DNA of 33,528 nt from a virus. The position numbers and the translations under genes were made by a program. The stretch spans positions 1-33,528 of the IMG/VR virus record IMGVR_UViG_3300026116_000026; one strand, given 5' to 3'. A model generated the notes under the pieces. That model had not been told where the DNA came from and did not search any database. It was given only the letters and a program-made list of their open reading frames with translations. Below are positions 1 through 33,528 of the stretch, in pieces (position 1 is the stretch's first letter; each line of letters opens with the position of its first letter).

Positions 1-33
1 GATAGATAAATCAATAACTTAACTAGAATTTGC

Positions 34-62
34 TTTACATTTAGGTTGTATTTAATTAAAGT
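34..62 (+). promoter_or_regulatory. Candidate promoter of the lysis cassette
   Basis: TTTACA (34-39), a 17-base spacer and TAAAGT (57-62) form a plausible sigma70-type promoter. The expected transcription start, near 69-72, lies inside the loop of the terminator at 61-91, so lysis transcripts would begin after the first stem arm and escape that terminator. This arrangement is seen in the sequence; its activity is inferred. Confidence 0.4.
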
Positions 63-91
63 CTTATAGAGAAATTTATAAGACCTTTTTT
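61..91 (+). terminator. Rho-independent terminator of the upstream (wrap-around) operon
   Basis: Perfect 8-bp arms GTCTTATA (61-68) and TATAAGAC (77-84) enclose an 8-base loop and are followed by C and six T (86-91). The same structure is present at 33490-33520 in the second copy of the overlap. It closes the transcription unit ending with the gene at 32314-33438. The stem is AT-rich, so termination may be partial. Confidence 0.75.
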
Positions 92-94
92 ATT

Positions 95-325
95 ATGGAT
101 CTCCCCATTAAAGAGCATTCTGCGAGCACTTCTAAGACCCTTCTTCATGTAATAATATTTATGTTTATGATCCTACAAGTTCTAGTAGGAGTTGTGGTTA
201 AAGGATTTTACGAGAGATTTACTACATTGGAACATCAAAATGTTTTATATGATCAAGAGATTGATGATCTTAAAACTGAGATCAAAATTATCGAAGCCTT
301 AATGCATTCTGATAAAGGCGCATGA
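95..325 (+). CDS. Small single-pass membrane protein of the lysis cassette
   Basis: This 76-residue protein has a short N-terminus, one strongly hydrophobic segment at about residues 15-37, and a charged helical tail (about 42-70) with heptad-like spacing. It overlaps the holin gene by four bases (ATGATG context), so it belongs to the lysis operon. Position and topology suit an accessory holin, antiholin or inner-membrane spanin, but there is no recognisable family motif. The ATG lies directly after the T-run of the terminator and has no good ribosome binding site, so the true start could be the ATG at residue 23. Function is inferred from context only. Confidence 0.6.
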   Translation: MDLPIKEHSASTSKTLLHVIIFMFMILQVLVGVVVKGFYERFTTLEHQNVLYDQEIDDLKTEIKIIEALMHSDKGA

Positions 326-771
326 TGTTTATAATTCTCTCGGCATTATTAGGTTTTCTAGGTTCAGCTCTCCCAGATTTAATGAAACTTTTTCAAGACA
401 AACAAGACAAGACCCATGAACTTGAAATCATGGATAAGCAGATTGAATTACAGAAGTTAGGGCTTTCCCAACGACTTGAAGAGATACAAATACAATCTGA
501 AGGGCAAGAGATGAAAGCTCTTTATGAGACCGTCAAAACAGGCATAACTTGGGTAGATGCTCTAGCAGGCACTGTAAGACCAATACTCGCTTATGCTTTC
601 ATATTTATATTTATTTTAAGTAAATTTCCAGTGATTCTCATGGTAGGAGTTGATCCTTTTAACCTGGAATTGATTCCTTTCCTTTGGATGGAATCGGACG
701 CATGTATTTTTTCCAGTATCATAGCTTTTTACTTTGGTAGCAGACACTTTCATAAAATGAGGAGCGTATAA
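322..771 (+). CDS. Putative holin, three-TM GTA type
   Basis: The 149-residue product has a hydrophobic or amphipathic N-terminus (1-20), a charged helical region (25-70), a WVDALAGTVRPILAY segment leading into a membrane helix (about 86-108), and a second helix (117-138) ending in FYFGSR. A central helical region followed by an RP-containing membrane helix and a final FGSR-like end is the pattern of the holin family annotated as holin of 3TMs (gene-transfer-agent type). It would make inner-membrane lesions that release the lysozyme encoded two genes downstream. Overlaps with both neighbours are 4 and 1 bases, indicating coupled translation. The family call is from memory of the pattern, not from a search. 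Confidence 0.65.
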   Translation: MMFIILSALLGFLGSALPDLMKLFQDKQDKTHELEIMDKQIELQKLGLSQRLEEIQIQSEGQEMKALYETVKTGITWVDALAGTVRPILAYAFIFIFILSKFPVILMVGVDPFNLELIPFLWMESDACIFSSIIAFYFGSRHFHKMRSV

Positions 772-1139
772 TGGGTAAACTCACAGTCAATGAAACTAAA
801 CATATAGATAAAATCCAGGAAGCTTTAGAAGAACTCAAAAAGCCTAAGTTTAGAAATGTAGGGGAATATGGCAAGTTTGTTAAATCTCAAGCTGCACCAA
901 CTTATGATCAAAAAGCTATCATTATGTACTCAATTTTAGATATGATTGAATCCCGCAAACGCGAATGGGGAGAAATGAATAATGAAAAGCTTGTAGCTAT
1001 AGTTTCTCCTATCGCCAAGGAAGTAAATCTCCCTATTCAAGAACTATTAAAGATATTGATTCATCTTTTAAGTGATACTACTTTTTTCATTAAAACCAGC
1101 AAAGCATTTAAAGAGTTATTCATCGCAGCTAGGAACTAA
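771..1139 (+). CDS. Hypothetical protein between holin and lysozyme
   Basis: The 122-residue product is soluble and mostly helical, with many Lys and Glu residues, and I recognise no domain in it. A hydrophobic helix around residues 80-108 (VNLPIQELLKILIHLLSDTT) suggests a buried helix rather than a membrane span. Start and stop share one base with each neighbour (TAATG junctions), so it is translated as part of the holin-lysozyme operon. A role in lysis timing is possible from position, but a co-transcribed gene of another function fits equally well. Confidence 0.7.
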   Translation: MGKLTVNETKHIDKIQEALEELKKPKFRNVGEYGKFVKSQAAPTYDQKAIIMYSILDMIESRKREWGEMNNEKLVAIVSPIAKEVNLPIQELLKILIHLLSDTTFFIKTSKAFKELFIAARN

Positions 1140-1657
1140 TGCGTCACAGAGCCATTCCGAATATAGCTATAGAATTTATCAAACAATGGGAAGGTGTAAG
1201 TCTTAAAGCTTACAGAGATTCAGGTGGCATATGGACTATTGGTTATGGACATACGAGTAGAGTCAAACAAGAAGATAGCATCACTCAACTGCAAGCTGAT
1301 GAATTTTTAAAACAAGATCTATTTCAAGCTTCTCGTGCTATTGTGCGCCTTACAAATCTATATTTAAATGATTTCCAATACACAGCATTGCTATCACTGG
1401 TATTTAATATTGGCATAGGGGCATATCAACGTAGTACTTTAAGACAAGTTATTAATCGTGGTGAGTTATCAAGAGTTAGTGGAGAATTTATAAAATGGTC
1501 CAAAGATCATATGGGACGTACACAAAAAGGTCTTTTAAAACGCCGGAAAGCCGAAGCAAGATGGTTTATGAAGGGAGTACCACAGATGCCCACAAAAGAT
1601 TCTATGATTCCTGTAGTTTTGAAGAACAAGAGCGATACGACGAACGTTGTGGAATAA
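1139..1657 (+). CDS. Endolysin, GH24 T4-type lysozyme
   Basis: This muramidase cleaves the peptidoglycan glycan strand (MurNAc-GlcNAc bonds) at the end of infection. The catalytic triad of glycoside hydrolase family 24 is visible: E18 in QWEG, D27 in YRDSGG and T33 in WTIGYGHT, with the E-x8-D-x5-T spacing of T4 lysozyme (E11, D20, T26). The C-terminal GLLKRRKAEARWF motif is also typical. At 172 residues it is slightly long, with a short polar tail after the conserved end. No signal peptide is seen, so export should depend on the holin at 322-771. Confidence 0.95.
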   Translation: MRHRAIPNIAIEFIKQWEGVSLKAYRDSGGIWTIGYGHTSRVKQEDSITQLQADEFLKQDLFQASRAIVRLTNLYLNDFQYTALLSLVFNIGIGAYQRSTLRQVINRGELSRVSGEFIKWSKDHMGRTQKGLLKRRKAEARWFMKGVPQMPTKDSMIPVVLKNKSDTTNVVE

Positions 1658-1752
1658 TGCAATATGATGGCGATCTTAGATATGAAGATGCAGATTATAA
1701 AGCATTTATTGAAATACTTCAATTACGTCGTGCAAAACGTAATCGGCTATAG
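1561..1752 (+). CDS. Possible overlapping small ORF at the end of the lysozyme gene
   Basis: A second reading frame stays open across the 3' end of the lysozyme gene and runs 95 bases beyond its stop. From the ATG at 1561 it gives a 63-residue acidic peptide whose non-overlapping part (DLRYEDADYKAFIEILQLRR) looks protein-like. No convincing ribosome binding site precedes the ATG, and other starts in frame are possible (ATG at 1495). It may be a real overlapping gene, a remnant joined by overlap, or chance. Confidence 0.35.
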   Translation: MVYEGSTTDAHKRFYDSCSFEEQERYDERCGIMQYDGDLRYEDADYKAFIEILQLRRAKRNRL

Positions 1753-1790
1753 TATTGTGATTAAGTTATTGTTTTATATTGAGTATTAAC

Positions 1791-2060
1791 ATGAAAAAGA
1801 AACACGAAGCTAAAGAATCTAAAGCTCATGAAGCTAAAGAAAAGAAACGTGAACCTAAACACGAAGCATACGAGAAGAAACATCCTGGATTTGATAAAAT
1901 TGAAAAACGAATTGCAAAAAAGGAACATATTCCTGTTGAACGGGCTGGAGCAATATTAGCGTCCGCTTCTCGCAAAGCTTCGCCAGCTGCTAAGAAAGCT
2001 AATCCTAATCTTAAACATGTAAAGATGGCGTCGCCTGGTAAACGAAGAGATTATCAGTAG
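1791..2060 (+). CDS. Small basic phage protein
   Basis: This 89-residue, Lys-rich protein starts with charged KHEAKE-type repeats (about 1-40). A compact C-terminal part follows with RIAKKEHIPVERAGAILASA and SPAAKKANPNLKHVK. The latter pattern (an AGAILASA helix, then AAKK.NP.L..V) recurs in small proteins of many phage genomes, where its function is unknown. I chose the ATG at 1791; an in-frame TTG at 1779 is the alternative. It closes the lysis operon and is followed by two perfect palindromes. DNA or virion binding is a reasonable guess from the charge. Confidence 0.7.
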   Translation: MKKKHEAKESKAHEAKEKKREPKHEAYEKKHPGFDKIEKRIAKKEHIPVERAGAILASASRKASPAAKKANPNLKHVKMASPGKRRDYQ

Positions 2061-2098
2061 GTTATATTTTATAACCAACCGGTGACAAATTGTCACCG
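2060..2098. repeat. Two adjacent perfect palindromes
   Basis: GGTTATA-TTT-TATAACC occupies 2060-2076. CGGTGACAA-A-TTGTCACCG occupies 2080-2098. Both are perfect inverted repeats, separated by three bases, immediately after the stop codon of the basic protein gene. Neither is followed by a T-run, so simple terminators are not the best reading. Operators or replication-origin elements for the initiator gene at 2652 are candidates. Confidence 0.7.
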
Positions 2099-2106
2099 TC
2101 TCAAAA

Positions 2107-2150
2107 GGGGCTATGCTTTAATATTCCTAACCTTATTTATAGCTAGCCCC
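2107..2150. repeat. Long inverted repeat with GGGGCTA arms
   Basis: GGGGCTA (2107-2113) pairs perfectly with TAGCCCC (2144-2150). The stem continues with GCT (2115-2117) and AGC (2141-2143) across one bulged T, giving 10 bp around a 23-base AT-rich loop. It follows the two palindromes at 2060-2098 and is part of the same gene-poor, structure-rich stretch before the initiator gene. There is no T-run, so an origin or RNA structure is more likely than a terminator. Confidence 0.6.
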
Positions 2151-2274
2151 AATATTAACAATTGCCGGAGTGATTATGAGAACCGCGCAAATAGTTAATT
2201 ATTAATTCTGTGTATTTTATGTACTCTAAGGCCCCGCGATTTGCGAAGCCTTGAAGCAATAACATTTTTTATAG

Positions 2275-2388
2275 AATGAATATCAGATTGAATTACCATA
2301 TGATATACGTGAGTATTTATATAAGTATCTGAAATCTTTGCAAGAATTTAATATCAGTGCGGAGAGGTTTTTAAGCTCTCCGCGATAA
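2275..2388 (+). pseudogene. Startless protein-like reading frame
   Basis: From the stop at 2272 to the TAA at 2386-2388 one frame encodes a protein-like sequence (IELPYDIREYLYKYLKSL, then QEFNISAERFLSSPR) but has no ATG, GTG or TTG near its beginning. The nearby ATG at 2276 is in another frame. This looks like the 3' part of a small gene that lost its start by a small deletion, or a gene using ATT at 2287. The last codons overlap a perfect 8-bp hairpin (GCGGAGAG 2359-2366 with CTCTCCGC 2376-2383). Confidence 0.35.
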
Positions 2389-2413
2389 GAGACAAATGAA
2401 ATGAAAGTAACGA

Positions 2414-2551
2414 ATGAGTAAAATCAATATATATCAATGGTTTAGACGTAGCAAGAGATTTTTGCTAAAAAATAATGAAAAATTCTACAAATTAATCTTG
2501 ATTGAATGCGCCGCAGGAGCTATTACAGATATGCATCTATTTCAATTTTAG
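2414..2551 (+). CDS. Small basic ORF, 45 aa
   Basis: The ATG at 2414 opens a 45-codon frame: a basic N-terminal half (YQWFRRSKRFLLKNN) followed by FYKLILIECAAGAITD. It overlaps a 6-codon ORF (2401-2421) at ATGAGTAA, a typical coupling layout. The upstream ribosome binding site is weak. The bidirectional terminator at 2566-2595 follows 15 bases after the stop, which supports a short transcription unit here. No family is recognised. Confidence 0.4.
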   Translation: MSKINIYQWFRRSKRFLLKNNEKFYKLILIECAAGAITDMHLFQF

Positions 2552-2565
2552 GGATATTTAGAGCT

Positions 2566-2595
2566 AAAAAAAGCGCCTTTTACAGCGCCTTTTTT
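2566..2595. terminator. Bidirectional terminator before the replication gene
   Basis: Seven A, GCGC, an 8-base loop, GCGC, one bulged C and six T make a hairpin flanked by an A-run and a T-run. It could therefore stop transcription from either side. It separates the small-ORF region from the initiator gene at 2652. The core GCGC is self-complementary and AGCGCC is directly repeated, so the exact pairing is not unique. A second small hairpin, GGAACT-CCCC-AGTTCC (2606-2621), lies just upstream of the initiator start. Confidence 0.55.
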
Positions 2596-2651
2596 AAATA
2601 GGATCGGAACTCCCCAGTTCCAAAATTATTAACACCCATCCACGAGAGCTA

Positions 2652-3785
2652 ATGACTTCTTTGTATAATACTCACAAAAAAACACAAGCACAAAATAACA
2701 TTGAAGCACATCTTTTTGATGCTATTAATGCTAAAACTTCTGAAATTCCATTGAATTTGAAAGAGTTTAGCCTTTATAGAACGCGCGAAAATTCTTTCAG
2801 AATTCTTCAAGCATTTAACGAAATAGCTTCTCGACATATAAAATCTCATCTATTTGGCACCTTCGAACGCTTAATAAAGCTATGCGACAACAATACTTTA
2901 AGCTGTTATTACTCTCAAGACACCCTAGCTTCCTTATTTGCGGGTAGAAATGAAGTGGATTCTTTAAGCAAAAGACAATTGCAAAATAGACTATATGATC
3001 TTGAGAAACGCGGATGGATAATAATAACCTCCCAAGGGTTTCAAAAGACAAATGTCTATACTATCAATTTAGATAAACTTAATGAGCATCCTGAAGTCCT
3101 TAAAAAATATAAACTCTTACCAGCGCAGACCTCAGGTAAATGCGGATCTAGAGCCGATCAACCAGTCTACACCCCAGATAATACCACAATTACGCAATCC
3201 ATACGTATACAATCTACTAAAGAAAAAGACGAAGTCTTAAGAAGTATTAATACTTACAAAAAGACTAATACTTCTTTTTTGAATTGTGATTCAAAAGCAG
3301 AAAAAGAAGAAGTGCCGATTAAAATGCATTCGGATTGGATACCAAAATGGCAAACTCATAAAAACTTAGTTAAGTGCTTAGGAGTAACTGACGAATTTAT
3401 TGAAGATGAAACCGTAGCATTTAGAAAATCAGTAATGAATCCAGAGAAAGCCATTTCTAAGGAAGAGAAATCTAATGATGAATGGAATAGGATATTTTAT
3501 GGGCATTGCAAGCAAAGCCTAACGCATTACAGCAAATTTGGTTCTAGAAATATCAAATTCAGTAAGCGTTTAAATTACTATGAAACTCATGAAAAACGAG
3601 TGACTAAAGAATGCAAGAAAGAAATTCCTTATGATCATTCTAAACGTACATTGCTTAAAGGAGAGCCAGCGGAATGGGGATCTATAGAGTGGCAACAATG
3701 GTATTATTCTTGGTGTTACAATATAGGGCGCCGACTAACCACTGGAGATTGGATCAAAATGGGATTGCCTCCATTAACCTATTGA
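2652..3785 (+). CDS. Replication initiator, winged helix plus DnaT-like domain
   Basis: This 377-residue protein probably opens the phage origin and recruits the host helicase, like lambda O or DnaT-type phage proteins. Residues about 85-150 read as a winged helix: YYSQDTLASLF, then LSKRQLQNRLYDLEKRGWI and a strand-rich wing. A Ser/Thr/Lys-rich linker follows (155-225). The C-terminal part (WIPKWQTHKNLVKCLGV, FR, then W.RIF) fits the DnaT-like single-strand DNA-binding domain pattern. The ATG is preceded by GAGAG. The gene lies directly after the palindrome-rich region 2060-2400, a good origin candidate. No ATPase motif is present, so a separate helicase or loader must come from the host. Confidence 0.7.
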   Translation: MTSLYNTHKKTQAQNNIEAHLFDAINAKTSEIPLNLKEFSLYRTRENSFRILQAFNEIASRHIKSHLFGTFERLIKLCDNNTLSCYYSQDTLASLFAGRNEVDSLSKRQLQNRLYDLEKRGWIIITSQGFQKTNVYTINLDKLNEHPEVLKKYKLLPAQTSGKCGSRADQPVYTPDNTTITQSIRIQSTKEKDEVLRSINTYKKTNTSFLNCDSKAEKEEVPIKMHSDWIPKWQTHKNLVKCLGVTDEFIEDETVAFRKSVMNPEKAISKEEKSNDEWNRIFYGHCKQSLTHYSKFGSRNIKFSKRLNYYETHEKRVTKECKKEIPYDHSKRTLLKGEPAEWGSIEWQQWYYSWCYNIGRRLTTGDWIKMGLPPLTY

Positions 3786-3793
3786 TTTATATA
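3776..3793 (+). repeat. 18-bp repeat, copy 1 (AACCTATTGATTTATATA)
   Basis: The same 18 bases occur exactly at 28142-28159, in the same orientation, directly upstream of the serine recombinase gene. Here the repeat spans the stop codon of the initiator gene and supplies the TTGATT of the promoter at 3782. Related but imperfect copies lie near 6104, 21651 and 29228. Confidence 0.6.
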
Positions 3794-3809
3794 CACTTTC
3801 CCCTATACT
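3782..3809 (+). promoter_or_regulatory. Promoter for the genes at 3833-4424
   Basis: TTGATT (3782-3787), a 16-base spacer and TATACT (3804-3809) form a good sigma70-like promoter between the initiator stop and the next ATG. A GGGGA ribosome binding site follows before 3833. Confidence 0.6.
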
Positions 3810-3832
3810 GAAGAGATACTTGGGGAAGTTTA

Positions 3833-4090
3833 ATGAAGCATATGAGTCAATATCTCGTTTATAAAGGCTCAACGGGTGAACGTGCATCGAATTTATCCCC
3901 AGAAGATCAAAAGAAAGTCGATCTTGCTACTTATCATTTAACTTCAGATTTAGATTCAAAAGCTGTAAAGTACCGGAATGAAAATCCAGAGATAGATTAT
4001 CGTAAATGGACCCAGTCTGAAGACATTGATGCAGTTATACAGTTTAGAGCAGTACGTATGAAGTGGGGGTGTAGAGAGCATGACGTTTGA
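3833..4090 (+). CDS. Hypothetical protein, 85 aa
   Basis: A GGGGA site precedes the ATG at 3833; M4 is an alternative start. The product is polar and charged, probably helical (LSPEDQKKVDLATYHLTS, then IDAVIQFRAVRMKWG). No domain is recognised. It overlaps the following winged-helix gene by 11 bases and shares the promoter at 3782-3809, so the two are co-expressed. Presumably an early gene. Confidence 0.65.
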   Translation: MKHMSQYLVYKGSTGERASNLSPEDQKKVDLATYHLTSDLDSKAVKYRNENPEIDYRKWTQSEDIDAVIQFRAVRMKWGCREHDV

Positions 4091-4424
4091 ACCTAAGATA
4101 TTAATTATTCGCGAAGATTTATTCGCACTTGCGGGAAGAGATTATTTAGAGGCTTTGCTATTGCATAGATTCTTGCAAAAAGACTTTAGCAGTTGGCATC
4201 CATATCCATATGATCAATTTCACAAAGACATGCTAATATATCATATCAAAGGTTCTAAGATTAATAAAGCTATCCAAAGACTCATTGACAAAGGATATAT
4301 CGATAAACGCTATTCCGGATTTCATAGAGCGCAAGTAAATAGCTTTTTAACGCATTTGCGAATTATTAATCGCGATCTCCTTCGGCTTGGATATCCAGAA
4401 TACGTTGAATATCATGCTCTATGA
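4080..4424 (+). CDS. Small winged-helix-like regulator or replication accessory
   Basis: The 114-residue protein contains a likely DNA-binding winged helix: REDLFALAGRDYLEALLLHRFL, then a KINKAIQRLIDKGYIDKR recognition-helix and wing segment (about 58-80), followed by a basic strand. Similar segments occur in phage replisome organisers and repressors. It is co-transcribed with the 85-residue gene. Its last 59 bases overlap, antiparallel, the end of the minus-strand gene at 4366-4533. Assignment as a regulator is an inference from the fold pattern. Confidence 0.6.
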   Translation: MTFEPKILIIREDLFALAGRDYLEALLLHRFLQKDFSSWHPYPYDQFHKDMLIYHIKGSKINKAIQRLIDKGYIDKRYSGFHRAQVNSFLTHLRIINRDLLRLGYPEYVEYHAL

Positions 4425-4533
4425 TCGCGTCGTACTTATGTTCATTATCATCTTGCTCATAATCTATGCGACGTTTCATATGTGCCTCTGCTTGAGCATA
4501 GAGCCATGAGTCGAAATCTGGAAGGTTATTCAT
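4366..4533 (-). CDS. Hypothetical acidic protein, 55 aa
   Basis: I start this gene at the ATG at 4533, which has GAGAG eight bases upstream and overlaps the end of the preceding gene (AATGAATAA), rather than at the TTG at 4548. The product is acidic and helical (DSWLYAQAEAHMKRRIDYEQ, then IIEHDIQRILDIQAEGD). It is the last gene of the minus-strand operon starting at 4962 and converges with the plus-strand regulator gene, overlapping it by 59 bases. No family is recognised. Confidence 0.6.
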   Translation of the reverse strand: MNNLPDFDSWLYAQAEAHMKRRIDYEQDDNEHKYDAIIEHDIQRILDIQAEGDRD

Positions 4534-4759
4534 TTTCTTGTCTCTCAATTATTTGTTCTAGTATTGATCGATATGAATCTTTTAGTTCATCTACCAACAT
4601 CAAAAGTCTTGTGAAGTAGACTCTTAAAAGATATTCATCGCGATTTGATTTTCTGCACTCAATTAGAAATTTCTTTTCGAGTGTCTCTACATCGTTGCTG
4701 ATTCTCGGTAATATATTGTATTCGAGAATCGCAAGATTACGTTGTTGAACTGTCATCAT
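4526..4759 (-). CDS. Hypothetical coiled-coil protein, 77 aa
   Basis: The frame can be extended upstream to 4813, but the ATG at 4759 (or 4756) overlaps the stop of the tiny membrane peptide gene in an ATGATGA junction, so translational coupling from there is much more likely. The product is a soluble helical protein (LPRISNDVETLEKKFLIE, then VYFTRLLMLVDELKDSY) with heptad-like leucines. No catalytic motif is visible. It may act with the membrane peptides encoded directly upstream. Confidence 0.6.
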   Translation of the reverse strand: MMTVQQRNLAILEYNILPRISNDVETLEKKFLIECRKSNRDEYLLRVYFTRLLMLVDELKDSYRSILEQIIERQENE

Positions 4760-4824
4760 AAATTGTGCATTAAAGATAAAAGTCCCACAACTGCCATAGC
4801 GAGTATGATCCAAAGTATTGTCAT
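4756..4824 (-). CDS. Tiny membrane peptide, 22 aa
   Basis: A strong ribosome binding site (GGGGAGG, five bases before the ATG) precedes a 22-codon frame whose product is almost entirely one hydrophobic helix (TILWIILAMAVVGLLSLM). The GGGGAGG is formed by the last codons of the 27-residue peptide gene just upstream, one base separates the two genes, and the stop overlaps the next start. This tight packing strongly supports expression. Length and topology resemble small hydrophobic phage peptides that insert in the inner membrane. The function is unknown. Confidence 0.65.
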   Translation of the reverse strand: MTILWIILAMAVVGLLSLMHNL

Positions 4825-4825
4825 A

Positions 4826-4909
4826 TTATCCTCCCCATTTAGAGGAGGTAATTATTAGAATTGCCGTGCCGATGGCTATAATGCCATAAATTGCGTATAA
4901 TATTTTCAT
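4826..4909 (-). CDS. Tiny membrane peptide, 27 aa
   Basis: This is the first gene of the minus-strand operon. GGAGA lies six bases before the ATG at 4909; an in-frame ATG at 4915 is too close to it. The product is one membrane helix (ILYAIYGIIAIGTAILIIT) followed by a short SSKWGG tail. The promoter at 4934-4962 would give a leader of about 20 bases. It sits upstream of a second hydrophobic peptide and two soluble proteins. Confidence 0.65.
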   Translation of the reverse strand: MKILYAIYGIIAIGTAILIITSSKWGG

Positions 4910-4927
4910 ATTCATTCTCCGTGTTAT

Positions 4928-4952
4928 GTAGAGAATGTAATACATTATACAC
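4928..4952. promoter_or_regulatory. 25-bp operator, copy 1
   Basis: Read on the minus strand, half-site GTGTATAATGTA, a central T, then the inverse of GTAGAGAATGTA. The same operator, with the half-sites in opposite order, lies at 31601-31625. It covers the -10 region and part of the spacer of the promoter at 4934-4962, so a bound protein would repress. Confidence 0.65.
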
Positions 4953-4962
4953 AGATAGTCAA
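4934..4962 (-). promoter_or_regulatory. Early leftward promoter 1
   Basis: On the minus strand, TTGACT (4962-4957), 17 bases and TACATT (4939-4934). The sequence around the -35 (TTATCT-N-TTGACTATCTGT) matches the promoter at 31607-31635 apart from one base. It drives the tiny-peptide operon 4909-4366. Confidence 0.7.
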
Positions 4963-4991
4963 TAGATAATTACACTAAAGGTGTAAGGAAT

Positions 4992-5345
4992 TTATAAAGT
5001 CTTTAGAAAATCTATTGCTTCTTCTACGCTGCAAGTAAGTAAATATGGAACTTGGAATTGCTCACAAGTTTCGCGAAAATATTCTTGTTGTTCATTAAGT
5101 TTTTTGCATGCTGCGGCATTGCGCTTAAATTCTATAAATGCTATTTGCCCTTTATTATTGAAGATACAATAATCAGCCACGCCAGATACTACCCCCATAC
5201 GTCTTAATTTAGCATAATATTGTGGAGTGGCCCGGCGCTCATTAGGAACGTGAAAAACAAAGAGTTCACTTTTGAATTGGTTCATCAAGCTTAAGAGCTC
5301 ATATTGCTTGTAAAATTCTTCACAAATTTCATGTTCTAGCACCAC
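4992..5345 (-). CDS. VRR-NUC domain nuclease
   Basis: The 117-residue protein is a stand-alone VRR-NUC nuclease of the PD-(D/E)xK superfamily, a group that acts on branched or flapped DNA. The motif order is clear: HVPNERRA (32-39), RRMGVVSGVADYCIF with D58, then IAFIEFKR with E72 and K74, followed by LNEQQEYF with Q86 and a terminal helix. The length equals that of other single-domain phage VRR-NUC proteins. Translation starts at a GTG with GGA upstream. The likely role is resolution or trimming of replication and recombination intermediates. It has its own promoter, divergent from the gene at 5409. Confidence 0.88.
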   Translation of the reverse strand: MVLEHEICEEFYKQYELLSLMNQFKSELFVFHVPNERRATPQYYAKLRRMGVVSGVADYCIFNNKGQIAFIEFKRNAAACKKLNEQQEYFRETCEQFQVPYLLTCSVEEAIDFLKTL

Positions 5346-5351
5346 TTTTCC

Positions 5352-5400
5352 TTGACTTGTATTTAGTAATATTTTAGAGTAGAAACTCTATATATATCAA
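5352..5400. promoter_or_regulatory. Divergent promoters sharing one palindromic operator
   Basis: Rightward: TTGACT (5352-5357), 17 bases, TAGAGT (5375-5380). Leftward: TTGATA (5400-5395), 18 bases, TAAAAT (5376-5371). A perfect inverted repeat TAGAGT-AGAA-ACTCTA (5375-5390) covers the rightward -10 and lies in the leftward spacer, so one protein could control both the nuclease and the small gene at 5409. Confidence 0.55.
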
Positions 5401-5408
5401 GTAGTTAA

Positions 5409-5597
5409 ATGATTTTTACCACTAATGATAAACTTAGTTTTTTTGCTGCAGGCGTGCTTGTAATGTTTGGGCTGCTTACTGCATGCTGTGCTTTAGAAAA
5501 GCGCTTAGAGGAGTTCGATTTTTATGATGAGCGTCCTAATATCGCTAGGATGCCATTTATGGCTAATGGAAACCTTTATAAAGTTGGAGATAAATAA
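5409..5597 (+). CDS. Small membrane or lipoprotein-like protein, 62 aa
   Basis: A short N-terminus with K8 precedes a hydrophobic stretch (residues 9-25) that ends in LTAC, which fits a lipobox. A charged, acidic 35-residue tail follows. It may therefore be a small lipoprotein, or simply a single-pass membrane protein. Its promoter and operator lie at 5352-5390. The stop overlaps the start of the next gene (TAATG). Surface-exposed phage lipoproteins of this size can act in superinfection exclusion, but that role is only a possibility here. Confidence 0.6.
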   Translation: MIFTTNDKLSFFAAGVLVMFGLLTACCALEKRLEEFDFYDERPNIARMPFMANGNLYKVGDK

Positions 5598-5776
5598 TGA
5601 AGTCTAAACTTACTGTAGGAAAACTTATTGCTATTTTGGATCAATATGATCATGAGAGTTTAGTAAAGGTCTTTGATAAGACTCACTTTGACCTTGTGTT
5701 CATTGATAATATTGTTTCTAAACTTGATGAAGATGCTGCGTATCCGGATGTGATATTTGAGATTAGGGAAGACTAA
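5597..5776 (+). CDS. Hypothetical acidic protein, 59 aa
   Basis: The ATG shares one base with the previous stop. The product is small and acidic: KLTVGKLIAILDQYDHESLV, then a strand-like segment (FDLVFIDNIV) and an acidic C-terminus (YPDVIFEIRED). The pattern resembles the short proteins of many phages that begin with a helix annotated only as hypothetical. It is coupled to the lipoprotein-like gene and presumably shares its promoter. Confidence 0.65.
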   Translation: MKSKLTVGKLIAILDQYDHESLVKVFDKTHFDLVFIDNIVSKLDEDAAYPDVIFEIRED

Positions 5777-5797
5777 TGAGCATTACAAAGTTGACAG

Positions 5798-6067
5798 CTA
5801 AAAAAGTTCTACTCGGGGCTTTTTGATTAGCATGGCTTTGATTTCTTCGTATTTCTTTTCACGCTCATCTTCTGTAAAAAAAGGCGAATAATAATAAGGA
5901 AAATAATCGTCCTCTTCCATCCATTTTTGATGTTCTTTATAATCAAGAAAATAATAGATATAATATGTGGTATCCTTTTCTTCTCCGCATAATCGCTCAT
6001 GATCGTAACTACAAATGCAAAAGATTTTATTCAAATTTAAAAATTCTGTTTCCGTATTAATCCACAT
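5798..6067 (-). CDS. Hypothetical protein rich in Tyr and acidic residues
   Basis: I start at the ATG at 6067, which has AGGA six to seven bases upstream, instead of the TTG at 6133. The 89-residue product has aromatic, strand-like stretches (TTYYIYYFLDYKEH, DDYFPYYYSPFF) and a helical end (EKKYEEIKAMLIKK). It lies alone on the minus strand between plus-strand genes, so it probably has its own promoter (a TATAAT on the minus strand lies near 6105). No family is recognised. Confidence 0.6.
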   Translation of the reverse strand: MWINTETEFLNLNKIFCICSYDHERLCGEEKDTTYYIYYFLDYKEHQKWMEEDDYFPYYYSPFFTEDEREKKYEEIKAMLIKKPRVELF

Positions 6068-6094
6068 ACCACTTCCTATTGCATGTTCTAATAT

Positions 6095-6123
6095 TTGAAT
6101 TATACTATTGATATATATACAAT
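6095..6123 (+). promoter_or_regulatory. Promoter upstream of the packaging genes
   Basis: TTGAAT (6095-6100), 17 bases and TACAAT (6118-6123) precede the gene at 6135. This is the last evident promoter before the terminase genes, so it may start the late operon. The leader would be very short, and no clear ribosome binding site is visible before 6135. Confidence 0.45.
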
Positions 6124-6134
6124 TAGCAAGCAAA

Positions 6135-6356
6135 ATGTATAATAATCAATGGGGGATTTTAAGTCAGCACACACATGACTGGGGTGATGAATACTATTCC
6201 GAAGAAGTTAAAACCGCAATACAAATGCAACCTGATTATCAAGCGCTAACTGACTATTGGGCAGAAGGTTTAGAAGAGCGCAAAAAACGTGATAAGCATA
6301 TATGCGAAAAACAAGAAAGAGCATTGGCCAAGAAATTTCATAAGAGATATAAATGA
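6135..6356 (+). CDS. Hypothetical protein before the small terminase gene
   Basis: The ATG at 6135 is preferred to the TTG at 6108 because the promoter -10 covers the latter region. The 73-residue product starts with NNQWGILSQHTHDWGDEYYS and ends in a strongly charged helix (EERKKRDKHICEKQERALAKK). It overlaps the TerS gene by four bases (ATGA), so it is the first gene of the packaging operon. Function is unknown. Confidence 0.65.
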   Translation: MYNNQWGILSQHTHDWGDEYYSEEVKTAIQMQPDYQALTDYWAEGLEERKKRDKHICEKQERALAKKFHKRYK

Positions 6357-6781
6357 CACTCGCAGATAAGATGGCAGAAAAGAAAGCAAAGTTTCCTGAA
6401 GTTCTAAAAGACTGTTTGGGCATTGTTACTACTGCATGTGCAAAGCTGAGAATATCTCGACCTCTCTATTATAAATGGTATAATGGCGATCCTGAATTTA
6501 AAGAACTATGCGATCAGGTTGATGAAGACGTTTTAGATTTAGGTGAATCAGTACTGTACGAATTAGTTAAAGAAAAGAATGTAGTCGCTACTATCTTCCT
6601 CTTAAAAACCAGAGGCAAGAAACGTGGTTATGTAGAACGCTTAGAAACAACGGGGAAAGATGGCGGAGCAATCAAGAACGAAGTCCAATTATCTGGGGCG
6701 GATTTCGAAACCTTTCAGCGCGCTGCTGCACGCAAGAGAGACCGGGACATTGCCGAATTCAAGGCGTCCGCGGGTTTGTGA
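6353..6781 (+). CDS. Terminase small subunit
   Basis: The 142-residue protein should recognise phage DNA and start packaging together with TerL. The N-terminal part contains a helix-turn-helix (CLGIVTTACAKLRISRPLYYKWY, about 22-44) followed by DPEFKELCDQVDEDVLDLGE, the common order in phage small terminases. An oligomerisation region and a basic C-terminal tail (RAAARKRDRDIAEF) follow. It is coupled to the preceding gene by ATGA and lies one short gene upstream of TerL. Confidence 0.82.
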   Translation: MTLADKMAEKKAKFPEVLKDCLGIVTTACAKLRISRPLYYKWYNGDPEFKELCDQVDEDVLDLGESVLYELVKEKNVVATIFLLKTRGKKRGYVERLETTGKDGGAIKNEVQLSGADFETFQRAAARKRDRDIAEFKASAGL

Positions 6782-6782
6782 A

Positions 6783-6977
6783 ATGGAAATAACTGCATGG
6801 TATGATGATAGATCACGTGAAAAGGCATTACAAAGCCAAAGTGAAGTCTATTACTATATGGTGCATTCGACCCACGTAGAAGAACGCAGGCACTGGGCAG
6901 TTGAATATACTAAGATGTTAGAGAACGAAGATTATCCCTGCAACTTAGCAATCTATAGCAAATATAGCGCGGTCTGA
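6783..6977 (+). CDS. Hypothetical protein between TerS and TerL
   Basis: The ATG at 6783, one base after the TerS stop, gives 64 residues; the frame is open further upstream, but that part lies inside TerS. The product has aromatic and charged residues (EVYYYMVHSTHVEERRHWAVEY). Its stop shares a base with the TerL start. No family is recognised; it may assist terminase assembly. Confidence 0.6.
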   Translation: MEITAWYDDRSREKALQSQSEVYYYMVHSTHVEERRHWAVEYTKMLENEDYPCNLAIYSKYSAV

Positions 6978-8452
6978 TGGAAGCAACTATCCCAATGCTC
7001 AAGGGTTTTCTTAAGACTGACTTGGCGGCATTTACTGAAACTGTAGTACGAACGGTGTCACCTGAAGCTAACTATCAGCATAACTGGCATATAGATCTTA
7101 TTGCTGAATATCTAATAGCCTGTCAGAAAGGCGAAATAAAACGTTTGATTATTAATATCCCACCTAGGCATCTAAAATCTATTTCTGTTAACGTAGCGTT
7201 TCCTGCATGGCTTTTAGGACACAATCCAGGTGAACAGATTATGTGTGCATCTTATTCCCAAGACCTTAGCTTTAAGCATGCTCTTGATTGCCGATTAGTG
7301 ATGCAGCAGCAATGGTATCAAGAATTGTTTCCAGCCACGCGCATAGTTGAAGATCAGAATACTAAGCGTAAGTTTATTACCTCAGCACGAGGGCATAGGA
7401 TCGCAACGAGTGTGGGAGGAACTGCAACGGGTGAGGGAGCGCAGTTCTTGATTGTCGATGACCCAGTAAGCGCACAGCAAGGTGAATCTACTGCATTCAG
7501 AGACACTGCTAACACTTGGTTCGATCAGACTTTCTCGACAAGGCTTAATGATAAAAAAACCGGTTGTATTATTGTCATCATGCAGCGTCTACACGAGGAA
7601 GATCTGACAGGTCACTTACTTGCTAAAGGGGGATGGGAGCATTTATGCCTACCGATGGTGGCTGAGAAAGATGAAACTCTTAAATGCGGTTATTATGAAG
7701 TACATCGTAAAACTGGCGATTTATTACATGCTGAACGTAATGGTGAAAAGGAGATAAATGATCTTAAAATTGAGCTTGGGTCTTATGCTTATTCTGGCCA
7801 ATACCAACAACGACCATCTCCCGAAGGTGGAGGAGAATTCCGTAAAGAATGGTTACAGTATTATGATAGCTTGGCACCTCACACTTTGAATCATTATATC
7901 TTCGTTGATCCTGCCAATTCCAAAAATAAAGATTCTGACTATACGGCGATGGTTGTAATGGCTGCTGGAGGTGACGGTAATTTATACTTGGTTGATCTAG
8001 TCCGTGATCGGTTAAACGTACGTGAGCGCGAAGAGAAGTTATTTGAACTGCATAAAAAGTATCGCCCTAAGTCTGTTGTTTATGAGAAATATGGTATGCA
8101 GTGCGATACTGATTGGCTTTCTAAAGCTATGGAAGATCGCAATTATCGCTTTCACCTGCAAGAAATTGGGGGAAGACTTTCTAAGAATGACCGCATTAAA
8201 AGATTAATTCCTTATTTTGCTGATCGAAAGATCTTTCTTCCAAAAGTACTTTTCAAAACCAATTATAAGAATCAAGCAGTAGATGTTATAGATGAATTTG
8301 TTATTCAAGAATATTGCACTTTTCCTGTTGGCATACACGATGATTTGTTAGATGCTATGTCACGGCTATGTGATATCACCATCCAATATCCTGGCTATAA
8401 TGCAGTAAATTATTATGAACTATATGGCGAGAATCAAGTGGGGAAAATATAA
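6977..8452 (+). CDS. Terminase large subunit
   Basis: The 491-residue motor ATPase and headful nuclease pumps DNA into proheads through the portal. Residues 61-69 (IPPRHLKSI) are the variant Walker A of this terminase group, and FLIVDD (157-162) is the Walker B. The RNase H-like nuclease follows, with D311 (YIFVDPA), E370 (VVYEKYG) and D455/D456 (GIHDDLLDAM) as the acidic metal ligands. The family is the Terminase_6 type also found in gene transfer agents. Full length. Confidence 0.95.
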   Translation: MEATIPMLKGFLKTDLAAFTETVVRTVSPEANYQHNWHIDLIAEYLIACQKGEIKRLIINIPPRHLKSISVNVAFPAWLLGHNPGEQIMCASYSQDLSFKHALDCRLVMQQQWYQELFPATRIVEDQNTKRKFITSARGHRIATSVGGTATGEGAQFLIVDDPVSAQQGESTAFRDTANTWFDQTFSTRLNDKKTGCIIVIMQRLHEEDLTGHLLAKGGWEHLCLPMVAEKDETLKCGYYEVHRKTGDLLHAERNGEKEINDLKIELGSYAYSGQYQQRPSPEGGGEFRKEWLQYYDSLAPHTLNHYIFVDPANSKNKDSDYTAMVVMAAGGDGNLYLVDLVRDRLNVREREEKLFELHKKYRPKSVVYEKYGMQCDTDWLSKAMEDRNYRFHLQEIGGRLSKNDRIKRLIPYFADRKIFLPKVLFKTNYKNQAVDVIDEFVIQEYCTFPVGIHDDLLDAMSRLCDITIQYPGYNAVNYYELYGENQVGKI

Positions 8453-8697
8453 TGCTTAGAACAATCTTAGATAATTTAACTAAACGTATCGAAATATTAG
8501 AAGAGAAGTATGCATGTTCAGAAGGAATAGCCCTAATACATTGCGAACAAATAGACCAGCTTTTAAATAAGTGTGCAGATTTAGAATCTGTGATAGTTAC
8601 GTTTCATGTCGTTTCCGATAAGCCAATTGAACTTCCAAAACGCGGTAGACCAAAAGTCTCTCATGTGATAGGTAAGCCAACAAAATCAAACACTTAG
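8452..8697 (+). CDS. Hypothetical coiled-coil protein after TerL
   Basis: The start overlaps the TerL stop (TAATG). The 81-residue product has a helical, coiled-coil-like N-terminal half (ILDNLTKRIEILEEKY) and a basic, Pro-rich tail (LPKRGRPKVSHVIGKPTK) that looks like an AT-hook type element (KRGRPK). DNA binding is therefore possible. It closes the terminase transcription unit before the promoter at 8710. Confidence 0.65.
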   Translation: MLRTILDNLTKRIEILEEKYACSEGIALIHCEQIDQLLNKCADLESVIVTFHVVSDKPIELPKRGRPKVSHVIGKPTKSNT

Positions 8698-8709
8698 TCG
8701 TAATTCAGG

Positions 8710-8738
8710 TTGATAGACTAAAAAAAGCTATATATCCT
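8710..8738 (+). promoter_or_regulatory. Candidate promoter of the head genes
   Basis: TTGATA (8710-8715), 17 bases and TATCCT (8733-8738). The candidate promoter before the fibre genes (21667-21695) has the same TATCCT -10 at the same spacing, which suggests a shared late promoter type. Confidence 0.4.
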
Positions 8739-8769
8739 CTAAGGTATTGAAATATAAATCATTACTTTA

Positions 8770-10890
8770 ATGTCAATAATGTCTGGTGACAGTCCTGAGT
8801 CTGCCATTGATTTAGAAAGTCAAGGTGGCCTAACTAATGATGCTGACATCATACGAATGATGGAAAGACGCATTAATGAGAATCTAGTTATTGAGCAAAC
8901 ATGGCGTCAAGAAGAAATACGTGATTCGCTTGCTGTTTATGAAGGTGACCAATGGCTTGATGAAGACATGAAGCGTCAGTTAGCTAATGGTATGCCTATA
9001 GTTACTATTAACCGTGTTAAACCGGTTATACAATCTATCGTAGGCTTTGAAATTCAGAACCGATTAGATGTTAAATATGTGCCGCGACTTAATAATCAAA
9101 AGCAGCAGGGTTTTACAGATGTTGTAGGGAATGCTGTAAAATATATTGAACAAAAATCTAATGCTGATCTAGAATATACTCTAGCCTTCCAGGATATGCT
9201 TATATGCGGAGTTGGTGCAACTGACACATTAATGGACTATACTAAACCTCCACATGATGGTGAGTTTAGGGTTGAGAGAGTCTTTCCTGCGTTTCTATTT
9301 TGGGATCCAGCAAGTCGGAGGAAAAATAAACTTGATTCCGATTATGTAATTCGTCTTAAGGTTGTTAACCGTAATATCATCAGGCAAGAGTTTGGTCTTG
9401 ATTACTTTGACGATATCTATAGCTCTACTCTTGATGCGCGTATTTTAGAATTCTTCCAAGACATTTTAGCTGTTAAACAACTTGGCGTAATCTACGAATA
9501 TCAATGGCGCGAAAAAGTTCCTTTTAAACAAGTTGCAAATCCTTTCAGAGATCTAAATCCTGAAGAATTAGCTATGCAACAAGGTATCGATACTATGGAG
9601 GGTATTGAAGAGTTCATTACTGTCTATGAAGCTACTAAACAAATGTATGCCGAGAAGTATGACTTCGATCCTAATATGGATCAAACATTTGCAATTCAAG
9701 AATCGAGTGACTGGACTGAGTTCAAAAAAGCCTGTGACTTCTTAGGAATAAAACCTAAATTCGCGAAACAATTTAAATACAAATACTACCGTGCTATTAT
9801 CACTGGCCACAAAGTCATGGAGAAATCTGAGAATTACTCACAGAGCGGGTTTTCCATTAAATTCATGACAGGAGACTTCTCAGAACTGGTGCAACATGAT
9901 TATGGTCTACTTCGCTCTTGTAAAGAGCCGCAAAGGCTATTAAATCAAGTTGTATCCGACTACCAAGGATTCCTAAATACAATTCCTAAAGGTGGCGTAT
10001 CTATCGAAAGAGATGCAGTTGCTAATTTACAAGGCTTTTTAGATACATATTCTAAGGCCAAAATGGTTACAATATATGAGCCGGGCGCACTATCAGGCGG
10101 TAAAATGCAACCTAAGATTGCTCCTCCACTTCCTCAGGGCATCTTAGAGATGATACAATACGCAGATGCACAGATAATGTCTGTATGCGGCGTTACGCCT
10201 GAGCTCATGGGTATGATGGCATCAAAAGAGCAGAATAGCTCATTTATGCGTCAACAAATTAGACAAGGACTGACAACTTTAAGTACGTATTTTGATGCAC
10301 GTAGAGCTTATCTGCAGGATCAAGCGAGGCTCTATATTGACTGTGTACGTGTCTTGGCCGAGAATAACGAAGGGAGGCTCGTACACGATGTATTAGGAGA
10401 GTATGGGGGACAATATTTACCGCTTTTACGCGATAATATAGCTGCAGATTACGATATAATCATCGATGAAACACCTACAAGTCCAGATCAAAAAGAAGAA
10501 ACATTCTTAAAACTCTTGGATATGCAGGCAGTAATGCTTAATAAGCCAAATCCTATCGATCTTATGCCTTTGATTATGGAATATGCACCATTCCAACAAG
10601 ATGTTGTGAAGCAAATTAAAGAACTTATGCAACCTCCTCCGGCTCCTGAACCAGATCTTATTAATGAGCGCTTACTCACTACTGAAGCGGATTATAAACA
10701 AGCATCTGCGTATAAATTAACTATGGAAGCCATGGAGAAAGAGCAAAATTTACGATATAGCCCCGCCAAATATATAGCAGATATCAACTTAACGGAAACT
10801 AAAGCTGCAGCTGAGTTGGCAAAAATAGAACAAATGACTAATGAGAGAATTGATAAACGAATGAGTGCAATCTTTAATCAACAACTGTAG
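8770..10890 (+). CDS. Portal protein, P22 gp1-like
   Basis: The 706-residue portal forms the dodecameric ring at the head vertex through which DNA enters and leaves and to which the terminase and tail attach. The N-terminal region follows the P22-type portal: an RQEEIRDSLAVYEGDQW segment, then MPIVTINRVKPVIQSIVGFE and later FPAFLFWDPASRRKN. Length matches P22 gp1 (about 725). A long Ala/Glu/Lys-rich C-terminal helix (about 650-700) would form the barrel. Two ATGs (8770 and 8779) are possible starts, neither with a clear ribosome binding site. Confidence 0.88.
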   Translation: MSIMSGDSPESAIDLESQGGLTNDADIIRMMERRINENLVIEQTWRQEEIRDSLAVYEGDQWLDEDMKRQLANGMPIVTINRVKPVIQSIVGFEIQNRLDVKYVPRLNNQKQQGFTDVVGNAVKYIEQKSNADLEYTLAFQDMLICGVGATDTLMDYTKPPHDGEFRVERVFPAFLFWDPASRRKNKLDSDYVIRLKVVNRNIIRQEFGLDYFDDIYSSTLDARILEFFQDILAVKQLGVIYEYQWREKVPFKQVANPFRDLNPEELAMQQGIDTMEGIEEFITVYEATKQMYAEKYDFDPNMDQTFAIQESSDWTEFKKACDFLGIKPKFAKQFKYKYYRAIITGHKVMEKSENYSQSGFSIKFMTGDFSELVQHDYGLLRSCKEPQRLLNQVVSDYQGFLNTIPKGGVSIERDAVANLQGFLDTYSKAKMVTIYEPGALSGGKMQPKIAPPLPQGILEMIQYADAQIMSVCGVTPELMGMMASKEQNSSFMRQQIRQGLTTLSTYFDARRAYLQDQARLYIDCVRVLAENNEGRLVHDVLGEYGGQYLPLLRDNIAADYDIIIDETPTSPDQKEETFLKLLDMQAVMLNKPNPIDLMPLIMEYAPFQQDVVKQIKELMQPPPAPEPDLINERLLTTEADYKQASAYKLTMEAMEKEQNLRYSPAKYIADINLTETKAAAELAKIEQMTNERIDKRMSAIFNQQL

Positions 10891-10897
10891 GAGCACT

Positions 10898-11920
10898 ATG
10901 ATTGATCATTCCACTAACGTACCACCAAAGGAAGTATTTGGTAATCCCGATGCCTTTCGTGCCGAACTAGCTAAACTAGAACCTGAACAGCCTACTCAAT
11001 ATCCCGATCCAACTCCAGACAATATCCCTGAAGATGATATTAATATGTCTCATGAATCTACCTCAGGTGAAGAGAACATACCGGAAGAGTCAGAAGAATC
11101 GGTAGAAGAACATAACCAAGAGACATCTACTGAGCGAGCTGAAACTTCCGGAAAAGAGAAATCTCATTTGATTCCTAAGTCACGTTTTAATCAAGAAATC
11201 GAGAAACGCAAGGCTTTAGAAGAACAGTTAGCTACTGAACGCGAGAATAGAATTCGCTTTGAGACGCAATTGCAGATGCTCGATCAACAACATCAGAATG
11301 CTCAGTTACAACAGCAACAACAAAATGCTGCAATGCAACAAGAGGTTCTTGATAATATAGATCCATTAGATAGCGATACTTATAACTATGCTAAACGTGA
11401 GATAGATGCCCTTAAAGCGCAACTTGCAACCGTAGCTCATGAGACTGAACAACGCACTAAAGAAATGATCTATACTAATCGCGTTACTACAGATGAAGCT
11501 AAATTTCAAAAAGATCATCCTGATTTCAATGATGCTTTTGCTCATGTTCAGAAAGTTGAACTCGATATTGCTAAGAATCTTCTTGGTAATGAGGCAGCCG
11601 CGCAATCTTATGTTGCAGATCGCATGCGTGCAGTCTTGACTACCAGCGTAGATAGTGGCAAAAATGCCGCTGAAACAATCTATAATATGGCGAAAACATA
11701 TGGCTATAATACAACTACCAGAAGCGAAAAAACCAAGCCGGCTATCAATGTGGAAGCCGTCGCTAAAAATATGGCACGTACTGCTAATACTTCTAACATT
11801 GGTAACAGTGGTACTTTTGGCAACGTTCCTACTGACATAGCTGCTGCACTTGATAAAAGTGGACGCGTTGATGTGGGTTTATTCCATAAGCAATTAGAAA
11901 GACTTCAAAAAAACATGTAG
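10898..11920 (+). CDS. Scaffolding protein
   Basis: GGAG lies before the ATG at 10898; an upstream start at 10865 would overlap the portal gene and is less likely. The 340-residue protein is acidic at the N-terminus (Glu/Ser-rich, about 35-95), then forms a long Gln-rich coiled coil (about 100-165), and is helical to a basic C-terminus (LFHKQLERLQKNM). This layout and the position between portal and capsid gene fit the scaffolding protein that shapes the procapsid and then leaves. There is no protease gene or motif nearby. Confidence 0.8.
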   Translation: MIDHSTNVPPKEVFGNPDAFRAELAKLEPEQPTQYPDPTPDNIPEDDINMSHESTSGEENIPEESEESVEEHNQETSTERAETSGKEKSHLIPKSRFNQEIEKRKALEEQLATERENRIRFETQLQMLDQQHQNAQLQQQQQNAAMQQEVLDNIDPLDSDTYNYAKREIDALKAQLATVAHETEQRTKEMIYTNRVTTDEAKFQKDHPDFNDAFAHVQKVELDIAKNLLGNEAAAQSYVADRMRAVLTTSVDSGKNAAETIYNMAKTYGYNTTTRSEKTKPAINVEAVAKNMARTANTSNIGNSGTFGNVPTDIAAALDKSGRVDVGLFHKQLERLQKNM

Positions 11921-11958
11921 ACCACATCCAAGGCATAAGTTATTGTAATATATAATGT

Positions 11959-12146
11959 TCTGGAAAGAAATTCTTACTTATTGAACCTTTGTAAGTTGCA
12001 CTTTCCAGACGCACACTTGCTAGGGCGACGCACAGCCAACAGAGATCAGCAACTCTATAAAAGGTTCGAGCCAAGGCACCCTCGATAAACAGCCTCGTAT
12101 TGCAAGAGATAAGTAAAATTTATTTCAATCTTTACGAGGGATACTC
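11959..12146 (+). ncRNA. Structured 5' leader of the major capsid gene
   Basis: This unusually long leader in a tightly packed region contains several perfect helices. TCTGGAAAG (11959-11967) pairs with CTTTCCAGA (12001-12009). CTTAC (11973-11977) pairs with GTAAG (11991-11995), and the internal loops are 5 by 5. The apical loop GAACCTTT (11983-11990) is complementary to AAAGGTTC (12060-12067), a pseudoknot. CCTCGTA (12093-12099) pairs with TACGAGG (12133-12139), which includes the capsid Shine-Dalgarno GAGG. CCCTCG (12079-12084) can pair instead with CGAGGG (12135-12140), and CGAG (12067-12070) with CTCG (12081-12084), so alternative folds exist. Regulation of capsid synthesis is inferred. 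Confidence 0.6.
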
Positions 12147-13268
12147 ATGTCTACAACGACGTTTAGTACCAACTCGGCGAGTACGGTCAAGTTATGGTCA
12201 CAAAGAACTCTTTATGATTTCGTAACCGATACCGAGATGTTAGGCCAAATGATGAAGGCTGGCACACTCCGTCGTGTTGATGATACTTCTAAAACCGCTG
12301 GTGACCGCGTCACCGTTTCTTACCTACAAAGACTTACAGATCAAGGTTTACTTGGTATGCAATCTGCAACTGGTTTGGAATCTGCATTAACCTACTTTAC
12401 AGACAACGTAAGTATTGATCAGCTACGTATCGTGGTGGAAAACCCAGCACCTTACACTATCGATGCACAACGTGTTCTGTATAACATTCCAGAAGATACC
12501 TACAGAGTTGAATCTGAATGGATGAAAATCCGTGGTCTTCTTGGTGCTTTCAACCAAATCGCTGGTAACACTGCAACAACTATTACTTATGATGGTGTAG
12601 CTTACTCAGGTAACGATAGACTAAAAATCACAGGACTAAATGCTGCTGTTGCTCCTTCTACTACTTCTGGAGTAACTAGGATCATCAGACCTAATGGTTT
12701 AACAACTGACCAAGCTGTAGCTGCAGACACAACTGCTACTGCGAAGTTAACCGATATCCTAACTTGCGAAACTATCGCACAAACCTCTAGGCCTTATATC
12801 AGGCCGCTTTCTGAAACTTCTGAAATCAAATATCACTACTATGTACACACTCAATGTTACATGGATTTGATGACCGATGCTTCTGCAAGTCTACAGTACA
12901 GAGATATTCAACAAGCGTTGATTACTTCTGGCCGTGGTGAAGGAGAAATGCAACGTAGTTTTGTCTTCTCTCAGACTCGCGTTTTCAATTCTGATAAAAT
13001 ACCAAATGGTGTTGATTCAGGAACTTCCGCAGCTGTTGCTAACTCTAGAAGAAACATCTTCACTGGTCGCGATGCCGGTGGGATTTGCTTCGGAAAAGGC
13101 TTCACTGATGGTAGGGAGAATGTGGCTGGATTCCTGGTAAAAACTGACTTCCAGGACGTAGGCAATTTGCAAAGAATAGCTCTAATTGGGATCTTCGGAA
13201 TTAAGAAGGTTGTGTTTAACAGCAATGATAACGGTTCCATCGTGTCCGTTAACTATAGCTCAATTTAG
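12147..13268 (+). CDS. Major capsid protein, N4 gp56-type
   Basis: The 373-residue shell protein shows the pattern of the N4 gp56 / Phage_capsid_3-like group: an N-terminal WSQRTLYDFVTDTEMLGQMM segment, then DRVTVSYLQRLTDQGLLG, then LTYFTDNVSIDQLRIVV, a Gly-rich middle, and a C-terminus with ALIGIFGIKKVVF. The HK97-like fold is expected. It follows the scaffold gene after a structured leader of about 190 bases in which the ribosome binding site (GAGGGA, 12136-12141) may be base-paired. Together with P22-like neck genes, this is a mixed set of virion parts. Confidence 0.85.
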   Translation: MSTTTFSTNSASTVKLWSQRTLYDFVTDTEMLGQMMKAGTLRRVDDTSKTAGDRVTVSYLQRLTDQGLLGMQSATGLESALTYFTDNVSIDQLRIVVENPAPYTIDAQRVLYNIPEDTYRVESEWMKIRGLLGAFNQIAGNTATTITYDGVAYSGNDRLKITGLNAAVAPSTTSGVTRIIRPNGLTTDQAVAADTTATAKLTDILTCETIAQTSRPYIRPLSETSEIKYHYYVHTQCYMDLMTDASASLQYRDIQQALITSGRGEGEMQRSFVFSQTRVFNSDKIPNGVDSGTSAAVANSRRNIFTGRDAGGICFGKGFTDGRENVAGFLVKTDFQDVGNLQRIALIGIFGIKKVVFNSNDNGSIVSVNYSSI

Positions 13269-13277
13269 AGGTACAAA

Positions 13278-13781
13278 ATGGCTACAGCTTATGCTTTTTC
13301 TTCTCTGGTTCCTGATAGTTCATTTCCGCCAAAATGGTCGACGGGGATGGATCAAAGGATAGAATTTCAATACACTTTAGCAGGTGCCGTAGTAACTGGA
13401 GATACTTTCACAACTCCAGCTAATGCGCTTCCTAATAATGGGTTTAGAGTTCTTGAAATAGAAGTTATTTCTCCAGAACTAGACACCGATGCAACTCCAA
13501 CCGGCACTTTTAGTGTTGGAGACTCAGGAGTTGCTGCTAGATTCATCAATGCTGCCCCTATGGGTATCAATGGTGTTACTACTAGTGGTGAACAAATGAG
13601 AACAGCTATTAACATTGCTCAAGGATTAACCTCAGGCGTTGTTTCTACTGGTTCAAACTATCTTTATGCATCTGGAACATCTCCAAGACTAGTTATGACT
13701 TTAGCAGGCACTGTTGCTACAGCGCAAACTGCGGGCACAATTAGACTTATAGTGACTTTCCGTTGTACTGAAGAACAGTAA
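13278..13781 (+). CDS. Probable head decoration or minor capsid protein
   Basis: The 167-residue protein is strand-rich and low in charge, with many Ala, Thr, Gly and Val (GTFSVGDSGVAARFINAAP, then SPRLVMTLAGTVATAQTAG). It starts nine bases after the capsid gene. This position and composition are common for capsid decoration proteins in phages of this type. No named family is recognised, so a minor head protein is the alternative. Confidence 0.6.
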   Translation: MATAYAFSSLVPDSSFPPKWSTGMDQRIEFQYTLAGAVVTGDTFTTPANALPNNGFRVLEIEVISPELDTDATPTGTFSVGDSGVAARFINAAPMGINGVTTSGEQMRTAINIAQGLTSGVVSTGSNYLYASGTSPRLVMTLAGTVATAQTAGTIRLIVTFRCTEEQ

Positions 13782-13793
13782 AATGAGGATTTG

Positions 13794-14450
13794 ATGGCTG
13801 TTACTTTTGGTGCGCTTATTGATCAGATTTTAGAAGATACTAACAGAGATGGCGCTACGCTCCTAAACGGGTCTCTGAGCAGTACTTATAGAACAGCAGT
13901 AGGACGAGCCATAGTGACGGCCATCAAATATGTAGAAAGCTCTCTGTACTGGGCTTATAAAACTAATACTAACGTCACTATTACTACAGCGCTTAATAGT
14001 ATTGCATTGCCTCCTGATTTTAGCTCAATTATTACGGTGCAATTTAATATTGGAAATTCTTTATATAGTCTTCGTCAGGGATTCTTGAATATTACTTTTG
14101 AAGACTTAATAGCTCTTTATCAGAACTCGGCTGAAACTGGCATTCCAAGACAATATGCACTCTTTAATAATACACTATATGTTTATCCAACCGTGGGTGC
14201 TGATACAGTCTTTACTGTTTGGTATTATCAAAAAGATATTACTTATCCCGTTACTGACTCGGATACTTCTATTTGGTTCGGAGATGAAACTGTGGATTTA
14301 GTTCGTATGAAAGCTATGGAAAGATTTTATCATGATACTCTCCAATCTTCAGAGATTGCTAATACCTATTCACTTGCGGTTATAGATTTCGAAAAAAATT
14401 TAATGCGTAAAAATAACCAACGACAAAATTATAATGTAATGAGTATTTAA
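13794..14450 (+). CDS. Head-tail adaptor, P22 gp4-like
   Basis: The ATG at 13794 has GAGGA seven bases upstream; the TTG at 13791 is less likely. The 218-residue protein begins with a helical FGALIDQILEDTNRDG segment, has strand-rich parts in the middle (LPPDFSSIITVQF, YALFNNTLYVYPT), and ends with helices carrying DLVRMKAMERFYHDTL. This pattern is typical of the neck adaptor ring that docks under the portal in P22-like phages (gp4) and similar head-completion proteins. A lytic domain is not visible. Confidence 0.65.
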   Translation: MAVTFGALIDQILEDTNRDGATLLNGSLSSTYRTAVGRAIVTAIKYVESSLYWAYKTNTNVTITTALNSIALPPDFSSIITVQFNIGNSLYSLRQGFLNITFEDLIALYQNSAETGIPRQYALFNNTLYVYPTVGADTVFTVWYYQKDITYPVTDSDTSIWFGDETVDLVRMKAMERFYHDTLQSSEIANTYSLAVIDFEKNLMRKNNQRQNYNVMSI

Positions 14451-14451
14451 C

Positions 14452-15267
14452 ATGTCCGGAAGTACGACGAATTTTAACTGGATTCTACCAACAGTTGGTG
14501 GAGATGCAAATATTTGGGGTGGTGCTACCACCGGGCTTAATTTTAATCTTATAGCTCAAGATTCACTTGTACGCAGAATGGCCAATACTTTTATAAATGC
14601 TACCGAACCCTCCGAGAAACAATCTGGAACACAATGGATAGATAATAGTGTAAATCCATGGGTATGGAAGATCTATAATAGCACTGGAACTCCCGGATGG
14701 ATAACTATTGGTACTTTGGATCCCACGACTAATACTTTTACTCCTGCAAGTGGTTCTGTAAGTGGCTTTCAAGTGGGAGATTTAAAATATTGTGTGCTTC
14801 AAACTAACCATCCTAAATGGCTTGGGTGTAATGGGGCAGCTATTTCAAGAACTACGTATTCGGCTTTATTTGCCGTCTTTAATGCATTAGTTCCCGCTTT
14901 GCCTTTTGGTGTAGGAGATGGATCTACTACATTTAATCTGCCAGATTTAAGAGGTGCAGTTCCAGGAGCATTAGGTTTAAGCGGCTTAGTAGCATCTGGT
15001 GGGAATACGCCATGGTCTGCCCCCACTACCCGCATAATAGGGTCATATCAAGGTGAAGAAAAACATCAATTAATAAAATCCGAATTACCAGATCCTATCA
15101 CAACTACCGCTGGCCAAGGAGGTACTACTTCTGGTGGGAATGTTGCAGTATTTAGCTCTACAGGTTATGGAGTTGGTACCGTTAGTAATAATGGTGGAAA
15201 TCAAACTCATAATACTATGCAACCTACAGTATTTGCAGGTAATTACTTTATATTCACAGGCGTATAA
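14452..15267 (+). CDS. Phage tail collar domain protein
   Basis: The 271-residue protein carries a tail collar domain at about residues 118-178: HPKWLGCNGAAISRTTYSAL and then GDGSTTFNLPDLRG. The C-terminal HNTMQPTVFAGNYFIFTG segment is the usual end of such proteins. The N-terminus (FNWILPTVGGDANIWGGA) suggests a short attachment region. Such proteins form fibre or spike knobs. It is unusual to find it here between the adaptor and the stabilisation protein instead of with the fibre genes after 21717. Confidence 0.8.
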   Translation: MSGSTTNFNWILPTVGGDANIWGGATTGLNFNLIAQDSLVRRMANTFINATEPSEKQSGTQWIDNSVNPWVWKIYNSTGTPGWITIGTLDPTTNTFTPASGSVSGFQVGDLKYCVLQTNHPKWLGCNGAAISRTTYSALFAVFNALVPALPFGVGDGSTTFNLPDLRGAVPGALGLSGLVASGGNTPWSAPTTRIIGSYQGEEKHQLIKSELPDPITTTAGQGGTTSGGNVAVFSSTGYGVGTVSNNGGNQTHNTMQPTVFAGNYFIFTGV

Positions 15268-17390
15268 TGCTTACAAGTCGTCGCAATCCTATTGTTATCC
15301 CACCGGGCGTCGACAAAGATGATAATGCTTATACGACTTTTCAATGGACTGATGCAGACAAAATCCGCTTTTATAGGGGGTACCCACAGAAAATAGGTGG
15401 ATGGGAGGCAGTAGTTTATGGAAATACTCAAACATTAACTGGCGTACCACGTAATATCTGGTCTTTTATCGATAATACTGGGGTTGAACATGTACTCATT
15501 GGTACCAATACCGGCCTTTATAGTTATGAAGGAGGTAATTTATACAATATTACTCCTTTAGTAACAGCCACAACAGCTATTGCAAATAGTTTAAGCACTA
15601 ATTACATAAATCCACTAGCTAATAATCCAGTTACTACGACTATTGGCACTACAACCATCACCCTAGCCATAGGAAGTACTACGGCTACTATATCCCGTAT
15701 GGGTGATTTTGTTAAGGTATCCGGAGTTTCCGGAACAGTGGGTGGAATTGCTGCCGGAGATATTAATGGAACGTTCGTAATATCCAGTGTTGTAGGTAAT
15801 AATATTACTTATCAAAGTTCTTCCGTTACCAATGCTACGTCCACAGCAACAGGAGGAGGAAATGCAGCAATTCTAGCGACTCGTGTTATAACAGTAGCAC
15901 AAGTGGCACATGGATTTGTAGAAGGAAATCGCATTAAAATATTAGCTGCGGCTGCTTTTGGAGGATTTGTTGCTGGTGATTTAAATATTGAAGCTATAGT
16001 TAGGTATATTGGCGTAAATAGTTATGCCTATTATTCTACAACTGCTGATACTTCAGGAAATTTTGCAACTTCTTCTGCAGCTGCTGGAGGGGGTGCCGCA
16101 ACTACTGTACAAGGGCAAATTGCGGATGGAATTTGTGCATTTAGTCAAGCTCTAGGTTATGGAGGAGGACTTTATGGATTAGGAACTTATGGTACTGGTA
16201 AACTTTTTACCGGTGTTCCGGCTACTCCCAGAATATGGTCATTTGCTAAGTACAATAATAGCATAGTTCTTACACCGGGTAATCAATCCGGTATATATCT
16301 TTGGGGAGGCAATGTGGCGACCGCTCCCGTCTTGCAAACAGCCGGTAGCGCGCCAACAGCGGTGAATTATGTAAATGTAATGGATGATCAAGTAGTTGTC
16401 TTTGGAGCTGGAGGAGTGGTTAATAATATAAGCTCAACAAATGATATTACTAATTGGGATCCAACTGATCCAGCAGTTATAGCTTTTTCTGAAGATCTAG
16501 TAGCCTATGGCAGACTTTTAACGAGTGAATATTGTAAAGGGCAGAATGTAATTTTCTCAGAAAATAGTGTTCATAAAATGACTTTTGTGGGCTCTCCTGA
16601 TATTTGGCTTTTTGAAGATATTATGACTTCAGATGGACTTTTAGGGCCGCAAGCAGCCGATTCAATTCAAGACAATGTGGTATGGGCGGGTAATAGCAAC
16701 TTTTATATCTATAATGGTTCAGTAGTTTCTATTATTCCTAATAATACTCTCAATGAATGGTTCTTCACTAATATTAGTAATGCGAGTTTCTATCATAGTT
16801 TTACACATAAATCAGTAGATTTTAATGAAGTATGGTGGTTTGCTCCTTTTGATGGTTCAGAAGAACCTAACAATTATATTATTTGGAACTGGCAAGAAGG
16901 GCATTTTACAAATGGACAGCTTTCAAGAACAGCTTCGGAAGAGCCTAGTGATATTATTATACGAGACCAATTTTTAGCTTTTGGCCAATGTTCTCCATCA
17001 ATAAATGGTATCTTATATAGACATGAATCTGAAGGAAATTATTCAGATAATGGCTCTAATATGTCTGGAAGCTTAACGTCGAATTATTCAATCATTGATA
17101 CTGGTGAATACATGCAGGAAATTCTTAGAATCGTTCCGAGTACTGCATTATTACCTCTAGGAACTACGGCGGTTGGCAATACTTTATTTAATATGTTCAT
17201 CTATACCAAAGAATATGATGGTCAACCTACAGCTCGAACCTTTGGGCCTTATCCGGTAACTGATATGACACAAAAAATAGAAACACGTGCTAATGGACGT
17301 CAAAGACAATATCAATATGTATTTAATAATACTTATGGATTTCGTTTTGAGAAATTCTTTGAAGAACTTCGTACGAGTACTCCGAGGTAA
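15267..17390 (+). CDS. Tail stabilisation protein, P22 gp10-like
   Basis: The 707-residue protein starts with PIVIPPGVDKDDNAYTTFQW and ADKIRFYRGYPQKIGGWE, the typical opening of packaged-DNA stabilisation proteins of the P22 gp10 group. These sit under the adaptor and close the channel after packaging. The rest is strand-rich, with repeated beta-propeller-like segments (SFIDNTGVEHVLIGTNTGLY; FAKYNNSIVLTPGNQ). It overlaps the collar gene by one base. It is longer than P22 gp10 (472), with Gly/Thr-rich insertions around residues 100-290. Confidence 0.7.
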   Translation: MLTSRRNPIVIPPGVDKDDNAYTTFQWTDADKIRFYRGYPQKIGGWEAVVYGNTQTLTGVPRNIWSFIDNTGVEHVLIGTNTGLYSYEGGNLYNITPLVTATTAIANSLSTNYINPLANNPVTTTIGTTTITLAIGSTTATISRMGDFVKVSGVSGTVGGIAAGDINGTFVISSVVGNNITYQSSSVTNATSTATGGGNAAILATRVITVAQVAHGFVEGNRIKILAAAAFGGFVAGDLNIEAIVRYIGVNSYAYYSTTADTSGNFATSSAAAGGGAATTVQGQIADGICAFSQALGYGGGLYGLGTYGTGKLFTGVPATPRIWSFAKYNNSIVLTPGNQSGIYLWGGNVATAPVLQTAGSAPTAVNYVNVMDDQVVVFGAGGVVNNISSTNDITNWDPTDPAVIAFSEDLVAYGRLLTSEYCKGQNVIFSENSVHKMTFVGSPDIWLFEDIMTSDGLLGPQAADSIQDNVVWAGNSNFYIYNGSVVSIIPNNTLNEWFFTNISNASFYHSFTHKSVDFNEVWWFAPFDGSEEPNNYIIWNWQEGHFTNGQLSRTASEEPSDIIIRDQFLAFGQCSPSINGILYRHESEGNYSDNGSNMSGSLTSNYSIIDTGEYMQEILRIVPSTALLPLGTTAVGNTLFNMFIYTKEYDGQPTARTFGPYPVTDMTQKIETRANGRQRQYQYVFNNTYGFRFEKFFEELRTSTPR

Positions 17391-17392
17391 TT

Positions 17393-17689
17393 ATGCTTAA
17401 CAATGATAGATTAGTTTTTGATACTATAGATGGAACTTTTAATACTCTTGAAGAAGCTATTCGTAGAATTGCCCGGCTTGAAGCTTTAGTTAGAAATCTT
17501 TCCAGATCTTTAAGTGGGTTTTATATCAAAGGACGTCTCAGAACTGATAGAATTGTACCTGTAAATTCTGCTGATGTTCAAGGTCAAGATGCTATATATG
17601 ACAGAGTGTTAGACCAAAATTTCGAGTATATTTTGATTAATAATGCTGGTACTCTAGAGTGGCGGCAAATAATATTAAGCGCATTTTAA
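17393..17689 (+). CDS. Small structural protein with coiled coil
   Basis: The 98-residue product has a coiled-coil-like segment (TLEEAIRRIARLEALVRNL, about 18-36), then a strand-rich end (DQNFEYILINNAGTLEWRQI). It lies between the stabilisation protein and the ejection proteins, so a trimeric needle or tail-tip part is possible. No family is recognised. Confidence 0.6.
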   Translation: MLNNDRLVFDTIDGTFNTLEEAIRRIARLEALVRNLSRSLSGFYIKGRLRTDRIVPVNSADVQGQDAIYDRVLDQNFEYILINNAGTLEWRQIILSAF

Positions 17690-17700
17690 AGAGGAATACT

Positions 17701-18633
17701 ATGTTACCAGGAATGATAGCTGCAAATACAGCACTGAATATCGGACAAGCGATAGCAGGAAATAAAAAAAGTCGTAGAGGAATTCCTGAACAACAATATT
17801 CGGGATTTAATGCGGCACCTCCCGGTACAAAACAAGGCATTAGTGAAACAATGAAGCCTGTGCTTACTCATGCTATCCAACCACAAGCACATAATTTATT
17901 AATTAAATATGGTCTTAAACCAGGAACGCCTGAATATAATTCTGCTTTGGCTAAACTTCAAGAAATGAATCCTGAAGTGCCTTTATATAATCAAGGCGCT
18001 CTTGCTGATTTACATCCTGCTCAAATTGCGGCATTGGAAGAACAAGCCAACCCAGATTATAGTCCTGAAGGACTTGCACAATATCTTCAACCATTTCAAG
18101 GCGGTGGAGAATTAGCTAAACAAGCAATCAATAAAGGATTTGACACAGCAGGAGCTAAAATCTCAGAAAATCGAGCTTTAACTGGAAGTGTAACTAATCC
18201 TGGAACTTCATCTAGATTTCAAAATCTATTACGCAGAAATGAAGTAGAACGTGGCCAAGCATTATCAGGCCTTGAAGACTTTTTACAAAGGCGCAATATG
18301 ACTGATGCCTTAGCTTTGCGCAATCAATCATTACAACAACAATATGGAGCTGGACAAGCATATCAAAATCGTCATCAATTAGAACTTGGAGCAGGGCAAG
18401 GATATGGTCAATTTACTACCAATCCATGGGTAGGACAGGCACAAGGTATGCTAGAGTTAATGGCGCCTCTCTTAGGTGGAACACAGCATAATGGCGCGGT
18501 AGCTCCTACACAGAGTATGTTTTCTAGATTATTGGGAGCAGGTCAAGGTGCTCTTAATGATTTTGGCCGCTATTATCAATCTCAAAATATACAAGGCACT
18601 CCTTGGAATGCAAATAACCCTTATGGACGTTAG
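17701..18633 (+). CDS. Ejection protein 1 (P22 gp7-like position)
   Basis: The ATG at 17701 has GAGG upstream; the frame is open from 17659 but that part overlaps the previous gene. The 310-residue protein starts with a small hydrophobic stretch (LPGMIAANTALNIGQAIAG) and is otherwise Gln-, Ala- and Gly-rich and helical, with a Q-rich segment NQSLQQQYGAGQAYQNRH. It is the first of three consecutive proteins of this kind after the tail hub genes. In P22 the corresponding place holds the internal proteins that leave the virion before DNA and form a trans-envelope conduit. Confidence 0.6.
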   Translation: MLPGMIAANTALNIGQAIAGNKKSRRGIPEQQYSGFNAAPPGTKQGISETMKPVLTHAIQPQAHNLLIKYGLKPGTPEYNSALAKLQEMNPEVPLYNQGALADLHPAQIAALEEQANPDYSPEGLAQYLQPFQGGGELAKQAINKGFDTAGAKISENRALTGSVTNPGTSSRFQNLLRRNEVERGQALSGLEDFLQRRNMTDALALRNQSLQQQYGAGQAYQNRHQLELGAGQGYGQFTTNPWVGQAQGMLELMAPLLGGTQHNGAVAPTQSMFSRLLGAGQGALNDFGRYYQSQNIQGTPWNANNPYGR

Positions 18634-18639
18634 ATAACT

Positions 18640-19917
18640 ATGTTTGATTCATTAAGTAATGTTTTACAACAACAGCCTCAAGGTTCAGCAGAACAGGGGT
18701 ATCAACTTGAGCAAATGAATACTGCAGGTATTGCAGGCAAGCTTATTGCTTTTGGCATGCAACCTAAAGATGCTTATGTGCAGGCAGCACAATTATCTCG
18801 TCAACAAGAAATGGGTAATATTGAGCGTCAAAAACAACAGACTGAGCAGCAACAAAGATTTCAGTTTTCCCAACTTGCTGATTTTGTTCGGAGCAATCCG
18901 AATGTTTCCAACCAAGAACTTGCAGCAGCTGCATTACATCTGGGAGTAAATCCTGCAAACGTTCCAGCATTTGTAGGAACTCTTGGAACTCAAGAGCGAA
19001 TAATAGAGGATAAACTTAGAGGGCAAGCTCCTACTATCTTTACAAACCGTGCTGGTACATTTACTGGACAAAGAAGTGCAGATGGAGCTCAACTACCTAT
19101 AGGCAATATGAATGGAATGCCTTCTCAACCGGATATACAATCTGTACCTCCTCCTAACATGGGCGCACCAGCTAGGGAAATGACTGAAGAACAAGCTTTG
19201 CAATTGGCTATGGCTCCCGCGCAACCTGCTTTAGCAGAACAAGCTTTGCAAAATGAAGAACGTGATATTACTGATGATTTCATAGATTTTGCTAATAAAT
19301 ATAGGCCCAAGAAAAATGAAGTTCCTACTCTTTCTATGAATGAAATACATCAAAGAAATTTTGATAAATTTAGAGAGAAAAAAATTGATCCTGCATTAGA
19401 AGCTGCCCGTAATATGGATTTACATTTAAATGAAATTTTAGATGCATCTCAAATATTCAGAACCGGTGCGCTTGGAGAACAACGCTTAGCTGCCAAACAA
19501 ATCGGTGAATATCTTGGAATTGCAAATCCTCAAGAAGTAGCAGCTGGAGAATTAATACGTAAAGCTAGCGCTAAAATGGTATTGGATTTTGCCAAACAAA
19601 TGCCTGGGGTAATTTCGGATAAAGATATAAAATTCTTAAAAGAAATGGTGCCTACTCTTTCTACTACTCCAGAAGGTAATCAACAAATAATAGAATATTT
19701 TAAGCGATTAAATGATGTGAGTGGCGAATATGCTATGGCTGCGGAAAGATATTTCCGTGAACGTGGCAATATGAATGATTTCCAAAGTACATTCCATAAA
19801 TATTATGCTAAACAACCTCTCTTTGCCAAAGAAATAGCAGAGCGAGAAGAAAGAAAAAATAAAGCAGAAGATCGCAAGATGAAATTAGAGGCCGTCCGAA
19901 AAGCAGGATTATTATGA
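18640..19917 (+). CDS. Ejection protein 2
   Basis: The 425-residue protein is helical and Gln-rich at the N-terminus (QQQPQGSAEQGYQLEQMN; then a coiled coil around 60-80), has a Pro-rich linker (about 155-190), and a helical C-terminal domain with LDFAKQMPGVISDKDIKFLK and VPTLSTTPEGNQQIIEYFK. That C-terminal block is frequent in internal virion proteins of podoviruses. It overlaps the next gene by four bases. A role as part of the DNA ejection apparatus is inferred from composition and order. Confidence 0.6.
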   Translation: MFDSLSNVLQQQPQGSAEQGYQLEQMNTAGIAGKLIAFGMQPKDAYVQAAQLSRQQEMGNIERQKQQTEQQQRFQFSQLADFVRSNPNVSNQELAAAALHLGVNPANVPAFVGTLGTQERIIEDKLRGQAPTIFTNRAGTFTGQRSADGAQLPIGNMNGMPSQPDIQSVPPPNMGAPAREMTEEQALQLAMAPAQPALAEQALQNEERDITDDFIDFANKYRPKKNEVPTLSMNEIHQRNFDKFREKKIDPALEAARNMDLHLNEILDASQIFRTGALGEQRLAAKQIGEYLGIANPQEVAAGELIRKASAKMVLDFAKQMPGVISDKDIKFLKEMVPTLSTTPEGNQQIIEYFKRLNDVSGEYAMAAERYFRERGNMNDFQSTFHKYYAKQPLFAKEIAEREERKNKAEDRKMKLEAVRKAGLL

Positions 19918-21635
19918 AGACTCAAAATCAACCATCAACACTCGCTGATTTTATAAGATTTAAACAAGCAGAAGATCAACGGCTGCGAGAATTAGATGCG
20001 CAAACTATTCTGGTTTTAAAAAGAGGACTAGCACGTGGAGCTAAAAATTTTGCTGCTGGTAGTGCGGCATTAGGTGATGTAGTAAATATGGCTATCAATC
20101 CTATATGGACGCGATTAGGAGGTGAAGAATTAGGAATGCCTTCAGAATTCATACGCAAATCTTTTGATCAAGCTACAGGAGGGTTAACAAAACCACAGGG
20201 ATTTGGAGAAAGAGCTCAAGATACTGCGATGGAATTTGCTACTCCTGGAGGTCCAGCTAAACTCGCTAAACTTGCACCTAAAAATCTTAGAGAAGTCTTT
20301 AGTGCAGCTAGCGCTGGAGGGGGTTTAGAAGCAGCCCGGGAACTTTATCCTGATAATCCTTTGATTCAACTGCCTGCGTCTATTGCAGCATCTTTTGTAC
20401 CTGGAGGAATTGCTAAAGCTGGAAAAATTATAACTAATGTTCAACCTAAAATTGCTCCTACTCCCAAACAAGGTGCATTAAATAATTATACAAATTTTGA
20501 TTTAAATGAAGCTATGCCAGCTAAACAAGCTGCAGAAAGACTAGGATTTAATTTAAGACCAGCTGAATCTACTGCGAATCCTTTTGTAGTAGCTCATGAA
20601 GCTCAATCGGGTGTACATCCCCAAACATCTGCTGCTTTATACCAAGCTAATAAAGCTCGTGAGCCTAAGATTGCAAATGCTATCGAAGATTTATACGAAA
20701 CGATAGCTCCTAAAGGCGCTACTAAGGCTGAGAAATTATATTCTCAAGCTGAATCAGTATTATTACCTGATAAAAATTATGTTAAACTAATAGAAGAAGA
20801 ACCCGTAATTGCCAAGGCATTACAAAAAGTATTGAAAGCTCCGGAATATCAAACTGAGTTAAAAGGTTTCCAATCAAGTAGTACAAAAGTTTTAGATCTG
20901 GTTAAAAGAAATTTAGATGATCAGATTGCTACGGCTAAAAAGAACGATAAGAAAAATAAAGCACGATTATTAACTAAAGCCAAAAATAAACTTGTGGATG
21001 AAATTGATGCTGTTAATCCTACATATAAAGAAGCTCGTGCTGAATCCATGAAGGATATAATTCGTAACAAAATCGAAGAGAAAGTAGGATCGACAAATAA
21101 AGGTGGTGCAAATTTTTATAATAAAGTTCTTAAAGATGATAAATCTTTTAAACAAATTTATCGTGGTTTAGAGAGCAATCCTGAAGCCCAGAGAAGACTT
21201 ACTGATATGCGCTTAGCATTTAAAAATCTAATTGAACCTATATCTAGTAAACAAGCTTCTGCCCAGGCAAAACTAGCACCTAAAACATCTGGGCCACTTA
21301 AATTTACTAAAGACTTAGCTCATAAAATTACAAATGGAGTTTATGATAAAGCTGCTGTCGATCTTATATTAGATCCTCAATGGGATACACGTTTGAAAAC
21401 TATAAATAGGATTAAAAATGTTCCAGAAAAAGCTAAAGAATTTGAATCATTATTTAATGATGTTCTACAGGCAGGCGCACATGCGAATAAAGCTCCTAAT
21501 AGAAAAGATTCAGAAATTTCAGACGAAGAGTTAAATCAATTATACGAACAAACACTTGCGCAACCAAAACAAATTACTCCTGAGACAATTTCAGATGAAG
21601 AATTAGATGCTTTATACCGTCAAATTCTAAAATGA
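19914..21635 (+). CDS. Ejection protein 3
   Basis: The 573-residue protein has amphipathic, Ala/Gly-rich stretches (RGAKNFAAGSAALGDVVNMA, about 36-56; SIAASFVPGGIAKAG, about 155-170) that could contact membranes, then Lys-rich helical regions, and an acidic end where ISDEELNQLYEQTL and ISDEELDALYRQIL form a short repeat. It is the third and largest of the ejection-type proteins, matching the order in P22-like genomes (gp7, gp20, gp16). No transglycosylase motif was seen. Confidence 0.6.
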   Translation: MKTQNQPSTLADFIRFKQAEDQRLRELDAQTILVLKRGLARGAKNFAAGSAALGDVVNMAINPIWTRLGGEELGMPSEFIRKSFDQATGGLTKPQGFGERAQDTAMEFATPGGPAKLAKLAPKNLREVFSAASAGGGLEAARELYPDNPLIQLPASIAASFVPGGIAKAGKIITNVQPKIAPTPKQGALNNYTNFDLNEAMPAKQAAERLGFNLRPAESTANPFVVAHEAQSGVHPQTSAALYQANKAREPKIANAIEDLYETIAPKGATKAEKLYSQAESVLLPDKNYVKLIEEEPVIAKALQKVLKAPEYQTELKGFQSSSTKVLDLVKRNLDDQIATAKKNDKKNKARLLTKAKNKLVDEIDAVNPTYKEARAESMKDIIRNKIEEKVGSTNKGGANFYNKVLKDDKSFKQIYRGLESNPEAQRRLTDMRLAFKNLIEPISSKQASAQAKLAPKTSGPLKFTKDLAHKITNGVYDKAAVDLILDPQWDTRLKTINRIKNVPEKAKEFESLFNDVLQAGAHANKAPNRKDSEISDEELNQLYEQTLAQPKQITPETISDEELDALYRQILK

Positions 21636-21666
21636 TAAAATTCCTCTAACCTATTGATATTTATAT

Positions 21667-21695
21667 TTGATTAACGTTTTTTTAGCATGTATCCT
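21667..21695 (+). promoter_or_regulatory. Candidate promoter of the fibre genes
   Basis: TTGATT (21667-21672), 17 bases and TATCCT (21690-21695). The -10 and spacing match the candidate at 8710-8738. A variant of the 18-bp repeat lies just upstream (near 21651). It is the only gap of more than 60 bases between the ejection and fibre genes. Confidence 0.4.
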
Positions 21696-21716
21696 ATTGG
21701 ATAGTTAATTATTCAA

Positions 21717-22838
21717 ATGGTAAAATCCATGCGCGCAGGTGTCGTAAGAGCCGAAGGTTTAGTTGCAACAACTGTTGCGTCAACCGATAGAATCCTAATC
21801 CAACAAAAACAAACAAATGGGCAATATTTGCCACGTGAAGTTACATATGCAAACTTTATTACTGGTGGAGGTACAGGTCTTACAGCTAGTTCTGTGGTAC
21901 TTACCGATGCATCTGGTGATTTCACTACAAGTGCAGCTATAACTTATGCAAGTAGTGTGCTTACAGTTAATACTGTATCCGTGGGTAAATCAGGAACTGC
22001 AGGATCTTTAACTGTATTCCCCGCTACCGCAGCAAATGGTAGCTTTAGACTTATAGGTACAAATAATGCAAGTAACTTTCAAAGTACACTTACAAATTCA
22101 GCTGTAGGCCAAGCTACTACTTATACATTGCCTGACCCAGGTGCAGCAACTGCGAACATAGTTTTGGATGCAGGTAACCAAAGTATTGCTGGTAATAAAA
22201 CTCTTACAGGTACTACTCAAATTAATACTTTAAACCTTGGAGCATCAGGTACTGCTGGTTTGCTTACTATTTTCCCTGCTACTGCTGCCAATGGAACTTT
22301 TGTACTTAGTGCACTAAATAATGCTAGTAATTTTACTGCGACTTTAAGAAACGCTGCAATAGGACAAGCCACGGTATATACACTTCCTGACCCTGCAACT
22401 GCAACTGCTAATATCGTATTAGATCAAGGTGCGCAAACTATAGCCGGTGTTAAAACTTTTAGCTCGATACCAATAGGTACTGCACAAGCTATACAAGTTT
22501 ATGTATCTCCTATCACAGCACAAGCAGGTGCTGTATCTGTATTATTCCAAGCACCTTTTAATGGCATTATAACTTCAATGGCGGCTGCAGTATCAGGAGC
22601 TTTTGCAGCAACCGATATAGTTATTACGGGATCAGTTTATCATGCAGGATCCCCTACAGCAATTACAACGGGTGTTGTAACTATTCCTACAGCAGGTTCA
22701 GCAGTTGCCACACATGTTACTGTAACACCATCAGCTAACAATACTTTTGTTTCAGGAGATACTGTGACTGCAACCGTCACTGGCGGTACAGGAACTGTAA
22801 ATGGCGTAATTACGCTTTACGTAACCAGAACCTCATAA
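21717..22838 (+). CDS. Tail fibre protein with two internal repeats
   Basis: The 373-residue protein is rich in Thr, Ala, Gly, Ser and strand-forming residues. Two copies of an 85-residue module are visible, around residues 88-166 and 173-251, each with a GTAG.LT.FPATAANG block, then NNASNF..TL, then GQAT.YTLPDP and TANIVLD. A C-terminal beta domain follows (about 255-373). Such modules form the elongated trimeric shaft of fibres. The N-terminus (MRAGVVRAEGLVATTVASTD) may attach to the virion. It is the first gene of the fibre cluster and likely has its own promoter. Confidence 0.75.
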   Translation: MVKSMRAGVVRAEGLVATTVASTDRILIQQKQTNGQYLPREVTYANFITGGGTGLTASSVVLTDASGDFTTSAAITYASSVLTVNTVSVGKSGTAGSLTVFPATAANGSFRLIGTNNASNFQSTLTNSAVGQATTYTLPDPGAATANIVLDAGNQSIAGNKTLTGTTQINTLNLGASGTAGLLTIFPATAANGTFVLSALNNASNFTATLRNAAIGQATVYTLPDPATATANIVLDQGAQTIAGVKTFSSIPIGTAQAIQVYVSPITAQAGAVSVLFQAPFNGIITSMAAAVSGAFAATDIVITGSVYHAGSPTAITTGVVTIPTAGSAVATHVTVTPSANNTFVSGDTVTATVTGGTGTVNGVITLYVTRTS

Positions 22839-22849
22839 TAGGAGCAATT

Positions 22850-23047
22850 ATGAATTTTAAACTACCTTATATTGAAGCGAAAAAAATCCTTAGTGTTTTT
22901 TTTCAATCATCTTATCAAGTATCTGCACCTTACGTTGCTGTCCTAGATGCATTGGAAAATGAAGAAGGAAAAACTTTACGCGAATGCATTGAAGCAGAAA
23001 TTGAAGCTAATAAAGAAGTTGCGGCAGAACCTGAACCAACAGAGTAA
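22850..23047 (+). CDS. Hypothetical acidic protein in the fibre cluster
   Basis: The 65-residue protein has AGGAG upstream of its ATG. It is helical with an acidic C-terminus (ECIEAEIEANKEVAAEPEPTE). It lies 11 bases after one fibre gene and two bases before the small beta protein, so it is part of the same operon. A chaperone-like role for the adjacent tail proteins is possible but not supported by any motif. Confidence 0.6.
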   Translation: MNFKLPYIEAKKILSVFFQSSYQVSAPYVAVLDALENEEGKTLRECIEAEIEANKEVAAEPEPTE

Positions 23048-23049
23048 TA

Positions 23050-23379
23050 ATGTCTAATATCGGTACTATTTTTCTATTTACGAATCAGACTACTGATGCA
23101 AACAGTACCGCATATTCTATTCCTTACTCTAATAAAACCGCTGTTGTAAAAGTATGGGGTACATTTGGAGGTGCTAGTGTTAAGTTTCAGACTCTCGCAC
23201 CTCATACTTCTGCTTCACCTGTGTGGATTGATGTTCCTGATTTTAGTGGGAATTTAATGACGTTTATTATTAATGGACAACGCGCTCTCTTATTTTTAAT
23301 ACAAGGAGAGCAACTTCGAGCTGTGCAATCCGGCTCTACTGGAACTACCACACTTAATGTCTCAGTCGAGATGTACTGA
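23050..23379 (+). CDS. Small beta-rich virion protein, paralog A
   Basis: The 109-residue protein is strand-rich: QTTDANSTAYSIPYSNKTAV, then VKVWGTFGGASVKFQ and ends in STGTTTLNVSV. It is clearly related to the product of 27006-27341: Q.TDANST, YSN..A.VK..GT.GGA.V..Q, then VWI..., and STGTTT align over the full length. This pair probably are small tail or capsid decoration domains. It shares one base with the next fibre gene. Confidence 0.65.
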   Translation: MSNIGTIFLFTNQTTDANSTAYSIPYSNKTAVVKVWGTFGGASVKFQTLAPHTSASPVWIDVPDFSGNLMTFIINGQRALLFLIQGEQLRAVQSGSTGTTTLNVSVEMY

Positions 23380-25991
23380 TGGCTCAGTTTAATAATCTTA
23401 TAGTTTCAAATGCAGTCGAAACAATAGAACACAATGGGGTTCCTGTAACTCAAAGAACCCTACTTAATTTTATAGGTTCTTGGTTTACTGTTGCCGATAA
23501 TCCTGGAAACCTTTCTACTGATATCACTTTTCCGGCACCCGTGCTTCTGACTGGAAGTACAATGAGTGGATTGCTTATTTTAAGTGGAGATCCTGCGGTA
23601 CCTTTAGGGGCAGCCACTAAACAATATGTAGACTCAATAGTAGCAACTAAAACAATTGAACAAAATAGTGTACCGGTAACTCAACGTAATATTTTAAATT
23701 TCGTCGGCTCCTGGTTTACCATTAGTGATAATGTTGGTAATTTATCCACAGATGTAACTCTCCCCGCTCCAGTACTCCTGAGTGGTAGTACAATGTCAGG
23801 TGCCTTAGTGCTAAATGCTGATCCCGTATTAGCCCTAGGGGCAGCCACTAAACAATATGTAGATTCTCTTTCAGCCGGACTTTCTCCTAGAACTTCTTGT
23901 CGAGCCGGTACGATAGCAGCACTTACGGTCACTTATGCTAATGGAGCTGCAGGTGTTGGTGCTACTCTTACTAATGCCACTACCCAGGCTGCCTTAGTAT
24001 TAGATGGCGTTACGATGGCAGTTAATGATCGTGTGCTTGTAAAAGACCAAGTCAGTACTTTCCAAAATGGAATATACACAGTTACAAATATCGGTTCTGG
24101 TGCAACTAATTGGGTGATGACTCGTGCCACTGATTATGATCAAGGGGCTACTAATGAAGTAGTAGAAGGATCTTATACTGTAATTTCTGAAGGCACAGTT
24201 AACGCAGCTAATTTATATGTAGAAACTGGAAGTGGCCCATTTACAATTGGAACTACACCTATAATTTTCTCAGCATTTAATAGTGCGGCTAATATTAATG
24301 TTACAGCTCCTATTACTAAAACAGGCAATACAATTGCTTTGACTACTCCACTCGCTGCTACATATGGAGGGACAGGTGTTTCAAATTCTAATACCATTAC
24401 CTTGGGGGGAAATATCTCCACAGGTGGTGCAGTCACTATTTCTAATGCATTTAGCACTACTGGCGCTTTCCCAATCACTCTAACTGCTACGGGTTCTACA
24501 ACTGCAACTCTTCCTTCTGGTACCACTACTTTAGTACCTACTACGGTCACTACGCTTTCAAATTTAGCAAGTATAGGAACTATCACTACAGGTGTATGGA
24601 ATGGAACAGTAATAGGAGCTACTTATGGAGGAACTGGTGTCAATAACGGTTCTAATATCATAACGTTAGGAGGAGCACTTACTACTTCCGGGGCTTTCCC
24701 ACTTACTTTAACTACAACTGGATCTACAAATGTAACATTACCAACTTCAGGTACATTAATTAATACAGCTGTTACTACTCTTTCTAGTCTATCGAGTATA
24801 GGAACCATCACTACAGGCGTGTGGAATGCTACTTTAATTAGTCCCACATATGGAGGTACAGGAGTAAATAATGGCGCCTTTACAATTACTCTGGCTGGCA
24901 ATCTTGTGACGAGTGGTGCTTTTAATACTACTTTGACTTCTACAGCTCTTACTAATGCAACTCTTCCAGCTGGCACTACAACCCTTGTACCTACTACTGG
25001 TACAGGTGCAACAGGAACATGGGGTATAAATATATCTGGAAATGCTGCTACAGTTACTACTAATGCCAACTTAACTGGAGATGTAACCAGTGTTGGCAAC
25101 GCTACAAGTTATGCTAATAATGTTCCTCTTAATAAAGGTGGAACCAATGCCGCATTGACTGCTAGCAATGGCGGTATATTCTATTCTACTGCATCTGCTG
25201 GCGCTATTCTTTCCGGTACTGCCACAGCAGGGCAGTTATTGCTATCAGGAGCAACAGCAGCACCTACTTGGTCTACTCTCACTCATCCTTCTACAGCTGC
25301 TCAGGGAGATATTATATATGGATCTGCGACTAATGTACTTTCAATGCTTGCTAAAAATACTACTGCTACTAGATATTTAGCAAATACTGGAACTACTAAT
25401 AATCCAGCATGGGATCAAGTAAACCTTGCCAATGGTGTTACTGGAAATCTTCCGGTAGGTAATCTGAACTCCGGAACGTCCGCAAGCGCTACTACCATGT
25501 GGCGTGGTGATGGGACATGGTCACCAGGAATTGCAGGAAATATCATACAGGTAGTACAAGGCACTTTTCAAACCACGACTACTAGTACCTCCGCTTCCAT
25601 GGCTGCTACTGGTATTACTGTGAATATTACTCCAACTTCAGCCTCGAGTAGGATTTTTATTATTTTCACTGGGAATTGTGGAAATGCTGCTACAGGATTA
25701 CCTCAATTTATTTTAACTAGAAATGGAGCTACAACTTTTGTGGGATCAGCAGCGGGAAGTAGAGCATTATTTACTACTTGCGCAGTGTCGTCAAGTCTTG
25801 CTAATATAGTTCCTTTTACTGCCAGCTGGATAGATAGTCCAGCTACTACTTCGAGTACTACTTATGCGGTTACTTTTAGAACTACATCAGCTGGTGGCGC
25901 TGTATATATAAACAGATCTGCCACTGATACGGACAATTCGGATTTCCCAAGAGGAGCTAGCGCAATAACTGTATTTGAGATCCAAGGATGA
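23379..25991 (+). CDS. Large tail fibre protein
   Basis: The 870-residue protein is built from repeats. Residues about 14-90 and 91-167 are two copies of a 77-residue module (PVTQR..LNF.GSWFT, then STMSG.L.L, GAATKQYVDS), with a 28-bp exact DNA repeat in them. A conserved block with NGIYTVTNIGSGATNWVMTR follows (about 220-240), known from many fibre proteins. A long Thr/Gly region comes next with three TYGGTGV motifs and two copies of SIGTITTGVWN. The C-terminal beta domain (about 720-870) would bind the receptor. It overlaps the downstream gene by four bases. Confidence 0.82.
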   Translation: MAQFNNLIVSNAVETIEHNGVPVTQRTLLNFIGSWFTVADNPGNLSTDITFPAPVLLTGSTMSGLLILSGDPAVPLGAATKQYVDSIVATKTIEQNSVPVTQRNILNFVGSWFTISDNVGNLSTDVTLPAPVLLSGSTMSGALVLNADPVLALGAATKQYVDSLSAGLSPRTSCRAGTIAALTVTYANGAAGVGATLTNATTQAALVLDGVTMAVNDRVLVKDQVSTFQNGIYTVTNIGSGATNWVMTRATDYDQGATNEVVEGSYTVISEGTVNAANLYVETGSGPFTIGTTPIIFSAFNSAANINVTAPITKTGNTIALTTPLAATYGGTGVSNSNTITLGGNISTGGAVTISNAFSTTGAFPITLTATGSTTATLPSGTTTLVPTTVTTLSNLASIGTITTGVWNGTVIGATYGGTGVNNGSNIITLGGALTTSGAFPLTLTTTGSTNVTLPTSGTLINTAVTTLSSLSSIGTITTGVWNATLISPTYGGTGVNNGAFTITLAGNLVTSGAFNTTLTSTALTNATLPAGTTTLVPTTGTGATGTWGINISGNAATVTTNANLTGDVTSVGNATSYANNVPLNKGGTNAALTASNGGIFYSTASAGAILSGTATAGQLLLSGATAAPTWSTLTHPSTAAQGDIIYGSATNVLSMLAKNTTATRYLANTGTTNNPAWDQVNLANGVTGNLPVGNLNSGTSASATTMWRGDGTWSPGIAGNIIQVVQGTFQTTTTSTSASMAATGITVNITPTSASSRIFIIFTGNCGNAATGLPQFILTRNGATTFVGSAAGSRALFTTCAVSSSLANIVPFTASWIDSPATTSSTTYAVTFRTTSAGGAVYINRSATDTDNSDFPRGASAITVFEIQG

Positions 25992-26536
25992 TTGATTTTT
26001 CTAAAGCACTATTACATAAATATCCAGGTACCCAATGGGTCATATCTGAAACTTATGAATCTCTAGATTGGCATGATAAAGAGGTTGAAAAACCTAGCAA
26101 AGAAGATCTTGAGCAAGCATGGGAAGAATATTTAATTCATAAAGAAAATACTGAATATAGAAATTTACGTGCAGCAGCATATCCTTCAATTCAAGATCAA
26201 TTAGATCTTATACAAAGAGAAGGGTTGGAAGGTTGGTCACAAATGATTCAATCGATAAAAGAGAAATATCCTAATCCTTTAAAAGGGGTTACTCAAGGAG
26301 CAACTATGAAGAAAACTGATATGCAACTACAGATTGAATCACTAAATGAAAAGGTCGACGTACTCACTTCAAAAGTAGATGTGAACCAAATGAATTCAAA
26401 AGATATTCAGCTTATAACCGATGAGATTAAAGCTGGTATGTTCGCCATCAAAGGTTTTATGATGGAGATCCCTAATATACAAAAACAACTTAACATAATA
26501 CAAGAACAACTAGGAGGAAAAAATGCCAATGGTTAA
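25988..26536 (+). CDS. Fibre-associated protein or chaperone
   Basis: The 182-residue protein overlaps the fibre gene by four bases. Its first part contains R.AAYPSIQDQLDLIQREG and later IKEKYPNP, the AYP..GDQLD ... KYP.P pattern found in proteins encoded directly after tail fibre genes. The second half is a coiled coil (MQLQIESLNEKVDVLTSKVD; then IPNIQKQLNIIQEQLGG). A role in fibre assembly or a distal fibre part is inferred from pattern and position. Confidence 0.6.
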   Translation: MIDFSKALLHKYPGTQWVISETYESLDWHDKEVEKPSKEDLEQAWEEYLIHKENTEYRNLRAAAYPSIQDQLDLIQREGLEGWSQMIQSIKEKYPNPLKGVTQGATMKKTDMQLQIESLNEKVDVLTSKVDVNQMNSKDIQLITDEIKAGMFAIKGFMMEIPNIQKQLNIIQEQLGGKNANG

Positions 26537-26690
26537 AGGAGCGAAAGCTAGTACACGTAAAGGATTTTCAGATAATGTCCGCAGAGAAATGAAAGAAGGC
26601 AAATCACAAAAACAGAGTGTGGCAATCGCATATAGTGAAGCGGATAGAGGAATGTCTAAACCTAAACCAAAGTCCACAAAGAAGAAATAA
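26523..26690 (+). CDS. Small basic protein, 55 aa
   Basis: A strong AGGAGG site lies five bases upstream of the ATG, inside the end of the previous gene. The product is basic: VKGAKASTRKGFSDNVRREM, then a KSQKQSVAIAYSEADR helix and a Lys-rich tail. The S.RKGFS.NV....EGK.QKQ.VAIAY pattern recurs in small proteins of unknown function in many phages. It ends five bases before the -35 of the next promoter. Confidence 0.75.
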   Translation: MPMVKGAKASTRKGFSDNVRREMKEGKSQKQSVAIAYSEADRGMSKPKPKSTKKK

Positions 26691-26695
26691 TCACC

Positions 26696-26723
26696 TTGAC
26701 GCTTTTTGCATAGGTGTTAAAAT
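26696..26723 (+). promoter_or_regulatory. Promoter of the cassette 26755-27341
   Basis: TTGACG (26696-26701), 16 bases and TAAAAT (26718-26723). This is one of the best promoter matches in the late region. It gives the next two genes their own transcription. Confidence 0.6.
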
Positions 26724-26754
26724 CTAAATATGTTATAATTTTCAATGGGTTACC

Positions 26755-26997
26755 ATGTCCTACGACCAGTCTAAAAACTTTAAAGGCAATATGAAAGCCA
26801 ACATCAAGGATGAATTTTGCTTCTCCCCGGCTACTGATGATATGTATGATTACAAAACCGGTATTGTGAAAGAATTTCACATCGGTGGTGTGATGAATAT
26901 GAAAGAGCCAATGGAAGGCCAATACGCTACAAAAATGAACAAACGCCAAGCTCATTATGAGCAAGACGAAGCTGAAACAAACCCAACTTATCCATAA
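26755..26997 (+). CDS. Hypothetical protein, 80 aa
   Basis: This gene follows its own promoter after about 30 bases of leader. The product is polar with many Met, Asp and Lys (FKGNMKANIKDEFCFSPATD, then MEGQYATKMNKRQAHYEQDE). No domain is recognised. Together with the small beta protein at 27006 it forms a two-gene cassette at the end of the late region, the usual place for added genes. Confidence 0.6.
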   Translation: MSYDQSKNFKGNMKANIKDEFCFSPATDDMYDYKTGIVKEFHIGGVMNMKEPMEGQYATKMNKRQAHYEQDEAETNPTYP

Positions 26998-27005
26998 GGT
27001 AATTA

Positions 27006-27341
27006 ATGTCTTCTCCGACAGATACAATAGTATTGTTTAATGCACAAACAACCGATGCTAACTCTACGGTGAAGAATTTTACTTACTCTAATCATAAAGC
27101 ATGCGTAAAAGCATTTGGGACATGGGGTGGGGCGACAGTTGCATTACAAGTCGCCGCACCAACTTCAGTTGCCTCTAATGTATGGATTCCTCTTAAAGAT
27201 CGGAATGGCACGCTTGTTAGTTTTACGGCTAATGGTGTCGCATTCATTGAAGATATGGTCTATGATGATCAGATTCGCGCAGTGAGCACAAGTTCTACCG
27301 GAACAACTACTGTGTCTTGTACTCTTCAACCAACTGGGTAG
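27006..27341 (+). CDS. Small beta-rich virion protein, paralog B
   Basis: The 111-residue product is a full-length paralog of the protein at 23050-23379, with conserved AQTTDANST, YSN.KA, FGTWGGATV, VWI and SSTGTTT blocks. Differences are spread over the whole length, so the duplication is old or the second copy was acquired separately. It ends exactly next to the stop of the convergent gene at 27342, and no terminator is visible between them. Confidence 0.65.
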   Translation: MSSPTDTIVLFNAQTTDANSTVKNFTYSNHKACVKAFGTWGGATVALQVAAPTSVASNVWIPLKDRNGTLVSFTANGVAFIEDMVYDDQIRAVSTSSTGTTTVSCTLQPTG

Positions 27342-27581
27342 TTAATTGCGTTTTGCATAATGCTCTTTTAACGTATTCATATTTTTCGCCCATTCAATTA
27401 AGTTACTCATAGATTGAGACCACTCTTCTACTAGATCTTGTTTTTCTTCAGTAATTAATTCTAGATGTGATAATTCAAGTTGTACTGTTATCAGCTTATT
27501 TAGAAGTACTGTTATATTAGCATTTTTGATTACTACTATTGCTTCTTCTAAACCTGTTTTTTCACATTTTAATTTAGCCAT
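27342..27581 (-). CDS. Hypothetical helical protein after the recombinase
   Basis: AGGA lies before the ATG at 27581. The 79-residue product is helical: NANITVLLNKLITVQLELSH, then DLVEEWSQSMSNLIEWAKNM. The gene overlaps the end of the serine recombinase gene by eight bases, so both are translated from the same message. It may be a recombinase partner, but no motif is recognised. Confidence 0.6.
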   Translation of the reverse strand: MAKLKCEKTGLEEAIVVIKNANITVLLNKLITVQLELSHLELITEEKQDLVEEWSQSMSNLIEWAKNMNTLKEHYAKRN

Positions 27582-28137
27582 TTCTTTCTTCCTGTGTATA
27601 ATTCATTAATGTCGACACACATATATTAAACATATGCGCCATTTGTTTGAGAGAATATTTCCTAGAATTATATGCGTCTATAACTAATTGTCTTTTATCC
27701 GGAGTTAGCTTATAAATCCTTCCTCCAAATTTACCTCTAGCTCTAGCCGCTGTCATACCTGCATGGCTACGTTCTTTCTTAATATTATATTCTGTCTCCG
27801 CCAGAGCACTAAATATTGTTAGAACTAATTTGCCCACTGTAGGATCATTAAGATCCATAGGAAGTGTTATGACTTGTAAAGTTATATCTCGAGCTCTTAA
27901 TTCTTCATGTAAAGTTAAAAGTCTTGAAGACAAGCGATTGAGTCTATCTAGATGATATACTACAAGTGTATCTCCAGGACGTAAGAATGCAAGACATGCA
28001 TCTAGCTCAGGCATCTTAGCTTTAGCACCTGAGATCTTTTCACTGAAGATCCTTGTGCAGCCGAACTTTGTTAGTTCTTCTATTTGCGCTTCTAAAGATT
28101 GCTCTTTCGTGGAGACTCTTGCGTATCCTATTTTCAT
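27574..28137 (-). CDS. Serine recombinase, resolvase/invertase family
   Basis: The 187-residue protein starts MKIGYARVSTKEQ, with the nucleophile S9 and R7. VYHLDRLNRLSSRLLTL supplies the conserved arginines, and the E-helix ends in ERSHAGMTAARARGKFGGR. A C-terminal helix-turn-helix follows (YSLKQMAHMFNICVSTLMNY). Length matches small resolvases and DNA invertases (Hin, Gin, Tn3 type). It could resolve dimers of a circular form or invert a fibre segment. An exact 18-bp repeat (28142-28159, also 3776-3793) sits directly upstream of the start. No inverted pair of crossover sites was recognised by eye. Confidence 0.9.
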   Translation of the reverse strand: MKIGYARVSTKEQSLEAQIEELTKFGCTRIFSEKISGAKAKMPELDACLAFLRPGDTLVVYHLDRLNRLSSRLLTLHEELRARDITLQVITLPMDLNDPTVGKLVLTIFSALAETEYNIKKERSHAGMTAARARGKFGGRIYKLTPDKRQLVIDAYNSRKYSLKQMAHMFNICVSTLMNYTQEERNG

Positions 28138-28141
28138 GACC

Positions 28142-28159
28142 AACCTATTGATTTATATA
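28142..28159 (+). repeat. 18-bp repeat, copy 2 (AACCTATTGATTTATATA)
   Basis: Exact, same-orientation copy of 3776-3793, located between the recombinase start and the end of the coiled-coil protein gene. It is where a resolvase would place its res site, but it could also be a promoter element (it contains TTGATT). Confidence 0.6.
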
Positions 28160-28162
28160 ATA

Positions 28163-28468
28163 TTAGCCAAATTTAATTATTATGCCTAATGCAACAAATC
28201 CAAGTGCAGTTAATCCATATAAACCGCCAATTAACCATTTCATATCGGATTTGAGTTCATGCATATTATCTTTAATTTCTACTCGGAGATTATTAATATC
28301 GCCTTTTAATTCATTACGCAGGTCGTGCATATCAGCTTTGATCTCCATTCTAAGCTCACGAATATCACCTTGAGTAGCGCCATAGTCATATATAACTTTA
28401 GGTGCTTTAGGTGCTTTAGGTGGCTTAGATGTTTTTTCTTGAGTTTTTTTTGTTTCTTCGTTCCTCAT
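28163..28468 (-). CDS. Coiled-coil protein with C-terminal membrane anchor
   Basis: GAGAG precedes the ATG. The 101-residue product has a Lys/Pro-rich N-terminus (residues 6-25, with repeated PKAPKA), then a regular coiled coil (IRELRMEIKADMHDLRNELK and onward, about 36-75), and one C-terminal membrane helix (WLIGGLYGLTALGFVALGII). This topology resembles XhlA-like lysis proteins and other tail-anchored coiled coils. It is the first protein gene after the tRNA-like pair. Its function is not established. Confidence 0.65.
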   Translation of the reverse strand: MRNEETKKTQEKTSKPPKAPKAPKVIYDYGATQGDIRELRMEIKADMHDLRNELKGDINNLRVEIKDNMHELKSDMKWLIGGLYGLTALGFVALGIIIKFG

Positions 28469-28497
28469 TTTCTTTCTCTCATTTGTTGTGAGGATTA

Positions 28498-28569
28498 TTA
28501 ATACAAAGAGATTCGAACTCTTCTCTACCCCGTATCAGTGCGTTGCTTGCCATCTAAGCTATCATACTA
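28498..28569 (-). tRNA. tRNA-Ile(GAT)-like gene
   Basis: On the minus strand: D arm GCTT-AGATGGC-AAGC, anticodon loop CTGATAC (anticodon GAT with T33 and A37), and T arm AAGAG-TTCGAAT-CTCTT. The 7-bp acceptor (TAGTATG with TGTATTA) contains G-T pairs, and pairing continues outward for seven more pairs (28570-28576 with 28492-28498), giving a helix of about 14 bp. The anticodon stem has mismatches and there is no encoded CCA. It may be a functional odd tRNA, a decaying tRNA, or a tRNA-like processing signal. Confidence 0.55.
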
Positions 28570-28589
28570 ATAATCCTTTTTCAGAATTG

Positions 28590-28660
28590 TCGAGGCAAAG
28601 AGAATCAAACTCTTGTCGCCCACCTACAATGATGAGGCTTTATCACTAAGCTATACTCCA
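28590..28660 (-). tRNA. tRNA-Thr(TGT)-like gene
   Basis: On the minus strand: acceptor TGGAGTA with TGCCTCG (one mismatch, G-T pairs), linker TA, D arm GCTT-AGTGATA-AAGC, anticodon arm CTCAT/GTGGG with an 8-base loop containing TTGTA (anticodon TGT), and T arm AAGAG-TTTGATT-CTCTT. Pairing continues beyond the acceptor (28661-28667 with 28584-28590). D and T arms closely resemble those of the neighbour at 28498, so the two probably share an origin. The promoter at 28676-28704 directly precedes it. Confidence 0.55.
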
Positions 28661-28675
28661 ACAATCCCTTTTTGC

Positions 28676-28704
28676 ATCATACAACTGGCATTAGTTTGAT
28701 GCAA
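28676..28704 (-). promoter_or_regulatory. Promoter of the tRNA-like / recombinase operon
   Basis: On the minus strand: TTGCAT (28704-28699), 17 bases and TATGAT (28681-28676). Transcription would start near 28668, the first base of the extended acceptor helix of the tRNA-Thr-like gene. TTGCATCA (28672-28679) and TGATGCAA (28697-28704) are a perfect inverted repeat, so a rightward promoter (TTGCAT, 17 bases, TTTGAT 28695-28700) toward the gene at 28712 also exists. Confidence 0.55.
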
Positions 28705-28711
28705 GGAGTTA

Positions 28712-28922
28712 ATGGAAAAGAAATTTCACACTTGGTCACACTTGGGCCACTTCTGGGATAATTTCTATTATAGAGCTCTATGTTGCAATTATGATCTACT
28801 ACTATATGTTGTTTTTAGGGGTAATAGCGGCGTTGACAGTGAAACGCGGGTTAAATTTGGGACGACTGCCCATAGACGTATGGGATATATACAGTAGAGT
28901 GGAATCATTATGCCGAGGATAA
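28712..28922 (+). pseudogene. Small membrane protein gene frameshifted by a 10-bp duplication
   Basis: AAGGAG precedes the ATG at 28712. The unit TCACACTTGG occurs twice in tandem (28726-28735 and 28736-28745). Reading through both shifts the frame after eight codons. With one copy removed, the ORF reads without interruption to the TAA at 28920-28922 and encodes 66 residues. That sequence is MEKKFHTW, then a long hydrophobic segment (ATSGIISIIELYVAIM, then YYYMLFLGVIAALTV) and a basic tail (KRGLNLGRLPIDVWDIYSRV). As sequenced it gives an aberrant 61-residue product. The downstream ATG at 28791 could still make the last 43 residues. This is either a phase-variable switch or a recent slippage mutation. 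Confidence 0.6.
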
Positions 28923-28951
28923 ATAACGACTAGTCATGATTGCGAAAGCCT

Positions 28952-28972
28952 AGTTATCACTTAAGGATAACT
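28952..28972. repeat. Inverted repeat AGTTATC / GATAACT
   Basis: AGTTATC (28952-28958) and GATAACT (28966-28972) are perfect 7-bp arms around a 7-base loop. The interval 28923-29237 has no gene that I can support. It holds this hairpin, the promoter at 29018, the structured RNA at 29053, three AATGTA boxes and the terminator of the recombination operon. Confidence 0.5.
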
Positions 28973-29017
28973 TGTTGTTACCTTTAATCAGTGCAATTCT
29001 GGTCTATTGCCCTTTTC

Positions 29018-29046
29018 TTGACATAACCCTCTGTAATATATACATT
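29018..29046 (+). promoter_or_regulatory. Strong promoter of a short structured RNA
   Basis: TTGACA (29018-29023), 17 bases and TACATT (29041-29046). The -10 is the same as in the two early leftward promoters (4934, 31607). The sequence 29041-29052 matches the operator half-site GTGTATAATGTA (read inverted) at 9 of 12 positions. No protein gene follows on this strand. Confidence 0.6.
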
Positions 29047-29052
29047 ATTACC

Positions 29053-29105
29053 ATAAACCCGCTAAGGCTACTCTATGAGTCCTCAAACCAGCGGGTTACT
29101 TTTAA
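29053..29105 (+). ncRNA. Short structured RNA or attenuator
   Basis: Starting just at the predicted transcript start, AACCCGCT (29056-29063) pairs perfectly with AGCGGGTT (29090-29097). Inside, GG and ACTC (29066-29073, bulged CT) pair with GAGT and CC (29077-29082) around a 3-base loop. ACTTTT follows, so the structure can also terminate transcription. The result would be a roughly 50-nt RNA driven by the promoter at 29018. Its target is unknown. Confidence 0.5.
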
Positions 29106-29151
29106 TGTAAAAAACGCCCTAAATTACATTAAGGCCTTCTATAAATGTAAT
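29102..29151. repeat. Three AATGTA boxes forming nested inverted repeats
   Basis: TTAATGTAA (29102-29110) and TTACATTAA (29124-29132) are a perfect 9-bp inverted repeat. ATTACAT (29123-29129) also pairs perfectly with ATGTAAT (29145-29151). AATGTA is the core of the early operators at 4928 and 31601, so these may be further binding sites of the same regulator, or alternative RNA stems downstream of the short RNA. Confidence 0.5.
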
Positions 29152-29173
29152 CGTTATATTTAATCAACTTAGG

Positions 29174-29227
29174 AAAAATAATTCTTAGATATGGACCATA
29201 TCGTGCATATACACGAAGCGGTCTAAG
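29174..29227 (-). terminator. Terminator of the recombination operon
   Basis: Minus-strand reading: CTTAGACC (29227-29220) pairs with GGTC (29197-29194) and TAAG (29187-29184), with six unpaired bases between these two parts. Inside, CGTG and CACG (29202-29215) form the tip. ATTATTTTT follows (to 29174). It lies directly after the RecT stop codon. The same place contains the perfect palindrome GATATGG-A-CCATATC (29188-29202), which would compete with the hairpin. Confidence 0.5.
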
Positions 29228-29237
29228 CTATTGATTT

Positions 29238-30068
29238 TTAATATTTTTCGTTAACATACTTAATACATTTGTCAAGCTCATCATCAGCCATTTCACCAAT
29301 CTTATTTACTCCAGATGCCTTAAGCCATTTCTGCATTACTTCTATAGGTACATTCTTTTCTCCTATGAGCATAGTGAGTTGCTCAGCAAGAGTTGGAATT
29401 GGTTCAGTTATGATTTCAGGCTCTATAATAACTTCAGGCTCAGGCTCTATTTGAGGAGTAATAGATAGTTTATCGATAAGTTTATCAGTTGTATTATTAT
29501 AAGACTTATTATCATTAGATATCCCAGAAGTCGAAGTGATATCTTTATAATCCATAGCTTCCTCAGCAAGTATTAAACCTTGTAATGCATCTGGAAAAGT
29601 ATCTCTCAAAGCAAATCCTCTGGCGCGCATTTGTAGCATACGTTTTGGATATTGTGTCCATGGCCCAGGTTTATTCCAAAGACCTGCTTTCTTAGCGTCT
29701 TCTATTGCAAATATTGTGGTATGTAATGTCTGTCCGCGACGTTTAACTTCACAAACTGCGGCTTGAAGTTTCTCATCGAAATGTTCTTTAATGTCTTCAA
29801 ACTCTGGATGGATTTTAGTAAGGGACATAAGAACATCACCGTAGATGCAGGGCTTACCATTTATCACAGCTATGTTTTGCAATGATTGGATTGGTTTAAG
29901 ACCTAGCTCTATACCCATTTGTACAGCTATTAAAATATCTCCAGCTTTTCCTTGGTAATTCTTAGGTACTAAAGAACTATTAGCAAGCATTTGAGAATAC
30001 TTCATAGCTTCGTCTAGTGTTTTCGGTGTTAATGAGAAAATCTCATTTGATTTAGTTATTTGTGTCAT
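29238..30068 (-). CDS. recT: RecT-family single-strand annealing protein
   Basis: The 276-residue protein anneals complementary single strands made by the exonuclease encoded upstream. RecT-family features are clear: YSQMLANSSLVPKNYQGKAG, then DILIAVQMGIELGLKPIQSL, NGKPCIYGDVLMSL, and PKRMLQMRARGFALRDTFPD followed by a LILAEEAMD end of the core. An acidic Pro/Glu-rich linker (about 200-232) leads to a small helical C-terminal domain. AAGGA precedes the ATG. It is the last gene of the operon and is followed by a hairpin terminator. Confidence 0.92.
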   Translation of the reverse strand: MTQITKSNEIFSLTPKTLDEAMKYSQMLANSSLVPKNYQGKAGDILIAVQMGIELGLKPIQSLQNIAVINGKPCIYGDVLMSLTKIHPEFEDIKEHFDEKLQAAVCEVKRRGQTLHTTIFAIEDAKKAGLWNKPGPWTQYPKRMLQMRARGFALRDTFPDALQGLILAEEAMDYKDITSTSGISNDNKSYNNTTDKLIDKLSITPQIEPEPEVIIEPEIITEPIPTLAEQLTMLIGEKNVPIEVMQKWLKASGVNKIGEMADDELDKCIKYVNEKY

Positions 30069-30069
30069 T

Positions 30070-30405
30070 TTAATATCCTTCTATTATAAATTCGTCTTGA
30101 TCGGGTCCGATAGGAATGATTGTACATCTTCCTTTAATCTGAGGACGGGTGGGATATTGTTTAAATACCCAGTTCTCTCTTTGTTCAGAGTGAAAGCGCT
30201 CTAACCACCAATCTTCACCAGCTATTATTAAATCTTCGGGTACTAAATTAGCAGGAAGATCTAATATAAAAGTATGTTGAGAAGCAATATCCAAAAAATC
30301 AGCTTTATCTATTATATAATCACGACAACCTATCCATTTAATATCTGCTATAGTTTTATCATACATTTGCAATTCATCGATTATAGTTTGTAAAAGATTA
30401 GTCAT
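30070..30405 (-). CDS. Hypothetical protein between recT and the exonuclease gene
   Basis: AGGAGA lies before the ATG. The 111-residue product is acidic with mixed strands and helices: DIKWIGCRDYIIDKADFLDI, then ILDLPANLVPEDLIIAGEDW and WLERFHSEQRENWVFKQYP. Start and stop are four and two bases from the neighbours. Small genes at this place in phage recombination operons often act with the exonuclease and annealing protein, but no family can be named here. Confidence 0.7.
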   Translation of the reverse strand: MTNLLQTIIDELQMYDKTIADIKWIGCRDYIIDKADFLDIASQHTFILDLPANLVPEDLIIAGEDWWLERFHSEQRENWVFKQYPTRPQIKGRCTIIPIGPDQDEFIIEGY

Positions 30406-31337
30406 TCTATTTCTCCTTTTAATTTGAATACTCGTGACTGCGTAGTTTTAATATAGTTGTTATACATTTCCGGATGCTCTGCCTTAAATGCTGCTCCATC
30501 GAATCTATTTATAGTTTGTGGCTTCCAGGTGAGTAATGTTTGGCCATTCTCATCATTTATAGCTACATCTTCTTCTAAGAAGTTATATATCTGTAATTGC
30601 TTCTCAGTATATAAAGTCTTAATGGCTTTTTCTTGTGCCTTAAGTGCGCGCATATCTTTAATTATATATTCGATATCGGGAGTCATAACTTTGGCATTTT
30701 CACCTGTTGTGTACTTCCATAGTTTTACTGAATCTTCTAAATTGATAGGCTCAGGTGGGATTTGTTTTAATACATGATTTTCCCAGAAGTTAGTTACTTT
30801 GGAAAGTATAAGCTTACCAAGAGCAGGATTACGATCATAGTTATATATACGAAAATCATTACCACCTATAAGAACCGCGATATAAACCTTACTAACGTTT
30901 GCAACTTCTGCATAATACGCACACTGTAATAGATAAGGCTCAGGAATATTATCGCCACCAAGGTTAGACCATTGGTTAGCCATGAATTGACCAGCGGTTT
31001 TACATTCGAGTAACGCATCTTCACCTATTATCTTTGCATCAATATTAGCTCTCATATAAGGATACTCAGGATGCACAAAGGTTTCAAGTTCAGTTGTGCA
31101 ATTTAGTTCAGTTACGCGTTCAAAATGTTCGATGATGACAGGCTCCATAATATTGCCCCATTCAATAGGATTAGGACCTATTAATGAGCGCTCTGGTTCA
31201 TATGGTTCTTCGGTTGAAATCTTTTCAAGATAGACATCTAAAGGCGTAAGCCATTTATTAATTCCAACGATTGAAGCTATATCAGAGCCTCCAATTCCTA
31301 GCCGTCGTTCTTTACGTTGCTCGATAGTTAAAGCCAT
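30402..31337 (-). CDS. YqaJ-type phage exonuclease
   Basis: The 311-residue protein is a lambda-exonuclease-like PD-(D/E)xK nuclease that resects double-strand ends to give 3' single strands for RecT. The motifs are in order: LGIGGSDIASIVG (13-25), IEWGNIMEPVI with E65, D100 in MRANIDAK, E111 and K113 in LLECKTAG, and Q138 in LLQCAYYAEV. A helical C-terminal part (about 200-311) contains a coiled coil. AGGAA precedes the ATG. It overlaps the next gene by four bases. Confidence 0.92.
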   Translation of the reverse strand: MALTIEQRKERRLGIGGSDIASIVGINKWLTPLDVYLEKISTEEPYEPERSLIGPNPIEWGNIMEPVIIEHFERVTELNCTTELETFVHPEYPYMRANIDAKIIGEDALLECKTAGQFMANQWSNLGGDNIPEPYLLQCAYYAEVANVSKVYIAVLIGGNDFRIYNYDRNPALGKLILSKVTNFWENHVLKQIPPEPINLEDSVKLWKYTTGENAKVMTPDIEYIIKDMRALKAQEKAIKTLYTEKQLQIYNFLEEDVAINDENGQTLLTWKPQTINRFDGAAFKAEHPEMYNNYIKTTQSRVFKLKGEIE

Positions 31338-31339
31338 AA

Positions 31340-31582
31340 TTATTCCTTAAATAAATAAGTGTGTGTAGCGAGATCAATGTTACTTAGATGTTTTTCAAAA
31401 CGCTCAATAGCAATTGATACCTTAGGATCATCCGCATTCGGCATTTCTGCTATTCTCACAGCATCAAGAAGCATATCTAAAAGAGTGCCCATAGAGCAGC
31501 CAAAATGCACTGAACTGGCAAGCAAATGTCTTTTAGTATTATTAGACATGCGAAATGAATGATTATGCGTCTTAGTATCCAT
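31340..31582 (-). CDS. RHH-like small protein, possible operon repressor
   Basis: The 80-residue protein begins with HSFRMSNNTKRHLLASSVHF and GCSMGTLLDMLLDAV. This is a strand with alternating polar residues followed by two helices, the order of ribbon-helix-helix DNA-binding proteins. A helical C-terminal extension follows. It is the first gene after the promoter and 25-bp operator at 31601-31635, a usual place for an autoregulator. The RHH call is by pattern only; a small recombination accessory protein is the alternative. GGGGA precedes the ATG. Confidence 0.6.
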   Translation of the reverse strand: MDTKTHNHSFRMSNNTKRHLLASSVHFGCSMGTLLDMLLDAVRIAEMPNADDPKVSIAIERFEKHLSNIDLATHTYLFKE

Positions 31583-31600
31583 AATTTCCCCTATATATTT

Positions 31601-31625
31601 GTGTATAATGTAATCTATTCTCTAC
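31601..31625. promoter_or_regulatory. 25-bp operator, copy 2
   Basis: Plus-strand half-site GTGTATAATGTA, central A, then the inverse of GTAGAGAATAGA. The same two half-sites in reverse order make the operator at 4928-4952; 22 of 25 positions agree when one copy is inverted. It overlaps the leftward -10 and part of the spacer. Confidence 0.65.
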
Positions 31626-31635
31626 AGATAGTCAA
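31607..31635 (-). promoter_or_regulatory. Early leftward promoter 2 (recombination operon)
   Basis: Minus strand: TTGACT (31635-31630), 17 bases and TACATT (31612-31607). It matches the promoter at 4934-4962 in the -35, the bases around it and the -10. It drives the operon 31582-29238. Confidence 0.7.
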
Positions 31636-31661
31636 GAGATAAAATCTTAATATCTCCACCA

Positions 31662-31690
31662 TTGACTTTTATTAAACTATTATTCATTAT
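31662..31690 (+). promoter_or_regulatory. Rightward promoter of the gene pair 31718-33438
   Basis: TTGACT (31662-31667), 17 bases and CATTAT (31685-31690), divergent from the recombination promoter and 26 bases away from its -35. Transcription start near 31697 would give a leader of about 20 bases. Confidence 0.5.
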
Positions 31691-31717
31691 CCAAAAAATA
31701 ACATTGAGTTTAATAGA

Positions 31718-32314
31718 ATGCAAAATAGAGATAACGAAAGACGACGCGCATGGGAGCGAATACGTAGCCATTACAAGAAGAATTTAGCGATGGCTCCTCC
31801 AGAAGATGAAGAAAGGGTCAAAGCCGAATATAAAGCCGCTAAGACTAGGCAGTACAGGAAGCAATTTAAGCAAGATTATCCCGAATTTGAAGCTGAGATC
31901 GATCTTCATGAAGAATATAAAGAAATGGCACGAAATGATATAAGACAAATAATAAGGCCATTTTATCCTACTCCTATTAGATCGGGATTTACACCAGGAA
32001 TGAGTCCAAAGCAAGTGCAACATCTTTTTGGTACTGCTTTTGTAATATTTGGGACGGCAACAATACTTGCGAGTTATGATGTATGTAAGATCTGTGTATA
32101 TCGCACACAACCATCTGTTATAATTAACTTATTAGGGATTGGAATTATGTTTTACGCACTTCAAAGAGAAATACCAAAAGAACCAAAAGATAATTGGAAG
32201 CCAAACTTAAGTGAGTACATGGAGGCTTGGTGGCATAATAGAAGCGATATAAGGCCTCTTCCTAATTATAAGACTATACTAGACAATGAAAAAAATACAG
32301 AAAGGAGTCACTAA
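31718..32314 (+). CDS. Hypothetical protein with two membrane helices
   Basis: The 198-residue protein has a highly charged N-terminal half (RDNERRRAWERIRSHYKKN and onward), two hydrophobic segments at about residues 103-121 (LFGTAFVIFGTATILASYD) and 130-148 (PSVIINLLGIGIMFYALQR), and a polar C-terminus. A short CKIC pair lies between the helices. It shares one base with the next gene (TAATG), so the pair acts together. No family is recognised. The ribosome binding site is weak. Confidence 0.65.
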   Translation: MQNRDNERRRAWERIRSHYKKNLAMAPPEDEERVKAEYKAAKTRQYRKQFKQDYPEFEAEIDLHEEYKEMARNDIRQIIRPFYPTPIRSGFTPGMSPKQVQHLFGTAFVIFGTATILASYDVCKICVYRTQPSVIINLLGIGIMFYALQREIPKEPKDNWKPNLSEYMEAWWHNRSDIRPLPNYKTILDNEKNTERSH

Positions 32315-33438
32315 TGAAAGATACATTTACAGCAAGCAGTATATTTAATGAAAATTTACAAGTTACCGAACAACAATATGGTGTTACTTATGGCAAAAGA
32401 TCTTATAACTCTTTAACTGAGAAAGACCCATTATTAGCCGCAGAACATGCATTTATAATAATACAAACGCCTACAATGTTTTATAGAGCGGAAATTGGTG
32501 GTAGAAAACTTCCTCCTATAGAGATGATAATTAATGGAGAAACAGTTTTACAGCCTAATTCTGATTATGTTATTTATGATCAACTTGCAGAATTTAATAC
32601 GCAAAGAGGTTTCGGTGTAGCTACTAATAGTATTTTACATCGTAAGAAAGCAACTGATATTGTAAATCATACGTGGCTCGTGGATAAAGCTAAAGTAGAA
32701 GAATTAATGCGAGAAATTCAAAGTGATATGGGCTCAGAAATTGTGGAAGAAAAAAATTCAATTCCCTATTTCGGACTTGGAAATGAAAGCCTTAAATATC
32801 CTGGTAAGAAAGATGATTTGGTTAATGAATGCATCCGAATGGTAGCTTTGATTGGAAGTGTAAGCGCTGGAGTAATTCAATTAAAAACTTTTTTTAAAGA
32901 TTGCAGGACGCATCATGAATTACGAGCTTCGGCAACCCATCTTTGTGAAAACAGTGGTTGTGCTTTAGATGGAATTACAAAAACCGTGGGTCTTTTGACT
33001 GCAGCTCTTTCCCCTTTATGGACACGCGCTATTGCAGATTCAACTTTAGAACCTAAAAAACAATTTCCAAAAGTTCATAGTTGTGCAACTTGGGCTGCAG
33101 AGAAATTACATAATCTTCAGATTGATGAAATCGATAATGATCTACGACCTTCTATTTTACTAAGTCTTTTAGACAAAATTGGATATATGACAACTTTACA
33201 TGTTGGAGATGCTCAAGAAATTCGGGTAGCTGCCGCACAAAATTGTCCTCATAAACAACCACAAATTCATAGGGCAATGGATTGTGCTGAACATCTTCAA
33301 GAATGTAAAAATAATTTACTAACTGCCGAGGAACATAAATTTACCCGGTGCACTATTGCAACTAGTGGAGTTATTATTGGGGCTATTGCAGCCGACATAA
33401 CTTGTGAAACCGCAGTTCACAGTTGTTTTGATAGATAA
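32314..33438 (+). CDS. Unknown Cys/His-rich protein, 374 aa
   Basis: AGGAG lies seven bases before the ATG. The N-terminal half is mixed strand and helix (HAFIIIQTPTMFYRAEIGG, then IINGETVLQPNSDYVIYDQ). The C-terminal half has an unusual number of Cys and His (DCRTHH, LCENSGC, HSCATW, NCPHK, DCAEHLQEC, RCTIA, TCETAVHSC), with two hydrophobic helices (RMVALIGSVSAGVIQLK; GVIIGAIAADITC). Metal binding or disulphides are possible. It ends in the 99-bp overlap and is closed by the terminator at 61-91. No homologous family is recognised, and it is the largest unexplained gene in the genome. Confidence 0.7.
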   Translation: MKDTFTASSIFNENLQVTEQQYGVTYGKRSYNSLTEKDPLLAAEHAFIIIQTPTMFYRAEIGGRKLPPIEMIINGETVLQPNSDYVIYDQLAEFNTQRGFGVATNSILHRKKATDIVNHTWLVDKAKVEELMREIQSDMGSEIVEEKNSIPYFGLGNESLKYPGKKDDLVNECIRMVALIGSVSAGVIQLKTFFKDCRTHHELRASATHLCENSGCALDGITKTVGLLTAALSPLWTRAIADSTLEPKKQFPKVHSCATWAAEKLHNLQIDEIDNDLRPSILLSLLDKIGYMTTLHVGDAQEIRVAAAQNCPHKQPQIHRAMDCAEHLQECKNNLLTAEEHKFTRCTIATSGVIIGAIAADITCETAVHSCFDR

Positions 33439-33528
33439 ATCAATAACTTAACTAGAATTTGCTTTACATTTAGGTTGTATTTAATTAAAGTCTTATAGAG
33501 AAATTTATAAGACCTTTTTTATTATGGA
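33430..33528. repeat. Terminal direct repeat, second copy
   Basis: Identical to 1-99. It contains the last codons of the gene ending at 33438, the second copy of the promoter candidate and of the terminator (33490-33520), and the first bases of the lysis gene. Confidence 0.93.

Follow-up and report, generated by a model that had tools for sequence, protein, structure and literature searches.

The 5' leader of the major capsid protein gene in this viral genome is probably a cis-acting RNA that controls translation of the gene by means of two competing folds. Comparison with the leaders of related capsid genes reveals a predicted closing helix (P1), a hairpin with a conserved loop (hairpin 0), tandem mini-pseudoknots, a helix that sequesters the Shine-Dalgarno (SD) sequence, and a strand common to the last pseudoknot and the SD helix. 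The structure is well supported; on the best reading, it would represent an undescribed translational switch for the capsid gene, in which the SD would be freer when the domain is folded and which presumably responds to a trigger. The features of the region, all located on the plus strand, are:

11936 to 11952, plus strand: promoter-like block TAAGTTATTGTAATATA, kept in the closest relatives (alignment)
11959 to 12009, plus strand: 5' hairpin (stem 11959-11967/12001-12009), wholly different in sequence in relatives, the hairpin being kept in many
12016 to 12020, plus strand: 5' strand of the predicted closing helix P1, CUUGC (strand-swap test, 20 leaders)
12024 to 12037, plus strand: hairpin 0, GGC (12024-12026) with GCC (12035-12037), with a conserved loop (RRCG..UA.A)
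12041 to 12066, plus strand: mini-pseudoknot B, stems S1 12041-12044/12053-12056 and S2 12048-12050/12064-12066 (AGC/GUU)
12067 to 12095, plus strand: terminal mini-pseudoknot C, stem S1 12067-12070/12081-12084, A-rich linker, stem S2 12074-12077/12092-12095 (AGGC/GCCU)
12093 to 12099, plus strand: anti-SD strand CCUCGUA, with 12093-12095 in common with pseudoknot C
12102 to 12106, plus strand: 3' strand of P1, GCAAG (strand-swap test, 20 leaders)
12133 to 12139, plus strand: SD segment UACGAGG, sequestered by 12093-12099
12147 to 13268, plus strand: major capsid protein gene

The window, i.e., the whole stretch of 33,528 bases analysed here, comprises positions 1 to 33,528 of the IMG/VR virus record IMGVR_UViG_3300026116_000026 and contains a podovirus-like gene set of terminase, P22-like portal, Phage_capsid_3 capsid and SU10 adaptor. 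The capsid gene product matches Pfam Phage_capsid_3 (E = 1.2e-17), consistent with the label of an N4 gp56-type capsid in the preliminary description, and the major head protein family phrog_334 (E = 1.7e-24). No ORF of at least 50 aa was listed in the gap 11921-12146, which extends from the stop of ORF 10865-11920 to the capsid start at 12147. The TAAGTTATTGTAATATA block at its upstream end, which shows no match to the sigma-70 consensus, may serve as a promoter. Two extra copies with two mismatches each occur in the window at 1762-1778 and 8740-8756, the latter immediately upstream of the portal gene; three matches were reached by 2 of 100 shuffles. On the minus strand, weak Rfam tRNA matches at 28499-28568 and 28590-28660 (33.7 and 29.3 bits, threshold 29), both uncalled by ARAGORN, are possibly degenerate tRNA genes.

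A 231-nt leader stretch beats 199 of 200 dinucleotide shuffles in folding (z = -3.0), which together with the covariation described below sets it apart from an ordinary unstructured leader. The preliminary description had drawn a 9-bp hairpin (11959-11967/12001-12009), which is present with 9 of 9 pairs, and a hairpin over the capsid SD, which was likewise recovered: 12093-12112 and 12120-12139 are 70% complementary, and the outer CCUCGUA/UACGAGG pairing (12093-12099/12133-12139) is perfect. The segment 12079-12084 (CCCUCG) can indeed pair with the SD and also with 12067-12070 (CGAG); the latter pairing, which covaries, forms S1 of the last pseudoknot. The notion that the leader is pseudoknotted and has pairings at the capsid SD which exclude one another is thus borne out by covariation across 20 leaders, but not with the pseudoknot originally named, a pairing of the loop 11983-11990 with 12060-12067. 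Its complementarity is complete (8/8), but chance alone is estimated to yield about 0.3 such pairs of octamers in 190 nt, and it is retained only by L002, the capsid of which is 99% identical; in L003, L007, L009 and the other leaders the octamer is lost or reduced to U-rich/A-rich wobble matches. We therefore dismissed it as a meaningful pseudoknot. That description contains neither P1 nor hairpin 0 nor the tandem pseudoknots.

Since complementarity and a z of -3.0 alone prove no function, relatives were compared. Capsid relatives were collected from IMG/VR by sequence and profile searches, supplemented by DNA patterns in the leader; apart from a few named distant phages they are metagenomic, and distant leaders were anchored by hand. 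Kinship among leaders inflates simple shuffle tests, so that swap tests and versions with one leader per group provide the safer numbers. The core common to the relatives' leaders corresponds to about 12016 to 12106 in the window, whereas the region of the 5' hairpin and the segment between core and SD are variable. A coding leader peptide was rejected, as one-base indels in L003, L009 and L059 disrupt the reading frame across the core and the changes fit the stems.

The conserved pseudoknots are well supported by this comparison as candidate mini H-type pseudoknots arranged in a row, of which the window has two (12041-12066 and 12067-12095) and relatives have up to four. For 17 window-type leaders, a model of hairpin 0 and the two pseudoknots leaves 97.7% of the alignment cells paired, as compared to 25-45% when partners are slid, with a covariation score of 0.25 (0.04-0.08 with slid partners) and 20 double-changed cells versus 5.7 in shuffles. 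The compensatory changes in homologous leaders that the preliminary description had proposed to look for occur in both pseudoknots. Support within the chain is best for pseudoknot C, with compensatory CG<->GC and AU<->UA changes in S1 and GC<->AU and UA<->CG changes in S2 (ten double-changed cells in S2). In pseudoknot B, S1 shows compensatory AU<->GC changes (7 cells in the 17-leader alignment), and S2 is 94% paired, all of its changes in this alignment (A4) being one-sided; S2 is stronger in L077 (AGCA/UGCU) and L063 (GGCA/UGCU). A nested helix of AGGU (12062-12065) with GCCU, preferred by RNAalifold, lacks double changes and is broken in several cells, and was discarded.

Distant leaders contain the module with other stems, namely CGUG/CACG with GUCA/UGAC, GCAA/UUGC, AUCG/CGAU and GCCU/AGGC; their terminal S2 stems include GUCA/UGAC, AUCG/CGAU and GUCG/CGAC. 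Modules are about 22-40 nt long with short S2 helices of 3-4 bp, and four occur in a row in L063 and, under a looser grammar, in L077. The loose pseudoknot-chain score of a single leader is often no better than that of shuffles. Because the loose grammar is undiscriminating, the claim of a chain rests on comparison rather than on the window alone, and a strict grammar and swap tests were used: in 22 non-redundant leaders, 21 modules satisfy the strict grammar, as against a mean of 1.8 and a maximum of 7 in 200 shuffle sets.

P1 joins the segment immediately 5' of hairpin 0 to the segment immediately 3' of the anti-SD strand. Its mean energy over 20 leaders is -7.2 kcal/mol with the leader's own strands and -4.6 kcal/mol with swapped strands (permutation p = 5e-5), an effect that persists when each sequence group is represented by a single leader. 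In the 13 window-type leaders only, the effect is weaker (p = 0.03), because CUUGC is common to most of them. Other leaders form P1 from different strands: UUCUAGUUAU/AUAACAAGAA with one mismatch in L012, GUUCUAGU/ACUAAGAAC with one bulge in L060, UUUCUUGC/GCAGGAAA in L122, GAUUCU/AGAAUC in L077, and AUUUCC/GGAAAU in L075. The stem of hairpin 0 has 100% of its cells paired in 17 leaders, with variation from GC to GU only, and is replaced in L078, L038, L065, L067 and L070. Further upstream, the 5' hairpin folds with z values of -2.6 in the window, -4.6 in L009, -5.5 in L059, -4.4 in L064 and -4.1 in L122; in other leaders (L012, L078, L040) its z is not significant. Its conserved position and free sequence would fit a hairpin at the 5' end of the mRNA better than a part of the switch.

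The SD helix was likewise stronger with its own strands (-11.6 kcal/mol) than with swapped strands (-8.3 kcal/mol) in 20 leaders (p = 5e-5), and the test remained significant for the eight distant leaders alone (p = 1e-4). In 15 of the 20 leaders it beats the leader's own anti-SD strand shuffled (p <= 0.03); this comparison was not significant in L063, L065, L070 and L078, and in L063, L070 and L078 the helix is weak or absent. In most leaders the SD helix starts inside, or adjoining, the 3' strand of the last pseudoknot. As bases 12093-12095 are common to S2 of pseudoknot C (12092-12095) and the SD helix (12093-12099), the two cannot fully coexist. With the last pseudoknot committed, the mean modelled probability of an unpaired SD was 0.43 instead of 0.08 (control masks 0.08), figures from a nested-fold model that overstates precision and in which the mask also strips other pairing options. 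A mask on S2 alone exposes the SD in only some leaders, and the window is not among them.

We propose that in fold 1, P1 would close a domain (12016-12106) holding the conserved-loop hairpin and two stacked mini-pseudoknots; GCCU (12092-12095), the 3' strand of pseudoknot C, would then be held by the AGGC in its own loop and hold the SD less tightly. Fold 2 would pair 12093-12099 with the SD (12133-12139), turning translation off. We infer that the cell switches between the two, with fold 1 as the ON state and a protein as the signal. Fold 1 is proposed to form first during transcription, so that newly made mRNA would be ON. The SD hairpin of the window has a predicted energy of -15.3 kcal/mol on its own and looks stronger than pseudoknot C; fold 1 would therefore need co-transcriptional kinetics or a binding partner. 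The balance may be set by a factor, most likely a phage or host protein, which recognises the loop of hairpin 0 and/or the pseudoknot stack. That loop, which recurs twice in L062, a relative devoid of the chain, appears to be the best candidate contact.

Free change of the stems with preservation of the fold, as well as the variable number of modules, would also suit a constitutive element, in which the pseudoknot stack and the 5' hairpin protect an abundant capsid mRNA while the SD is kinetically open and nothing is sensed; the 5' hairpin, free in sequence and conserved in position, adjoins the promoter-like block. However, pure protection or enhancement would not require an SD-sequestering helix, and this helix covaries; the sequence conservation of the hairpin 0 loop also argues against a constitutive role, which we consider unlikely. 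That same loop (RRCG..UA.A), the two CGAUACA-loop hairpins of the chain-less L062 (P = 4e-4 in shuffles) and the confinement of the element to leaders of this capsid clade would suit an autogenous or cross-regulatory operator, which would be a special case of the two-fold translational control reading. Here a phage protein (capsid or late) would bind hairpin 0 and the pseudoknots and repress or activate translation, by analogy with T4 gp32. Yet the analysis did not pick out a candidate RNA-binding protein, and we know of no dsDNA-phage capsid protein that acts as an RNA regulator; such an operator is possible, if somewhat doubtful.

A P1-closed domain with conserved unpaired bases and an SD expression platform also calls to mind a metabolite riboswitch, whose domain would bind a small molecule and control the SD. 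The absence of an Rfam riboswitch match, the lack of a metabolic role of the regulated gene, and the fact that the unpaired bases beyond hairpin 0 are mostly A-rich linker make this quite improbable. Least probable is an RNA thermometer, in which temperature melts the SD hairpin and the pseudoknots merely tune it: a single SD hairpin with internal loops does cover the SD in the window, but the covarying pseudoknots and P1 would be left unexplained, and no thermometer family matched.

The chain is not universal in the capsid clade, since it is absent in two lineages, L062 (55% capsid identity) and L081-L084 (44%). No chain was seen by eye in the leaders of more distant capsids, which have 27-33% identity and belong to Bartonella, Ochrobactrum, Microcystis, Rhizobium and Paracoccus loci. 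Elsewhere in the fetched loci, strict modules formed arrays only in the capsid leader of L063, apart from scattered coding-like matches, and pattern scans beyond the capsid clade yielded matches that were chance-like or represented different hairpins in L105, L108 and L110. The latter are unrelated phages with two or three tandem GUGNAGAGAARCAC-GUUAAAAA-ACGC hairpin units (L105:3054-3095; L108, 1809-1847, minus strand; L110, 9522-9560, minus strand) immediately 5' of an ORF that is scaffold-like by sequence; these units have no Rfam match and are unlike the pseudoknots of the chain. The chain-less leader upstream of L062:2001 contains the two CGAUACA-loop hairpins, and a CUUUAAG/CUUAAAG stem covers its SD. 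In two named distant phages, free-standing HNH endonuclease genes (L042:456-1031 and L043:267-845) adjoin the capsid gene.

Searches with the Rfam 15 covariance models at the gathering threshold gave no match to the leader in the window, 16 relatives and outgroup loci; the best sub-threshold scores were 15.5 bits for CRISPR-DR66 (threshold 45) and 13.9 bits for mir-362 (threshold 80). With its predicted aptamer-like domain closed by P1 and an SD-sequestering platform sharing 12093-12095, the leader has the architecture of a translational riboswitch. In guanidine-III and preQ1 riboswitches and the rpsO/S15 and alpha operon/S4 leaders, SD pairing is controlled by a pseudoknot or in competition with it, as proposed here; these systems have a known ligand or ribosomal protein and usually one pseudoknot, whereas the present element is a capsid leader without an Rfam match. 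The type III antitoxin RNA ToxI also consists of tandem pseudoknots, but as near-identical repeats followed by a toxin gene. In the capsid leader, modules are non-identical (about 22-40 nt), B and C differing in sequence, the next gene encodes the capsid, and PADLOC detected no toxin among ten window genes.

To our knowledge, no T4 gene 32-type leader has a strand shared between pseudoknot and anti-SD. The H-type pseudoknot of such operators has its counterpart here in the covarying S1 and S2 stems, but the downstream gene codes for the major capsid protein and not for a ssDNA-binding protein. The gene 32 leaders of T4, T2 and RB69 resemble the present one in that an H-type pseudoknot in a tailed-phage 5' leader, about 70 nt before the start codon, is tied to translational control, and differ from it in having a single pseudoknot, a ssDNA-binding protein gene and no P1 (PMC3014915). 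Repression by gp32 involves cooperative binding along an AU-rich stretch, and a description from 2010 calls this pseudoknot perhaps the only viral one used in translational autoregulation (PMC3014915). Consecutive small H-type pseudoknots linked to translation occur in the upstream pseudoknot domain of tobacco mosaic virus; they belong to the 3' UTR of a plant RNA virus with a eukaryotic host and no SD, unlike the capsid leader (PMC4683447).

Within the collection of papers searched, the literature on capsid leaders and on tandem pseudoknots in phages yielded no report of such an element, and capsid-gene leader translational switches in DNA phages are barely documented. Tentatively, the leader may represent a new class of tailed-phage RNA switch, in which two to four mini-pseudoknots in tandem would form a rod closed by P1, the last strand of which would alternate between the pseudoknot and the SD. 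Such a switch would sense a phage-made or host factor via the conserved hairpin loop and thereby time capsid synthesis. If this holds, a conserved chain of pseudoknots coupled to the capsid SD would add a new way of controlling the dosage of the shell protein. The leader would also provide a compact model of stacked H-type pseudoknots with free choice of stems, and could serve as a reusable modular part.
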